Shown here piece by piece: positions 1 to 64,000 of a stretch of 64,000 nt of DNA. Location of the stretch: assembly GCF_016616885.1 (NCBI RefSeq), contig NZ_CP067102.1:4244501-4308500 (forward strand). Direction: 5' to 3'. How positions within the stretch are numbered: position 1 is the first letter of the stretch; every line of letters starts with the position of its first letter. Origin of the DNA: Bradyrhizobium diazoefficiens. Lineage in GTDB: Bacteria > Pseudomonadota > Alphaproteobacteria > Rhizobiales > Xanthobacteraceae. The position numbers and the translations under genes are program-made. The notes below the pieces were generated by a model. That model made no database searches, was not told where the DNA came from, and saw nothing but the letters and a program-made list of their open reading frames with translations.

Positions 1-328
1 GACAGGCGATGCGCAGCACACCGCGCTTGAGCGTCACCACGCCCTCGAGGAAACGGGCATGCGCATCCTCGTCGCCCCCGGCAAGCCCCGACTTGGTCTC
101 ATCGAACTTGAGCTTGGAGAGCAGCGCTACGCCGTTGAACGTCTTCTGCCCGTGGGTCACCACGTTGTAGCCGAGCGCCTCGATCTCCAGCCGCGGGAAG
201 GCTTCGTCGACGCATTTGATCTCCTGCAGGCAGACGACGTCCGGCTGGCACTCCTTCAGCCAGGTCAGCAGGAGATCGATCCGCTGCCGGACCGAATTCA
301 CATTCCAGGTGGCAACTCTGATGGGCAT
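1..328 (-). CDS. xth: Exodeoxyribonuclease III (partial, N-terminal part)
   Basis: Only the first 109 codons are present; the gene runs off the left edge. Reading leftward from an ATG at 328 the protein begins MPIRVATWNVNSVRQR and carries the CLQEIK box, whose Glu36 corresponds to the metal-binding Glu of the ExoIII/APE1 family; Asn9 matches the conserved Asn of the first strand. ExoIII removes nucleotides 3'-5' and cuts at abasic sites in base excision repair in the cytoplasm. It is divergent from the histidine kinase at 463, with a 134-bp gap that should hold both promoters. The plus-strand reading frame over it is a shadow. Confidence 0.93.
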   Translation of the reverse strand, partial: MPIRVATWNVNSVRQRIDLLLTWLKECQPDVVCLQEIKCVDEAFPRLEIEALGYNVVTHGQKTFNGVALLSKLKFDETKSGLAGGDEDAHARFLEGVVTLKRGVLRIAC

Positions 329-462
329 GGGCGAGGGCTCCGGGCAGGGGTCATGGTTAGAACAAAATGCAAACGTGCCCGTCAAGGACGCCGCAAAATC
401 TCCCACAAAATTAACCCGGCTTAAGCCGGCCTTGGGCCATTGATACCGAAAAGGTTTTTCGA

Positions 463-2793
463 ATGGGATGGCCGGACAAATCAACACAGCGCGCTGAGCC
501 ACAAGACGGCCTGATCGGCGCGTTCCTGTACTGGCTTGGCGGCTTCGCGATCGAGGACGGCCTGACTGCCGGTCTCAGCGAGCGCGAGCTGCGCCGCATC
601 CGCGCTAAGCAGATCGACGCCGTGACGCGGGCAATCCCGGTGACGATGGCCGTCACCATGCTGAACGTCGCCATCGTGCTGATCCTGTTCTGGGGCCGGG
701 GCTGGAACGATTTCCTCGCGATCTGGGGCATGACGCTTGCCGCCACCGCCTCGCTCGCGGTGAGGGCGTGGCGGCGCGCGCAGCAGAATCCGCCGCAGGA
801 AGCTTCACGCCGCGCGGCGCGGCAAATGATGCGGCAGGCATTCTTCCTGGCTGCGATCTGGGGCACGCTGCCGCTCGCATTGTTCAGCCGCGTCGGGCCG
901 ACCGGCCAGCTGATCCTGGCCTGCCTGATGGTCGGCATGATGTCCGGCGGCGCCTTCACGCTGTCGACCTTTCCGCGCGCCGGTCTTGTCTATCTCGCGA
1001 CCATGACAATCGCCTGCGCCGGCGCGATGCTGTTGTGCGGTGCTGGTCCGTATGCCCTGACCGCAATGTTCCTGCTGCTGTTCGCGTTCTTCATGGCGCG
1101 CAACATCGTCTCGCAGGGCAATCTGTTCCTCGGCAATCTCAAGGCCCAGCGCGAGCTCGAACGCCAGACGGAGATCATCTCGCTGCTGCTGAAGGATTTT
1201 CAGGAGAACGCCAGCGACTGGCTGTGGCAGACCGATGCCGAAGGGCATCTCACCGACGTGCCGCAACGCTTCGCCGACGTCGCGCAATTGCCGCTGCCGC
1301 TGCTGAAGGGATCGTCTTTCGCCGACGTGCTCGACATGCTGTGCCCCGAAGACAAGGCGGCGGCCTACAATGTCGTTGGCCTGATGGAGCACGCCGAGCC
1401 GCTGCACGAGATGAACCTCACGGTCGTTACGGGCGGCGAGGCGCGGCTGTGGTCGCTGACGGCGAAGCCGGCCTATGACCGTGACGGCCAGTTTCTCGGC
1501 TATCGCGGTTTCGGCCGCGACGTCACCGAGCGCTGGCGCGCGGAAAAGGCCGAGGCCGAGAGCCGCGCGAAGTCGGATTTTCTCGCCGTGATGAGCCACG
1601 AGATCCGCACGCCGATGAACGGTGTGCTCGGGCTTGCCAGCATGCTGCTCGAAACAAAACTCGATCCGGAGCAGCGCGAAGCCGTCACCACGATCTGGGA
1701 GTCCGGCGACAACCTCCAGCGCATCCTCAACGACATCCTCGATCTGTCCAAGCTCGAGGCCGGGCGCTTCGCGTTCGAGGCGATCGACTTTGCGCCGCAG
1801 ACGCTGGTCGAGACGGTCGCGACCGTGGTGCGCGCAAGCGCCAAGAGCAAGGGGCTCGCGATCAAGATCGAGCTCGATCCGAACCTGCCGCCGACGCTGC
1901 GTGGCGACGTCGCGCGCATCCGCCAGGTGCTGCTCAATCTCGCATCCAATGCGGTGAAGTTCACCGACCAGGGCGAGGTGACGATCAAGGCCATCTGCCA
2001 GGCGCGCCGCGATCTGCTCGCGACCGTTGAATGGACCGTGACGGACAGCGGCATCGGCATTGCACCCGAGAAGCTCGGGCAGTTGTTCTCGGATTTCGCC
2101 CAGGCCGATGCCTCGATCAGCCGCCGCTTCGGCGGCACCGGACTGGGGCTCGCGATCTCCCGGCGCATCGTCGAGCAGATGGGCGGCACGATCGGCGTCA
2201 CCTCGACGCCGGGCGAGGGCTCGACCTTCCGCTTCACGCTGGTGCTGCCGTGGAGCCAGGCGCAGACGTCCAGTCAGGATTCGGGCCGCGATGAAGCCGA
2301 CGACCTCAAGGCGCGCATCGCAAGCCTCGACCGGCCGCTGAAGGTGCTGGTCGCCGAGGACGATGCCGTCAACCGCATGGTCGTGAGCAAGATGTTAGGA
2401 GCCTTCGACGTCGAGCTCCGGGTCGTCGCCGACGGCGTCGAGGCCGTCGCGGCTGTCTCCGAAGGCGATTACGACATCGTGCTGATGGACGTGCGCATGC
2501 CCGAGATGGATGGGCTTGCCGCGACCCGGGCGATCCGCGCGGAAGGCGGCCGCTTCGATGCCCTGCCGATCATCGCGCTGACCGCCAACGCCTTCCCCGA
2601 AGACGTCAAGATCTGCCGCGAGGCCGGCATGTCGGACTTCCTGGCGAAGCCGCTACGGAAACCGGCGCTGGCCGCGGCCCTGCTCCGCGGGCTGGACGGT
2701 CACGTGATGGCAGAGGACGCACCGCTCCAGCCGGATCTGATGCCGGTCGATGTCGAGTGGACGGACGAGGAAAGGCAGATGGCGGGCGCTTGA
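463..2793 (+). CDS. Membrane hybrid histidine kinase with PAS and receiver domains
   Basis: This 776-residue protein would sense a signal, autophosphorylate and pass phosphate to its own receiver. About six hydrophobic segments occupy residues 58-212. A PAS-like domain follows (about 245-355, with [11 protein letters not shown]). The dimerisation/H box is [10 protein letters not shown] with phospho-acceptor His379. The ATPase domain shows an N box ([13 protein letters not shown]) and a G box (DSGIGIAPE). A C-terminal receiver has [11 protein letters not shown] with Asp676. No HPt domain or output domain is attached, so a separate phosphotransfer partner is likely. The signal is unknown. The start is the ATG at 463. 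The downstream gene lies on the other strand. Confidence 0.9.
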
Positions 2794-2946
2794 AGCTTTC
2801 CATAGACTCGCCCGGCGACCGCCTTCAGGCGCTCGACCGAGCCGGACTCCGGATGCGGCTTGACCGGCGCGAGCATCCCTTTAGCCCCCAGCATAAGCGA
2901 AGGTCGAAAGCCGAAAAAAAGAAGGGCGGATAATCCAAAAATTTCT

Positions 2947-3786
2947 TTACCTAGCCCACTCAAAAACGTCGATCGTAACCTTGGTGATACGAAGCGCCAA
3001 TGCGTAGGCGAGCACGAATGGCCACACGACCCATTGGCCAAGCCCCAACATGATTTCAGCTTCCTCGTTCAACCCCTTCGCGGTTGCTTCGAACTTGGGT
3101 GCGCCCTTCATGTAGTCGCGCCAGCTCTCAAGCCGAATCTCAAACACAGACAACGAAGAGAATATCGAGGGCTTTTCGCGAAGCTTCTCAAGGGTGAACA
3201 ACCCTCCATATGGAAGCGTGACTTCGTTTCGAAACCTACCTTCGAGAGCATCGATCTGTTCGGCCGACAGGTTTGGTCGAATCTCCGCCGCGATTCTTTT
3301 GATACCCTCGCATGGCTGAGCCGAGAACTTCGCTATCGACCCGCACAAGAACTCGGAGAGATACGCAGCAGATTTTTCGACATCAGATCTAAACGGCGCT
3401 TCGCCCTCTTGATGGACCTTCACGGACATTCGCGACAGGGTGAGATCGCGCTGACCAGTGTACCCAACCGCAAACAGGAAGAGGCCGATCGTTGCGGCGC
3501 CAAGGTACCAATAATCAATTCTTCGTACCTTCCTCTGCGACAGGTTCGGCTCCGAAGCGTAGTGCGCATGTGACGCTAGGAGAAACCACAGGAAAGCAAG
3601 AGCTAGCTCTGTCACGAACCCTACCTCCGCGCGGTATGCGAAAAATAGGGCAACTGGCAATACGAAGAAGCCCAACGTCGAAACGTATACGATGATACGC
3701 CGTCCCCGCGGAAAGCGTTGCACTGCGTCGATGAATTCGCGAAAGGTCTTAGGCCGGTTCGTTGGTTCTGGCACAATCTCGGTCAT
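2947..3786 (-). CDS. Hypothetical membrane protein with three N-terminal TM segments
   Basis: I do not recognise the family. From the ATG at 3786 (MTEIVPEPTNRPK) the protein is 279 residues. Hydrophobic segments lie near residues 30-48 (STLGFFVLPVALFFAY), 55-75 and 90-108, and another near the C-terminus (VVWPFVLAYALALRI). The middle is soluble and contains two Cys. An upstream in-frame extension to 3891 would overlap the GIY-YIG gene, which ends at 3795, so the ATG eight bases after that stop is preferred and the two genes are probably co-transcribed. The pair has lower GC than the core genes, suggesting acquisition. Function unknown. Confidence 0.7.
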   Translation of the reverse strand: MTEIVPEPTNRPKTFREFIDAVQRFPRGRRIIVYVSTLGFFVLPVALFFAYRAEVGFVTELALAFLWFLLASHAHYASEPNLSQRKVRRIDYWYLGAATIGLFLFAVGYTGQRDLTLSRMSVKVHQEGEAPFRSDVEKSAAYLSEFLCGSIAKFSAQPCEGIKRIAAEIRPNLSAEQIDALEGRFRNEVTLPYGGLFTLEKLREKPSIFSSLSVFEIRLESWRDYMKGAPKFEATAKGLNEEAEIMLGLGQWVVWPFVLAYALALRITKVTIDVFEWAR

Positions 3787-3794
3787 GTTTGGCG

Positions 3795-4493
3795 CTATTG
3801 ATATTTGCGTCGTTTGAAGGCTGCGACATCTGCCGTAGTCAGCTTGAACCATTCCCCGTTTGCGCGGCGATCGGCGAAGCGCCGATGCCAATACGCCTCG
3901 ATTCCCGAAGGGTCATCGGTGCGGATCGCGTGAACGAGGTTCGCAGCTTCAGGCAGCGCAATACGGATTTCCTTCATGCGGCGTTCGATCTCGTCGCTGC
4001 GACCAATCTTGTAGTGAGCGCCGGACTTGATCAAATAGACGAGCCCCTCCAGCACCGTGCTGCCAGAGACTTTCGCTGTTTCGCTGCCCAACATGTCGGC
4101 GATATCGCGCAGATCAGGCTTGCCGTCCACCCACGCTCGGAGGTTCGACAAGAGATCGTCTTTGGACCCGAAGTGCGTGAAGATGGCTTTGGCGCTCGGC
4201 ACCTCCGCATTCGTCTTGCGATACAGCGCGAGTTCGCTGGAGGTGGGCAAGTGTCCGTAGTGTCTCGCTACCTCGATATATCGTTGCAAGATGATGCCGG
4301 TTTCTGATTTGCCTTGCCACTGGTTAGGAGCAAAGCCCGCTTCCTTAAGCGCATCGCTCCAACGAGCCCAATAAATGCCCCGCCAAGTATGTTCGCGAAT
4401 ACCGGTTTCTCGCTCGAACAACTGACTTCCGGGCGGCTGACCATCATTCGCGTCTGCCAGTCTTCGTATGTCTCGAAGAATAGTCTCTCGCAC
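3795..4493 (-). CDS. GIY-YIG (T5orf172/MUG113-like) protein with homing-endonuclease-associated-type repeats
   Basis: This 232-residue protein has two parts. The C-terminal part (about 145-230) reads VYLIKSGAHYKIGRS, then E-I-E-R-R-M-K, GIEAYWHRRFADRR and GEWFKL, the pattern of the T5orf172/MUG113 branch of the GIY-YIG nuclease superfamily. The N-terminal part contains GIREHTWRGIYWARWSDALK followed by AGF, resembling the short DNA-binding repeats that accompany homing endonucleases. The start is GTG at 4493 with GAGGAAAG upstream; no ATG is in frame. It precedes the membrane gene at 2947-3786 by eight bases. It could be a selfish or defensive DNA-binding nuclease; activity is inferred from the fold only. 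Confidence 0.72.
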   Translation of the reverse strand: MRETILRDIRRLADANDGQPPGSQLFERETGIREHTWRGIYWARWSDALKEAGFAPNQWQGKSETGIILQRYIEVARHYGHLPTSSELALYRKTNAEVPSAKAIFTHFGSKDDLLSNLRAWVDGKPDLRDIADMLGSETAKVSGSTVLEGLVYLIKSGAHYKIGRSDEIERRMKEIRIALPEAANLVHAIRTDDPSGIEAYWHRRFADRRANGEWFKLTTADVAAFKRRKYQ

Positions 4494-4636
4494 GGATCAT
4501 CTTTCCTCAGCATCCCAGCCCCCAATAGTTACAACGGTTTAGGCTTGTCCGCCAAGCGCGACCCGTTTAGGTTGCTCTGCCGCGAGAGCCCAACGAAAGC
4601 GGCTTTTAGCCCGTCGGGGTTTCGGGGAGGCGATCG

Positions 4637-5248
4637 ATGGCCGGCACAACGCTGAAGACGCTTGGCATCTGTATGGCTCTCGCTGTCGGTGCAGTCTATT
4701 ACAATTACGGCACGCTTTCGCCGTGCGATGCGCTCCGCGAGACCGTCCGCCGACAAGACGACCTAGCGCGCGTGATGCCCGACGCCATCGTCGATTTCGG
4801 AATGACAGCTCAGTATGGGAAACTCTCGCCGGGCCGCTGCCTCGCCGTGCTTGTCGGCGGAAAGGCAATGGCCGCGCCAGCCCCGGCCGCTCCTTCTGCG
4901 TCGCAAGCGCTCGCGCCGGGTTCATCGCGGGCTGAGCCGCCAACGTTTCAGACGGCCGGCAATCAAGCTGCGGCAGCAATCAACGAATGCCGGGCAAAGC
5001 GCTTATCCGGGGAGCTGAAGAGCTTCACCGCATCCGCCCAGTGCTCCGGCCCGCGTATCATCGAAGCCTTCAGGAAGGCGAGCTACCGCTACATGGATTT
5101 GGTGAGCCTGATGGTTGCAAAGCGCGCTCAAATTTCGGAGCGGCTGGATCGTCGCGAAATGTCGGAAGCAGACGCCAACGTTGCTTTCCAACAAGCTTTC
5201 AGCGAGGTGGTCACAGCCGAAAAGATGCGCGACGCGGCGCGGCAATGA
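4637..5248 (+). CDS. Hypothetical membrane-anchored or exported protein
   Basis: I do not recognise this 203-residue protein. Its N-terminus (TLKTLGICMALAVGAVYYNY) is one hydrophobic helix, either an uncleaved anchor or a signal sequence. An Ala/Pro-rich linker spans about residues 75-100 (APAPAAPSASQALAPG), and the C-terminal half (about 115-203) is charged and helical with two Cys that could pair outside the cytoplasm. GGGGAGG lies just before the ATG at 4637. It is divergent from the GIY-YIG gene, with about 140 bp between the starts. A protein with a single anchor and a periplasmic helical domain is the best reading. Confidence 0.62.
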   Translation: MAGTTLKTLGICMALAVGAVYYNYGTLSPCDALRETVRRQDDLARVMPDAIVDFGMTAQYGKLSPGRCLAVLVGGKAMAAPAPAAPSASQALAPGSSRAEPPTFQTAGNQAAAAINECRAKRLSGELKSFTASAQCSGPRIIEAFRKASYRYMDLVSLMVAKRAQISERLDRREMSEADANVAFQQAFSEVVTAEKMRDAARQ

Positions 5249-5328
5249 ACGGCGAAAGCGGGAAAGGGACCTTGACGCTCAAATTTATCCGTATATTGCC
5301 GACCGCCGCCGAAACACGGAGGCAGGCA

Positions 5329-5424
5329 ATGAAGCTGAGTAAGGGAAAGGCCGGCAAAGAACCTCGATCCGTCACGTTCTCAATTGATTTCAGCAAGTAC
5401 CGGCAGCTCTCGATCCTGGCGTGA
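5329..5424 (+). CDS. Possible 31-residue ORF
   Basis: A short frame begins with ATG at 5329 after a good ribosome binding site (GGAGG, six bases upstream) and encodes MKLSKGKAGKEPRSVTFSID followed by 11 more residues. It is basic and lies between the hypothetical gene at 4637 and the ParDE module. Only the ribosome binding site supports it. It may instead be the remains of a longer gene. Confidence 0.3.
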   Translation: MKLSKGKAGKEPRSVTFSIDFSKYRQLSILA

Positions 5425-5579
5425 CAGAAGAAAGACACTACGCTTTGAACTGGCTTATCGGACACAAGGAACAGACGTGGGATCATGTCGCGACACCTAA
5501 CACTTCATTGAGCGATGCGTCTGCGGGCGGCTCGCTAGCGGCGCTCAACCTGGGGTCTTCTATCGTATTTTTGGGTGAG

Positions 5580-5630
5580 TGGCGCGCCACGGCCGATGAA
5601 GATGGCACTACTGCTTCGCCGTGGCGCCAT
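5580..5630. repeat. Palindromic repeat, copy 1 (flanks parDE)
   Basis: Arms GCGCCACGGC (5584-5593) and GCCGTGGCGC (5618-5627) are perfect inverted repeats of 10 bp around a 24-bp centre. A second copy in the same orientation lies at 6489-6540 with nearly the same arms and spacer, so the ParDE operon sits between two direct copies. Confidence 0.85.
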
Positions 5631-5722
5631 GACGACGGCGCCAAGCGCGAGCTGCTCGATGTTCATGCGCTGCGGCTGCCTGACACTACGCCGATCGGAG
5701 GGTTGTGCCGACGAATTGGCTC

Positions 5723-5737
5723 TGGCATAATATGCCA
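5723..5737. promoter_or_regulatory. Likely ParD operator overlapping the parDE -10 region
   Basis: TGGCATAATATGCCA is a palindrome with 7-bp arms, centred about 45 bp before the parD ATG. It contains a TAATAT-like -10 element. ParD antitoxins bind such palindromes to repress their own operon, so this is the probable autoregulatory site. Confidence 0.55.
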
Positions 5738-5774
5738 TAGCTGCCCATGTTTCGAATGGCCCGAGAGGACGTCG

Positions 5775-6062
5775 ATGCCAACCAAAAACGTTGTGCTGAC
5801 GAAACGGCAGGAAGAACTTATTGAAACCCTCGTCAAGTCCGGGCGCTATCAGAACGCCAGCGAGGTGTTGCGCGAAGGATTGCGACTTGTGGAGCAACGC
5901 GCAGCCGAGGATGCGAGCAGGCTGAAAGCCCTGCGGGCAGCCGCTCGCGTCGGAATCGACGCATTGGAGAGGGGCGAGTTCAAGGAATTTGAAACCGCAG
6001 GAGACCTGCACGCTTATTTGAATGATCTCTCGGAGAAGGTTATTTCCCGAACATCGGAATAG
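5775..6062 (+). CDS. parD: ParD-family antitoxin (ribbon-helix-helix)
   Basis: The 95-residue protein starts at the ATG at 5775 (MPTKNVVLTKRQEELIETLV). The ribbon-helix-helix pattern of CopG/ParD is clear: a short beta strand, then helix-GRYQNASEVLREGLRLVEQR-helix. The C-terminal half (ALERGEFKEFE, DLHAYLNDLSEKV) is the acidic tail that wraps the toxin. ParD neutralises ParE and represses the operon. The gene is followed, after seven bases, by the parE-type toxin. The palindrome at 5723-5737 is the probable operator. The whole module lies between two copies of a palindromic repeat. Confidence 0.9.
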   Translation: MPTKNVVLTKRQEELIETLVKSGRYQNASEVLREGLRLVEQRAAEDASRLKALRAAARVGIDALERGEFKEFETAGDLHAYLNDLSEKVISRTSE

Positions 6063-6069
6063 TCACCTC

Positions 6070-6426
6070 ATGGCCGAGCAGAAATGGCGTGTTCGTCTCG
6101 GCGGAGCCGCAGAGCTCGATTTTGCGAATATCCTGAAATGGACCACCGAGAATTTCGGCCCCCGACAGTCTCGAATCTATCGGGACACGCTCGTTCGGGC
6201 GATCGCCGAACTCGCGAACGGCCCTGACGTTGCGGGGTCCAGGGCCGGCGACGAGATCATGCGGGGTCTGCGCACGCTCCACATCGCGCGACACGGACGG
6301 CGCGGAAGTCACTTCTTGATGTACCGGGTTGCAACCAAAACGACCATCGAAATTGTTCGCATTCTGCACGACAGAATGGACCTTCAACGCCACATTCCAT
6401 CGGCTACCGACGAGAGCGGGAAATAG
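6070..6426 (+). CDS. parE: ParE/RelE-family toxin
   Basis: This 118-residue protein (MAEQKWRVRLGGAAELDFAN) has the RelE/ParE fold signature: a first strand with R-V-R-L, helices with ILKWTTENFGPRQSRIYRDT, and a C-terminal strand FLMYRVATKTTIEIVRILHD, in which R-I-L-H-D is the usual ParE end. ParE proteins poison DNA gyrase; RelE relatives cut mRNA. The pairing with a ParD antitoxin makes gyrase the likelier target. The ATG at 6070 follows the parD stop by seven bases. The frame can be extended upstream to 6022, but that would overlap parD. Confidence 0.88.
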   Translation: MAEQKWRVRLGGAAELDFANILKWTTENFGPRQSRIYRDTLVRAIAELANGPDVAGSRAGDEIMRGLRTLHIARHGRRGSHFLMYRVATKTTIEIVRILHDRMDLQRHIPSATDESGK

Positions 6427-6801
6427 CTCGCGCGCAAGGCGACCGCAAATCCGGATATTCCAGCGTGCTCTGGCGTCGGGTCGTAAAATGGCGCGCCACG
6501 GCCGATGAAGATGGGAACGACTGCTTCGCCGTGGCGCTATGATGCTGGAGCCAGCGGTGCGCTGCAATCGGCAAAACTGCGATTGCCGGCGCTATGCGTC
6601 GCGGACGCTGCCTTCGATTTCAGGAGGGGGGTCCGGTTACTCTTCCTGGCAAGTCCCCAGCGCGGCCAATGTTGAACCCATTGGGGAATCAGAACGTCCA
6701 AAGCGCCAGGACAGAGCTTTCTGAACAAGGCGACTGAGTAGACACCGGTTACCAAGATTCTGACCCGATCGATTCGCGCCGACCGTCTCATCTGGGCAGC
6801 C
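6427..6801. other. Non-coding region with palindromic repeat copy 2
   Basis: This 375-bp gap contains the second repeat copy (6489-6540) and otherwise no convincing gene, hairpin or promoter. Short open frames on both strands lack ribosome binding sites and recognisable protein patterns. Confidence 0.6.
6489..6540. repeat. Palindromic repeat, copy 2 (flanks parDE)
   Basis: Second copy of the element at 5580-5630, same orientation. It shares both arms (GCGCCACGGC and GCCGTGGCGC) and differs mainly in the spacer (GATGGGAACGACTGC instead of GATGGCACTACTGC). Confidence 0.85.
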
Positions 6802-7458
6802 TTGATGGTGAGGAGAAAACGTTCGATGCAGGAAGCAAGAATGGCCGCAGCCCATGAGCCGGCGGATCGCCTGGCTCGATGGATCGTGCTCGTCGCTTTG
6901 CTTTGTCTTGCGACCGTTCTGATCTGCGTATGGGTGTTGACTCGCGACTACCGGATTCCCGCCGTCCTCGCTTCATCGGCCGTCGGGCTGGCGGCCGGCA
7001 TCGCGTGCCACGAATTTGGACATATGCTGTGCGCTGTGCTCCTGTCAGCTCCAGTCCAACTGGTGTCGATCGGCATCGGCCCAGTGCTGTGGCACTGCCG
7101 AATCGGCGAAACCCGATTTGAGCTGCGTGCGGTGCCTTGTGCGGGCTTCGTGCGGTGCTATCCGCAGCCCATCGTCAACAGGCTTTCGAGGCTGCTCTTT
7201 CTGCTCGGCGGCGTGCTGGGGAATGTCGTGCTGATCGGCCTCGTGAGCGCGATCCGTTCGGCAGTCGTGCCGGACCCCGGGCACGATTACGTCAGTCCGA
7301 TCGCATTCGTCCAATATTACTACATCATCGTGAATTTGGTGCCCTTCTGGACCACGGCGGGCGGTGTCCGGACCGGCAGCGATGGCCTGCAGCTTCTGCT
7401 GCTCGCGTGTGGAACCGTGTCTGGCGCGTCCTCGCGAGATCCGAACTTTCTGGAATGA
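6802..7458 (+). CDS. Membrane metalloprotease-like protein (M50 / site-2 protease type)
   Basis: The 218-residue protein has four or five hydrophobic segments (about 27-47, 53-68, 78-95, 128-152, 165-180). The second ends in HEFGH (His70, Glu71, His74), the zinc-binding motif of M50 intramembrane proteases. Near the C-terminus NLVPFWTTAGG and SDGLQLL resemble the M50 NxxPxPxLDG region, where the Asp supplies the third ligand. No PDZ domain is present, so it is a minimal form. The true start may be the ATG at 6802 or at 6826. No neighbouring anti-sigma factor or obvious substrate gene is seen; the substrate is unknown. Confidence 0.7.
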   Translation: MMVRRKRSMQEARMAAAHEPADRLARWIVLVALLCLATVLICVWVLTRDYRIPAVLASSAVGLAAGIACHEFGHMLCAVLLSAPVQLVSIGIGPVLWHCRIGETRFELRAVPCAGFVRCYPQPIVNRLSRLLFLLGGVLGNVVLIGLVSAIRSAVVPDPGHDYVSPIAFVQYYYIIVNLVPFWTTAGGVRTGSDGLQLLLLACGTVSGASSRDPNFLE

Positions 7459-7526
7459 ATGGCAGCGCTATGGACCATCGGACGGGGGAGGCCGGCCGAG
7501 CTGGGGGATCTCGCGATGATCGTACC

Positions 7527-7625
7527 TTACCCCTGTTTTGCCCGACGCGTCAAATGATTTTCGAAAAAGCCGAAACGAGCCGCGCCGGCTTCCAGGCTAC
7601 TGTGCATGGGGTTGTTTTGCAGATT
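7527..7625. repeat. Possible fragment of a dispersed intergenic repeat
   Basis: The stretch with TTTTGCCCGACGCGTCAAAT and, further on, ACTGTGCATGGGGTTGTTTT resembles an intergenic sequence that I recall as frequent in Bradyrhizobium genomes. No second full copy exists in this window, so the call rests on memory only. Confidence 0.35.
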
Positions 7626-7635
7626 TTGATTTCGG

Positions 7636-7965
7636 CTAGATCGAGAAGCTGGTCCCGCAGCCGCAGGACGCGGTCGCGTTGGGATTGTTGACGCGGAACG
7701 AGGCGCCGATCAAATCGTCGACAAAGTCGACCTGCGAGCCCGCCAGAAACGGCTGCGATGCGGAATCGACCAGCACCACCGCGTTCTCCTGCTCGATGAC
7801 GAGATCGTCGTCGGTGCGGTCGCGGTCGATGTCGAACTTGTATTGGAAGCCGGAGCAGCCGCCGCCCTCGACCGAGATGCGCAGCATCGCGCCTATGCCT
7901 TCGCCCTTGAGGATCTCCCCAATCCGGCGTGCGGCTCGGTCACTGATGGTCACAGCAGTCGTCAT
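7636..7965 (-). CDS. erpA: Iron-sulfur cluster insertion protein (A-type carrier, ErpA-like)
   Basis: This 109-residue protein is a standard A-type Fe-S carrier. It has the three conserved cysteines, Cys37 in GGGCSGF and Cys101 and Cys103 in SCGCGTSF near the C-terminus, which bind and hand over Fe-S clusters to apo-proteins in the cytoplasm. The fold pattern (AARRIGEIL, LRISVEGGGCSGFQYKF) matches IscA/ErpA over its full length. It is divergent from dgt, with a 136-bp gap. ErpA and IscA cannot be separated by sequence alone; an isolated copy next to dgt and argS is usually named erpA in rhizobia. Confidence 0.88.
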   Translation of the reverse strand: MTTAVTISDRAARRIGEILKGEGIGAMLRISVEGGGCSGFQYKFDIDRDRTDDDLVIEQENAVVLVDSASQPFLAGSQVDFVDDLIGASFRVNNPNATASCGCGTSFSI

Positions 7966-8101
7966 AGCCCGTCTCCGATAGGTCCGCGGTCATACCAAAT
8001 TCACTTGGCAGATTCACTTGGCCAATTCATGTGGTATCCCGCGTCCGGCATAGTTAAGTGCAAGGATACGCAGAATCAAATGGATAGGGACTAAATTCGT
8101 C

Positions 8102-9310
8102 GTGTCCGTCGGAATGGCAGCCCCCCGTGCGCCCTATGCCTGCGACCCCGATCGCAGCCGTGGCCGGCTGTTTGCCGAGCCCCCGAGCCGGACCCGGAGC
8201 CCGTTCCGGCGCGATTGCGACCGCGTGATCCATTCGACCGCGTTTCGCCGCCTGAAGTACAAGACCCAGGTGTTCGTGTTCCATGAGGGCGACCATTACC
8301 GCACCCGGCTGACCCATTCGCTGGAGGTGGCGCAGATTGCCCGCGCGCTGGCGCGCCAGCTTGGGCTCGACGAGGATCTCACGGAAACCCTGGCGCTCGC
8401 CCACGACCTCGGCCATCCGCCATTCGGCCATGCCGGCGAGCGGGCGCTGGACGCCTGCCTGAAGGATTTCGGCGGCTTCGACCACAACGCCCAGGCACTC
8501 CGCGTCGTCGGCTCGCTGGAGCACCGCTATCCCGAGTTCGACGGGCTGAACCTGACCTGGGAGTCGCTCGAGGGCATCGTCAAGCACAACGGTCCGCTGA
8601 CCGATCGCAGCGGCGCGCCGGTCGGGCGCTATCGCGACCATGGCGTCCCCGTCGGCATCGCCGACTATATCAAGACCTACGATCTCGAACTCTGGAGCTT
8701 CGCCTCGCTGGAGGCCCAGGTTGCTGCGATTGCCGATGACATTGCCTACGATGCCCACGATATCGACGACGGCCTGCGCGCCGGCCTGTTCCACCTCGAT
8801 GATCTCAAGGTGATGCCGCTCACTGCGGAGATCATTGCCGAGACCTCGGCGCACTATCCCGACCTCGAAGAAGTCAGGCGCGGGGCTGAGCTCGTGCGCG
8901 AGCTGATCTCGCATCTGATCGGAGCGGTGTTTGCTGAAGCCCAGAAGAACATTGTCGGCGTCAGCCCGCAATCGGCCCAGGACGTGCGCCAGCAGAGCCG
9001 GGCGCTGATCGCTTTCCCGGCCGAGGCCGCCGAGGAGGAGGCCGCCATCAAGCGATTTCTCTATGGGCACATGTACCGCCACAAGCGGGTGATGCGGGTG
9101 ATGGCGGAGGCGGAACAGATCCTGTTCGACCTGTTCGCAAAGTACCTGACATCGCCGGCCGACCTCCCGCCGGAATGGTTGGTCGGGGCGGAGGCGGACG
9201 ATGAGGGCGACCGGGCCCGCCGGATCGGCAATTTCATTGCCGGAATGACCGACCGCTTCGCCCTGACCGAGCACCAGCGGCTCTTTGACTCGACCCCGGA
9301 TTTGCGTTAG
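8102..9310 (+). CDS. dgt: Deoxyguanosinetriphosphate triphosphohydrolase-like protein
   Basis: This HD-domain enzyme of 402 residues hydrolyses dNTPs to nucleoside and triphosphate and so controls the dNTP pool. The start region ([39 protein letters not shown], residues about 20-60, here quoted only for its R-D-R-I-H-S pattern) is typical. The metal site is seen in [17 protein letters not shown] and [17 protein letters not shown]. The length fits the short Dgt-like type 2 family. The start is GTG at 8102; an ATG four codons later is possible. argS follows after nine bases, so the two are co-transcribed. Confidence 0.92.
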
Positions 9311-9319
9311 GCGGCGCCC

Positions 9320-11116
9320 ATGCCCGACACATCCTCTGCACCGCATTTGTTCGCCGACGTGCTCGCACGCGTGCACGCCGCCTGCCGGGCGCTCGCAGCG
9401 GAAGCCAGCTGGCCCGAGGGCATCGATTTCTCGCGCGTGGTCGTCGAGCCGCCGCGCGATGCGACCCATGGTGACATGGCGACCAACGCCGCCATGGTGC
9501 TTGCGAAAGAGGCAAAGGCAAAGCCTCGTGACCTCGCCGAGCGGATCGCCGAGCGGCTTCGCACGGATGCGCTGATCGCCAAGGTCGACGTCGCCGGTCC
9601 CGGCTTCATCAATCTGTCGCTGAAGCCCGCCGCCTGGGCCGAGGCGCTGCGGACGGTGCTGCGCGAGGGCGCCGATTACGGCCGCGTCCGCGGCGGCTCC
9701 AAGGTCAACGTCGAATACGTCTCCGCCAATCCGACCGGGCCGATGCATGTCGGCCATTGCCGCGGCGCCGTGTTCGGTGACGCGCTGGCAAGCCTGCTTC
9801 AGTTCGGCGGCCACGACGTCACCCGCGAATATTACATCAACGATGCCGGCGCTCAGGTCGATGTGCTCGCGCGTTCCGCCTTTCTCAGGTACCGCGAGGC
9901 GCTTGGCGAGGACATCGGTGCGATCCCTGAAGGCCTCTATCCCGGCGACTACCTGAAGCCGGTGGGTGCAGCGCTGGCGAAGGAGTACGGCGACAAGCTG
10001 CTCGCGATGAGCGAGGCGCAATGGCTGCCGACGGTGCGGGCCAAGGCGATCGCGATGATGATGGACGAGATCAAGGACGATCTCGCCGCGCTCAACATCC
10101 GCCACGACGTGTTCTTCTCGGAGCGCTCGCTGATCGAGACCGGCAACAATAACAATAAGGTCGCCGAAACCATCGATTTCCTGAAGGCCAAGGGCGACAT
10201 CTATGAAGGCCGCCTGCCGCCGCCGAAGGGCGCGCCGGTCGAGGACTGGGAAGACCGCGAACAGCTGCTTTTCAAGGCGACCGCCTACGGCGACGACGTC
10301 GATCGTCCGCTGATCAAGTCGGACAATTCCTATACCTATTTCGCCTCCGACATCGCCTACCACAAGAACAAGTTCGACCGTGGTTTTGCGGAGATGATCG
10401 ATGTCTGGGGCGCAGATCATGGCGGCTACATCAAGCGCATGCAGGCGGCGGTGAAGGCGACGACCTCCGGCATGGGCGCGCTCGACGTCAAGATTGTCCA
10501 GCTCGTAAAACTGCTGCGCAATGGCGAGCCTGTGAAAATGTCCAAGCGGAGCGGGGACTTCGTCACCTTGCGTGAGGTGGTGGATGAAGTCGGCCAGGAC
10601 GCCGTCCGCTTCATGATGCTCTACCGCAAGAACGACGCGGTGCTCGACTTCGACCTCGCCAAGGTCATGGAGCAGTCGCGCGACAACCCGGTGTTCTACG
10701 TTCAATACGGCCACGCCCGCGGCCACTCGATCTTCCGCAACGCGCGGACCGAAGTGTTCCCGGAACTGCCGGGGGACTCGGGCAAGAGGATCGCCTGGCT
10801 CAGCGAGTCGGCCGTGGAACGGCTGTCCGACCCGGTGGAACTCGATCTTCTCAAGCGCCTCGCAATTTATCCGCGCATGCTGGAAGCCGCCGCCGCAGCG
10901 CACGAGCCGCACCGTATTGCCTTTTATCTCTATGACTTAGCGAGCGAATTTCACGCACTTTGGACGAAGGGGCGCGATTTGCCCTATTTACGCTTCATTA
11001 TCAATAATGATGCAGATCTAACGAAGGCGCGACTGGCCATGGTCCAGGGCGTCGTCTCTGTCCTGGCATCGGGCCTCGCCATCCTCGGCGTCCATGCTCC
11101 GGACGAGATGCGGTAG
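9320..11116 (+). CDS. argS: Arginyl-tRNA synthetase
   Basis: The 598-residue class I synthetase charges tRNA-Arg with arginine. It has the N-terminal Add-1 domain (residues 1-115), the HIGH-type motif HVGHCRGA at about 143-150, a KMSKRSG motif at 406-412 (many ArgRS enzymes lack a canonical KMSKS), and the C-terminal DALR anticodon-binding domain ([15 protein letters not shown] onward, including [10 protein letters not shown]). Length and domain order are normal. It follows dgt by nine bases and precedes the SPOR-domain gene. Confidence 0.97.
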
Positions 11117-11257
11117 TTTGGGGCGAACTACTTAAGGGGAATATTGGGGGGTACCGGCAGAAGCCGGATCGCTTAGACTTGGTTGAAAGCCTTGTGGGTC
11201 GAAAGCCGTGCCTTGGTCGAGGGGCGCGCGGCTTTCCCGAAGGGACGCATCATCACG

Positions 11258-12802
11258 ATGGCCGAACGATATCAGAACAGACCGTTTCCCTCCGATGACT
11301 ATGGTCGCGGTGGCGATCAGCATGGCAAGGCGGAGAACGATCCCTTGGCCGAGCTCGCCCGCCTGATCGGACAGACCGATCCGTTCGCAGCGCAAGGTCG
11401 TCCAGGTGCGCAGCCGGCAGCAACGCCAGCTTATCAGGACGACAGTTATTCGCAGGACGGCTATCAGCAGGATTACGCCGAGCAGGCCGCCGCGCCTCAA
11501 CCGGGTCCGCCGTCATGGATGCGGCGCGCCAACGTGCAACCGCAGCCGGCGTCCGAGCCTGACTACCCCGTCGCCGTGAATCCCGTTCATCCGCTGCATC
11601 GCTATTCAGCCCAGCCGGCTGCGCCGGAGCCTGAGTTTCAACAGCCGCAGGCCTATCAGGACCGCGCCTACCAGGATCAGACTTACCAGCATCAGGCCTA
11701 CCAGCATCCGGAGCAGGCCCAGGAGCAAGCCTACGAGGCGCCGTACGAGCAGCCCGATCCGGCGCGCTACGACGACGCGCTCTACGGGCGGCTGGAGTCG
11801 GGTGAGCAGGATTTTCAGCGAGAGCCGGCCTATCCGGACGATCCTTACGCGTTCCAGAGCGATTATCCCGAGGCCGATCTCGACGAGCCCAGGAAGTCGC
11901 GCGGCGGCATGATGACCGTCGCCGCGATCCTCGCGCTGGCCGTGGTCGGAACTGGCGCTGCCTTCGCCTACAAGACCTATATCGGATCGCCCCGCAGCGG
12001 CGAGCCGCCGATCATCAAGGCCGACAACACGCCGACCAAGATCGTGCCGGCGCCGTCGGATTCGTCGGCCAAGGTGCCCGACCGCATGGTGAGCGGTGAC
12101 GGCAGCGAGAAGATCGTGCCGCGCGAGGAAGCGCCCGTCGACGTCAACGCCAAGGCGGCTGGTCCGCGCGTGGTGTTTCCGCCGCTGAACCCAAATGCGA
12201 ATCCGCCGCCGGTTGCGAGCGTGTCGCCGTCCGCCATTCCGCCGTCGAATGCCGGTCCGACCCCGAGCAACGGGACGATGCCGAACGCCGCGCCGCGCTC
12301 GATCAAGACCGTGGCTGTCAAGGGCGACCAGACCGACAGCGCCGTGCCACAGGCCGCCGCACAGTCAGCGGCCAAGCCGGCCGCGCCGCCGAAGCCGGTC
12401 GCCGCACCGGCTCCGCCGCGTACGCCGCCGACCTCGGCCAATGCCAGCGCCAACCAGCCGCTCTCGCTGGCGCCGCAAGCCGAACCGCCGCAGCGTATGG
12501 CCGCGAACAATCCGACCCAAATTGCACCCGCGCCCAGTGGCGGTGGCGGCTTCGTCGTGCAGGTTTCCTCGCAGCAGAGCGAGGATAGTGCCGCCGCGTC
12601 CTACCGGGTGCTGCAGAGCAAATATGGCAGCGTCCTCGGCGGCCGCTCGCCGGTTATCAAGCGCGTCGATCTGACCGATAAGGGCAAAGGTATCGTCTAC
12701 CGCGCCTTCGCCGGACCGTATGGCTCGGCGGACGAGGCGGTGCAGGCCTGCAACAATCTGAAGTCGGCTGGCCTGCCGTCCTGCTTCGTCCAGAGGAATT
12801 AG
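11258..12802 (+). CDS. SPOR-domain inner membrane protein
   Basis: The ATG at 11258 (MAERYQNRPF) gives 514 residues; an upstream extension to 11183 has no ribosome binding site. The cytoplasmic part (1-215) is rich in Gln, Tyr and Pro and includes a run of YQ-repeats (AYQDRAYQDQTYQHQAYQH). One transmembrane helix (MMTVAAILALAVVGTGAAF) follows at about 220. The periplasmic linker is Pro/Ala-rich, and the C-terminal 75 residues (GGGFVVQVSSQQSEDSAAAS, ending in AGLPSCFVQRN) form a SPOR domain, which binds septal peptidoglycan lacking stem peptides. Such proteins mark the division site. It precedes the nagZ remnant and scpAB, a conserved order in rhizobia. Confidence 0.88.
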   Translation: MAERYQNRPFPSDDYGRGGDQHGKAENDPLAELARLIGQTDPFAAQGRPGAQPAATPAYQDDSYSQDGYQQDYAEQAAAPQPGPPSWMRRANVQPQPASEPDYPVAVNPVHPLHRYSAQPAAPEPEFQQPQAYQDRAYQDQTYQHQAYQHPEQAQEQAYEAPYEQPDPARYDDALYGRLESGEQDFQREPAYPDDPYAFQSDYPEADLDEPRKSRGGMMTVAAILALAVVGTGAAFAYKTYIGSPRSGEPPIIKADNTPTKIVPAPSDSSAKVPDRMVSGDGSEKIVPREEAPVDVNAKAAGPRVVFPPLNPNANPPPVASVSPSAIPPSNAGPTPSNGTMPNAAPRSIKTVAVKGDQTDSAVPQAAAQSAAKPAAPPKPVAAPAPPRTPPTSANASANQPLSLAPQAEPPQRMAANNPTQIAPAPSGGGGFVVQVSSQQSEDSAAASYRVLQSKYGSVLGGRSPVIKRVDLTDKGKGIVYRAFAGPYGSADEAVQACNNLKSAGLPSCFVQRN

Positions 12803-12847
12803 CGGCCGTTTCCTTGACCCTCTCCCGGGGCGGGGTTAATCGGCCCT

Positions 12848-13291
12848 ATGAGCACGCGGGCCTTCGATACCGGCGTATCCGGAACGGAACTGACCGCCGC
12901 CGAGCGGACGTTTGGCCGCGCCCAATGCCCATGGGACTTCAATCCCTTCAGGCGTAGCATCGAAGTTTCCACGCAAGTCACGGTGCTGCTTAGGGAATTG
13001 ACGGTCACGAGGGTCGCCGCGGCCAATCTCGGCGGTCTCAGCATTCCCGTGGATGGCGCTGCCGATCCCGCCCATCCGGTGACGACTTCTGCGACAATGA
13101 TTGCTCGGGTGATTCGCCGCGCAATCGGGTTCCAGGGTTTGTTAATGAGTGATGACGTGTCGATGAACGCGCTGGCGGGAGGCATCGCCGAGCGAATTCG
13201 CGCCATGTTCGCGGCCGGCTGCGACACGACGCGCCACAGCAATGACAATGCGGAACTGGACGCATTGACCGCAACCACGGCATCCGCATGA
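12848..13291 (+). pseudogene. nagZ: Internally deleted nagZ (beta-N-acetylhexosaminidase) remnant
   Basis: The 147-codon frame keeps recognisable ends of NagZ, a cytoplasmic glycosidase of about 340 residues that recycles peptidoglycan. The start (MSTRAFDTGVSGTELTAAER, then F-G-R and P-W-D-F-N-P-F) matches the usual MSxxAFIxGxxGxxLTxxE opening, and the C-terminal half (IGFQGLLMSDDVSMNALAGG, then AAGCDT) matches the GVIFSDDLSM end. The middle third or more is gone, including the KHFPGHG catalytic loop and the DQEGGRVxR substrate region. It stays in frame and its stop overlaps the scpA start (ATGA), so it may still serve translational coupling. Catalysis is very unlikely. Confidence 0.8.
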
Positions 13292-14127
13292 CCGCAGAAA
13301 TCCTATCGTTTGAAACCGGGCGGCCCGCAGAGCTGGCCGAGGGCGAGCCGGCGTTGGTGGTTGACGTCGAGGGCTATGAAGGCCCGCTCGACCTTCTGCT
13401 CGCGCTGGCGCGGCAGCAGAAGGTCGATCTTGCCAAGATCTCGATCCTGGCGCTGGCGGACCAGTACCTTCACTTCATCGAAGCTGCGCGAAAGATCCGG
13501 CTTGAGCTTGCCGCGGACTATCTCGTCATGGCGGCCTGGCTGGCCTTCCTGAAGTCGCGCCTGCTGCTGCCGGAGCCGCCGAGTGCGGAGGGTCCGAGCG
13601 CCGAGGAAATGGCAACTGCGCTCGCCAACCGGCTGCGCCGCCTGGAAGCCATTCGCGAAGCCGCCAACCGGCTGATGAACAGGCCGCAGCTACAGCGGGA
13701 CATCTTCCCGCGCGGCGAGCCGGAGCAGATCGCCGAGATCCGGCATCCGAAATATACCGCGACGCTGTACGACCTGCTCACGGCCTATGCCTCGCAGCGC
13801 CAGTCGCGCGTGCTGGCGAGCGTGCATCTGGCCAAGCGCACGGTGTGGTCGCTGGCCGAGGCGCGCGCCACGCTGGAGCGGCTGGTCGGGAGCATCACCG
13901 AGCAGGACGATTGGGGCGTGCTCGACGATTTCCTGATCCGTCACGTCGCCGACCCGACGCAGCGCGCGACGGTGTTCGCCTCGAGCTTCGCCGCCGCGCT
14001 CGAGCTGGTGCGTGAAGGTCAGCTCGAGCTGAACCAGAAACAGGCGTTTGCGCCCATCTATTTCCGGAAAGGGCGCCCGAAACCGGTCGTGGACGCAGCT
14101 CCTGCGCCCGATGCGCCGGTCGGTTAA
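13288..14127 (+). CDS. scpA: Segregation and condensation protein A
   Basis: ScpA is the kleisin of the bacterial SMC complex; it bridges the two SMC heads and recruits ScpB for chromosome compaction. The 279-residue protein has the N-terminal SMC-binding helices (YEGPLDLLLALARQQKVDLA, SILALADQYLHFIE), the middle region with RLRRLEAIREAANRLMNRPQ, and the C-terminal winged helix (LIRHVADPTQRATVFASSFA, LELVREGQLELNQ). The start overlaps the nagZ-remnant stop by four bases. scpB follows at once, as usual. Confidence 0.95.
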   Translation: MTAEILSFETGRPAELAEGEPALVVDVEGYEGPLDLLLALARQQKVDLAKISILALADQYLHFIEAARKIRLELAADYLVMAAWLAFLKSRLLLPEPPSAEGPSAEEMATALANRLRRLEAIREAANRLMNRPQLQRDIFPRGEPEQIAEIRHPKYTATLYDLLTAYASQRQSRVLASVHLAKRTVWSLAEARATLERLVGSITEQDDWGVLDDFLIRHVADPTQRATVFASSFAAALELVREGQLELNQKQAFAPIYFRKGRPKPVVDAAPAPDAPVG

Positions 14128-14148
14128 GTGCAAGAAGGAGAAGCTGCC

Positions 14149-14901
14149 ATGGCAAGCCTGGCTGAAGTGCGGGTAGAAGAGGCCGAGCCGATGGAGAACG
14201 AATCCCAGGCACGTCCCGAAGAATTGCGGCTGCTGGAAGCGCTGCTGTTTGCTTCGAATGAACCACTGGACACGGCGACGCTCGCCAAGCGCATGCCCGA
14301 GGGCGTCGACGTCAAGGCTGCGCTCGAGCAACTCCAGGCCGACTACGCCTTGCGCGGCGTGAACCTGGTGCGGGTCGCCAACAAATGGACGTTCCGCACG
14401 GCCGGCGATCTCGCCTGGCTGATGACGCGCGAGAGCACCGAGACCCGCCGCTTGTCGCGTGCGGCGATCGAGGTGCTGGCGATCATCGCCTACCACCAGC
14501 CGGTAACACGGGCCGAGATCGAAGAGATCCGCGGCGTGGTGACCTCCAAGGGCACGCTCGACGTGCTGCTGGAGACCGGCTGGATCAAGCCGCGCGGCCG
14601 TCGCAAGACGCCCGGCCGCCCGCTGACCTTCGGAACCACCGAGGACTTCCTGTCGCAGTTCACCCTGGAACAGCTTGGCGATCTGCCGGGCCTGGAAGAG
14701 CTGAAGGGCACAGGTCTGCTGGATTCGCGCCTGCCGACCGGCTTCAGCGTGCCGACGCCGTCGGATGACCCGCAGCTGCGCGAGGACGAGGATCCGCTGG
14801 AACCGGGCGAGGACCTCGATCTGACACTGGCGCCGGCGGTCGAGCCCGAAACACCGCCGGAAGGCGGCAATGAGGGCGGCGAGGGCAGAAGCGAGGAGTG
14901 A
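14149..14901 (+). CDS. scpB: Segregation and condensation protein B
   Basis: ScpB dimers bind ScpA in the SMC-ScpAB condensin. From the ATG at 14149 (AAGGAG is 9 bases upstream) the protein has 250 residues with two winged helices: LRLLEALLFASNEPLDTATL and RLSRAAIEVLAIIAYHQPVT followed by RAEIEEIRGV and WIKPRGRRKTPGRPLTFGTT. The C-terminal tail after about residue 195 is acidic and low complexity, as in other rhizobia. A start at 14128, directly after scpA, is possible but lacks a ribosome binding site. It is the last gene of the scpAB operon before tatA. Confidence 0.95.
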   Translation: MASLAEVRVEEAEPMENESQARPEELRLLEALLFASNEPLDTATLAKRMPEGVDVKAALEQLQADYALRGVNLVRVANKWTFRTAGDLAWLMTRESTETRRLSRAAIEVLAIIAYHQPVTRAEIEEIRGVVTSKGTLDVLLETGWIKPRGRRKTPGRPLTFGTTEDFLSQFTLEQLGDLPGLEELKGTGLLDSRLPTGFSVPTPSDDPQLREDEDPLEPGEDLDLTLAPAVEPETPPEGGNEGGEGRSEE

Positions 14902-15069
14902 TCCTGCGGCCCTTTGGCGGATCCCCTGCGACCAGTTAACACTAGGCAAGATTACGTAGCGCCAACAGCGAATTGGCGCTGCCTTGGTCCTTGTTTTTGA
15001 GGCCTGCGAAGCCTACGTTTCGGTCAAGATCGGCCGGGTCCCGGCCATGCGCGTTTGGAGGGTTGCAGG

Positions 15070-15303
15070 ATGGGTTCGCTTAGCATTTGGCACTGGATCT
15101 TGGTGATCGCAGTGGTCCTGCTGCTGTTCGGCCGCGGCAAGATTTCGGATCTGATGGGCGACGTGGCGCAGGGCATCAAGGCCTTCAAGAAGGGCATGCA
15201 GGACGACGACAAGCCCGCCGAGAAGCAGGAGCCCTCGAAGTCCATCGAGCACAATGCCGCGCCGACCGCGGCGCGATCCGACGTCGGCAGCAAGGCCGTC
15301 TGA
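15070..15303 (+). CDS. tatA: Sec-independent translocase subunit TatA
   Basis: This 77-residue protein is TatA: one N-terminal membrane helix ([16 protein letters not shown]) joined by the conserved [12 protein letters not shown] hinge to an amphipathic helix ([16 protein letters not shown]) and a short charged tail. TatA oligomers form the passage for folded proteins with twin-arginine signals across the inner membrane. The ATG at 15070 follows AGGGTTGCAGG. tatB and tatC follow in the same direction. Confidence 0.96.
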
Positions 15304-15391
15304 GCCAGGAGCACGCGAGACGCGGGAAACGGACCCGATCCTGCGCGTGAGGGATTGGGCCGGTCGTGGCTTCGCGTGAACGGAAGACGTC

Positions 15392-15906
15392 ATGTTCGAC
15401 ATCGGGTGGAGTGAGCTGGTTTTGATCGGGGTCGTGGCCCTGGTCGCCATTGGCCCGAAAGAGCTGCCGGGCGTGCTGCGCATGGTCGGCCACTGGATGG
15501 GCAAGGCCCGCAAGATGGCCGCCGAATTCCAGGGGCAGTTCCAGGAAGCCATGCGCGAGGCCGAGATGGCCGACCTCAAGAAGAGCTTTGACGAGGTCAA
15601 GGAAGCTGCTTCCGGCTTGACCGGCGGCGGTCTGATGACCTCGCTGCAGAAGGACGTCAGCGACGCACTACGCGTCGATGCGCTCGACAAGCCGGCCGAG
15701 GCGTCGACCGCGATGACTGTTGTCGAGCCACCGGCAAGTCCGACCACGCCTGAAGCGCCGACTCCGGAAACGTTCGTGGAAGCCGAGGCGCATGCGGCCG
15801 TGAACGAGCCGCTCGCCATCACCCGTGAGGTCGAGCAGATACCGGTTGCGCAGGACACTGTTACACAGGACACCGCGCCCGAAGCGATCAAGGACGCCAA
15901 AGCGTC

Positions 15907-15910
<4 letters not shown>
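15392..15910 (+). CDS. tatB: Sec-independent translocase subunit TatB
   Basis: TatB forms the receptor complex with TatC for twin-arginine signal peptides. The 172-residue protein opens with [20 protein letters not shown], then [11 protein letters not shown], the TatB-type hinge (G-P-K/E-L-P), and a long amphipathic helix ([20 protein letters not shown]). The C-terminal 80 residues are an acidic, Pro/Thr-rich tail of variable length in the family. The stop overlaps the tatC start (ATGA), which implies coupled translation. Confidence 0.96.
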
Positions 15911-18248
<2,338 letters not shown>

Positions 18249-18343
18249 AGCGTGATTATACGATGTTGCGGCAGAACGTTTGGTTGCGAAGATCGGGCGG
18301 CCCGCTATCTTGATGGTGACCAGCGAACGCGAAATCACCGTCC

Positions 18344-18748
18344 ATGGCCTTGCACCGCGACGTCTTCTGGGTCGGCCGACAATGGGCTGTGACCGGTACC
18401 GGCATCCAGGCCGTCGACCAGCGCTTGCGTGGCGTGCTGGACATCGACATCGCGCGGCTCTGGGACGACACGTATGTGCAAAGCCGGCGCGCCAAGCCGG
18501 GCGTCAATGTCGAGGATTTTGACAAAGCGGTGACGATCGCACGTGAGCGCTTTCCGGAGACACCCGTGTCGGCCCCGTTCATTGCGCAGCTGAAGGCGCT
18601 CGGTGCGATCGAGACACCCGTCATCAGCCCCAGTAGTACCGGCGATGCATCTGCGCGCGGAGGGCAAGCTCGCGCGCTTCCTGCCGCAATGGCGCGTCCG
18701 CGTGGGATCAATTGCTGCGCTGCGGCGATGAGCAGGGATTACGGGTGA
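18344..18748 (+). CDS. Conserved hypothetical protein (rhizobial)
   Basis: The 134-residue product starts MALHRDVFWVGRQWAVTGTG and contains IQAVDQRLRGVLDIDIARLW and VNVEDFDKAVTIARERFPET, a pattern I recall from small hypothetical proteins of Bradyrhizobium near surE. The last 40 residues (GGQARALPAAMARPRGINCC) look low complexity, so the end may be frame-drifted relative to relatives. No domain with known function is visible. It lies between serS and surE in the same direction. Confidence 0.55.
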   Translation: MALHRDVFWVGRQWAVTGTGIQAVDQRLRGVLDIDIARLWDDTYVQSRRAKPGVNVEDFDKAVTIARERFPETPVSAPFIAQLKALGAIETPVISPSSTGDASARGGQARALPAAMARPRGINCCAAAMSRDYG

Positions 18749-18829
18749 GATCTGCGCCGAAGCCGGTTTGCCTGATCCGCCATAGCCGGATAAGACGGCC
18801 TGACCCCAGCTCAGGAATCGACCACCGGC

Positions 18830-19597
18830 ATGCGCATTCTCTGTACCAATGACGACGGCATCCACGCTCCCGGCCTCAAGGTCGTGGAGGAGATCGCACG
18901 CGCGCTGTCCGACGATGTCTGGGTGGTGGCGCCTGAGCTCGATCAGTCCGGCGTGTCGCATTCGCTGTCGCTGAACGATCCCCTGCGCCTGCGCGACGTC
19001 GGGCCTCGGCACTTCGCGGTGCGCGGCACGCCGACCGACTGCGTCATCATGGGCGCGCGCCATATCCTCGGCGCCAAGCTGCCCGATGTCGTGCTCTCCG
19101 GCGTCAACAAGGGCCGCAACGTTGCAGAGGACGTGGTCTACTCCGGTACCATCGCCGGCGCGCTCGAAGGCACCATTCTGGGCATCCCGTCGTTCGCGCT
19201 GTCGCAGGAATTCAGCGTCGAGACGCGCGAGCGGCCGCCGTGGGACACCGCGCGCAAATTCGGTCCCGACATCCTGCGCAAGGTGATCAAGGCCGGCATC
19301 CCGAAGGACACCGTCATCAACGTCAACTTCCCGTCTTGCGCGCCGGAGGACGTGCTAGGCATTCGCGTCACGCGGCAGGGCAAGCGCAATCTCGGCTTCC
19401 TCAGGATCGACGAGCGCAGGGACGGCCGCAACAATCCCTATTTCTGGATCGGCTTCGAACGCGCAGCAATGATGGACACGCCGGCCGACGGCACCGATCT
19501 CGCGGCGCTGCGCGAGCGCTACGTCTCGGTCACGCCACTTCGGCTCGACCGCACCAATGAAGCGTTTTCCGAAGAGCTCAGCGCGACGCTCAAGTAG
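18830..19597 (+). CDS. surE: 5'/3'-nucleotidase SurE
   Basis: SurE dephosphorylates nucleoside 5'- and 3'-monophosphates and helps survival in stationary phase. The 255-residue protein has the metal-binding start MRILCTNDDGIHAPGLKVVE (Asp8, Asp9), the SGVSHSLS loop with the conserved Ser, TPTDCVIMG, and LSGVNKGRNVAEDVVYSGTI followed by AGALEG. Length is normal. pcm and an nlpD-like gene follow, the same order as surE-pcm-nlpD in enterobacteria, but here a response regulator on the opposite strand lies in between. Confidence 0.96.
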   Translation: MRILCTNDDGIHAPGLKVVEEIARALSDDVWVVAPELDQSGVSHSLSLNDPLRLRDVGPRHFAVRGTPTDCVIMGARHILGAKLPDVVLSGVNKGRNVAEDVVYSGTIAGALEGTILGIPSFALSQEFSVETRERPPWDTARKFGPDILRKVIKAGIPKDTVINVNFPSCAPEDVLGIRVTRQGKRNLGFLRIDERRDGRNNPYFWIGFERAAMMDTPADGTDLAALRERYVSVTPLRLDRTNEAFSEELSATLK

Positions 19598-19600
19598 CGG

Positions 19601-19972
19601 CTAGCCGGCGCGAAGCGCGGCTTCGATGGTCTTGCCGAGTGCGTCGAGCTGAAACGGCTTCTGCAGCGCCGGCCGGTCGCGATATTGCTCGGGCAGGCCC
19701 GACGAGCCGTAGCCCGTGGCAAAGATGAAGGGGCAGCCCTTGTCCCTGATGAGATCGGCAACCGGCGAGATGACCTTGCCGTTGACGTTGACGTCGAGGA
19801 TGGCGATATCGAACTCGGTGTCCTGGGCCAGCCGCAGGGCCTCGTTGATCTCGCCCGCTTCAGCCGCGACCTTGTAACCGAGCTCCTCCAGCATATCCGC
19901 GACCATCATTCTGATCATGACCTCGTCCTCGACGAGGAATACAGAGCGGCCCGAAAGCCCGGTCGCGGTCAT
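19601..19972 (-). CDS. Stand-alone response regulator (receiver domain only)
   Basis: The 123-residue protein is a single receiver domain: RSVFLVEDEVMIRMMVADML supplies the acidic pocket, AILDVNVNGK the phospho-acceptor Asp, FATGYGSSG the Thr switch, and QKPFQLDALGKTIEAAL the conserved Lys. No output domain exists, so it acts by protein contact or as a phosphate sink. I use the ATG at 19972 (MTATGLSGRS; AAGGA 10 bases upstream); the ATG at 19993 has a GGAG only two bases away. The gene is tail-to-tail with surE, three bases apart, and points away from pcm. Confidence 0.85.
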   Translation of the reverse strand: MTATGLSGRSVFLVEDEVMIRMMVADMLEELGYKVAAEAGEINEALRLAQDTEFDIAILDVNVNGKVISPVADLIRDKGCPFIFATGYGSSGLPEQYRDRPALQKPFQLDALGKTIEAALRAG

Positions 19973-20213
19973 TGTCGTTGAGTCCTTGCCCATCTCCGGA
20001 AAACGTTCGCAGATAACACGAATCGACGCAATGCGCGTTTCGGCCAGCGGGCGCCCGAAAATGGCGTTTGCGGCCGGCCCGCTGCAAGCCAATTTGTGGT
20101 CAAATACCGCAGCAAAAGGCTATCATAGGTTCCTGAGCAGGAACAGGATTCTTGCCCGGGCCTGAGCGACGCGTGCACCGATCCGGCCCTCTGACGAGAC
20201 GATATAAGCAGCG

Positions 20214-20864
20214 ATGACCTCCAATCAGCCCCCGCCGGAAAAGATGATGTTTCAGCTCACGCTGAGGCGTCGCGGCATCAGCGATCAAACCGTGCTGCGG
20301 ACCATGGAGGAGGTGCCGCGCGACCTGTTCGTCGACGAGGCTGATCGCGATGGCGCCTACCGTGACAGCGCGCTGCCGATCGCCTGCGGACAGACCATCA
20401 GCCAGCCTTTCGTCGTCGCCTACATGACCGAGCAGCTTCAGCTCCAGAAGACCCACCGCGTGCTCGAGATCGGCGCAGGCTCCGGCTATCAGGCCGCCGT
20501 GCTGTCGAAGCTCGCGCGCGAGGTGCTGACGGTCGAGCGCTACCGCAAGCTCGCGGATGCTGCACGCGCCAGGCTCGAAAAGCTCGGCTGTCACAATGTC
20601 GAGGTGATGCTCGGCGACGGTCTCAATCTGCCGCCGAACATCGGCCCGTTCGACCGCATCATCGTCACCGCCGCAGTGGAGCAGATTCCGGAGAACCTGG
20701 TCGAGCGGCTCGAGGTCGGCGGCATCCTGATTGCGCCGGTCGGCCCGCATCAGGGCGTGCAGACGTTGATCCGGCTCAATCGGACCGAAGCCGGGATCGA
20801 ACGCAAGGAACTCGTCGAGGTCCGTTTCGTGCCGGCGCTGCCTGGCGTGGCGCGGGAGCTGTAG
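20214..20864 (+). CDS. pcm: Protein-L-isoaspartate O-methyltransferase
   Basis: Pcm repairs isoaspartyl damage in proteins by SAM-dependent methylation. The 216-residue protein shows the PCMT motifs: [20 protein letters not shown] (substrate and SAM binding loop), [19 protein letters not shown] (SAM motif I), and [13 protein letters not shown] (motif III region). Length fits the family. It is preceded by the divergent response regulator and followed by the NlpD-like gene 109 bp later. Confidence 0.95.
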
Positions 20865-20973
20865 AACTCCGGATCGGCAGTGCATCCAACATCTTATTGG
20901 GAGGGTTAAGCCGTTATTTACTCGGCGCGTGTTTACTTAAAAGACCAGTTCTGTTGCGTACGAGTGAGTAACC

Positions 20974-22365
20974 ATGTCTGTTGTCGCCGAGTTGCTTTAC
21001 TCGCGCCGCGTACCGCAGGTCGCGGTGCTGGCGCTAATTTCCTTCAGCTTCGCAGGGTGCAGTGCCGACATGCAGTCGCGCCTGTCCCAGTCGAACTTCT
21101 CCAATCCCTTCTCTGAATCGACCGGTTCGGTCCAGCAAGCCCCGCCGCCGCAGCGCGAGCTGCCGCAATATTCGCGGCCGCAGACTCAGCCCGGCTATTA
21201 TCAATCCCAGGCCTTGCCGCCGCCTGCGGTCGCCGCGCCGCAATCCTACCCGGTTGCAGCGGGTGGGGGCGTCTCCGGAGGTGGTCGCGGGCTCGGCTCC
21301 TACACACCGCCGGCTCAGCCGCGTCTTGAAGCTACCGGCACCGTGCCGCCGCGCTCGGTCGCGGCCGCCCAGCCGGTCGGCGGGACCAAGATCATCGTCG
21401 GCACCAGCGACACGCTCGACGTGCTCGCCAAGCGCTATCACGTGACGCCGCAGGCGATCATGGCCGCCAACGGCTATAAGGGGCCACGCGCGCTCTCGCC
21501 CGGCCAGCAACTGGTCATTCCGCATCCCGGTGCAACGGCTGCTGCTCCGGCGCCGGTCATGGCTCCGGTTGCTGCTGCTCCGGCGATGGCGCCGAAGCCG
21601 GTTGCGGCCGTCGCCGCGCCGCCGAGCAGTCACTTCGTCAATCGCGGCGATACGCTCGCCAGCATCACCCGCAAGAACCATATCTCCGCGGCCGAGCTCG
21701 CGCGCGCCAACGGTCTCGCACCGTCGGCAAAACTCAAGCTCGGCACCAAGCTGACCGTGCCTGGCGCCAAGACCGCAGCGGTTGCCGCTCCGCTTGCTCC
21801 GGCGCCGGTTGCCGCGGCCCCCGTGGCGGCTGCGCTGCAGCCGGTTGCGGCCGCTCCCGCGCCGACCACCAAGATGGCCGCTGTTGCCCAGCCGGCGCAG
21901 AGCGCGCGCCTGGCCCAGGCCACCACCAATATCGAAGAGAAAGCCGTCGAGACGCCGGCGAAAGCGGCGGAGACCACCAGCTCGCTGCCGACCTTCCGCT
22001 GGCCGGTGCGCGGCAAGGTGATCACGAGCTACGGCGCCAAGACCAACGGCAAGTCCAATGACGGCATCAATGTCGCGGTGCCCGAGGGGACGCCGGTCAA
22101 GGCGGCTGAAGACGGTGTGGTTGCCTATTCCGGCAACGAGCTGAAGGGCTACGGCAATCTGGTCCTGGTTCGGCACTCCAACGGCTACGTCACCGCATAT
22201 GCCCATGCGAGTGAGCTGTTGGTGAAGCGCGGCGATCCAATCAAGCGCGGTCAGGTCATTGCCAAGTCGGGTCAATCCGGGGAGGTGGCGTCGCCGCAGC
22301 TCCACTTCGAGATCCGTAAGGGATCGAGCCCGGTTGACCCGCTTCAATTTCTGAACGGGGCGTGA
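20974..22365 (+). CDS. NlpD-like lipoprotein: two LysM domains and a degenerate LytM/M23 domain
   Basis: The 463-residue protein has a lipoprotein signal (VAVLALISFSFAGC, lipid Cys near residue 28), two LysM peptidoglycan-binding domains (about 145-190, IIVGTSDTLDVLAKRYHVTP; and 220-265, HFVNRGDTLASITRKNHIS), Ala/Pro-rich linkers, and a C-terminal M23 fold (FRWPVRGKVITSYGAKTNGK onward). The usual first zinc motif HxGxD is NDGIN here and only the final LHFEI His is clear, so it is probably not a peptidase. As with E. coli NlpD, it likely activates amidases at the septum. surE-pcm-nlpD order supports this. Confidence 0.88.
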   Translation: MSVVAELLYSRRVPQVAVLALISFSFAGCSADMQSRLSQSNFSNPFSESTGSVQQAPPPQRELPQYSRPQTQPGYYQSQALPPPAVAAPQSYPVAAGGGVSGGGRGLGSYTPPAQPRLEATGTVPPRSVAAAQPVGGTKIIVGTSDTLDVLAKRYHVTPQAIMAANGYKGPRALSPGQQLVIPHPGATAAAPAPVMAPVAAAPAMAPKPVAAVAAPPSSHFVNRGDTLASITRKNHISAAELARANGLAPSAKLKLGTKLTVPGAKTAAVAAPLAPAPVAAAPVAAALQPVAAAPAPTTKMAAVAQPAQSARLAQATTNIEEKAVETPAKAAETTSSLPTFRWPVRGKVITSYGAKTNGKSNDGINVAVPEGTPVKAAEDGVVAYSGNELKGYGNLVLVRHSNGYVTAYAHASELLVKRGDPIKRGQVIAKSGQSGEVASPQLHFEIRKGSSPVDPLQFLNGA

Positions 22366-22406
22366 GGCTCACGCTTCGGTCGGGTAGACTCCGTCCACAT
22401 ACGAGC

Positions 22407-22510
22407 TGTCATCGTCCGCGAAGGCGGACGATCCAGTATTCCAGAGACGGTCATTGTTGAGCCGATAGGCCGCGGCGCACTGGATTCCCCGCCTTCGCGG
22501 GGAATGACAT
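22407..22510. repeat. Dispersed palindromic repeat, family A copy 2 (inverted)
   Basis: Reverse-complement copy of the element at 16735-16836, with the same hairpin ends, here ATCGTCCGCGAAGGCGGACG and CCCCGCCTTCGCGGGGAATG. It lies between convergent genes, the NlpD-like gene and the DUF815 ATPase, where a transcription stop is expected. Confidence 0.88.
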
Positions 22511-22534
22511 TTGTGGGTGAAGCGAGACCGCCCC

Positions 22535-23515
22535 TTACGTCGCCGTCAGCTTCACGCCGAGCCGTCCTGCCAGCTCCTGCACGAACTGCCAGGCGACGCG
22601 GCCTGAGCGCGAGCCGCGCGTCGTCGACCATTCCAGCGCCTCGCGCTCCAGCGCCTCATCGTCGACCTTGATGCCGAAATGGTTGCAATAGCCGCGCACC
22701 ATGGCGAGATACTCGTCCTGGCTGCAGCGGTGGAAGCCGAGCCACAGGCCGAAGCGGTCCGACAGCGAAACCTTCTCTTCGACCGCTTCGCCGGGATTAA
22801 TTGCGGTCGAGCGCTCGTTCTCGATCATCTCGCGCGCGAGCAGATGGCGTCGGTTGGAGGTGGCGTAGAGGATGACGTTCTCGGGCCGGCCCTCGATGCC
22901 GCCTTCGAGCACGGCCTTGAGCGACTTGTAGGACGCATCATTGCCGTCGAAGGAGAGGTCGTCGCAGAACACGATGAAGCGGAAGGACGAGGCGCGCAGT
23001 TGCTCCATCAGCGCCGGCAGGCTCTCGATGTCCTCGCGATGGATCTCGATCAGCTTCAGTTTATCGGCGGGTTTGCGGTCGCCGTTGATGCTGGCGTGGG
23101 CGGCTTTCACGAGCGAGGACTTGCCCATGCCGCGCGCGCCCCAGAGCAGGGCGTTGTTGGCGGGCAGGCCGTTGGCGAACCGCTCGCTGTTCTCCATCAG
23201 GATGTCGCGCATCCGGTCGACGCCCTTGAGCAGGAACAGCTCGACGCGGCTGACCCGCAGCACCGCAGCAAGGCGGCCGTCGGGGTGCCAGACATAGGCG
23301 TCCGCCTGTTTGAACGACTCGCGCGCAACAGCCGGCTTGCCCTGGGCGGCGAGGTGCACCGCGATGGTCTCCAGCGCGCGGACGATGCGGTCCTGGGACA
23401 GGCCCGGGTCCGCCTTTGAGACCGCCTTGGGGCGTTTTGCCGCGACCTGGGCGGGCTTCGTGGCAGGGGTGCGGGGGCCTTTGCCGGCCGGGCTTTTGCT
23501 TGGTTTTTTGGGCAT
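22535..23515 (-). CDS. DUF815-family P-loop ATPase
   Basis: From the ATG at 23515 (MPKKPSKSPAGKGPRTPATK) the protein has 326 residues. A basic, Lys/Pro/Ala-rich tail of about 45 residues precedes an AAA-type ATPase: Walker A GARGMGKSSLV, Walker B region RFIVFCDDLSFD, sensor region NVILYATSNRRHL. This matches DUF815, a family of ATP/GTP-binding proteins with unknown biological role, often beside yajC in rhizobia. The start of the longer frame at 23599 is not supported. yajC starts 180 bp away in the opposite direction. Confidence 0.85.
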   Translation of the reverse strand: MPKKPSKSPAGKGPRTPATKPAQVAAKRPKAVSKADPGLSQDRIVRALETIAVHLAAQGKPAVARESFKQADAYVWHPDGRLAAVLRVSRVELFLLKGVDRMRDILMENSERFANGLPANNALLWGARGMGKSSLVKAAHASINGDRKPADKLKLIEIHREDIESLPALMEQLRASSFRFIVFCDDLSFDGNDASYKSLKAVLEGGIEGRPENVILYATSNRRHLLAREMIENERSTAINPGEAVEEKVSLSDRFGLWLGFHRCSQDEYLAMVRGYCNHFGIKVDDEALEREALEWSTTRGSRSGRVAWQFVQELAGRLGVKLTAT

Positions 23516-23695
23516 GTCCGAAGTTCCTGAGAATGCAGCCTTATCGGGCCTGACGGCGCGCCGCAAGGTGGCCAAATCGACGGTCTGGCAGCGTTGCAAT
23601 TGGGGCGGTGGCCGCTATAGTCCGCGCGAATTTGACCGAACCGGTCGCCTTCAGGGCCTGACCGGTTTTCCCCCGTTTCCACGAGGATCGTCCGA

Positions 23696-24064
23696 ATGTT
23701 CATTACCCCTGCGTATGCCCAGGCTGCGGGCGCCGGTGACACCAACAGCATGTTGATGTCGCTGCTGCCGTTCGCCCTGATCTTCGTGATCATGTACTTC
23801 CTGATTCTGCGTCCACAGCAGAAGAAGGTGAAGGATCACGCCGAGCTCGTGAAGAACATCCGCCGCGGCGACACCGTCGTGACCTCGGGCGGTCTGGTCG
23901 GCAAGGTCACCAAGGTGGTCGATGACGATCAGATCGAGTTCGAGATTTCCGACGGCGTGCGCGTGCGCCAGATGCGGTCGATGATTTCGGGCGTGCGCGC
24001 CAAGGGCGAGCCGGCCAAGGACAGCGCGAAGGAAAGCGCCAAGGACGACGCCGCGGCGAAGTGA
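23696..24064 (+). CDS. yajC: Preprotein translocase subunit YajC
   Basis: YajC is a small single-pass partner of SecDF. The 122-residue protein has one membrane helix (LLPFALIFVIMYFLILRPQQ), then the signature KKVKDHAELVKNIRRGDTVV and TSGGLVGKVTKV, and a charged Lys/Asp/Ala C-terminal tail. The first 25 residues before the helix (FITPAYAQAAGAGD) face the periplasm. It opens the yajC-secD-secF operon that continues into the two complex I assembly-factor homologues. Confidence 0.95.
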   Translation: MFITPAYAQAAGAGDTNSMLMSLLPFALIFVIMYFLILRPQQKKVKDHAELVKNIRRGDTVVTSGGLVGKVTKVVDDDQIEFEISDGVRVRQMRSMISGVRAKGEPAKDSAKESAKDDAAAK

Positions 24065-24126
24065 GCGCGTCCGCGAGTCTTTATAATAAGTTTCCTGCAA
24101 ATCTCCTGATCTGACAGGTCCAGTCG

Positions 24127-25725
24127 ATGTTGTATTTCACGCGGTGGAGGGCGCTCGGGATTATCCTGATAGCGCTGGTCGTGTGCCTCTGCGCGGTCCC
24201 GAACTTCTTCCCCGAAGCGCAGGTCAAGACCTGGCCCGCCTGGGCGCAGCGCCGGCTCGTGCTCGGCCTCGACCTTCAGGGTGGCTCCTATCTGCTGCTC
24301 GAGGTCGATGCCAACTACGTCAAGAAGGAAAAGCTCGACCAGGTCCGCGACGACGTCCGTCGCTCGCTGCGCGAGGCCAAAATCGGCTATACTGGCCTCG
24401 TGACCCGCGGCGACACCGTCGAGGTCCGGGTCAAGGATACCGATCACCAGGCTGCGCTGACCAAGCTGCGTGACCTCTCACAACCGATCGGCGGCCTGCT
24501 CGGGTCGAGCGCCCAGCGCGATCTCGACATATCCGATGCCGGCGGCGGGTTGATCCGCCTGGCACTGTCGCAGCCAGCAATGGTCGAGCGCATGCGCAAG
24601 ACCATCGAGCAGTCGATCCAGATCGTCGAGCGGCGCGTCAACGAGCTCGGCACCGTCGAGCCGGTGATCCAGCGCCAGGGCACGGACCGCATCCTGGTGC
24701 AGGTCCCGGGCCTTCAGGACCCGACGCATCTGAAAGAGCTGCTCGGCAAGACCGCGAAGATGGAATTCCGCATGGTCGACACCTCGGTGCCGCCGGACCA
24801 GGCGCAGCGTGGCGGACTGCCGCCGGATTCCGAGCTGCTGATGAGCCAGAGCTCGCCGAAGGTGCCCTACGTCGTCAAGAAGCAGGTGCTGGTGTCGGGC
24901 GGCGAGCTCACCGATGCGCAGACCGGATTTGACCAGCGCACCAACGAGCCGATCGTCTCGTTCCGCTTCAACTCCACCGGCGCCCGCAAATTCGCGCAGG
25001 CCACGCAGGAGAATGTGGGTCTGCCGTTCGCGATCGTGCTCGACAACGAGGTGATCTCGGCACCGGTGATCCGCGAGCCCATCACGGGCGGGCAGGGGCA
25101 GATTTCGGGCAATTTCACCGTTCAGTCCGCCAACGATCTGGCCGTGCTGCTGCGCGCCGGCGCGCTGCCGGCGCCGCTCACGGTGGTCGAAGAGCGCACC
25201 GTCGGTCCGGGCCTCGGCCAGGATTCGATCGAGAAGGGCGAGCTTGCGGCCTATGTCGGCTCGATCATGGTCATCGTGTTCATGCTCTTGACCTACCGGC
25301 TGTTCGGCGTGTTCGCCAACATCGCGGTGACGATCAACGTCGCCATGATCTTCGGCCTGTTGTCGCTGCTCAACGCCACGCTGACGCTGCCCGGCATCGC
25401 CGGCATCGTGCTCACCGTCGGCATCGCGGTCGATAGCAACGTGCTGATCTATGAGCGTATCCGCGAGGAGTTGCGCGGCGGCCGCAACGCGATCTCGGCG
25501 ATCGACGCCGGTTTCAAGCGGGCGCTTGCGACCATCCTCGATTCCAATATCACCACCTTCATTGCCGCCGCGGTGCTGTTCTATATCGGCACCGGCCCGG
25601 TGCGCGGCTTCGCCGTGACGCTGGGCATCGGCATCATCACCACGGTGTTCACCGCCTTCACGCTGACCCGGCTGATCGTGGCCGGGTGGGTGCGGTGGAA
25701 GCGGCCGCAGAGCGTGCCGATCTAG
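24127..25725 (+). CDS. secD: Protein translocase subunit SecD
   Basis: SecD uses the proton gradient to pull proteins out of SecYEG on the periplasmic side. The 532-residue protein has an N-terminal membrane helix, the LGLDLQGGSYLLLEVD motif (SecD family D-L-x-G-G), a large periplasmic P1 domain (about 50-360), and five C-terminal helices with GIAVDSNVLIYERIREELRG, the conserved D-x-N-V/I-L-x-Y-E/D-R-I-R-E motif with the proton-path Asp. Length is normal. secF follows ten bases later. Confidence 0.97.
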   Translation: MLYFTRWRALGIILIALVVCLCAVPNFFPEAQVKTWPAWAQRRLVLGLDLQGGSYLLLEVDANYVKKEKLDQVRDDVRRSLREAKIGYTGLVTRGDTVEVRVKDTDHQAALTKLRDLSQPIGGLLGSSAQRDLDISDAGGGLIRLALSQPAMVERMRKTIEQSIQIVERRVNELGTVEPVIQRQGTDRILVQVPGLQDPTHLKELLGKTAKMEFRMVDTSVPPDQAQRGGLPPDSELLMSQSSPKVPYVVKKQVLVSGGELTDAQTGFDQRTNEPIVSFRFNSTGARKFAQATQENVGLPFAIVLDNEVISAPVIREPITGGQGQISGNFTVQSANDLAVLLRAGALPAPLTVVEERTVGPGLGQDSIEKGELAAYVGSIMVIVFMLLTYRLFGVFANIAVTINVAMIFGLLSLLNATLTLPGIAGIVLTVGIAVDSNVLIYERIREELRGGRNAISAIDAGFKRALATILDSNITTFIAAAVLFYIGTGPVRGFAVTLGIGIITTVFTAFTLTRLIVAGWVRWKRPQSVPI

Positions 25726-25735
25726 GAGCCTGACC

Positions 25736-26755
25736 GTGACTCACATTGTTCTCATCGGGCTCGGTATCCTGATCACAGTCCTCACCGTGGTCTCGGTGTT
25801 CGGCTGGCTGCCGTCGCTGCGCATCGTCCCTGATGATACGCATTTCGACTTCACGCGCTTCCGTCGCATCAGCTTCCCGATCTCGGCGGCGCTGTCGATT
25901 GTCGCCATCACGCTGTTCTTCACCCACGGCCTGAATTTCGGCATCGACTTCCGCGGCGGCACGCTGCTGGAGGTGCGGGCCAAGTCCGGCACCGCCGACA
26001 TCGCGGCGATGCGCACGACACTGGATGGTCTGCGCCTGGGCGAAGTCCAGATCCAGCAAATCGGCGGTCCGGCGGACGTCCTGATCCGTGTCGCGGAGCA
26101 GCCGGGCGGCGACGCCGCGCAGCAGGGAGCCGTGCAGAAGGTCCGCACGGCACTCGGCGATTCCTTCGAATATCGCCGCGTCGAAGTGGTCGGTCCGCGC
26201 GTTTCCGGCGAGTTGCTGGCCTTCGGCATGCTCGGCCTGATGCTCGCGATCGTCTCGATCCTGATCTACCTCTGGTTCCGGTTCGAATGGCAGTTCGCGC
26301 TCGGCGCCATGATCGCCAACGTGCACGATATCGTGTTGACCATCGGCTTCATGTCGATCAGCCAGGTCGATTTCGACTTGACCAGCATCGCGGCGCTTCT
26401 GACCATTCTCGGTTATTCGCTCAACGATACCGTCGTCATCTATGACCGCATCCGTGAAATGCTGCGGCGCTACAAGAAGATGCCGATGCCGCAGCTGCTG
26501 AACGAGTCCATCAACTCGACGCTGTCGCGTTCGATCATCACCCATTTCACCGTGACGCTGGCGCTGCTCGCCCTGCTGCTGTTCGGCGGTCACGCCATCC
26601 ACAGCTTCACGGCCGTCATGATGTTCGGCGTGGTGCTGGTCGGCACCTATACTTCGATCTTCATCGCAGCGCCGATCCTGATCTATCTCGGCGTCGGCGA
26701 GCATCGCGAAGATGCGAGAGAAGAGGCTCCGCCGGCGAAGAAAAACAAGGCATGA
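25736..26755 (+). CDS. secF: Protein translocase subunit SecF
   Basis: SecF is the partner of SecD in the translocon accessory complex. The 339-residue protein starts with GTG at 25736 (GGAGCC is just upstream) and has an N-terminal helix pair, the NFGIDFRGGTLLEV motif of SecF, a short periplasmic domain, and a C-terminal block of helices with YSLNDTVVIYDRIREMLRRY. The extra N-terminal hydrophobic segment before RISFPISA is common in alphaproteobacteria. The next gene is an NDUFAF3 homologue. Confidence 0.97.
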   Translation: MTHIVLIGLGILITVLTVVSVFGWLPSLRIVPDDTHFDFTRFRRISFPISAALSIVAITLFFTHGLNFGIDFRGGTLLEVRAKSGTADIAAMRTTLDGLRLGEVQIQQIGGPADVLIRVAEQPGGDAAQQGAVQKVRTALGDSFEYRRVEVVGPRVSGELLAFGMLGLMLAIVSILIYLWFRFEWQFALGAMIANVHDIVLTIGFMSISQVDFDLTSIAALLTILGYSLNDTVVIYDRIREMLRRYKKMPMPQLLNESINSTLSRSIITHFTVTLALLALLLFGGHAIHSFTAVMMFGVVLVGTYTSIFIAAPILIYLGVGEHREDAREEAPPAKKNKA

Positions 26756-26815
26756 TCCGAACCGCAGGCCCTCGCATGAGTTTGCGAAGGCAGTCAGCTC
26801 ATTCGGACGAAGCTC

Positions 26816-27199
26816 ATGGCCGGCGACCCCAACGCTCCCCATTTCCCGCGCTCGGCGCCAATCGAGGCCTATGGCAAGGGCGGTTTTGCCTTCGCCGGCA
26901 TGTCGCACCGGGGCTCGCTGCTGTGCCTGCCTGATGCGATCTGGGCCTGGGACGTGACCGATCCAGGCAAGATCGACCGCTATTCGCTGGATCGGGTTTT
27001 CGCGGCCGCCAACAGCATCGACACGCTGCTGGTCGGGACCGGAACCGGCGTCTGGCTGCCGCCGCCGGAACTGCGCCAGGCGCTGAAGGCGGTGAGGGTG
27101 GTGCTGGACACCATGCAAACCGGGCCGGCCGTGCGCACCTACAACATCATGATCGGCGAGCGGCGCCGCGTCGCGGCTGCGCTGATTGCGGTGCCATGA
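26816..27199 (+). CDS. Mth938/DUF498 domain protein, NDUFAF3 homologue
   Basis: The 127-residue protein (MAGDPNAPHFPRSAPIEAYG) has the Mth938 fold pattern: I-E-A-Y-G-x-G-G-F-x-F near the start, then DTLLVGTGTGVWLPPPELRQ, VVLDTMQTGPAVRTYNIMIG and ERRRVAAALIAVP. Mitochondrial NDUFAF3, needed for complex I assembly, belongs to this family, and gene order beside secDF in alphaproteobacteria is conserved. It has no catalytic residues known. It overlaps the next gene (ATGA), whose mitochondrial relative is another complex I factor. A role in NADH dehydrogenase assembly is inferred. Confidence 0.88.
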   Translation: MAGDPNAPHFPRSAPIEAYGKGGFAFAGMSHRGSLLCLPDAIWAWDVTDPGKIDRYSLDRVFAAANSIDTLLVGTGTGVWLPPPELRQALKAVRVVLDTMQTGPAVRTYNIMIGERRRVAAALIAVP

Positions 27200-28059
27200 G
27201 CCGCGCTGCGCCGCCGCCCGACACCGTGACATTCTGCGCCGACCTCGTGCGTAGCCACGACTTTCCACGCTACGCCGCGACCCTGTTCGCGCCCGCCGCC
27301 GAACGGCGGGCGCTGCTGGCGCTCTACGCCTTCAATGTCGAGATCGTCCGGGTCCGCGACCAGGTGAGCCAGCCCTTGCCCGGCGAAATCCGCTTTCAAT
27401 GGTGGACCGATCTGTTCTCGGGCCTTGTCCACGGCAGCGCCGAGGGCAATCCCGTGGCGGCCGAGCTGTTGCGCGCGATCCGCGATTTTGATCTGCCGGT
27501 CGAACCGTTGTCGCTGCTCGTCGACGAGCATCAGTTCGATCTCTACAACGATCCGATGCCGACCATGACGGCGCTTGAGGGCTATCTGGCGGCGACCTGT
27601 TCGGCCTTGTTCGCGCTCGCGGCGCGGATCATGGGCGAAGCTTCGGATGCGAGCGAGCACCTCGCGCGGCATGCCGGGCTGGCGCAGGGCATCGCGCAAG
27701 TGATCGCGAACCTGCCGCGGGACTCGGCCCATCGACAATTGTTCCTGCCGCAGCAATTCCTGACCAGCCATGGCTGTGGCATCGAGGATGCGTTTGCCGG
27801 CAAGCAGACGCCCAATCTGGATGCCGTGCTGGACCAGCTCATGGGCGAAGCGCGGCAGCATCTGGCGACGGCCTCGTCGCTGCTGGCGCAGGTGCCGCCG
27901 TCGGCGCGGGCCGCCTTCCTGCCGGTGAGCCAGGTGGGCGCCGATCTCAATCGCCTGTCTCGGCCGGGGCGCAATCCCTTCGCGCCGCAGCCGGTGTCGC
28001 GGTTGCGCACGCTATGGACGCTGTGGCGGGCTTCACGATCCCGCGAATTTACCAAATAG
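27196..28059 (+). CDS. Squalene/phytoene synthase-fold protein, NDUFAF6-like
   Basis: This 287-residue protein has the squalene/phytoene synthase fold but not its active site. Where prenyl synthases carry a first DxxxD box, it reads ALYAFNVEIVRVRDQVSQ, and the second box is replaced by GIAQVIANLPRDSAHRQLF. The wording A-x-x-A-F-N-V-E-x-x-x-V-x-D-x-V-S closely follows mitochondrial NDUFAF6, a complex I assembly factor. It overlaps the NDUFAF3-like gene by four bases. Annotation as phytoene synthase would probably mislead; an assembly or membrane-lipid-binding role is more likely. No carotenoid or hopanoid genes are nearby. Confidence 0.85.
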   Translation: MSRAAPPPDTVTFCADLVRSHDFPRYAATLFAPAAERRALLALYAFNVEIVRVRDQVSQPLPGEIRFQWWTDLFSGLVHGSAEGNPVAAELLRAIRDFDLPVEPLSLLVDEHQFDLYNDPMPTMTALEGYLAATCSALFALAARIMGEASDASEHLARHAGLAQGIAQVIANLPRDSAHRQLFLPQQFLTSHGCGIEDAFAGKQTPNLDAVLDQLMGEARQHLATASSLLAQVPPSARAAFLPVSQVGADLNRLSRPGRNPFAPQPVSRLRTLWTLWRASRSREFTK

Positions 28060-28104
28060 CGGTTGGCTTATCGCCCGAGGCGGCCAAATGCTCTATGCTG
28101 TCCC

Positions 28105-29349
28105 ATGGCCGAATTGTCCCAAACCGCAATCCCGGATCTGAGCGGCCTCCCGGTCGCACCTGGCGATATTCAAGCTGCTGCCGAGACCATCCGCGGTGCC
28201 GTGGTCGAGACGCCCTGCAACCACAGCCGGACGCTGAGCAACATTTGCGGCTGCGAGCTCTGGCTCAAATTCGAGAACCTCCAGTTCACCTCTTCGTTCA
28301 AGGAGCGTGGCGCGCTGAACCGGCTCACGGCGCTGACGCCGGAGGAGCGTGCGCGCGGCGTCGTCGCCATGTCGGCGGGCAATCACGCGCAGGGCGTGGC
28401 CTATCACGCCAGGCGGCTCGGCATTCCCGCCACGATCGTCATGCCGGTGGGCACGCCGATGGTGAAGGTCGAGAACACCAGACATCATGGTGCCGAGGTG
28501 ATTGTCACCGGCGCGACGCTGGAGGAGGCGGCTGCGTTTGCCCGAAGTCACGGCGAAGCCTGCGGCATGATCTTCGTCCACCCCTATGACGATCCGCTGG
28601 TCATTGCGGGGCAGGGCACGGTCGGGCTGGAGATGCTCAAGGCGGTGCCCGAGCTTGACACGCTGGTGGTTCCGATCGGCGGCGGTGGGCTGATCAGCGG
28701 CATCGCCATTGCGGCGAAATCGATCAAGCCGTCGCTGCGGATTTTGGGCGTCGAGGCCTGGCTCTATCCTTCGATGTACAATGCCATCCACGGCGGCACT
28801 TTGCCCGCACGCGGCGATACGCTCGCCGAAGGCATCGCGGTCAAATCGCCGGGCAAGATCACCACTGAGATCGTCCGCAGCCTGGTCGACGACATCGCGC
28901 TCGTCAACGAAGCCGAGCTCGAGCGTGCGGTCGCAACCCTGATCTCGATCGAGAAGACGGTCGTCGAGGGCGCCGGCGCCGCCGGCCTTGCGGCGGTCAT
29001 GTCTGATCCCACGCGCTTCGCCGGCGAGAAGGTTGGCCTGGTCCTGAGCGGCGGCAACATCGACACCAGGCTGATCGCCTCGGTGCTGACGCGCGAGCTC
29101 GCGCGTGAGGGGCGGCTGACGCAGCTCTCGCTCGATATTCCTGACAGGCCGGGCCAGTTGGCCGCGGTTGCCGCGCTGCTGGCGGAAGCCGGTGCCAACA
29201 TCATCGAGGTCTCACATCAACGGACCTTCTCGGACCTGCCGGCCAAGGCGACGCTGCTGCAACTCGTCATCGAGACCCGCGACAGCGCGCATCTCGACGA
29301 GGTCATGGCCAAGCTCGGCGCATCCGGACTGAGCGCGCGCTGCACCTAA
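28105..29349 (+). CDS. ilvA: Threonine ammonia-lyase (threonine dehydratase) with ACT domain
   Basis: This PLP enzyme converts threonine to 2-oxobutanoate and ammonia. From the ATG at 28105 (MAELSQTAIPDLSGLP) it has 414 residues. The PLP lysine is in SSFKERGALNRL, the phosphate-binding glycine loop is VPIGGGGLISGIAIA, and an ACT-type C-terminal domain (LDIPDRPGQLAAVAALLAEA, residues about 330-414) is present. The length fits the catabolic/short ilvA type with one ACT domain, common in alphaproteobacteria. It may feed isoleucine synthesis. The start at 28063 has no ribosome binding site. Confidence 0.92.
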   Translation: MAELSQTAIPDLSGLPVAPGDIQAAAETIRGAVVETPCNHSRTLSNICGCELWLKFENLQFTSSFKERGALNRLTALTPEERARGVVAMSAGNHAQGVAYHARRLGIPATIVMPVGTPMVKVENTRHHGAEVIVTGATLEEAAAFARSHGEACGMIFVHPYDDPLVIAGQGTVGLEMLKAVPELDTLVVPIGGGGLISGIAIAAKSIKPSLRILGVEAWLYPSMYNAIHGGTLPARGDTLAEGIAVKSPGKITTEIVRSLVDDIALVNEAELERAVATLISIEKTVVEGAGAAGLAAVMSDPTRFAGEKVGLVLSGGNIDTRLIASVLTRELAREGRLTQLSLDIPDRPGQLAAVAALLAEAGANIIEVSHQRTFSDLPAKATLLQLVIETRDSAHLDEVMAKLGASGLSARCT

Positions 29350-29361
29350 GGGGGTGTAACC

Positions 29362-30903
29362 TTACTCCGGCAGCCCGGCGGTCCGAAGCGCCTCACCAAG
29401 CGACGCTGCCAACGCCGGAGCGCAGTTGACGCCCTGGAACTGACGGCCGTAGCGGAAGGTCGGGTGCAACTCCAGCACCCGGGCCGCGGCCGTTCTCGCC
29501 TCCTGCAATCGGCCCAGCTTTGCGAGCGCCGCGGCCAGTTGCACGTGGGTGATGCTGTGGCGGGGATTGGCCTGAACGGCGCGGTAAGCGGCGCGACAAG
29601 CCTCCTCGTACCGGCCGCGGTGGAAATGCCCCATCGCCTGCGCGTCGAAGGCGGCGAAGGCCCAGGAGTCGAACGGGCTGAGTCGCATGCCGCGCTCGCT
29701 CCATTCGATGGCGCGCTCGGCATCGCCGCCCCAACCTAGCATGACGCTGCCGAGGATGTAAGTCAGTGCCGATGAGGGGCTGATCGCGAGCGCGGCGTCG
29801 AGTGCGGTGAATGCCGCGGAGCGGTCGTGCCCATCCATGCCGATCGAAAAGCCCGCCAGCGTGAGGGCAAGAGCATCATCCTGCCCGTGGGCAACGGCCG
29901 AACGCGCGTGTCGGATCGAGTCTGCCCGGCTGGCCTCCCGCAAACCAGCGCGAAGGAACAGGCAATGATGGCACATCGCAGCATTGCCGTGCGCCAGTGC
30001 ATAGGAGGGCTCGAGCGCGATCGCACGTTCGAGCAATATCAGCGCCTGCGTCACCTGCTCCGGCATGCCGGAATCAACATCCGGCTGGGCACGCAGGACG
30101 AGGTCATAGGCATCGAGGCTATCGGGTCGCTTACGCTTGACCCTGTTGATTTCGGCGCGGCGCAGGCTTGGTGCGATGGCGCCTACGACGGACATGGCAA
30201 TATCGTCCTGAAGTGCGAAAATATCTGCGGACTGGCGGTCGTAGCGCTCGGCCCATACATGCATGCCGGTCGACGCGTCGATCAGCTGCCCCGTGATGCG
30301 CGCATTGCCGCCGGTCCTCCGGACGCTGCCTTCCAGCACGTAGCGCACACCGAGCTCGCGGCCGACCTGTTTCACGTCGCCCGCTCGGCCCTTGTACGTG
30401 AATGTGGAGTTTCGCGCGATCACGAACAGCCAGTTGATGCGGGACAGGCCGGTGATGATGTCGTCGACCATTCCGTCGGCAAAATAGACCTGCTCCGCAT
30501 CGCCGCCCAGGTTCGCAAAGGGCAACACCGCGATTGATGGTCTGTCGGGCAACGTCAGCGATGGCGCGGATGAGCGGTCCGTGTCGGATGCCGTGACCGC
30601 CGGGCCGACATAGCGATAGCCGCGTCGTGGCAGTGTCTCGATCCATTGTGCCTCTGCGGAGACGTCCGCCAGCGTGCGCCGGACAGCCGCGATCTGGACA
30701 GTGAGGTTACTGTCTTCGATCATCTGGGCGGGCCATGCCGCCTCGATCAGGGCATCTTTGGATACCGGCATGCCGGCGCGCCGCACCAGCAGGGCCAGCA
30801 ACAACACTGCGCGCCGGCCGAGCGGGGTCGGCTCGGCCCCGCGGAAAAGAATCCCTGCATCGGCGTCGAGGCGGAAGGGACCAAATTCAAGGATCGCGGC
30901 CAT
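29362..30903 (-). CDS. Winged-helix regulator with TolB-like and TPR domains
   Basis: The 513-residue protein begins at the ATG at 30903 (MAAILEFGPFRLDADAGILF); an upstream GTG at 30918 is possible. Residues 1-100 are an OmpR-type DNA-binding winged helix (RAVLLLALLVRRAGMPVSKD, then ETLPRRGYRYVG). Then comes a TolB-like/FlgO-like domain (RPSIAVLPFANLGGDAEQVY, GVRYVLEGSVRR, HVWAERYD), and the C-terminal half holds TPR-like helices (YALAHGNAAMCHHC, SALTYILGSVMLGWGGDAER). The form resembles CadC/HilA-like regulators with adenylate-cyclase-type TPR tails, but no membrane helix or cyclase is seen. It is divergent from a cupin gene, a likely target. Confidence 0.82.
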   Translation of the reverse strand: MAAILEFGPFRLDADAGILFRGAEPTPLGRRAVLLLALLVRRAGMPVSKDALIEAAWPAQMIEDSNLTVQIAAVRRTLADVSAEAQWIETLPRRGYRYVGPAVTASDTDRSSAPSLTLPDRPSIAVLPFANLGGDAEQVYFADGMVDDIITGLSRINWLFVIARNSTFTYKGRAGDVKQVGRELGVRYVLEGSVRRTGGNARITGQLIDASTGMHVWAERYDRQSADIFALQDDIAMSVVGAIAPSLRRAEINRVKRKRPDSLDAYDLVLRAQPDVDSGMPEQVTQALILLERAIALEPSYALAHGNAAMCHHCLFLRAGLREASRADSIRHARSAVAHGQDDALALTLAGFSIGMDGHDRSAAFTALDAALAISPSSALTYILGSVMLGWGGDAERAIEWSERGMRLSPFDSWAFAAFDAQAMGHFHRGRYEEACRAAYRAVQANPRHSITHVQLAAALAKLGRLQEARTAAARVLELHPTFRYGRQFQGVNCAPALAASLGEALRTAGLPE

Positions 30904-31029
30904 CGCCAAAGAAGGCACATTTCGCAGGTTTTTTGCAATGTTTTCCGCACTGTTTCGCTACTTCGCGGCGCAGGCGGACCATGATGGTGCCGTTGCAGCG
31001 CAATGCAGCGACCAGCCATGGAGGATCAC

Positions 31030-31491
31030 ATGAACGCAAAGCCGCTCATCCGCAGGCCCGGCGAAACCGGTGGAGTGATGCTACGCGGCCAGCCGATGGC
31101 CTTTCTGGTGACGGGGGAGGACACCCGGCACACCAGCATGTTCGATTGGACGATTCCGGCCGGGTTCGCCACGGGCCGGCACGTTCATCGTGTGCAGGAA
31201 GAGACCTTCTACATGCTTGAAGGCGAATGCGAATGGCACGTCGCCGAAGAGGTCGTCCGGGCCACGCCGAGGACCTACCTCTTCATTCCTCCGGGCGTTC
31301 CCCACAACATCACCAATGTCAGCGACAAGCCGGCGCGCGTGCTCATGACAGTGTCTCCGCCTGGGCACGAGCATTACTTCGAGGAGTTGGCCAAGCTGAC
31401 CGCCAGCGGACCGCCGGATGCGAAAGCCATCAGCGAGTTGCGTGCCCGCTTCGACACCGACCAGTTGTCGGCATTGACGACAAGAGCCTAG
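31030..31491 (+). CDS. Cupin-domain protein
   Basis: The 153-residue protein is a small single-domain cupin. Metal-binding motif 1 is seen in GRHVHRVQEETFYMLEGECE (H-x-H, Glu), and motif 2 in FIPPGVPHNITNVSDKPARV (His). Such proteins bind a metal and small polar substrates; the reaction is not predictable here. The start is the ATG at 31030, which has GGAGG five bases upstream; the frame extends to ATG at 31018 and 31003 without such a site. It is divergent from the TPR regulator. Confidence 0.85.
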   Translation: MNAKPLIRRPGETGGVMLRGQPMAFLVTGEDTRHTSMFDWTIPAGFATGRHVHRVQEETFYMLEGECEWHVAEEVVRATPRTYLFIPPGVPHNITNVSDKPARVLMTVSPPGHEHYFEELAKLTASGPPDAKAISELRARFDTDQLSALTTRA

Positions 31492-31517
31492 GTCCACGCC
31501 GTGGGGCCGGCGCCACG

Positions 31518-32696
31518 CTATCGCGGCGCCAGACCCGCGAGGTGGGCGATCAGCCGATCGATCTCGGCTTCAGTATTGTAGTAATGCGGAGATGCCCGCA
31601 CGACCGGCGGCAGCGCGCGGGCCTCGGCATCGATGCGGGTGCTAGCGGGATCCGAAGCGCCGATGATGATGCCGGCCGCAGCGGCGCTGCGGACGATAGC
31701 ATCCGCCTCACGCCCCTCCATCGTGAAGCTGACGATCGCGCCCGGCGCACGGCCGAGGTCGCGAATGGTGATGCCGCTGATGGCGGCGAGGCCATTGCGG
31801 AGACGATCTGCCAGCAGGCGGCAGCGCTGCTCGATCGGGCCGAGGCCGATCGTGAGGGCGTAATCGACGGCAGCGCCGAGCCCGAGCCGGGCAGCGTAAT
31901 TGTTCTCCCAGGTCTCGAACCGGCGGGCATCGTCGCGGAGCTGATAGTGGTCCCGCGCGACCCAGGGCGCCGCAAAGTGGTCAATCATCGGCGGTTCAAG
32001 CTGTTGCAGCAGTGGCCTGCGGACGTAGAGAAAACCGGTACCGCGAGGCCCGCGCAGGAATTTGCGCCCCGTGGCCGATAGCATGTCGCAACCGATTGCT
32101 TCGACGTCGACCTGCATCTGGCCGACCGCCTGGCAGGCGTCGAGCAGATAGGGAATGCCGCGTGCGCGCGCGATTTTGCCGATGGCTGCGGCGGGATTGA
32201 CGAGCCCGCCATTGGTCGGAACCCAGGTGATGGCGATCAGTTTTACGCGGTCATCGATCATACGTTCGAGTGCGTGGACGTCGAGTTCGCCGCTGGCATC
32301 GCTCGGGACGATATCGATGATCGCGCCGGTACGCCTGGCGACCTGAAGGAACGCGACATAGTTGGCGGCATATTCCGCTTCGGCGGTCAGGATCCGATCG
32401 CCCGCGCGAAACGACAGCGCATAGAACGCCATCTGCCAGGCAATTGTCGCGTTCTCCATGAGCGCGATCTCGTCCGGCGCGGCATTCAGCAGTCGCGCCA
32501 CCGAGCCGTAGACCGCATCAAGCCGCTCGGACTCGCGGTCGGCGGCGGCATAGCCTCCGATCTCGCTCTCGAGATCGATATGCTGCTTCATCGCCGCGAC
32601 GACGGCCGATGGCATGAGGGCTGCGCCGGCATTGTGCAGGTAGGCAAGCCGGGACACAGCTGGCGTATCGGTCCGTATTCGCTCGATGTCGATCAC
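31518..32696 (-). CDS. Class V aminotransferase (NifS/isopenicillin-N-epimerase-like)
   Basis: This PLP protein of 392 residues has the fold-type I pattern: LAYLHNAGAALMPSAVVAAM, ATIAWQMAFYALSF, WVPTNGGLVNPAAAIGKIAR, YLLDACQAVGQMQVDVEAIG (Asp binding the pyridine N), and the Schiff-base Lys in LSATGRKFLRGPRGTGFLYV. It is closest to class V enzymes such as cysteine desulfurase-like and selenocysteine lyase proteins, but substrate cannot be assigned. The start is GTG at 32696 (VIDIERIRTDTPAV), with GGAGG five bases upstream; the frame opens at a TTG at 32717 with a poor site. It faces the cupin gene tail to tail. Confidence 0.82.
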   Translation of the reverse strand: MIDIERIRTDTPAVSRLAYLHNAGAALMPSAVVAAMKQHIDLESEIGGYAAADRESERLDAVYGSVARLLNAAPDEIALMENATIAWQMAFYALSFRAGDRILTAEAEYAANYVAFLQVARRTGAIIDIVPSDASGELDVHALERMIDDRVKLIAITWVPTNGGLVNPAAAIGKIARARGIPYLLDACQAVGQMQVDVEAIGCDMLSATGRKFLRGPRGTGFLYVRRPLLQQLEPPMIDHFAAPWVARDHYQLRDDARRFETWENNYAARLGLGAAVDYALTIGLGPIEQRCRLLADRLRNGLAAISGITIRDLGRAPGAIVSFTMEGREADAIVRSAAAAGIIIGASDPASTRIDAEARALPPVVRASPHYYNTEAEIDRLIAHLAGLAPR

Positions 32697-32791
32697 CTGC
32701 GCCTCCGCGTCTCGCAATTCCTGCGCATGAATTAGACGTGCTCAAGAACACGAGCAAGATGGGGCCTTGAGGAACCAAGCCAGGCTTCGGC

Positions 32792-33343
32792 TCAAATGCA
32801 GAGGCCGAGCAGCTTGACGTGGCAGTTGCTCGCTTTGGGCTTGCTGGTTAGTGTGGTCTCGCGTTTCACGGCGACAAGCGGCTCCGTGTCTTTCCTGCCC
32901 TTGCCCTTCTTCGGCTCGTAGTCGCCGGCAATCACCATCGCCCAATAGGTGCGCTTGCCGCTGGCGTTCTTCGCGCTCGCGATTCCGACGCGCGAAGCAT
33001 TGTGCAGCAGCAGGTTCTTGCGGTGCCCCGAGGAATCGATCCACTGTCCCAGCGTTTTCTCGAAGTTGTCGTAACCGTAGGCGATGTTTTCAGCGGCACG
33101 GCCTGCGCCGGCCGGTGCGATGCGCCTGTTGAACGGACCGAGCGTCTCGTGGCTGAGATCATCCTTGGCCGCCATCGCGCGGGCCTGGTCCATGGCGATG
33201 CGATCGAGGGTGGAATCGCGCACGACGCGACCCTCACCATGCTTGAGACGGAAGCCGGAGATCTGCTCGGCAGGCGAGTCGGCCATCGCGGGCGCAGCCG
33301 CCAGCAGCAGGCCAGCGATCAGGCCGCCAACCACACGATGCAT
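32792..33343 (-). CDS. Secreted CAP-domain (SCP/PR-1-like) protein
   Basis: From the ATG at 33343 (MHRVVGGLIAGLLLAAAPAM) the protein has 183 residues with a Sec signal peptide cut near AMA-DSP. The CAP domain follows: FRLKHGEGRVVRDSTLDRIA, MAAKDDLSHETLGPFNRRI, AENIAYGYDNFEKTLGQWID and SSGHRKNLLLHNASRVGIAS, matching the family's His, Glu, and GHR-x-N-L motifs. CAP proteins are secreted and bind lipids or metals; the bacterial role is poorly known. The C-terminal tail is Lys-rich with two Cys (NCHVKLLGLC). It is a single-gene unit. Confidence 0.85.
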   Translation of the reverse strand: MHRVVGGLIAGLLLAAAPAMADSPAEQISGFRLKHGEGRVVRDSTLDRIAMDQARAMAAKDDLSHETLGPFNRRIAPAGAGRAAENIAYGYDNFEKTLGQWIDSSGHRKNLLLHNASRVGIASAKNASGKRTYWAMVIAGDYEPKKGKGRKDTEPLVAVKRETTLTSKPKASNCHVKLLGLCI

Positions 33344-33435
33344 CAACGCCCCCCGAGTGCCCATAACCCCGACATGCCCGAATTGTCAGCCTGCTTCTCT
33401 ATCGCCAATGTGGACGCTTCAAGGCACGGACCGCG

Positions 33436-34530
33436 CTAGCCGGCCGGCAGGTCGGCCTCGAAATTGAAGCGGTCGCGCAGGTTCTTGCGCTGCTCCAGGA
33501 TGTCTTTGAGGAAGGCGCGGTCCTGGTCGTTCTTCATCATGGGCTCGATCAGGTCGAGCTGGTTCATAGCGACCAGTTGCAGGATCTCGGTGCGCGGCTT
33601 GCCGCTGGCGTCGCGCGGCAGCGCGTGGACGACCTGGATGTGTTCCGGTGGTTTTGGCCCCTTGGCCACGGTGAGCTCGTTGCGGAGCTGTCCTTCAAGC
33701 GCGGCCTGGTCCGCCTCCACGAACGCATAGAGCCCGACGCCTGAGCGGCGATCGGCAAACGCGACGATGGCGGTGTCACGGACGGCCGGGTTTTGGCGGA
33801 TCAGCGCAGCCAGCACCGGCGCATCGTTGACGAGACGGCGGCCGCCGCCCTCGCGGTCGGTGAAGTTGAACAGGCCGCGGGTGATCGCGCGGTAGACCTT
33901 CTTTCCGGTGGCAAGCCACAGGCTCGCGGCGAACGACTTCTTCGCGAGAATCTTCCGCTCGCGCGGCGTCAGCGCCTCAGGCGCGTAGGAGCGCTTGTGC
34001 TTGAGCAGATGCCGGAGATCTTCGTAGGCGAGGATGCGATAGAGGCGGCCGCGCCGGTTGAAGCAGGCCGCGAGCTGGAAGTCGGTCACATAGGCGCGCC
34101 CATCGCGGCCGACCAGCCAGTTCTGTTCCTTGGCGAGATCGTTGTGGCAGATGCCGGCGCGGCGCAGCCTTCGCAGCGCCGCCTTGGCCGAGCGGAAATA
34201 GGCGAGATCGCCATGGGGTTTTGCCAGATGCAGCGCGACGCCGTCGACGAAGCCGCGCGCAAGCGCACGGCGGCCGGCCCAGAGCAATTCAGGGCCGACA
34301 TTGAGGCCTTTGGCCAGCGCCAGCGCGTGCTTCTCGCGCGCGAACAGATGACGCGCCAGCAGGAACGACCACCACGGCACTTCATCGAGCCGTCGCAGCA
34401 CCGCGTCGACCTCGCCACCGTCGGCGCGGAAGCGGCCGCGCTCTACGGTCGAGAACACGTCGCGCTTGAGCAGCACGCCCTCGGTCCAGCGCGCCGAGAG
34501 CACTGCGGCGTCGTCGTTCGGGAGATTCAT
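33436..34530 (-). CDS. Kinase-like domain fused to an AMP-binding-enzyme C-terminal domain
   Basis: The 364-residue protein joins two domains. The N-terminal half has a RIO/LPS-kinase-like pattern: GICHNDLAKEQNWLV (HxDxxxxN catalytic loop) and AYVTDFQLAA (DFG-like, here DFQ). After about residue 235 comes AVRDTAIVAFADRRSGVGLY, then PEHIQVVHALPRDASGKPRT, which is the C-terminal domain of acyl-CoA synthetases, including the A10-type S-G-K lysine, but the large AMP-binding N-terminal domain is absent. The start is the ATG at 34530 (MNLPNDDAAVLSARW), seven bases after the trmFO stop, so it is co-transcribed with trmFO. The role is unknown; a lipid or acyl-group linked kinase is possible. Confidence 0.75.
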   Translation of the reverse strand: MNLPNDDAAVLSARWTEGVLLKRDVFSTVERGRFRADGGEVDAVLRRLDEVPWWSFLLARHLFAREKHALALAKGLNVGPELLWAGRRALARGFVDGVALHLAKPHGDLAYFRSAKAALRRLRRAGICHNDLAKEQNWLVGRDGRAYVTDFQLAACFNRRGRLYRILAYEDLRHLLKHKRSYAPEALTPRERKILAKKSFAASLWLATGKKVYRAITRGLFNFTDREGGGRRLVNDAPVLAALIRQNPAVRDTAIVAFADRRSGVGLYAFVEADQAALEGQLRNELTVAKGPKPPEHIQVVHALPRDASGKPRTEILQLVAMNQLDLIEPMMKNDQDRAFLKDILEQRKNLRDRFNFEADLPAG

Positions 34531-34537
34531 CGAAAAC

Positions 34538-35965
34538 TCACGCGGCTGCGGCAATGCGCAAATGATCGGCGATCCAGCGATCGAGATCGGCGAGCGCCAA
34601 TGCGCTCATCGCCTGCTTCTTGGCCACCGTCTTCTCGTTGCCGCGCAGGCGCGTGCCGTCGGGCTTCTTCGTCGGCGCGGTCGCAAGCGGCGGGAACAGG
34701 CCGAAATTGATGTTCATCGGCTGGAACGAGCGCATGCCCGGCTCGATGGTCTCGATGTGGCCGCCGGTGATGTGGCCAAGCAGCGATCCGAGCGCTGTCG
34801 TGCCGGGCGGGCTCGCCAGCGTCTCGCCGCGCGCATCGGCTGCCGCATAGAGGCCGGCGATCAGGCCGACGCTGGCGGATTCGACATAGCCTTCGCAGCC
34901 CGTCATCTGGCCGGCAAAGCGCAGCCGCGGCTGGGCGCGCAGGCGCAGCTGGCTGTCGAGCAGCTTTGGCGAATTGAGGAAGGTGTTGCGATGCAGGCCG
35001 CCGAGACGGGCGAATTCGGCTTTCTCGAGCCCTGGAATGGTGCGGAAGATGCGCTGCTGCTCGCCATATTTCAGCTTCGTCTGGAAGCCGACGATATTGT
35101 AGAGCGTGCCGAGCTTGTTGTCCTGACGCAGCTGCACGATCGCATAGGCCTTCGTGGTGGGATCGTGCGGGTTGGTGAGGCCGACCGGCTTCATTGGACC
35201 GTGGCGCAGCGTTTCGGGGCCGCGCTCCGCCATCACCTCGATCGGCAGGCAGCCGTCGAAATAGGGCGTGTTGGTCTCCCATTCCTTGAACTCGGTCTTC
35301 TCGCCTGAGATCAGGGCGGCGACGAAGCCGTCATACTGCTCCTTGTTCATGGGGCAGTTGATGTAGTCGGCGCCGTTGCCCCCGGGGCCGACCTTGTCGT
35401 AGCGCGACTGGAACCAGGCCACCGACATGTCGATGGATTCGCGGTGCACGATCGGCGCGATCGCATCGAAGAAGGCGAGTGCGTTCTCGTCGGTCAGCTC
35501 GCGGATGGCATCCGCCAGCGGCGCGGAGGTGAGAGGGCCGGTCGCGACGATCACGTTGCTCCACTCGGCCGGCGGCAGGCCTTTGATCTCGCCGCGGGCG
35601 ATCTCGATCAGCGGATGGTCGTTCAGCGCTTTGGTCACGGCGGCCGAGAAGCCGTCGCGGTCGACGGCGAGCGCGCCGCCGGCAGGCACCTGGTTGGCGT
35701 CGGCCGCGCGCATGATCAGCGAGTTGAGGCGGCGCATCTCGGCATGGAGCAGGCCGACTGCGTTGTTGGCGGCGTCGTCCGAGCGGAATGAATTGGAGCA
35801 GACGAGCTCGGCAAGCCCGTCGGTGCGGTGCGCCTCGGTCATGCGGTCGGGCCGCATCTCGTGCAGCACCACGGGCACGCCTGATTTCGCCACCTGCCAA
35901 GCGGCTTCGGAGCCGGCAAGGCCGGCGCCGATGACGTGCACGATATTGGATAGAGGTCCTGTCAT
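34538..35965 (-). CDS. trmFO: tRNA (uracil-54-C5)-methyltransferase, folate/FAD-dependent
   Basis: TrmFO methylates U54 of tRNA to ribothymidine using methylenetetrahydrofolate and FADH2. The 475-residue protein has the FAD-binding start [20 protein letters not shown], the motif [20 protein letters not shown] followed by [11 protein letters not shown] (with the catalytic-type Cys), and the C-terminal [20 protein letters not shown]. Length is normal. It shares an operon with the kinase-like fusion gene downstream. The DUF1127 gene lies upstream on the same strand behind a terminator. Confidence 0.95.
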
Positions 35966-36039
35966 GGGGCGGACAGGTAGCGCTTTTCGGCGGCCAGTGG
36001 AATCGCCGAGATCGAGTTTTCTGCCTCCGGATGCGACAA

Positions 36040-36058
36040 CGCCCGCACAAGGCGGGCG
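36040..36058 (-). terminator. Hairpin terminator after the DUF1127 gene
   Basis: CGCCCGC and GCGGGCG form a 7-bp GC stem with an ACAAG loop, 33 bp downstream of the DUF1127 stop on the minus strand. The T run after it is weak (GTTGTC), so strength is uncertain. Confidence 0.55.
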
Positions 36059-36091
36059 CTATCGGTTCGTCCGGTTAAGGGCTGAACGATA

Positions 36092-36244
36092 TCAGCCCTG
36101 GTACTGACCGGCAGCAACGCGCGGGATGTCCGAGCGGTCGAGGCCGATGTCGGCCAGTTCGCGATCGCTGAGCTGGGACAGCTCGGCAACGTTGCGCTGA
36201 TAGTCCCGGAAAGCCTGGATCATGCGGATGAGCGAGAGCAGCAT
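36092..36244 (-). CDS. DUF1127 (YjiS-like) small protein
   Basis: The 50-residue protein (MLLSLIRMIQAFRDYQRNVA) ends with ELSQLSDRELADIGLDRSDI and PRVAAGQY, the signature of DUF1127, a family of small Arg-rich proteins frequent in rhizobia, with members that bind RNA or affect phosphate and stress metabolism. AGGAG stands seven bases before the ATG at 36244. A longer frame from 36364 would enter the promoter. TATATT-type -10 sequence lies about 45 bp upstream. Confidence 0.88.
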   Translation of the reverse strand: MLLSLIRMIQAFRDYQRNVAELSQLSDRELADIGLDRSDIPRVAAGQYQG

Positions 36245-36931
36245 TGGTAATCTCCTGTAATTTGATTCAGCCTTTGCGAGGGCGTCATCGTTGGAATGAA
36301 TATAGGTGAGAGTGGTGCACTGCGAAAGTTTCGATGTTGCGATGCAGCTAAGCGAAGAACGCATGGCATCGGTAAGGAACGATTAACGGGTCTGCAGTGC
36401 CGCCCAACAGCTAGGCGAAAGCTCTCGCATGGTGCAGCAAATATCCGTAAAATCACGGAGTTATAGCAAATTCTAGGGGTCCGACGTTGATGGAAATGAG
36501 TCGCGTTTCCGTGACCCGCAAGGCGATACGCTAGCGTGTGAGCCCAAGTCTCGCATGCGCGAATCGCATGAATCGCGGCCTATAGATATGAATTTATATT
36601 CAAGTTATGGTTTGAGAGCCATATGGTCTGAGGAAAGGGCGCGGCGACGTTTCTCTCGTCCATTGGCGGGGCGGTGACGCGCCTCGTTGATCGGCTCGGA
36701 GGTGATCGCCCCTCGTTGATGCAGTGCACACACGCCATGCGTGCAGTCTCTGATTACAAAGTTGTAATGAAAATCAGAATTTTCGCATGCGGCTCTGCGC
36801 GGCGCGCAACATCACGCGATTCTCGCGGGGAATTTATTGCGGCAAGTTGCCGCGCCGGCAGCAAAGTCATGTTGCAGATTCCGGCAATGTCGCCGGGTCT
36901 GTCCCAAGAACAAGAGAAGGAAAGTAACATC
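36245..36931. other. Long intergenic region without a clear gene
   Basis: This 687-bp gap separates divergent genes (DUF1127, left; a small secreted protein, right). It holds the DUF1127 promoter region and AT-rich patches such as GAATTTATATTC near 36591. Open frames through it lack ribosome binding sites. Its length and lower GC would allow a small RNA or an extended regulatory region, but no conserved motif is visible. Confidence 0.5.
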
Positions 36932-37195
36932 ATGACGAAGTTACTCGGGGTTATCGCAATTGCCGCCGTCGCATTCGCCGTCGCGCCGGCCCAGGCCGCC
37001 AAGCACAGCATGGGCGGCTGCAGCGGGGCCAATCTGGAAAAGACGGAGACCGCGGTCGAGAACATGGCAGACGGCGACAGCAAGTTCGTCGCTGAAAAGG
37101 AGATCACGGCTGCGCAGGATGCGATGCTCAACGGCAAAATGGGTGCGTGCGGCATGCACCTGAACAAGGCGATGCAAGCCACCATGGGCAAGTAA
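36932..37195 (+). CDS. Small secreted hypothetical protein
   Basis: The 87-residue precursor starts at the ATG at 36932 after GAGAAGGAAAG. A signal peptide (TKLLGVIAIAAVAFAVAPAQ) with cleavage after AQA is clear. The 65-residue mature part contains two Cys (GGCSGANLEKTETAVENMAD; MGACGMHLNKAMQATMGK) and is mostly helical. I do not know its function. A bidirectional terminator follows at 37234. The longer frame from 36674 has no supported start. Confidence 0.75.
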   Translation: MTKLLGVIAIAAVAFAVAPAQAAKHSMGGCSGANLEKTETAVENMADGDSKFVAEKEITAAQDAMLNGKMGACGMHLNKAMQATMGK

Positions 37196-37233
37196 ACGGG
37201 CAAGAAAACGGGTAAGTAAACGCAGTCCAAGAG

Positions 37234-37260
37234 AGGGCCGGTCGCGGGGCGATCGGCCCT
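37234..37260. terminator. Bidirectional hairpin terminator
   Basis: AGGGCCGGTCG and CGATCGGCCCT pair over 11 positions with one wobble around a 5-nt loop. It lies between the convergent small secreted gene and the lytic transglycosylase, with TTTTG downstream on the plus strand. Confidence 0.7.
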
Positions 37261-37286
37261 ACGCGTTTTGTGTCTGGGCGTGTGCT

Positions 37287-38111
37287 TTAAGGGGCGTGGG
37301 CGAGCTGGGTGGCAAAATAGGCCACCGTCTTGGAATAGACCTCGCTCTTGTTCCACTGCTGGAGCACCGCGAAGTTCGGGCTGCCCGGCTGCCAATCCTT
37401 GCCCTTCTGCCAGCCATAGCCCGCAAGATAGTTCGCCGTTGAGGCCAGCACGTCGGGTGCGTTGTGCAAGAGGTCGCGCTTGCCGTTGCCATCGAAGTCG
37501 ACGGCGTATTTCATCCAGGATGACGGCATGAACTGCGTCTGGCCGAGCTCGCCGGCCCAGGCGCCCTTCATGTCGGCGGGCGCGAGATCGCCGCGCTGGA
37601 CGATACGCAGCGCATCCATCAGCTCGCCGCGAAACTGCTCTGCGCGCCGGCAATCATAGGCCAGCGTCGCCAGTGAGCGGATCGTCGCGAACTTGCCGGT
37701 GTTGACACCGAAGTCGGTCTCGAGACCCCAGATCGCGACCAGGATCTCGCCCGGCACGCCATAGGTCTGCTCGATTCGCGACAGCACCGAGCCGTACTGC
37801 TTCATCATGTTGGAGCCGCGCGTCATCCGCGGTGGCACCATGCGACCGGAAAACTCTTCGAAGGTCTGGTTGAAGACCTTTTGCGATTTGTCACGGTTCA
37901 GCACGCTTTGGTCGAGCGTGACGCCGGCAAGCCCGGCGGCGATCGCCTGTTGTGAGATGCCCTTGGCCGCGGCCTCGGTTTTGAAGTCGGCGAGCCAGGC
38001 GTCGAAATTGCCTGAACCGCAGGCGGTCGCGGCCAGAGCGGGCTCGGCGGACACGATTGACGCTGAAAGGGCGAGAGCTGCGAGAGCGAGACGAGAAATC
38101 GTCAGGGTCAT
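37287..38111 (-). CDS. Lytic murein transglycosylase (MltB-type)
   Basis: This 274-residue periplasmic enzyme cleaves peptidoglycan glycan strands to 1,6-anhydro ends. It has a signal peptide (SRLALAALALSASIVSAEPA), then the MltB-type domain with IWGLETDFGVNTGKFATIRS, where Glu131 is the catalytic acid, and GELGQTQFMPSSWMKYAVDF and DVLASTANYLAGYGWQKGKD. There is no C-terminal PG_binding_1 domain, so it is the short form of the family. It is tail to tail with the small secreted protein gene. Confidence 0.92.
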   Translation of the reverse strand: MTLTISRLALAALALSASIVSAEPALAATACGSGNFDAWLADFKTEAAAKGISQQAIAAGLAGVTLDQSVLNRDKSQKVFNQTFEEFSGRMVPPRMTRGSNMMKQYGSVLSRIEQTYGVPGEILVAIWGLETDFGVNTGKFATIRSLATLAYDCRRAEQFRGELMDALRIVQRGDLAPADMKGAWAGELGQTQFMPSSWMKYAVDFDGNGKRDLLHNAPDVLASTANYLAGYGWQKGKDWQPGSPNFAVLQQWNKSEVYSKTVAYFATQLAHAP

Positions 38112-38254
38112 TCGAGTAAATTGATTCCGTGAAGTGGCATGACCGGCGGACCAATGTCGATTGTAACCGCGGCCAAAGCAAGGCGTATGACAGCAGCCGA
38201 CTCCGCCCGGGACCCGGACGGGATCGGCTGTAACGAGATTGTCAGGCAGCTCTC

Positions 38255-39157
38255 CTATTCCCTATTCCGCCACGGGAAGAGATTGGCGGGGAAATCGGCC
38301 GCCGGCTTGCGCGGACGCTGCGGCGGAGGCGGCACCGGCCGTGCGCCGGGCGCGGAGACGATGACCTTGCGGTAGAGATGCCAGGTGGCGTGGCCGAGCA
38401 GGGGGATGACGACGGCGAGCCCGAGGAAGGCGGGGATCGTTCCGAGCGCCAGCAGCAGCGCCACGATCAGGCCCCAGGCCGCCATCGGCACCGGGTTTTT
38501 GGCGACGACGCGCAGCGAGGTGACCATCGCGTCCAGAGCGCCGGCATGGCGGTCGAGCATCAGCGGAAATGATACGGCGCTGAGGCAGAGCGCGGCGAGC
38601 GCAAACAGGAAGCCGGTGCCGCAGCCGATCACGATCAGCCACCAGCCCTGAGAGGTCGTCAGCACGCGCGTCACGAAATCCGAAATTCCGCTGACGCCTT
38701 CATAGCCGAATGCGGCAACATAGATCGCCTGTGCGGTCGCGACCCAGGTCACGAACAGCGCGAGCAGCAGCGTGCCGAGGCCGAGCATGGCGCCGAAGGA
38801 GGGCGAGCGCAGCACGTCCATGGCATCCCAGGCGCTGGCCTCCTCATAGCGTTCGCGACGGCTCGAGAGCTCATAGAGGCCGAGTGCTGCGAACGGGCCG
38901 ATCAGGGCGAAGCCCGCGGCCAGCGGAAACAGCAGCGGTATCACTGAATAGCCCATTGCGATGCGCGCGATCACGAGGCCGAGTACCGGATAGATCACGC
39001 AGAGGATGATGGCGTGGCTCGGAACGGCCTTGAAATCTTCCCAACCACGCTTGAGCGCGTCATGCAGGTCGGAAAGTTGGATGGTTCGGATCACAGGTCC
39101 AGCCGCGTCTGCGGTCTGGGCCATCGTAGGGACATTGCCCTGATAGAGTGTGGCCAT
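38255..39157 (-). CDS. DUF2189-family integral membrane protein
   Basis: From the ATG at 39157 (MATLYQGNVPTMAQTADAAG) the protein has 300 residues. After IRTIQLSDLHDALKRGWEDF, the family's opening motif, come six or so hydrophobic segments (near 72-92, 98-118, 150-172, 200-222, 240-262). The C-terminus is Pro-rich. DUF2189 proteins are described only as putative membrane proteins, sometimes linked to cytochrome oxidase genes; no such genes are here. The longer frame to 39265 lacks a ribosome binding site. Confidence 0.82.
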   Translation of the reverse strand: MATLYQGNVPTMAQTADAAGPVIRTIQLSDLHDALKRGWEDFKAVPSHAIILCVIYPVLGLVIARIAMGYSVIPLLFPLAAGFALIGPFAALGLYELSSRRERYEEASAWDAMDVLRSPSFGAMLGLGTLLLALFVTWVATAQAIYVAAFGYEGVSGISDFVTRVLTTSQGWWLIVIGCGTGFLFALAALCLSAVSFPLMLDRHAGALDAMVTSLRVVAKNPVPMAAWGLIVALLLALGTIPAFLGLAVVIPLLGHATWHLYRKVIVSAPGARPVPPPPQRPRKPAADFPANLFPWRNRE

Positions 39158-39491
39158 GGTCGACTTGCTCCCTTGCCATGCAGCCGAGTTCGGCGCCGAC
39201 AACGGCGCAAGCGGCCGCTTTTCTGAGTTTCGCGAGTCCGCCCAGACGCGAATTCTGGATGGCATCGCGAGCTGAACAAGAAACGTACGCCGATTTCCGA
39301 GTCCTGTCCCTCACGCTTGGGTGAGATTCGTTGCCGCAGTGCAACCTCGATGATGTCATCCGGTCGTCATTTCGCCGCAGATAAGCTCATGCTGTTCGTG
39401 GTTCGCGGAACTTCGCGGGCGCAGCGACGTAACTTCGTCTATAAGTGCCCACTCAGGGCCTTCCAACGGGATCCTTTTTCGGGGAGCAGAC
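39158..39491. other. Intergenic region between divergent genes
   Basis: This 334-bp gap lies between the DUF2189 gene (minus) and the DUF3597 gene (plus). I find no coding signal, hairpin or clear -35/-10 pair. The GGAAC at 39407 is not followed at the right distance by CGTT, so an EcfG promoter is not supported. Confidence 0.5.
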
Positions 39492-39905
39492 ATGAGCATT
39501 TTCGGGAAAATCATGGGCGCAATCTTCGGCAGCCATCCGGCTTCCGCTGCGCCCCCCGGCAGCGCACCCGCCGGCAGCGCGCCGGCAGGGACCGCGCCGA
39601 GCGGATCGGCGCCAGCGTCTGCGCCGGCTGCCGCGCCTGCGGCAACTGTGGATGTCGCTGCGATCGTCGATGCGGCCGTCGCTGCACACAAGGGCGAGAA
39701 GCTGGAATGGCGCACCTCGATCGTCGACCTCATGAAGGCGCTCGACGTCGATTCGAGCCTTGCTGCGCGCAAGGATCTCGCCAAGGAGCTCGGCTACACC
39801 GGCGATATGAACGACTCCGCCAGCATGAACGTCTGGCTGCACAAGCAGGTGATGTCCAAGCTCGCCGCCAATGGCGGCAAGCTGCCGCCTGAAATCAAGC
39901 ACTGA
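39492..39905 (+). CDS. DUF3597-family protein
   Basis: The 137-residue protein starts MSIFGKIMGAIFG, has an Ala/Pro/Gly-rich linker (about 15-50) made of APPGSAPAGSAPAGTAPSGS-type repeats, and a conserved C-terminal half (VDVAAIVDAAVAAHKGEKLE, SIVDLMKALDVDSSLAARKD, LAKELGYTGDMNDSASMNVW). This is the DUF3597 pattern. Its function is not known. GGGGAGCAG precedes the ATG. A hairpin terminator follows at 39931. Confidence 0.88.
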   Translation: MSIFGKIMGAIFGSHPASAAPPGSAPAGSAPAGTAPSGSAPASAPAAAPAATVDVAAIVDAAVAAHKGEKLEWRTSIVDLMKALDVDSSLAARKDLAKELGYTGDMNDSASMNVWLHKQVMSKLAANGGKLPPEIKH

Positions 39906-39930
39906 CCGAGGAGCATCGGTCGACGCGAGG

Positions 39931-39957
39931 CGCCCGCGATCTCGCGGGCCCCCTTTT
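39931..39957 (+). terminator. Rho-independent terminator after the DUF3597 gene
   Basis: GCCCGCG and CGCGGGC form a 7-bp stem with an ATCT loop, followed by CCCCTTTTG. It sits between convergent genes and probably ends the DUF3597 transcript. Confidence 0.75.
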
Positions 39958-39961
39958 GCGT

Positions 39962-40237
39962 TCAGGCAACGAGATCTGCATCCTCCGGATGCCTGTCGAG
40001 ATAATCGACGACGAAACCGCAGCCCGCGATCACCTTCCTGCCGTCGCGGCGGATCAGGTCGAGCGCGCCCTTGACCAGCTCGGAGGCAATGCCGCGACCG
40101 CGCAGCGCGCGCGGCGTCTCGGTGTGGGTGATGATGACGGCCGACGGCGTCAGCCGGTAATTGGCGAAGGCCAGCTCGCTGCCGATGTCGAGCTCGAAGC
40201 GGCTCCTCTCCTTGTTGTCGCGTACCGATGCCGCCAT
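39962..40237 (-). CDS. YjdJ-type small GNAT acetyltransferase, paralogue 1
   Basis: The 91-residue protein (MAASVRDNKERSRFELDIGS) is a single compact GNAT domain of the Acetyltransf_CG type: ANYRLTPSAVIITHTETPRA, then LRGRGIASELVKGALDLIRR with the acetyl-CoA loop (R-G-x-G-I-A), and AGCGFVVDYLDRHPEDADLV, with the family's Cys. It likely transfers acetyl groups to an unknown substrate. A second member lies at 40969-41244 beyond the SPW gene. The longer frame to 40357 is not supported. Confidence 0.88.
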   Translation of the reverse strand: MAASVRDNKERSRFELDIGSELAFANYRLTPSAVIITHTETPRALRGRGIASELVKGALDLIRRDGRKVIAGCGFVVDYLDRHPEDADLVA

Positions 40238-40517
40238 GCCTGATCCTTCCGAAGCGATGCTTGTTGCCTGATCTAGGCGCCTCAACCCTGCCTTGCCAAG
40301 GCGCGACCAAGGGAGGTTGCCGCACCGTGCGCGACGCGCTCCAGAAGCTGGGGGCACTGTAAGGCCAAAGATTCCTCCCCGTTACCCTTGCAGCTCCCGC
40401 TGCGGTTCCCACGTCTTTGATTAGACATACGCCCGAATGCGGCCGGCAGGTCGCCGGAGATTCGGAAGTCGCGAATGCCAGCCGCAGACGTATGCCTCTT
40501 GCTTATAGGAGGTTACG

Positions 40518-40916
40518 ATGTCGGACTTTGGTTTCTTGAATACTCACCGAACATGGGAAGACTGGTGCGGCATGCTGCTCGGCGCGCTGATCGTCGTGTC
40601 GCCCTGGTTTCCCATCTATGAGGAGGGGGTGGCGGCCGGACACCAGATGCTCATCCTGAACACCGTCGCGATCGGCCTCGTTGTATTTGGACTCAGCCAG
40701 CTCGAATATGTGGCGCTGCAACGCTGGCAAGAGGTGATCACGCTCCTGGTCGGGCTGTGGCTCGTCGTCTCGCCCTACGTCCTCGGCTACTCCGGTGCAG
40801 GCTTTCTCCGTGTCTATCACACGAGCCTCGGCGCCGTGGTTGTGCTGCTCGGAGTGCTTCAGCTCTGGCAGGACTGGGGGGTAAGTGACGAGGACATGCT
40901 CAAGCATGGGCGATAG
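40518..40916 (+). CDS. SPW-repeat membrane protein
   Basis: The 132-residue protein has four hydrophobic segments arranged as two repeats. Each repeat holds the SPW-type motif: IVVSPWFPIYEEG (residues about 27-39) and LVVSPYVLGYSG (about 83-94). The family is found in membranes of soil bacteria and its role is unknown. The ATG at 40518 has a strong AGGAGG seven bases upstream. A hairpin terminator follows at 40933. It stands between two paralogous GNAT genes on the other strand. Confidence 0.85.
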   Translation: MSDFGFLNTHRTWEDWCGMLLGALIVVSPWFPIYEEGVAAGHQMLILNTVAIGLVVFGLSQLEYVALQRWQEVITLLVGLWLVVSPYVLGYSGAGFLRVYHTSLGAVVVLLGVLQLWQDWGVSDEDMLKHGR

Positions 40917-40932
40917 GCCGTAGATATCGGCA

Positions 40933-40960
40933 GGCCCACCGGACGAATGACCCGTGGGCC
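40933..40960. terminator. Hairpin between convergent SPW and GNAT genes
   Basis: GGCCCAC and GTGGGCC pair across a 14-nt centre. It lies 17 bp after the SPW stop and just before the GNAT stop at 40969, a place where a shared terminator is expected. Confidence 0.55.
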
Positions 40961-40968
40961 AGCACGCT

Positions 40969-41244
40969 CTATTTCTTCACCAGGTCGGCATACTCCGGAT
41001 GCTTCTCGATCCACGCCTTCACGAATGGGCATTCCGGGATCAACTTCAGGCCGGCCGCGCGGACCTGGTCGAGCGCACCTTGCACCAGCTTTGAGCCGAC
41101 GCCTTTGCCGCCGAGCTCCTTCGGCACGTCGGTATGCTCGAACGTGATGACATTGCCGTCGAGCTTGTAATGCTCGGTCGCGAGGTGGCCCTCCACCTCG
41201 AGCTCGTAGCGGTGATGCGCCCTGTTGTTGATGACGTTGCTCAT
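40969..41244 (-). CDS. YjdJ-type small GNAT acetyltransferase, paralogue 2
   Basis: The 91-residue protein (MSNVINNRAHHRYELEVEGH) has the same layout and length as the gene at 39962: HYKLDGNVITFEHTDVPKEL, GGKGVGSKLVQGALDQVRAA with the acetyl-CoA loop (G-K-G-V-G), and IPECPFVKAWIEKHPEYADL. It keeps the family's Cys in PECPF. The two copies are related but clearly diverged, so the duplication is old. The substrate is unknown. The longer frame that runs through it to 41655 is a shadow of the next gene. Confidence 0.88.
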   Translation of the reverse strand: MSNVINNRAHHRYELEVEGHLATEHYKLDGNVITFEHTDVPKELGGKGVGSKLVQGALDQVRAAGLKLIPECPFVKAWIEKHPEYADLVKK

Positions 41245-41336
41245 GATGTCTCCGGTCAGTGCTCCAGTGCGTCCGTCCGCATCTTGCGGATCGACCAGGC
41301 CTCGGACGAAGGCGGCCCCGCCATCGGTCGTTCGGT

Positions 41337-41702
41337 TCAGTCGGCCGCCTTGGCGAGGCGAGAATCTTCCGGCTGAGGCTTTGCGGGGAGGCAGCCCTGG
41401 CAGATGACGAGCGAGCGATTGACCTTGGCGTCCTGCTCGGCCTCGATGCCGTCCTGGGCCTGCCACCACTCCTTCGAATAGGGCTGGAACCCGGCTTGCA
41501 GCTTGGCGCGCTCGGATACGGCAGCACGCATCGCATGCGATGGCTCGGCAGCGGCATGAGGCCGGTTGGGATCCTCGCCCGCGCCATCCCAGGCATAGCG
41601 CGCGGGCCTGAAGGCGGGATCGGATGCCAGATGAGCTTGCGGGGCCACAGCACATCCGGCGAGCGCCAGCGTGAGCAGGAGGACGACGGGCGCTTTGACC
41701 AT
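41337..41702 (-). CDS. Hypothetical lipoprotein
   Basis: The 121-residue precursor starts MVKAPVVLLLTLALAGCAVA with a clear lipobox (LALAGC, lipid Cys17). The mature part is hydrophilic and contains RPARYAWDGAGEDPNRPHAA, SERAKLQAGFQPYSKEWWQA and the C-terminal SLVICQGCLPAKPQPED with a Cys pair (C-x-x-C). I do not recognise the family. It should be anchored in the inner or outer membrane facing the periplasm. Confidence 0.78.
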   Translation of the reverse strand: MVKAPVVLLLTLALAGCAVAPQAHLASDPAFRPARYAWDGAGEDPNRPHAAAEPSHAMRAAVSERAKLQAGFQPYSKEWWQAQDGIEAEQDAKVNRSLVICQGCLPAKPQPEDSRLAKAAD

Positions 41703-41881
41703 GAGGCGGTACTCTGTACGCGGATACTGGCTGAGGTTGCCTCGATCATGTTTAAAATTCCTTGAATGAGCGCACGGGTGATCCAGTGTCGGGCGGCCTT
41801 GCTACGCCACGGATGATGGCGATAAATGGGCCGCAATGAGCGGACGGCTTGCGTGCCGTCTGCCGTCGAAGAGGAAGCTCG

Positions 41882-43489
41882 ATGCAGCCGCTCCGCATGT
41901 CCCGCCGCGTGATGAATCTTGCCTACATGCTGACGCAGAATGCGCGGCGGCATGGATCGCGTCCCGGTTTCGTCTGGGGCAAGAAATCCTGGACCTGGCG
42001 CGAGATCGATGCGCAGGTCTCCGCGCTGGCCGCGGCGCTTGCCGCGCGCGGCATCGCCAAGGGCGACCGCATTCTCGTTCATTCCAAGAATGGCGACGAG
42101 ATGTTTGTCTCGATGTTCGCGGCGTTCCGGCTCGGCGCGGTCTGGGTGCCCACCAATTTCCGCCTGATGCCGGATGAGGTGGCCTATCTCGCACAGGCCT
42201 CCGGCGCGAAGGCATTTTTGTGCCATGTCGATTTTCACGAGCACGCCGCGGCCGTGACCGGTGGTGCGCTCGAATTCACCTGGAGCATCGACGGCAAGGC
42301 ATCGTTCGGCGAGCGCTCGGTGGCCGAGGCCATCGTTTCGCAGGCGGGCCAAGTGGTCGAGAACGTTGCCGTCGAGCACGACGATCCCTGCTGGTTCTTC
42401 TTCACGTCCGGCACCACCGGCCGCTCCAAGGCCGCGGTGCTGACCCACGGCCAGATGGGCTTTGTCGTCACCAACCATCTCGCCGATCTGACGCCCGGGG
42501 TGACGGAAGCCGATGCATCGCTGGTGGTGGCGCCGCTGTCGCATGGCGCCGGCGTGCATCAGCTGGTGCAGACCGCCCGCGGCGTCTGCACCGTGCTGCT
42601 GCCGACCGAGAAATTCGACATCGACGAGGCGTTCCGCCTGATCGCGACGTATCGGGTCGGCAATCTCTTCACGGTACCGACGATTTTGAAGATGATGGTC
42701 GAGCACCCCGCCGTCGACAAGTACGATCACTCTTCGCTGCGTCACGTGATCTATGCGGGCGCGCCGATGTATCGCGAGGACCAGAAAGCCGCGCTGAAGA
42801 AGCTCGGCAAGGTCATCGTGCAGTATTTTGGCCTCGGCGAGGTCACCGGCAACATCACCGTGCTGCCGGCGGCGCTGCACGACCCCGAGGACGGCCCGCA
42901 TGCCAAGATCGGCACCTGCGGCTTCGAGCGCACCGGCATGCAGGTCTCGATCCAGGACGACGAGGGCCGCGAGCTGAAGGCCAACCAGAGCGGTGAGATC
43001 TGCGTGATCGGGCCTGCTGTGCTTGCCGGCTACTACGATAACCCCGAGGCCAACGCGAAGGCGTTCCGCAACGGCTGGTTCCGCACCGGCGATCTCGGCC
43101 ATATGGACGAGGAGGGGTTCGTCTACATCACCGGCCGTGCGTCCGACATGTACATCTCTGGCGGCTCCAACATCTATCCGCGCGAGATCGAGGAGAAGAT
43201 CTTGACGCACCCTGCGGTCGGTGAGGTCGCCGTGCTCGGCGTGCCCGATGCGACCTGGGGCGAGGTCGGAATCGCCGTCTGCGTCGCGCGCGACGGCGCG
43301 AAGCCCGTGAGCGAAGCCGAGATGGCGGCGTTCCTGTCGCCGAAGGTGCCGCGCTACAAGATGCCGAAACGTTTCTTCTTCTGGGACGCGCTGCCGAAAT
43401 CCGGCTATGGCAAGGTGCCGAAGCGCATGGTGCGCGACGAGCTCGAGGCGCGCGGGCTGCTCGGTCTCGACAAGACCAAGACGGGCTGA
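41882..43489 (+). CDS. Acyl-CoA synthetase (AMP-binding, ANL superfamily)
   Basis: This 535-residue enzyme activates a carboxylic acid as acyl-AMP and transfers it to CoA. The AMP-binding signature is FFTSGTTGRSKAAVLTHGQM; further motifs are QYFGLGEVTGN, GWFRTGDLGHMDEEGF, ISGGSNIYPREIEEKI, and the catalytic Lys in PKSGYGKVPKR. It resembles medium/long-chain acyl-CoA ligases; the substrate cannot be fixed. The start is the ATG at 41882 with GAGGAAG upstream; the frame opens earlier at a TTG. The PPC/DUF296 gene follows six bases later. Confidence 0.9.
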   Translation: MQPLRMSRRVMNLAYMLTQNARRHGSRPGFVWGKKSWTWREIDAQVSALAAALAARGIAKGDRILVHSKNGDEMFVSMFAAFRLGAVWVPTNFRLMPDEVAYLAQASGAKAFLCHVDFHEHAAAVTGGALEFTWSIDGKASFGERSVAEAIVSQAGQVVENVAVEHDDPCWFFFTSGTTGRSKAAVLTHGQMGFVVTNHLADLTPGVTEADASLVVAPLSHGAGVHQLVQTARGVCTVLLPTEKFDIDEAFRLIATYRVGNLFTVPTILKMMVEHPAVDKYDHSSLRHVIYAGAPMYREDQKAALKKLGKVIVQYFGLGEVTGNITVLPAALHDPEDGPHAKIGTCGFERTGMQVSIQDDEGRELKANQSGEICVIGPAVLAGYYDNPEANAKAFRNGWFRTGDLGHMDEEGFVYITGRASDMYISGGSNIYPREIEEKILTHPAVGEVAVLGVPDATWGEVGIAVCVARDGAKPVSEAEMAAFLSPKVPRYKMPKRFFFWDALPKSGYGKVPKRMVRDELEARGLLGLDKTKTG

Positions 43490-43495
43490 GTTTAC

Positions 43496-44359
43496 GTGAT
43501 GCGGAGTATCAAGCAGCCGGGCACGCCCGCCGTCGAACGTATCCAGTGGGTGGCGGCGAGGGGACGCGCCTTTTCGTTCACACTTCAAGCCGGCGTGCCG
43601 CTGCTCGAAGCCGCGCGCCGCGGTTTTGCCGCGGAAGGGTTTGCGGGTGGCGTGCTGAATTTCGGCCACGGCGCGCTCGGGCCGTTCGGTTATGTGATGC
43701 CGGCGCTGTCGAAGACCGGCGAGAATGCGGCGTTCTACAGCGACACGTATCGGCCCGCAGGCGTGACGCGCACCAGGCTCGGCAGCATGACGCTCGGCAT
43801 CCGAGACGGCGCTGCGTTCTTTCATTGCCACGGGCTGTGGACCGAGGCGGACGGCAAGGCGAGCGGCGGCCACATGCTGCCGGACGAGACTGTTGTCGCC
43901 GAGCCGTTCGAGGTCCAGGCCTTTGGCGTTGACGGCGCGATGTTCACCGCCGAGCCCGACCCCGAGACCAATTTCAAGCTGTTCGGGCCGGTCGTCTCTG
44001 CGAGCACCGGTGCGCGCACGACCAGCCGCGCCTTTGCGCTGCGCCTGCGTCCCAATCAGGATTTTGCCTTCTGCCTCGAAGGCTTCTGCCGCTGTCACGG
44101 CATTGCGCGCGCGAAAATCCACGGTGGCGTCGGCTCGACCATCGGTGCGCGCTTCACCCATGGCGGCGTGACCGAGCCGTTTGCCACGGAGCTGGCGATA
44201 ACCGCCGGGACGATCGCGCCGGGCGCGTCTGGCGCACTCGAAGCTGCGCTCGACGTCGCCCTGATCGACCACACCGGCGGCATCGCCGCAGGCCGCCTGG
44301 TCCGCGGCGACAATCCCGTGCTGATGACGATGGAGCTGGTGCTGGAAGTGTTGGTTTAG
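43496..44359 (+). CDS. PPC/DUF296-domain protein
   Basis: The 287-residue protein has two similar halves, each with a PPC/DUF296-like pattern: FSFTLQAGVPLLEAARRGFA and GVLNFGHGALGPFGYVMPAL in the first, and ALRLRPNQDFAFCLEGFCRC and HGIARAKIHGGVGSTIGARF in the second. The HCHGLWTEADGKASGGHMLP segment carries the three-His metal site of the domain. The domain occurs alone in bacteria and with AT-hooks in plants; its bacterial role is unknown. It starts at GTG 43496 or ATG 43499 and is co-transcribed with the acyl-CoA synthetase. Confidence 0.85.
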   Translation: MMRSIKQPGTPAVERIQWVAARGRAFSFTLQAGVPLLEAARRGFAAEGFAGGVLNFGHGALGPFGYVMPALSKTGENAAFYSDTYRPAGVTRTRLGSMTLGIRDGAAFFHCHGLWTEADGKASGGHMLPDETVVAEPFEVQAFGVDGAMFTAEPDPETNFKLFGPVVSASTGARTTSRAFALRLRPNQDFAFCLEGFCRCHGIARAKIHGGVGSTIGARFTHGGVTEPFATELAITAGTIAPGASGALEAALDVALIDHTGGIAAGRLVRGDNPVLMTMELVLEVLV

Positions 44360-44467
44360 GCCCGACCGGGGCTTGTTGCTGGCCGCCATTGCTACTTCCC
44401 CAAGCCTGTTGTTCCTGTTATGTTCCATCGAGCGGCCGTGCCGTTGATGGGAGTAGACAGAGAGGTC

Positions 44468-45253
44468 ATGAGCCGAAGGGGCAACCGGACGATCAACCTG
44501 CCGGCACCGTATCTGAAGCGGGTCTGGCTGGATCAGGCACGCGTTGGCGCACGTGAGGCCTATCCGTTCTGTCTCCCGATATTCGCGGCTGACTTTGAGC
44601 TTCGTTTTGAAGCATCGATCACCATCATCGTTGGTGAAAACGGCACAGGGAAATCTACGATCCTCGAAGGGATTGCAGCACTTGCGGGCTTCGACGATGC
44701 AGGCGGCGGCAATGGTTACAGGCCGGTCGATCATTCCGATGCGCTGGAAAAGATGGGCAGTCGCCTTTCGACGGCGCTCCGCGCGAGTTGGCTGCCCAAG
44801 ATCACCAACGGTTGGTTTTTCCGCGCTGAGAGCTTCTTTTCGGTGGCCAGATGGCTCGACCAAATGGCGCTGGAAGACATGAGGATGGGATTGCCGGGTG
44901 GTCCCCCTCCGGATTTTTTGTCGCATTCGCACGGCGAAGGTTTTTTGCGCTTTTTCGAAGAGCGCTGCCGGCGACAAGGCATCTTTATTTTCGACGAGCC
45001 GGAATCCGCGCTGTCGCCCTCGCGGCAGATCGAATTCCTCAAGCTGCTGCGACGCATGGAGGACTCCCGAATCTGCCAAGTCATCATGGCAACCCATGCG
45101 CCGCTGCTGATGGCCTATCCCAAAGCGCAGCTGCTGCGATTGGGCAAATACGGACTTGAGCCGACAACAGTGGAGCAGACCGATCATTACCGGGTGATGC
45201 GGGAATTCTGCGCCGACCCGCGCGGCTTCGTCGAGGCGAGGCTGGCGGAGTGA
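44468..45253 (+). CDS. AAA-family ATPase (ABC/RecF-like, OLD-type)
   Basis: The 261-residue protein has an ABC-type ATPase: Walker A GENGTGKS (56-63), a signature-like region SHSHGEGFLRFFEERC, Walker B GIFIFDEPESALSPSRQIEF (Asp176, Glu177), and an H-loop region VIMATHAPLLMAYPKAQLLR. It is the short stand-alone AAA type related to the ATPase part of OLD and abortive-infection proteins, without a nuclease domain. Start: ATG at 44468. A HigA-like antitoxin gene follows 62 bp later, so a defence or toxin-antitoxin role is possible but not shown. Confidence 0.82.
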   Translation: MSRRGNRTINLPAPYLKRVWLDQARVGAREAYPFCLPIFAADFELRFEASITIIVGENGTGKSTILEGIAALAGFDDAGGGNGYRPVDHSDALEKMGSRLSTALRASWLPKITNGWFFRAESFFSVARWLDQMALEDMRMGLPGGPPPDFLSHSHGEGFLRFFEERCRRQGIFIFDEPESALSPSRQIEFLKLLRRMEDSRICQVIMATHAPLLMAYPKAQLLRLGKYGLEPTTVEQTDHYRVMREFCADPRGFVEARLAE

Positions 45254-45314
45254 ATGTATCATCAATTGTCGTTCATCGACTTCCGTAGTATGTTCTTGCC
45301 AAGGGCTGACATCC

Positions 45315-45602
45315 ATGGCTCCACTCGTTCATCCCGGACGGTTGCTCAAACGCGAATTGGTTGCGCGCGGGCTCAGTGCGAACAGGCTTTCGCTCGATAT
45401 CGGCGTTCCTTCGGGGCGGATCACCGATATTCTGAACGGACGCCGAGGTATCTCGGCGGACACCGCGGTGCGACTTGGTCGCTATTTCGGCAATAGCCCT
45501 CAATTCTGGCTGGACTTGCAAGGCCAGTACGACATTGGTCTCGTCGAGCGGGAGAAGGGCGCGGAAATCGCTCGACGGGTCAAGCCCGCCAACGCGGCCT
45601 GA
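45315..45602 (+). CDS. higA: HigA-family antitoxin (XRE type), no adjacent toxin
   Basis: The 95-residue protein (MAPLVHPGRLLKRELVARGL) has the HigA-family helix-turn-helix (SANRLSLDIGVPSGRITDIL, then NGRRGISADTAVRLGRYF) and the C-terminal signature NSPQFWLDLQGQYDIGLVER. In normal modules a higB toxin of about 95 residues lies just upstream. Here only 61 bp separate it from the ATPase gene, and no toxin frame is found on either side. It is therefore an orphan antitoxin or partners with the ATPase. Confidence 0.85.
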   Translation: MAPLVHPGRLLKRELVARGLSANRLSLDIGVPSGRITDILNGRRGISADTAVRLGRYFGNSPQFWLDLQGQYDIGLVEREKGAEIARRVKPANAA

Positions 45603-45751
45603 TGGGGCTTCGGCTGAAAGCTTCAGCATTCTTCATCCAAGCAGCGAGATGACAACCTCGAAGTTCTCACGGCATGCGTGCCCGATACCCGACACCACGA
45701 TCCAACTGCATCAACGGCCAAACCTTGCTGTCACCACTCGCTCTCTCAATC
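45603..45751. other. Spacer between higA and the interrupted repeat
   Basis: This 149-bp stretch has no clear feature. The interrupted palindromic repeat begins at 45752 and the mobile element at 45811; everything from there to 46255 belongs to those two entries. Confidence 0.5.
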
Positions 45752-46009
45752 GTCATTGCGAGCGCAGCGAAGCAATCCAGAATCTTTCCGCGGAGACGGT
45801 CTGGATTGCTCACATGGGGATTTGGTGTGTCAAGGTGGTAGTTCAGCTTTTTGTTCGATTGCAGCCAGCTCTTCGTCCCGACCATGGGGCCCTTCGGATG
45901 GCGCGCGCAGATCGAGTCAAGGTCGGCCCGTAGGGCCGCCGCGAAGCGGCTTGACCTTGACTTGAGCGAGCACGCCATCAGGCTTTGGTGGTCGGGCGGA
46001 TAACTCCTT

Positions 46010-46250
46010 GTCGTCAGGCGATCTCAGGTTCGAGCCAGTTTTGACAATCTGGTTTTGCTTGCCAGATCAAACTCACATTCGGTCGTCGCGTGATAGCGAC
46101 AGCACCAACATTCCGCTTGCGGCGGGCAGGCTCGAGAGGACGAGGCCATTCTTCGTTGCGGCGTTTGAAGCCATGCAATCCATCGGTTCGTCCACCCGGA
46201 TCGGCCGAGGTTCGATCGGACCTCGGCAGATTGGTTTTGAGGTGGTGAAG
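46010..46250 (-). ncRNA. Candidate bridge RNA (seekRNA) of the IS110-type element
   Basis: On the transposase strand, just after the stop, TGGATTGC (46182-46175) equals the target left of and into the core, and CGCAACGAAG (46160-46151) is complementary at 9 of 10 bases to the target right of the core (CTTCGCTGCG). About 40 nt later ATTCC-side GGAAT (46114-46110) equals the element's right end, and ATGTGAG (46078-46072) is complementary to core plus left end (CTCACAT). A GTCGC/GCGAC hairpin (46085-46100) lies between the last two. Order (target loop, then donor loop; left guide before right guide) fits IS621-type bridge RNAs. RNA limits are estimates. Confidence 0.5.
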
Positions 46251-46255
46251 AGGGC

Positions 46256-47422
46256 TCAGGCGGCAGGCTTCATCACGGCCCCCTCGATCACGACGCCCTG
46301 GGTGACATACTTCCACAAGGCAACCAGCAGCTTGCGCGCCAACGCCACGATCGCGCGCTTGCGGCCGCGCTGGCTGTTGGCCTTGAACCATTGGGTCAGA
46401 GCCGATTGGGGCTGGTGGCGTATCCACAACCAGGCGAGCTGGATCATCGTGGTTCTCAGCCGCGGATTGCCGGCCTTCGACACGCCCTGCTCGCGCTCGA
46501 TACCGCCGCTGCGCCATGGCGTGGCCGCAAGCCCCGCATAGGAGGCGACCTGGCGGCGGTTGGCAAACTGGCGCCAGAAGGCTTCCGTCCAGAGAACGGC
46601 AGCGAAGTTCGGGCCCAGGCTCTTCAGGCCGAGCAGCATGGTGACCGGGTCCGATGCAGCCTTCTCGCCGGTTGGCTTGCTCGCCGTCAGTAGCGCCTCT
46701 TGCTCGCGCTCCACCGCCGCGATCTGCTCGAGCAGCAGTTCGAGCCGGGCGAGCTCGCGGCCGACCTGCGCCTTCAAATGCTGCGGCAACGGGCGCCCGT
46801 CCCCGGTGCGCAAGGCCTCGAGCCGTGCCTTGCGGTCGCGCCGCAGCGGCACATAGCCGGATATCCCTTGTGCAAACAGCAGCCCCTTGATCCGGTTGAC
46901 GTGCTCGATCCGCTCCGCGATCAATGTCCGCCGCTCGCGGCAAAGTCGGCGGCGATCCTCGTCCTCCGGTGAAGGAGCAACCACCATCGCGCAGACCCGC
47001 GGCTCGCCGCGCTTGTAGGCCAGAAGCGACCGCAGCAGCGTCTCGCCATCGAGCCTGTCCGTCTTGGCCCGCCGGCGCCGGCGCGGCGTCGCGATCGAGG
47101 CCGGATCGACCACGTGGCTTTCAATGCCCTCCTGCTGCAAAGCGCGGTGAAGCCAGAACCCATCCAGTCCAGCCTCCTGGATGGTGATGATCGGATAGTT
47201 CTCCCCCGTTCGGGCCAGGGCCTTCTGCTTCAGCTCTGCAAACAGCTTCAAGAGCGCCGCAATATCACCGGCCTCCACGCTGTGTCTGGACATCTTCTCG
47301 CCCTTGCCGGGCGACAGCGAGGTCACCAGCCATGTCGAGCGGCTCAGTTCCAATGACACAAAAATTGCGCCAAACTGCGTGCGGATAGCGGCCGGTCCGT
47401 CGGAAGGATGATCGAGCAACAT
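46256..47422 (-). CDS. IS110-family transposase (DEDD recombinase)
   Basis: The 388-residue protein starts at the ATG at 47422 (MLLDHPSDGPAAIRTQFGAI). The RuvC-like DEDD domain shows FVSLELSRSTWLVT (Glu25 where most relatives have Asp), TIQEAGLDGFWL and KTDRLDGETLLRSL. A coiled coil follows (about 200-260), then the Transposase_20 domain with YAGLAATPWRSGG and EQGVSKAGNPRLRTTMIQ, including the conserved Ser of the S-K-x-G-N-x-x-L-R motif. It looks intact. The enzyme would be guided by the RNA encoded downstream. The frame reaches 47659 but the extra codons cross the element's end. Confidence 0.92.
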   Translation of the reverse strand: MLLDHPSDGPAAIRTQFGAIFVSLELSRSTWLVTSLSPGKGEKMSRHSVEAGDIAALLKLFAELKQKALARTGENYPIITIQEAGLDGFWLHRALQQEGIESHVVDPASIATPRRRRRAKTDRLDGETLLRSLLAYKRGEPRVCAMVVAPSPEDEDRRRLCRERRTLIAERIEHVNRIKGLLFAQGISGYVPLRRDRKARLEALRTGDGRPLPQHLKAQVGRELARLELLLEQIAAVEREQEALLTASKPTGEKAASDPVTMLLGLKSLGPNFAAVLWTEAFWRQFANRRQVASYAGLAATPWRSGGIEREQGVSKAGNPRLRTTMIQLAWLWIRHQPQSALTQWFKANSQRGRKRAIVALARKLLVALWKYVTQGVVIEGAVMKPAA

Positions 47423-47528
47423 CGTCGTCTCCAGGTTGAATGGATTTAGCAACCTCAGTCTGGCCTCAGATCTGGTCGCTATCCACTCCCCATGGAATCT
47501 TCGCTGCGCTCGCAATGACAGCGGACGA

Positions 47529-49598
47529 TCACCACGGCTTGGCGCGCACTTTCGCCATGGCCAGATATGTCGATTCACTGAAGCCTGATGTCCCCGAGCT
47601 CGATCCCTGAAAGAGGTCGAGCACGGGCGAGTAGGTCTGGCTGGCGTTCCTGGCGTCATACATGGCCGAGAAGCGGCTCAGCAGCTTTGCAACTTTGGTG
47701 GGATCCCCGAGATCTCTAAGATTGAGGTATTTTTCCACGATCTTGGCTTGCTGATCGATCTGCATTGAAGCCATCTGGTCAGGCAAGTCGTAGGTGGTCC
47801 TGAACACCTCCGAAAGGGCCTTGTCGGCAAGGATGTCATAGGCGGACGTGATTTCTCCCGCCTTGCGCTGGAAATACAGTGCCAGGCGGACGCCGGGATT
47901 CGTATCGCCCTGCTGCTGCTCCAGGCTTTGCTCGAGATAGTTCTTTTGCGTTGCCAGGAATTGATCGCGCTTTTGCGGACCCATCATCGGAAGACGCGCG
48001 ACGTCGCCCTTGCTGTCAAAATTGAACGACGCCGCAATCTCTGCGAAGCGAGGGTCGCTCTGCGTATTTGCGAAGCTCTTGGGATCGGTCAGATTAGAGG
48101 CGAAGATCTTCTTCAGATAGGCGGTGGTCACTTTCGCGGGGTCCAGACCCTTGGCGACCAGAATGAAGTCGACCATCTTCTTGTTTGCGAGCAGGTCGGA
48201 AACGCTGTTGATGTCGCCGATCGATTGTTGATAGTCCGTCGCGTCCTTCTGCGCTTGAGCCTTGACTTTCGCCTGGTCCTGCTTGCTTGCAGATTTCAGT
48301 TTCGCAATAATGTAATCCTTCGCAATATCGAGGACTTCCGCCGAATCCTGAGCCGCCAGGGGCGTCGTCAGATTGCCTTTTGCGTCAAAGTTGAACGCGC
48401 GCGCGAGCTTGACGTATCGATCGTCCTTGAGCGTATAGACGTAGCTCTTGGGATCGTTGAGATCGCTTTCGAGAACAGCCTTCACAGTGGATTGTGAGAC
48501 TTGTGTGGGGTCGAGGCCGACGGCTGCCAGTGCAAAATTATACGCGCCCGGCGTGGAGACGAGCGTCTGGAGTGACGTCACTTTGGGGATGGCTTTTCTG
48601 AATTGCCCGATGACCAGGGCTTCCTGCAACGGGCTTGCCGCCGAATAGACGGCCGACTTGCTGTCGTCAAAGCTCTGGGTCGTGCTGGCGATGTTTGCAG
48701 CGGTCTGCGCCGGCGTACCCGGTGGAAGCGATCCATCGGCGGAAAACTCGAACGCGCCGGCCAGAGCCATGAACCGGCCGGTCGTCGCGATGGCGTCGTT
48801 GGTGCTGGAGATGCTGCTCACGGCCGACTGCAGGCGGTATTTTTCGACCAATATCTGCACGTTCAGCTGGTTGACGTCGGCGCCGGGCTGCGACAGTTGC
48901 GTCGTATAGTCGGCGATCTTCGAACTGGCGTCGGTCGCATCCGATTTGGCTTGCGCAAGCTGGGCGTTCAGGCCATTCAGCTGAGACGAGAAGGTGACAT
49001 TGACGTAGCTGTTCGGATCGGATGGATCGCTGGACAGGACCTGCTTGATCGTGTCACGCGGCCACTTGCTTTGATCGATCCCGAATGCCGAGGCGACATA
49101 GTTGCGAAGGCGATCGTCGTCGAGAAGCTGGTCGGCGCTGGTCACGCTGCCGATCGTGGCGTTGTAGTAGCTCGTGTCGGCGGCGACGGCATCGACGTTG
49201 CTCTTCATGGCCGCTGTGTACAGGTCGATGATATCGTCGGTCTGGTCGCCCGATTGCGCAACCTTCGTTTCACCGCCACCGAAGGAAAATGCCGCGGCAA
49301 ACTCCCGGTAGCGCTTGTCGATCAGCGTGTTGGCAAAGCTCTTTGAGTCCGAGAGGTTGCTCTGCAGCACTTTCTTCATGAAAGCCTTGGCGTAGGCCAT
49401 GTCTTCCAGGCCGTAGGCCTTCGTGACGTAGTGATACAGGCGATAATCATTCATCAGATCGTCAACGGTGTGCACCTTGCCGATGTTGGCTTTGTAATAG
49501 GCGGCATCGCGCGATACGTCCGATTGCTGCGCCACCCGCGTCAGGGTCTGTGCGAGATTGCGCGCGACGTAGCTATAGCCAAAATAGGTGGACACCAT
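47529..49598 (-). CDS. Large DUF1217 protein with about five repeats
   Basis: The 689-residue protein starts at the ATG at 49598 (MVSTYFGYSYVARNLAQTLT). DUF1217 units recur about five times, each with I-G-x-V-x-S/T-x-x-D-L, then a helix with A-x-G-L-D, then V-L-x-S-D/N-x-x-D-P-x-S-F/Y and A-x-F-x-F. Examples are NIGKVHTVDDLMNDYRLYHY, TIGSVTSADQLLDDDRLRNY, SIGDINSVSDLLANKKMVDF and KAGEITSAYDILADKALSEV. DUF1217 genes usually lie in flagellar clusters of rhizobia and the protein may be exported, but no flagellar gene is near. The IS110-type element lies just downstream of its stop. Confidence 0.88.
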   Translation of the reverse strand: MVSTYFGYSYVARNLAQTLTRVAQQSDVSRDAAYYKANIGKVHTVDDLMNDYRLYHYVTKAYGLEDMAYAKAFMKKVLQSNLSDSKSFANTLIDKRYREFAAAFSFGGGETKVAQSGDQTDDIIDLYTAAMKSNVDAVAADTSYYNATIGSVTSADQLLDDDRLRNYVASAFGIDQSKWPRDTIKQVLSSDPSDPNSYVNVTFSSQLNGLNAQLAQAKSDATDASSKIADYTTQLSQPGADVNQLNVQILVEKYRLQSAVSSISSTNDAIATTGRFMALAGAFEFSADGSLPPGTPAQTAANIASTTQSFDDSKSAVYSAASPLQEALVIGQFRKAIPKVTSLQTLVSTPGAYNFALAAVGLDPTQVSQSTVKAVLESDLNDPKSYVYTLKDDRYVKLARAFNFDAKGNLTTPLAAQDSAEVLDIAKDYIIAKLKSASKQDQAKVKAQAQKDATDYQQSIGDINSVSDLLANKKMVDFILVAKGLDPAKVTTAYLKKIFASNLTDPKSFANTQSDPRFAEIAASFNFDSKGDVARLPMMGPQKRDQFLATQKNYLEQSLEQQQGDTNPGVRLALYFQRKAGEITSAYDILADKALSEVFRTTYDLPDQMASMQIDQQAKIVEKYLNLRDLGDPTKVAKLLSRFSAMYDARNASQTYSPVLDLFQGSSSGTSGFSESTYLAMAKVRAKPW

Positions 49599-50561
49599 GG
49601 GGAATTCCTGACGGCTCGGCGGGTCCTGGACGTCCGTCAATCATTGCCGGGTCGCAAGGCAGGGCTGGCCTCATGCCAGCACGCAGAAACATTGTTGCAA
49701 TTCATTACTGCGATTCTGGGCGGCAACCTTAGGTGCTGCTTGCGTCCAAGCGCCGCATCGTATGCGATCTCTCCGGCAAGCCTCCCGCAAGCAAGACGTG
49801 AGTAAGCTATGTCTTCCCGTCGGCGTTTGAGAATCGCGGACATGTTTTCGCGTCCTCGCGGCACGTCGGTGCCCGAGCCTTGCGGTGGTTGCCGCCCTCG
49901 AAAGTGCCGAGGGCGCAGGGAAGGCCGGGTGCCGGCTGACACCCGCGGTCCACTGTGCGATGGTTGCGCTACAAGAGGTTGCACAGCGGCATACAGGTGA
50001 AGCCAAACATCCGGCCTTCCCTGCGCAGTGGGTTTACGGCTTATGTCGCGCTCTCCCCGGGGAGCGATGCACTATTGCCCCCGTCGCCTCACGGATGGCT
50101 GACGTATGCGCCCGGTCGGGCCACAGCCGTCACCGCAAGACTTGGCGCACAGACCCCGGGCGCCAGGACCACACGATTTCGCCGTACGCCGATCACACCG
50201 GTCGCGCGCGCGACGTTTTCGCTCACGGTTGCCCGCCCTGCAAATCCCTTCGCGCCGATGTAATCCACGTCCACCACGTCCCATCCCGCGTGTCGTGACG
50301 ATCGCGATAGCGCCCCTCGGCCGGGTTGGGATGGCCCGACTATGATGCATTTCCGAATTCGCGTAAAGCGAATTATTTTACCCTGAGAGCATTGACCATC
50401 GTCTGGCGTGTTTTGCCCGCCAGGCAACGCAAGGGCTTGTGGGGCGCGAGCAGCGCTCCCGCCATGCCGTGGCCACGAAGCGGTCTCCCCACGGCCCGAA
50501 AATGCGTTACCATGGCCTCAGCGCGCCTCAAGCCGCGCATGGTCAAGGGTGAGGAAACGAG
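49599..50561. other. Long non-coding region containing a dispersed repeat
   Basis: No convincing gene exists in this 963-bp gap. The first 300 bp hold the DUF1217 promoter region. From about 49897 to 50302 lies a dispersed repeat (separate entry). The last 200 bp, with an AT-rich patch (GCGTAAAGCGAATTATTTTA near 50354), probably contain the promoter for the MxaD-like gene. Open frames across it on both strands are overlapping and Arg/Pro-rich, as expected for GC-rich non-coding DNA. Confidence 0.6.
49897..50302. repeat. Dispersed rhizobial intergenic repeat
   Basis: The block with GGGAAGGCCGGGTGCCGGCT, CACCCGCGGTCCACTGTGCG, CATCCGGCCTTCCCTGCGCA and CGCACAGACCCCGGGCGCCA is a sequence I recall from many intergenic sites in Bradyrhizobium, where it is often mis-annotated as small proteins. 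GGAAGGCCGG and CCGGCCTTCC form inverted arms. Only one copy is in this window, so limits are approximate. Confidence 0.55.
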
Positions 50562-51116
50562 ATGAGGAAGACGATCGTGAGGGCGATCGCCGGGGTGGCG
50601 GTGCTTGCTGTGGCGGGAATGGCTCTGACTGCTGCCTGGGCCCATGGCCCGACCCGGCAGAAGGTGCGGGGGTCCATTGAGATCAATGCGCCGGCGGCCA
50701 AGGTGTGGGCCGTGATCGGCAATTTCCAGGACATGAGTTGGCTCGCGCCGGTGACCAAGACCGAGGGCGAGAAGGGCAACGAGATCGGCGCGACGCGCCG
50801 GCTGACGCTGACCGGCGGCGGCATCGTCGATGAGGAGCTCTACAAGTTCGACGCAGCCGCCATGACATATTCCTACCGGATCACCGCCGTCGACGTGAAG
50901 GTTCTTCCGGTGAACAACTATTCCTCGACGCTGACGGTGACGCCGAGCACCGACGGCAAGGGCGCGACGCTGGAATGGGCCGGCGCGTTCTACCGCGGCT
51001 TTCCCAACAACGATCCGCCGCCGGAGCTGAGTGACGAGGCCTCGGTCAAGGCGGTGAAGGACCTCTATCAGACCGGCCTCGAAGCGCTGAAGAAGAAGAT
51101 CGAGAGCGGAAGCTAA
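50562..51116 (+). CDS. MxaD-like SRPBCC-fold periplasmic protein
   Basis: The 184-residue precursor has a signal peptide (VRAIAGVAVLAVAGMALTAA, cleavage near AWA-HGP). The mature protein is an SRPBCC (START-like) fold with IEINAPAAKVWAVIGNFQDM, W-L-A-P-V, GNEIGATRRLTLTGGGIVDE and a C-terminal helix KAVKDLYQTGLEALKKKIES. It resembles MxaD of methanol oxidation clusters, thought to help electron transfer from PQQ dehydrogenase to cytochrome c. A beta-propeller gene follows two bases later, which supports a PQQ/periplasmic oxidation context. The dehydrogenase itself is not in the window. Confidence 0.75.
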   Translation: MRKTIVRAIAGVAVLAVAGMALTAAWAHGPTRQKVRGSIEINAPAAKVWAVIGNFQDMSWLAPVTKTEGEKGNEIGATRRLTLTGGGIVDEELYKFDAAAMTYSYRITAVDVKVLPVNNYSSTLTVTPSTDGKGATLEWAGAFYRGFPNNDPPPELSDEASVKAVKDLYQTGLEALKKKIESGS

Positions 51117-51118
51117 CC

Positions 51119-52057
51119 GTGCGGATCCTGGTCCTGGCGGCGCTCGCTACCAGCATCGCGAACGCCTCTGCCGAAGAGGCGTTCGTCACCAATCAGCTCA
51201 GCGACGATCTGATGGTCGTCGATCTCGCCACATCGCGCGCGGTCGCGACCATCCCGATCGGCGGCAAGCCGGCCGGCGTGGCCGTCACCGCGGACGGCCG
51301 CTTTGCCTATGTCACGAGCCCGGACGCCAAGGCGGTGACGGTGGTGGACGCCGCCACGCGGCAGGTCGCCGGCCGCATCGAGGTTGGCGGCGGGCCGCTC
51401 GGCATTGCCGTCACGCCTGACGGCAAGACGGTGTATGTCGCCGACTGGTACGCGGCCGCGGTGCGGGTGATCGATGCGGGGTCGCGTAGCGTGACCGCCA
51501 GCATCGCGGTCGGCGCCTCGCCGTCGGGGCTCGCGGTGACGCCGGACGGCAAGCTGCTGCTTTCGGCGGACCGCGACGACGACAGCGTCTCGGTGGTGGA
51601 CGCCGCGACGCGCGAGCGAAAGGCGGTCATCAAGGTCGGCACCCGCCCGTTCGGCGTCACAATCGATGCCGAGGGCAAGCACGCCTACACCGCCAATGTC
51701 GGCTCCAACGATGTCTCGGTGATCGACATCGCCGAGGCACGCGAGATCGGCCGCGTGCCGGTCGGAATGCGGCCTTATGCCGTGGCGCTGACGCTCGGCC
51801 GCGGCTTCGTCACCGACCAGTATGGCGGCACGGTCAGCGTGTTCGATGTTGCGACGTTCAAACCGCTCAAGCGCATCAATGTCGGCGACTATCCCGAAGG
51901 CATCAATGCGACCGCCGACGGCAAGCGCATCATCGTCGCCTGCTGGGAGAGCAACACGCTCGAGATCATCGATGCGGCCGAGCTGAAGGTGATCGGCGAG
52001 GTCAAGACCGGCGACGGCCCGCGCGCGTTCGGGACGTTCTTGCGGAGGACGGAGTAG
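51119..52057 (+). CDS. YVTN-family beta-propeller periplasmic protein
   Basis: The 312-residue precursor starts with GTG at 51119 and a signal peptide (RILVLAALATSIANASAEEA). Seven repeats of about 42 residues form a propeller; each has the pattern V-I/V-D-x-A-T/S-x-x-V-x-A-x-I-x-V-G-x-x-P-x-G-V/L-A-V-T-P-D-G-K. Examples: ATIPIGGKPAGVAVTADGRF and ASIAVGASPSGLAVTPDGKL. Such YncE-like proteins accompany PQQ-dependent dehydrogenase systems. It is two bases after the MxaD-like gene, so the pair is one transcript. A hairpin repeat follows. Confidence 0.85.
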   Translation: MRILVLAALATSIANASAEEAFVTNQLSDDLMVVDLATSRAVATIPIGGKPAGVAVTADGRFAYVTSPDAKAVTVVDAATRQVAGRIEVGGGPLGIAVTPDGKTVYVADWYAAAVRVIDAGSRSVTASIAVGASPSGLAVTPDGKLLLSADRDDDSVSVVDAATRERKAVIKVGTRPFGVTIDAEGKHAYTANVGSNDVSVIDIAEAREIGRVPVGMRPYAVALTLGRGFVTDQYGGTVSVFDVATFKPLKRINVGDYPEGINATADGKRIIVACWESNTLEIIDAAELKVIGEVKTGDGPRAFGTFLRRTE

Positions 52058-52063
52058 GGGGTA

Positions 52064-52154
52064 GACGTAGCCCGCATGAGCGAAGCGACATGCGGGGCAG
52101 AGTCGTCCTCATCCACTGGCGGTCCCGGATATCGCTTCGCTCGTCCGGGCTACG
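52064..52154. repeat. Dispersed hairpin repeat, family B
   Basis: CGTAGCCCG (52064-52072) and CGGGCTACG (52146-52154) are the outer arms; TGAGCGAAGCGACAT and ATATCGCTTCGCTC continue the stem. The form is a common rhizobial intergenic hairpin. It lies between convergent genes and overlaps the last codon of the HAD gene, so it probably also ends transcription. Confidence 0.82.
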
Positions 52155-52782
52155 GCAGCGTGCATAGCGACGAGACAATCTCGTCCATCCGCTCGAACGT
52201 GTAATCCGGCCCGCGCGCCCGCAACGCCGCCGGCGCAGCATAGCCCCAGCAGACCACGCCGCAGGCAATCCCCACGGCCCGCGCCGCCTCGATGTCACGA
52301 ACCTCGTCGCCGATCGCGATGACCTTGCCCGGTTCTACGCCAGCTTGCCGGATCACGCGGCGGAATTTGGCGGGCTTGCCGAACACCGAAGCCGCGCAGT
52401 CGAAATGCGAGAACAGTGCGGCCGATGCGCCAAGCTTCGCCCGCGCATTGACCTCGCTGTCCGACGTCACCAGCGCGAGCTGTACGCCGCTTTCGGCGAG
52501 CGTCCGCAACATCGTTTTGGCGCCGGCAAACAGCGAGATCTCCGCCGCCGCTTCTCCCTTCAGCCGCCGCGCATATCGCGCGATCGCCGGCAGCTTCCAC
52601 ACGGGCACCTCGAGCCGGCTGAGGATCTCGCGCGTCGAGGCATGCCGCAGCCCCTCGACATCCTCATCCCTGACACGCCGAAAGCCGAAGCGGTCGGCGA
52701 CGTCGTTGATGGTGCGCAGGAACCAGGGAAAGCTGTCGACGAGAGTGCCGTCGAGGTCGAAGATGGCGAGGGAGTAGGGCAT
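52150..52782 (-). CDS. HAD-family hydrolase (phosphatase)
   Basis: The 210-residue protein starts at the ATG at 52782. Its motifs are FDLDGTLVDSF (motif I, nucleophile Asp), LALVTSDSEVNARAKLG (motif II), the Lys in FGKPAKFRRVIRQAG, and VIAIGDEVRDIEAARAVGIA (motif IV). It belongs to the phosphoglycolate phosphatase/beta-phosphoglucomutase-like group; the substrate is unknown. The first 47 or so codons are duplicated at 53481-53623, ahead of the second toxin-antitoxin pair. A frame reaching 52989 has no homology before the ATG. Confidence 0.9.
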   Translation of the reverse strand: MPYSLAIFDLDGTLVDSFPWFLRTINDVADRFGFRRVRDEDVEGLRHASTREILSRLEVPVWKLPAIARYARRLKGEAAAEISLFAGAKTMLRTLAESGVQLALVTSDSEVNARAKLGASAALFSHFDCAASVFGKPAKFRRVIRQAGVEPGKVIAIGDEVRDIEAARAVGIACGVVCWGYAAPAALRARGPDYTFERMDEIVSSLCTLP

Positions 52783-52858
52783 GGGGAGGGCGGACACTGC
52801 GGGCGACACGCTGACAGATGCAGTCAGAGATGCTATATTGGGTTCAAAGAGGTGGCAG

Positions 52859-53086
52859 ATGTCGGAGCTACTGGCAAGGATTACGGTTGACCCGCAGCGA
52901 ATGCATGGACGCCCGTGCATTCGCGACCTGCGCATCACGGTTGCCGACGTCCTTGGATTGCTATCTGCAGGGCAGTCGCGCGAAAGCATCCTCGAAGATT
53001 ATCCGTATCTGGAAGAGGCCGATATCGACGCGGTGCTCGCCTATGCTGCCCGTCAGGTCGACCACCCCATCATAGCGGCCAAATAG
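52859..53086 (+). CDS. DUF433 antitoxin, module 1
   Basis: The 75-residue protein (MSELLARITVDPQRMHGRPC) is a DUF433 antitoxin: I-T-V-D-P-x-x-M-H-G-R-P-C-I-R, then LRITVADVLGLLSAGQSRES and ILEDYPYLEEADIDAVLAYA. It probably binds both DNA and the PIN-like toxin encoded one base later. A GCTATATT -10-like box stands about 28 bp upstream; the same box precedes module 2. It diverges from the HAD gene start at 52782. The frame extends to 52781 but the ATG at 52859 fits the family length. Confidence 0.88.
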   Translation: MSELLARITVDPQRMHGRPCIRDLRITVADVLGLLSAGQSRESILEDYPYLEEADIDAVLAYAARQVDHPIIAAK

Positions 53087-53087
53087 C

Positions 53088-53423
53088 TTGCTCTACCTGA
53101 TCGACGCCCAGCTTCCACCTGCACTCGCGGAAGCCATGCGTCGAGCCGGATACGACGCGACCCATGTCGCCGAGTTCGGGATGGCGAATGCGACCGATGG
53201 GACGATTTGGAGTGCGGCTGTTTCTCGATCAGCCGTTCTCGTCACCAAGGATCGTGATTTCTCCCTGCTGCGGGCCGCAAAGCGTCAGGGACCGATTGTG
53301 CTTTGGGTCCGGGTCGGCAACATCGACAATCGGGCGCTGATCCGCCAGTTTCTGGGCGCCATGCCGCAAATTGTCGAAGCCGTCGCGCGGGGCGAGGCGG
53401 TTATTGAATTCGTGGGGAGCTAG
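53088..53423 (+). CDS. DUF5615 PIN-like toxin, module 1
   Basis: This 111-residue protein (LYLIDAQLPPALAEAMRRAG) is a DUF5615/PIN_5-type toxin: first acidic residue in LIDAQLP, then ATHVAEFGMANATDGTIWSA, VLVTKDRDFSLL (acidic pair) and VLWVRVGNIDNRALIRQFLG. Proteins of this group are putative RNases. It starts with TTG at 53088, one base after the antitoxin stop; no better start is in frame. It differs strongly from the toxin of module 2. Confidence 0.85.
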   Translation: MLYLIDAQLPPALAEAMRRAGYDATHVAEFGMANATDGTIWSAAVSRSAVLVTKDRDFSLLRAAKRQGPIVLWVRVGNIDNRALIRQFLGAMPQIVEAVARGEAVIEFVGS

Positions 53424-53623
53424 CGAGACTCACCGCAGCTTGCGCACGTGAACGTTGATGTCGAGATCAATGTTGCTGACGCATGCCGCAGCCCCTCGAC
53501 ATCCTCATCCCTGACACGCCGAAAGCCGAAGCGATCGGCGACGTCGTTGATGGTGCGGAGGAACCAGGGAAAGCTATCGACGAGCGTGCCGTCGAGGTCG
53601 AAGATGGCGAGGGAGTAGGGCAT
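53420..53623 (-). pseudogene. HAD-gene 5' fragment joined to the 3' end of the small hypothetical gene
   Basis: Reading leftward from the ATG at 53623 the protein is identical in style to the HAD start (MPYSLAIFDLDGTLVDSF) up to residue about 49 (LRHAS). I count four base differences in about 143 bp from the intact gene at 52150-52782. At about 53481-53483 the sequence switches to a 54-bp block (53430-53483) that copies the last codons of the hypothetical gene at 54286-54555, in another frame. The join shares GCA. No catalytic core is encoded beyond motif I. Confidence 0.88.
53430..53483. repeat. Copy of the 3' end of the hypothetical gene (R1)
   Basis: This 54-bp block matches 54286-54339 at all but four bases. 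Both encode the C-terminal I-D-L-D-I-N-V-H-V-R-K-L-R and stop on the minus strand, and both stand directly after a DUF5615 toxin gene. Confidence 0.9.
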
Positions 53624-53693
53624 GGAGGATGGTTTTGGAGTTCGCTGACAAGCGGGACGTGGCGTGCTATATTTGGCAAATGCGAGGATAGCC

Positions 53694-53915
53694 ATGCGGC
53701 ACGAGCGTATTGAAATCAACCCGGCGATCATGGACGGCAAACCTGTCATCCGCGGGACGCGTGTGCCGGTCGAATTGGTGTTGCGCGAGCTCGGAGCCGG
53801 CATGACCCCCGAGGTCATCATGGCGGAGCATCCGCGGCTGACGGCCGATGATATTCGGGCAGCCCAGGCCTTCGCGGCCGATTATTTGGCCGACGAAGAG
53901 ATCATTTATCGTTGA
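53694..53915 (+). CDS. DUF433 antitoxin, module 2
   Basis: The 73-residue protein (MRHERIEINPAIMDGKPVIR) is a DUF433 antitoxin with I-E-I-N-P-x-I-M-D-G-K-P-V-I-R-G-T-R, VPVELVLRELGAGMTPEVIM and EHPRLTADDIRAAQAFAADY. It shares only the family framework with module 1, although the DNA on both sides of the two modules is nearly identical. GCTATATT about 28 bp upstream is the likely -10 region, as in module 1. The toxin gene follows three bases later. Confidence 0.9.
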   Translation: MRHERIEINPAIMDGKPVIRGTRVPVELVLRELGAGMTPEVIMAEHPRLTADDIRAAQAFAADYLADEEIIYR

Positions 53916-53918
53916 ATC

Positions 53919-54263
53919 GTGCGCTGGCTCGCAGATGAATGCATCACAGTCTCTCGAGCGCTGCGGGCGGCCGGTCATGACGTACTCTATATCGCCGAAT
54001 TTGCAGCCAGTCTGAGCGATGTGGAGGTCATCGCGCTGGCGTCCCAACAGGGACGCCTTCTGCTTACTGCCGACAAAGATTTCGGCGAGCTTGTTTTCCG
54101 CCGGGGTCAAGCCGTTCCAGGCCTGATCTTGCTCCGCGTCGATCCGGGCAGTGGGCCACTGTTACGAGCACGGCTTCTAGAGGCCGTCGATCGGTTCGGC
54201 CAAGGGCTTTTCGGGCGTTATATTGTGATTGACGAGGTTCGGCTCCGATCCCGTCTGTTGTAG
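53919..54263 (+). CDS. DUF5615 PIN-like toxin, module 2
   Basis: The 114-residue protein (RWLADECITVSRALRAAGHD) has the DUF5615 pattern: WLADECIT (first acidic pair), VLYIAEFAASLSDVEVIALA, LLLTADKDFGELVFRRGQ (Asp-Lys-Asp) and GLILLRVDPGSGPLLRARLL. This version is close to the common rhizobial form of the family. It starts with GTG at 53919. It is a putative RNase toxin neutralised by the DUF433 partner. Confidence 0.88.
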   Translation: MRWLADECITVSRALRAAGHDVLYIAEFAASLSDVEVIALASQQGRLLLTADKDFGELVFRRGQAVPGLILLRVDPGSGPLLRARLLEAVDRFGQGLFGRYIVIDEVRLRSRLL

Positions 54264-54285
54264 CGTTGCTCTGAGCCAAGGCGCG

Positions 54286-54555
54286 TCACCGCAGTTTGCG
54301 CACGTGAACATTGATGTCGAGATCAATGGTGCTAACGCAAGTCTGCGTGGTGCGATGCGAGCCACCCTCGTACCAACGGCCTCCGCGTGCCCGGGCCGCG
54401 CTGACGTTGGCGAGCTTCAGGCATCGCCATTGCGGCAGTGGCCCGCTGCTTTCGCCGGCAAATTGCCAAGCCAGCACGGCTTCCTGACCGCTCCTGTTGG
54501 TGCCGATGATATGCGGGCAAAGCTCGCGATGGCGACCCTCGTAGACGCAGGTCAC
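54286..54555 (-). CDS. Conserved small hypothetical protein, possibly 5'-truncated
   Basis: The minus-strand frame encodes CVYEGRHRELCPHIIGTNRS, VLAWQFAGESSGPLPQWRCL and YEGGSHRTTQTCVSTIDLDI, a style I recall from small conserved proteins of rhizobia. There is no ATG in frame between the uvrA stop and this region. I place the start at a GTG at 54555, giving 89 residues. Family-like sequence seems to continue upstream (LHTLPQRVLAEQQ), so the true start may be lost. Its 3' end was copied to 53430-53483. Confidence 0.6.
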   Translation of the reverse strand: MTCVYEGRHRELCPHIIGTNRSGQEAVLAWQFAGESSGPLPQWRCLKLANVSAARARGGRWYEGGSHRTTQTCVSTIDLDINVHVRKLR

Positions 54556-54662
54556 TTGCTGTTCGGCAAGAACGCGTTGCGGAAGAGTGTGTAGGTTCGG
54601 CTGGGCATCGCGGACACTCGCAAGTTTCGTCCCGAAGTCCCACGGACGAGACCATCGAACCT

Positions 54663-57638
<2,976 letters not shown>

Positions 57639-57735
57639 CCGAGTTGCCCTCAAGGAATCCCAAAGGTGCGCGATCGCGCCGACGTAAAAGGCGCGCTTCG
57701 CCGGAACCGGGATCGGCGCCGATGGGGTTGCGAGC

Positions 57736-57750
57736 GAACGTAGGAAGAAC
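57736..57750 (-). promoter_or_regulatory. SOS (LexA) box of uvrA
   Basis: GAACGTAGGAAGAAC fits GAAC-N7-GAAC, which reads GTTC-N7-GTTC on the uvrA strand, the LexA site of alphaproteobacteria. It is about 98 bp upstream of the uvrA ATG. Confidence 0.75.
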
Positions 57751-57852
57751 GGAGACGGATTTCTAGTGCGACTTGCGAATCGTCAACGGATTGTTGGCGC
57801 GCTGGCGGGACTTGGCAGCAGGTCTTGCAGCAGCTGCGTCGTCCGGAACAAG

Positions 57853-57882
57853 CGAAGGGCCGGCCGCGAGGCCGGCCCTTCG
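57853..57882 (-). terminator. Terminator of outer-membrane protein gene 1
   Basis: CGAAGGGCCGGC and GCCGGCCCTTCG form a perfect 12-bp stem with a 6-nt loop, about 80 bp after the stop of the gene at 57962-58714. Confidence 0.8.
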
Positions 57883-57961
57883 TTCACCATTGACTGCGGA
57901 CCTTGGGGAATCCGCAGATGGGGAGGACCTTGGAGGGAGTCCTCCGGAGTTCGTAGCTGGC

Positions 57962-58714
57962 TCAGTATTTGGCGACGACCGGGCCGCCCCAGCGGTAGTT
58001 GACGCGGATCAGCCCGATATCGACGTCCTGGCCAATCCGCTCGGTGCGTCCCGGCGGAACGAGGATACTGCTGGCGAGATCGCCGCCGTGATGGCCGAGG
58101 AACAGATGGTCGTACTCACCGCCGATCGACCAGTTCTCCGCAAAGGCGTATTCCACGCCGAAGCCCGCGCTGTAGCCCCAGCGGGTCTGGCTGAGCGTGT
58201 TGGACACGACGCCGACGCCCGGAATGAACTCGTCGTATTTGTCGTGCGCGACGGCGGCGCCGGCCTTGCCGTAGAACAGCAGGCTGTTCACGGTGTAGCC
58301 GAGCTGGCCGGTGAACAGACCAAAGCTGTCGATCCTGGTCCGGTTGTTCAGGGGCGCCAGCACCAGGCTGACATTGTTGCCTTTGAAGTCGGCCCAGTTA
58401 CCCTGGGCTTCGACGCCGAGAACCCAGTGCGCCTTCTGCCAGCGATAGCCGAGCTGGGCACCGACCGTGCCGCCGCTGGCATTGTGGCAGCCTTCGCCGA
58501 CGGCCGGATCGATCGGAACACCGCTGACGGCAACAACGCTCCAGCAGGCATGGCCGAGGCCGCCGCCACCATTGATGCCGCCGTAAACGCCGGTCCATTC
58601 GAGGGCGGCTAGCGGTGCCACCGGCGCCTTATAGAGCGGGAGATCCGCGGCACCGGCCGGCGCGACTGCGCCGAGTGCGAACAAGCCGACCGCGGCCAGC
58701 GCGCAAGTTTTCAT
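57962..58714 (-). CDS. Outer membrane beta-barrel protein 1 (rhizobial small porin type)
   Basis: The 250-residue precursor has a signal peptide (KTCALAAVGLFALGAVAPAG, cut after AGA-ADL) and an 8-strand-barrel-like mature part: LEWTGVYGGINGGGGLGHAC, TVGAQLGYRWQKAHWVLGVE, AQGNWADFKGN, WSIGGEYDHLFLGHHG and the terminal VDIGLIRVNYRWGGPVVAKY with the C-terminal aromatic residue needed for insertion. It is the outermost of three tandem paralogues, and the most diverged. The family is the OMP_b-brl type abundant in Bradyrhizobium. Role: surface structural protein or small-pore porin. Confidence 0.9.
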   Translation of the reverse strand: MKTCALAAVGLFALGAVAPAGAADLPLYKAPVAPLAALEWTGVYGGINGGGGLGHACWSVVAVSGVPIDPAVGEGCHNASGGTVGAQLGYRWQKAHWVLGVEAQGNWADFKGNNVSLVLAPLNNRTRIDSFGLFTGQLGYTVNSLLFYGKAGAAVAHDKYDEFIPGVGVVSNTLSQTRWGYSAGFGVEYAFAENWSIGGEYDHLFLGHHGGDLASSILVPPGRTERIGQDVDIGLIRVNYRWGGPVVAKY

Positions 58715-58807
58715 GTCAGATCCCCAACTCGCTCAAGCAATTCGCGAGCGCAATGCGTGCGCCCTACGATTCCTTGACGGTTCGGCGCGCCGGGCCGCGA
58801 AAACAAA

Positions 58808-58832
58808 AAGGCCGGCACAAGGCCGGCCTTTC
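58808..58832 (-). terminator. Rho-independent terminator of outer-membrane protein gene 2
   Basis: AAAGGCCGGC and GCCGGCCTTT pair fully with a 5-nt loop (ACAAG on the plus strand). On the minus strand a TTTTTGTTTT run follows. The identical hairpin occurs at 59806-59830. Confidence 0.88.
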
Positions 58833-58872
58833 GTAACGATGTGACGCAGGTGGCGAAGATCAGTACTTCAGC

Positions 58873-59619
58873 TCAGTACTTGGCGACGACCGGGCCACCG
58901 AAGGTGTAGTTCAGGCGGACGGTGCCCATATCCACATCCTGCTTGATGCTGTCCGTGCGGAAGGGCAGGCCAAACGCAGTGAAGCTGTCGCTGTGCTTGC
59001 CCATGAACAGGTGGTCGTATTCGATCGCCACCGACCAGTTCGGCGCGAAACCGAACTCGATGCCCGTGCCGACGACGCCACCCCAACGGGTCTCGGTCGC
59101 CTCGCCGAACGTGACGCCGGCCAGAGTGCCGCTGAACTTGTTGTGGGTGACGGCCGCGCCGCCCTTCACGTACCAGAGCACGTTGTTCCAAGCGTAACCG
59201 ACTTGACCGGTGAAGAGGCCGATGGCGTCGATCTTGGTATTGTTCACCAGCGGGAAAAAAGCGGCCGGCGTGCTTGTGTTCGAGCCCTTCAGATCAGCCC
59301 AATCACCCTGCGCTTCGACGCCGAACACCCAAGCGGCGGACTGCCACCGATAACCGATTTGACCGCCGGCGAGAGCGCCGGTCGCATCATGGCAACCCTC
59401 GCTCGTCGTGGGGACGGCAGCACCGCCGACGCTGGTCGTGTCCCAGCAATTGTGGCTCGAGCCGCCACCGGCATTGGCGCCGATGTAGAAGCCGGTCCAA
59501 TTGTAGACGGAAGCCACGGCCACCGGAGCCTTGGTGTAGGGGCGAGCCGCCAGATCGGCAGCCGAAGCGGCGCCAGTGAGGGCGAGCAGACAGGCCGAAG
59601 CCAAGAAAATCTTTTTCAT
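58873..59619 (-). CDS. Outer membrane beta-barrel protein 2
   Basis: The 248-residue precursor begins at the ATG at 59619 (MKKIFLASACLLALTGAASA) with a signal peptide cut before ADL. The mature barrel shows YNWTGFYIGANAGGGSSHNC, GGQIGYRWQSAAWVFGVEAQ, GVEAQGDWADLKG, WSVAIEYDHLFMGKHSDSF and the C-terminal VRLNYTFGGPVVAKY. It is most similar to copy 3 (shared LAARPYTKAP start of the mature protein). A frame reaching 59694 is open but the signal peptide fixes the start. Confidence 0.92.
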   Translation of the reverse strand: MKKIFLASACLLALTGAASAADLAARPYTKAPVAVASVYNWTGFYIGANAGGGSSHNCWDTTSVGGAAVPTTSEGCHDATGALAGGQIGYRWQSAAWVFGVEAQGDWADLKGSNTSTPAAFFPLVNNTKIDAIGLFTGQVGYAWNNVLWYVKGGAAVTHNKFSGTLAGVTFGEATETRWGGVVGTGIEFGFAPNWSVAIEYDHLFMGKHSDSFTAFGLPFRTDSIKQDVDMGTVRLNYTFGGPVVAKY

Positions 59620-59805
59620 ATTCAACAAATCCCAGTCCCAGTTTCTGTTTTGGACTTCCGTGCGTCGGAAGCAGAATCGGACGCTGTGGTCCAACTGATG
59701 ACGTGCTTACACGATTGAAGCCGCAAGTTGCGTCTCCCAAAAGTCACAACGGGTGCAAAATGTGGCATTCGCTGACCTAAAGTTCCCATCGGGAACCAGC
59801 AACAA

Positions 59806-59830
59806 AAAGGCCGGCACAAGGCCGGCCTTT
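59806..59830 (-). terminator. Rho-independent terminator of outer-membrane protein gene 3
   Basis: Identical to the hairpin at 58808-58832 (AAAGGCCGGC, ACAAG, GCCGGCCTTT). On the minus strand it is followed by TTTTTGTTGC. Confidence 0.88.
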
Positions 59831-59850
59831 CTCGAATGATTTCAGGGGGA

Positions 59851-60612
59851 TCAGTACTTCGCGATCATCGGGCCGCCCCAGCGGTAGTTCAGGCGGACGA
59901 GGCCCATATCGACGTCCTGGCCGATCCGTTCGGTCTGGACGAAAGCCCCGCCCAAGGTGAAATCGACGTTACGATGGCCAAGGAAAATGTGGTCGTACTC
60001 GACGCCAACCGACCAGTTCGGGGTGAAGCCAAATTCGAGACCTGCGCCAACCGTTCCGCCCCATCGAGTTTCGCGGGCCGAACCAAAGATGCCGCCTGCA
60101 CCCACGAATCCAGGTGCGACGGCGAGGTCGTACTTGTCGGCCACGACCGCGCCGCCGCCTTTCACGTAGACCAAGACGTTGTTCCACGCATAGCCGATTT
60201 GGCCTGTAATCAGGCCGAAGGCATCGATCCTTGAACGGTTCTCCTGACCCAGGGCCGTCGGGCTAATATTGCTTCCGCTGAAGTCCGCCCAGTTGCCTTG
60301 GCCTTCGAAGCCAAACACCCACTGGCTGGACTGCCAGCGATAGCCGACCTGGCCACCCACCGTGCCGCCGGTTGCGTTATGGCAGCCGTCGGTGATCAGC
60401 GCGCCTGCTACCGGCGTCACGAAGTCCCAGCAATTGCGGCTCGATCCGCCACCGCCGTTGATGCCGATGTAGAAGCCGCTCCAGTCGTAGATGGTGGCGA
60501 TCATCGGCGCCGGCGCTTTGGTGTAGGGACGCGCCGCAAGATCCGCCGCGCTCGCGGGCGCGGACAGGCCAAACACAACCATACCGATAGTACTAAACAG
60601 AATTTTCTTCAT
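59851..60612 (-). CDS. Outer membrane beta-barrel protein 3
   Basis: The 253-residue precursor (MKKILFSTIGMVVFGLSAPA) has a signal peptide cut before ADLAARPYTKAP. The barrel carries YDWSGFYIGINGGGGSSRNC, GGQVGYRWQSSQWVFGFEGQ, GQGNWADFSGSN, WSVGVEYDHIFLGHRNVDFT and the C-terminal VRLNYRWGGPMIAKY. Together with the copies at 57962 and 58873 it forms a tandem family. Each gene has its own terminator, so the three are separate transcripts. The role is structural or porin-like. Confidence 0.92.
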   Translation of the reverse strand: MKKILFSTIGMVVFGLSAPASAADLAARPYTKAPAPMIATIYDWSGFYIGINGGGGSSRNCWDFVTPVAGALITDGCHNATGGTVGGQVGYRWQSSQWVFGFEGQGNWADFSGSNISPTALGQENRSRIDAFGLITGQIGYAWNNVLVYVKGGGAVVADKYDLAVAPGFVGAGGIFGSARETRWGGTVGAGLEFGFTPNWSVGVEYDHIFLGHRNVDFTLGGAFVQTERIGQDVDMGLVRLNYRWGGPMIAKY

Positions 60613-61046
60613 TGCAGTCTCCCCAGTTTTGTCCGCTCAAGAAGCCCCGAGGCGGTCAATCAGGCGTGACGCCCATAAGAACCAATTCCGAGGCAACTGT
60701 AGCGCCCTCCGGAGGTAGAGTCCGTCTCCGGAATGCAACAGTTGCGGGTCAATTGAAGGTGCGCGTAACTTGATGAATGTTAGGTGCTTTTTCTGCTTCT
60801 AAGGAACTCGGCGAGGTTCCTATGCATCGCGCGGTGAAGAGCGGCACGGGAACCGGCGTGCGGACTCTGCAGCGAACAATTTCGACAGGAACAAATCTGG
60901 AACAAATGTTCAGCCGATGCTATATGTGGGGATAACCGAGGGCGTGGCGGGCCGATCGGCGCCTGTAAGCGTATAGGGTCGGCCCAACAGGCGACAGCGC
61001 GGGCGCGCCTTTTCGAAATTCAGTGCATTTGGAGTGGAGAGCGGCG
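60613..61046. other. Intergenic region with two overlapping LexA-type boxes
   Basis: This 434-bp gap lies between divergent genes, the third outer membrane gene and ssb. The left part holds the promoter of the former. The SOS motifs at 60889-60911 lie 136 bp or more before ssb. No coding sequence is apparent. Confidence 0.65.
60889..60911 (+). promoter_or_regulatory. SOS region of ssb: overlapping GAAC-N7-GAAC and GAAC-N4-GTTC
   Basis: GAACAAATCTGGAAC (60889-60903) is an alphaproteobacterial LexA box. Its second GAAC also starts GAACAAATGTTC (60900-60911), which fits the GAAC-N4-GTTC palindrome bound by LexA of Gram-positive bacteria and some others. The site is about 136-158 bp before the ssb ATG. 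Confidence 0.7.
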
Positions 61047-61547
61047 ATGGCGGGAAGCGTCAACAAGGTCATTCTGGTTGGAAATCTCGGCAAGGATCCC
61101 GAAATCCGCCGCACCCAGGACGGGCGGCCGATCGCGAATCTGAGCATCGCCACATCGGAGACCTGGCGCGACAAGAACAGCGGCGAACGCAAGGAAAAGA
61201 CCGAGTGGCATCGCGTGGTAATCTTCAATGAAGGTCTCTGCAAGGTCGCCGAGCAGTACCTGAAGAAGGGCGCCAAGGTTTACATCGAGGGCGCGCTCCA
61301 GACCCGCAAATGGACCGACCAGAGCGGCGTGGAGAAGTACTCCACCGAGGTCGTGCTCCAAGGCTTCAACTCGACCCTGACGATGCTCGACGGCCGCGGC
61401 GGTGGCGGGGGAGGCGGCAGCTTCGGCGACGAGCCGGGCGGCGATTTCGGCTCCTCCGGTCCCGTCAGCAGCGCACCGCGCCGTGCCGTGGCCGCAGGCA
61501 CCGGCGGTGGCCGCAACAACGACATGGACGACGACATCCCGTTCTGA
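61047..61547 (+). CDS. ssb: Single-stranded DNA-binding protein
   Basis: SSB coats single-stranded DNA during replication, repair and recombination. The 166-residue protein ([20 protein letters not shown]) has the OB fold ([59 protein letters not shown]), a Gly/Ser-rich linker from about 115, and the acidic tip DMDDDIPF that binds partner proteins. The start is the ATG at 61047; eight more codons upstream are open but lack support. uvrA lies nearby on the other strand, a common arrangement, here separated by the porin genes. LexA-type boxes lie upstream. Confidence 0.96.
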
Positions 61548-61680
61548 GGCGGGACGGGCGCTTCATTCCGGACTTTGCCGGTGCTCGCGTAAAGCGGCAG
61601 GATTTCTTACCAATTGACGGGCGAAGCTCGGTTTTCCCGGGCTGGCCTCGTATGCTGCCTAAAGCCTTTGACGGGTCGCA

Positions 61681-61719
61681 ATGTGAATGGTATTAACTTT
61701 ATGTTAATCCTATTCACAT
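61681..61719. promoter_or_regulatory. AT-rich imperfect palindrome upstream of the DUF2306 gene
   Basis: ATGTGAATGGTATTAAC and GTTAATCCTATTCACAT are 17-base arms with two mismatches around TTTAT. The right arm ends 30 bp before the ATG at 61750. It is much richer in AT than its surroundings. An operator at the promoter is the best reading; a terminator for ssb is the alternative. Confidence 0.55.
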
Positions 61720-61749
61720 GGTTGGTTCCCGATCGGAGGATGCGCCCCC

Positions 61750-62148
61750 ATGAACCTCGCGCCGCTGCTTGACGCTGCTCCGGCGATCCCGCTGCACGCC
61801 TTCGCGGCGATGGCGGCCTTCGTGCTTGGTATCGTCCAGTTCGCCGCGCCCAAGGGCACGCTGCCCCATCGGACGTTCGGCTGGATTTGGGTGGCGCTGA
61901 TGGCCGTGGTGGCGGCCTCGTCGTTCTGGATCCACCAGATCCGCCTGGTCGGGCCGTTCAGCCCGATCCACCTCCTGTCGATCTTCACGCTGCTGATGCT
62001 GCCGCTGGCGGTGTGGCGGGCCCACACGCATCGCGTGACCGATCACCGTCGCATCATGATCCTGCTCTTCACCGGTGCGCTGGTCGTGGCGGGACTGTTC
62101 ACGCTGGTGCCCGGCCGGATCATGCACCAGGTGCTTTTCGGGGCATAA
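61750..62148 (+). CDS. DUF2306-family small membrane protein
   Basis: The 132-residue protein has four hydrophobic segments (near 15-30, 43-60, 72-90, 102-120). DUF2306 features seen are HAFAAMAAFVLGIVQFAAPK, GTLPHRTFGWIWVALM, SPIHLLSIFTLLMLPLAVWR, and HRRIMILLFTGALVVAGLFT. The His and Arg residues in the loops are conserved in the family. The function is unknown. The ATG at 61750 follows GGAGGATGCGCCCC (GGAGG 9 bases upstream). A strong palindrome stands before it. Confidence 0.85.
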   Translation: MNLAPLLDAAPAIPLHAFAAMAAFVLGIVQFAAPKGTLPHRTFGWIWVALMAVVAASSFWIHQIRLVGPFSPIHLLSIFTLLMLPLAVWRAHTHRVTDHRRIMILLFTGALVVAGLFTLVPGRIMHQVLFGA

Positions 62149-62316
62149 TCGACGGTTGCGGGTGGCTCGTTCCGGTGTCGCTGATGACGGTGGCGAGAAG
62201 GGCGTAAGTCTCTGGAAAAACAAACGGAAAAACCGCTTCCCAAGAGCTCGCAAGGGTGGTTATCAGGGCCTCGATGCGCTATATGATTCCCAGATAAAAA
62301 CTCACCGGATTCCCCC

Positions 62317-64000
<1,684 letters not shown>

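Follow-up and report, generated by a model that had tools for sequence, protein, structure and literature searches.

Comparative evidence for a bridge RNA (seekRNA) of an IS1111-type IS110-family element in the REP-like repeats of Bradyrhizobium diazoefficiens

The non-coding end of a 1688-bp element of B. diazoefficiens, taken as a whole, almost certainly encodes the bridge RNA (seekRNA) of an IS1111-type element of the IS110 family, and the comparative support for this reading is strong. The observations that carry it are the positions of the guides, their complementarity, their co-variation with targets and element ends, a conserved fold, and an insertion base common to six copies of the element. 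The initial annotation of the region had proposed a candidate bridge RNA from the letters alone, and the proposal is borne out by guides that co-vary with their flanks and by the conservation of the fold. The kind is already published, as the bridge RNA/seekRNA of IS1111 elements, REP targeting included; the present case is an added member.

Results

The window, i.e. the whole stretch of DNA that was analysed (64,000 nucleotides), contains the element together with the following features.

45811 to 47498, minus strand: whole element, 1688 bp between two CT cores, delimited by comparison of six copies with differing outer flanks
45802 to 45808, plus strand: target half TGGATTG, identical in all six copies
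45809 to 45810, plus strand: CT core, non-coding side, from the six-copy comparison
47499 to 47500, plus strand: CT core, transposase side, from the six-copy comparison (CC in copy L006)
47501 to 47508, plus strand: target half TCGCTGCG, from the six-copy comparison (TCGTCG in L003 and L005, TCGCTGGCG in L001)
45813 to 45820, plus strand: subterminal inverted repeat CATGGGGA
47487 to 47494, plus strand: subterminal inverted repeat TCCCCATG, the same pair occurring in relatives L067 and L069
45828 to 45833, minus strand: TTGACA, candidate -35 of a putative circle-junction promoter
46256 to 47422, minus strand: IS110-family recombinase (transposase), 388 aa from an ATG inside the element (PF01548, PF02371, NF033542)

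The termini of the element, as defined by the six copies in its own genome, are CACATGGGG, starting at 45811, and CCATGGAAT, finishing at 47498; both are flanked by the CT core, and the plus-strand target reads TGGATTG-CT-TCGCTGCG. The non-coding end extends over 445 bp (45811-46255), the length initially annotated, and lies downstream of the gene, with 76 bp upstream of the ATG. All six copies entered a REP-like repeat at one and the same base, and since the outer flanks differ, the copies represent separate insertions. The transposase-side junction is CTTCG in five of the six and CCTCG in L006, and a variant of the repeat with CTTCGTCG hosts L003 and L005. Five copies share about 100% identity and one 99%, and the near-identity of the five argues for recent activity, as judged from their sequences. 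The transposase of the sixth copy, L006 (near 7651362-7653041 of the same genome), is frameshifted; L006 shares one REP with L175, a copy of another IS110 element, the end of which forms the flank of L006. Of 37 distinct element ends, 35 carry TTGAC at a distance of 24 or 25 nt, counted from the non-coding end, and no clear -10 for the candidate promoter was seen in this survey.

Four guide-like stretches had been noted on the minus strand of 46010-46250, and all were located.

46027 to 46229, minus strand: predicted bridge RNA (seekRNA), extent of the match to covariance model R1 (214.3 bits; the window RNA, L004, is a training member of R1, so that neither this score nor the scores of identical copies count as independent)
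46176 to 46182, minus strand: right-target guide TGGATTG, complementary to CAATCCA of the target
46151 to 46159, minus strand: left-target guide GCAACGAAG, with the core AG at its 3' end, 8 of 9 positions matching the target
46110 to 46114, minus strand: right-donor guide GGAAT, complementary to ATTCC of the transposase-side end
46072 to 46078, minus strand: left-donor guide ATGTGAG, identical to the non-coding end plus core

The matches claimed for them (8 nt, 9 of 10, 5 of 5 and 7 of 7) hold, the first consisting of seven nucleotides plus one core base, as 46182-46176 reads TGGATTG(C). The order of the guides had been described as left before right, as in IS621, which is correct if left denotes the non-coding end; in the orientation of the transposase it is reversed relative to IS110/IS621, with TGGATTG (top-strand match) 5' of CGAAG (bottom-strand match). 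This is the order of IS1111 elements, in which the top-strand match precedes the bottom-strand match, the reverse of IS110 elements (PMC11187229, in the sections that describe guide order).

Co-variation of the guides with flanks was then assessed among relatives. The protein search matched 210 of 265 Bradyrhizobium genomes, distant IS110 proteins included, and a search with the non-coding DNA gave matches in 66 of the 265, often short or weak ones. From 86 loci (six own and 80 fetched relatives), element ends were sought by motif; L070 was without a transposase match, 14 of the 85 oriented loci were without one or both ends, and 71 were left. Permutation of guides against targets used one representative from each of eight target classes, drawn from relatives with 67% identity or more; five of these classes rest on one insertion each, and guide letters were read from alignment columns fixed by the window copy. 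On own targets, the right-target guide (7 nt) reached 44 of 56, where permuted pairings averaged 17.1; for the left-target guide (5 nt, excluding the core) the values were 36 of 40 and 13.4. For each half separately, a single one of the 40,320 permutations, the true pairing, attained the observed score. The co-variation check proposed with the initial annotation thus came out in its favour. The alignment-defined right-guide window, misplaced in the distant group, was shifted by a base in L087 and L094, and these entered the test at 0/7 and 4/7; re-read with offsets, both give 6/7.

In the 70 loci whose own end plus core recurs in the non-coding region, the right-target guide matches at 7/7 in 32, 6/7 in 10 and 5/7 in 28, and the left-target guide, core included, at 7 in 17, 6 in 29, 5 in 18 and 4 in 6, while unrelated targets at the same offset windows average 4.0 (right) and 4.5 (left). 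In relatives near 50% identity, the right-target guide scores mostly 5/7, near the level of unrelated targets (mean 4.0), and the right-target side taken alone lends weak support in this group. On the donor side, the element's own 7-nt end plus core recurs in the non-coding region of 70 of 71 loci (L116 being the miss), and the left-donor guide tracks changes of the element end through ATGTGAG, ATATAAG, ATATGAG and ATACAAG. At the position given by the alignment, the ATCCT-ended group (L121, L130, L138, L142) showed no right-donor guide (1/5). At L084, where the right end runs into a second copy midway through its transposase gene, the right flank is unlike the guide.

Guides were also compared with flanks in loci outside the training set of the covariance model described below (R1), other genera among them. 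This reading was made after the fact, with ends of part of the loci marked by motifs picked by eye; L201 was left out, as were L096 and L097, whose right end was not found, and for L200 the motif search showed no ends. In other genera, right and left scores, of seven, were 7 and 7 for L160, 6 and 7 for L159, and 7 and 6 for L199, a match of R1 next to a transposase, in windows for which the best unrelated targets reach 5 or 6. For the right-target guide only, L163 scored 6, L164 7 and L070 7. The right-target guides of L098-L102 scored 5, 5, 5, 4 and 6 and their left-target guides 6, which is no higher than the best unrelated targets (6 and 6). It is L160, L159 and L199 that carry the weight of this reading. 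The elements L199 and L067-L069 are located outside REPs, L067 and L068 in mutually similar sequences; the target of L199, by eye, presumably falls inside another transposase gene.

In a tree of 31 recombinases, of which 27 fall into 11 right-target classes, 10 changes of class are required, the minimum for 11 labels; L067 (support 98/92), nested among REP-targeting elements, is the nearest kin of the window element. The tree bears on the alternative that the non-coding region is a DNA or RNA structure bound by the transposase, that the protein alone reads the target and that the guide matches are incidental. The recombinase does vary together with the guides, the classes lying on different branches, as this alternative would have it; yet the scaffold is conserved apart from the guide columns, which change in step with the target, and in a sister as close as L067 (87% identity) guides and target have both changed (guide TGGTCTG, target CAGACCA). 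We regard a protein-read target as very improbable, and favour an RNA that carries the guides.

The 12-bp target, CGAAGCAATCCA, i.e. the joined half-sites in transposase orientation, occurs at 203 places in the genome of the window, and the reversed pattern at none. It is present in all 60 sampled Bradyrhizobium genomes, with 16 to 407 occurrences per genome (control, 0 to 2), and is an arm of a REP-like palindromic repeat. On the bridge-RNA reading, the element would land in this repeat because its target guides spell part of it. That it sits in REPs merely as these recombine or spread with it, with no aiming, is less probable still, for, abundant as the repeats are and even with rearrangement between copies on record (L084), the same base was entered in six copies despite differing outer flanks, and relatives with other guides occupy other sequences. 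Two further IS110 elements of this genome, L173-L175 (three copies, 435-aa frame) and L176-L179 (four copies, 437-aa frame), are inserted elsewhere in the same REP-like repeat, following CGTCATTGCGAG and, in copies with a readable flank, preceding GCAGCGA or GGAGCGAAGC.

Conserved structure, another check proposed at the outset, was likewise found. The segment 46250-46010 folds at -81.7 kcal/mol (z -2.41), with 2 of 200 shuffles equally stable, and fifteen relatives yield a 47-pair consensus consisting of a 5' hairpin, a target stem-loop in which the two target guides flank a small hairpin, and a multi-loop that contains the donor guides. Pairing is present in 95.4% of the 703 consensus cells, both sides have changed in 12 pairs, and pairing falls to 29-44% once partners are slid. 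None of 500 shuffles reaches four of five measures and 12 of 500 reach the fifth; these shuffles take no account of relatedness, and tests of this sort are inflated by relatedness and by a structure derived from the consensus. Covariance model R1, from which a second RNA alignment (A3) was left out for a misaligned 3' stem, finds the RNA in 45 of 54 sources (E 1e-5 or better), including untrained loci and other genera, and its matches adjoin transposases beyond the training set. The nine sources without a match are other IS110 loci (L172, L173, L176, L180, L184) and the L121 group (L121, L130, L138, L142). Among 289 genomes of the class, R1 matches four, the genome of the window included, and Rfam gave no family at gathering score, with one unrelated sub-threshold match (E 0.7).

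The start codon of the recombinase was picked from an alignment of relatives. Both PF01548 (RuvC-like) and PF02371 (Tnp) score above cut-off, as does NF033542 ('IS110 family RNA-guided transposase'; 211.8 bits, cut-off 140). E25, E83, D122, D125 and S305 are invariant in all 31 clade members (alignment A2), as is S305-G306 of the Tnp domain. In place of a DEDD tetrad, all 31 therefore read E-E-D-D, with Glu (motif ELS) at the first site; Asp to Glu is a conservative change, and the domain models still match. IS621 has the tetrad D11, E60, D102, D105 together with S241, with metal held by D11 and E60, and mutation of any of the five abolishes recombination, according to the relevant sections of PMC11208160 and PMC11208158. 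The assignment of E25 to the D11 position is based on alignments with other IS110 proteins, the alignment to IS621 itself covering the C-terminal part only and the Pfam match beginning past the first site. The first site is Asp in 16 of 18 other IS110 rows, Lys in one and cut short in one; these are the usable rows from 15 of 29 loci tried plus three own-genome rows, so that four come from the own genome, two of those four being the same locus. By motif, Glu occurs in 119 of 120 database proteins listed, all close kin, and the clade was seen mainly in Bradyrhizobium and also in other alphaproteobacteria. Literature titles on such a variant were not found, which is no proof of absence. We think it reasonably probable that this clade of bridge-RNA recombinases works with Glu instead of Asp at the first catalytic position (E-E-D-D plus Ser) and that its guides have redirected it in nature on at least ten occasions. 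If active, the Glu variant would relax a rule for the active site of IS110 recombinases.

Discussion

We propose the following series of steps. The RNA would be transcribed in the sense of the transposase from the region behind its gene, and its promoter probably arises as the element ends are joined in a circular intermediate. One internal loop would then pair with both strands of the genomic target via TGGATTG and (A)CGAAG, and the multi-loop with the joined element ends via GGAAT and ATGTGAG, upon which the recombinase may exchange strands at the shared CT (AG) core.

The guides explain the occupancy of the REP-like repeat by the element, and the relatives form a natural series of re-aimed bridge RNAs, mostly from one genus, in which related recombinases and scaffolds are combined with differing guides and targets, and in which the donor guides change along with the element ends. 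Such a series is a ready test set for the rules that govern guide length and tolerated mismatches among IS1111 elements.

The closest known systems include the IS1111-group seekRNA elements ISEc11, ISPa11 and ISKpn4. In these, as described in the pertinent parts of PMC11187229, the non-coding region and the RNA lie downstream of the transposase, as here, where the longer non-coding region follows the gene (445 bp against 76 bp upstream), in line with the initial placement of the RNA after the gene as in IS1111. The same source describes for the group the guide order found here and subterminal inverted repeats. Such repeats span 7-17 bp in the IS1111 group, and those of the present element measure 8 bp. 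ISPa11 likewise targets a REP, whereas host and repeat are others here, the transposase is longer (388 aa against 330-350) and the first catalytic site is Glu (PMC11187229, same parts). Two features of a bridge RNA are present as well, namely a conserved fold with two guide-bearing loops, and guides that match and co-vary with target halves and element ends, save for the right-donor guide in the L121 group. With IS621 and the IS110 group, in the sections of PMC11208160 and PMC11208158 that treat them, the element shares target and donor guides in two loops, the CT core and the catalytic Ser, and a sequence match to the recombinase C-terminal domain of IS621. In contrast to IS621, where the RNA lies upstream, it lies downstream here, its guide order is opposite in transposase orientation, and its donor guides stand in a multi-loop, as a passage of PMC11208160 notes for many IS1111 elements. 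Finally, ISPpu9, ISPpu10 and ISRm19 resemble the present element in that every copy counted in PMC1525189 lay in REP sequences; their hosts are others, Bradyrhizobium being absent from the main text of that report.
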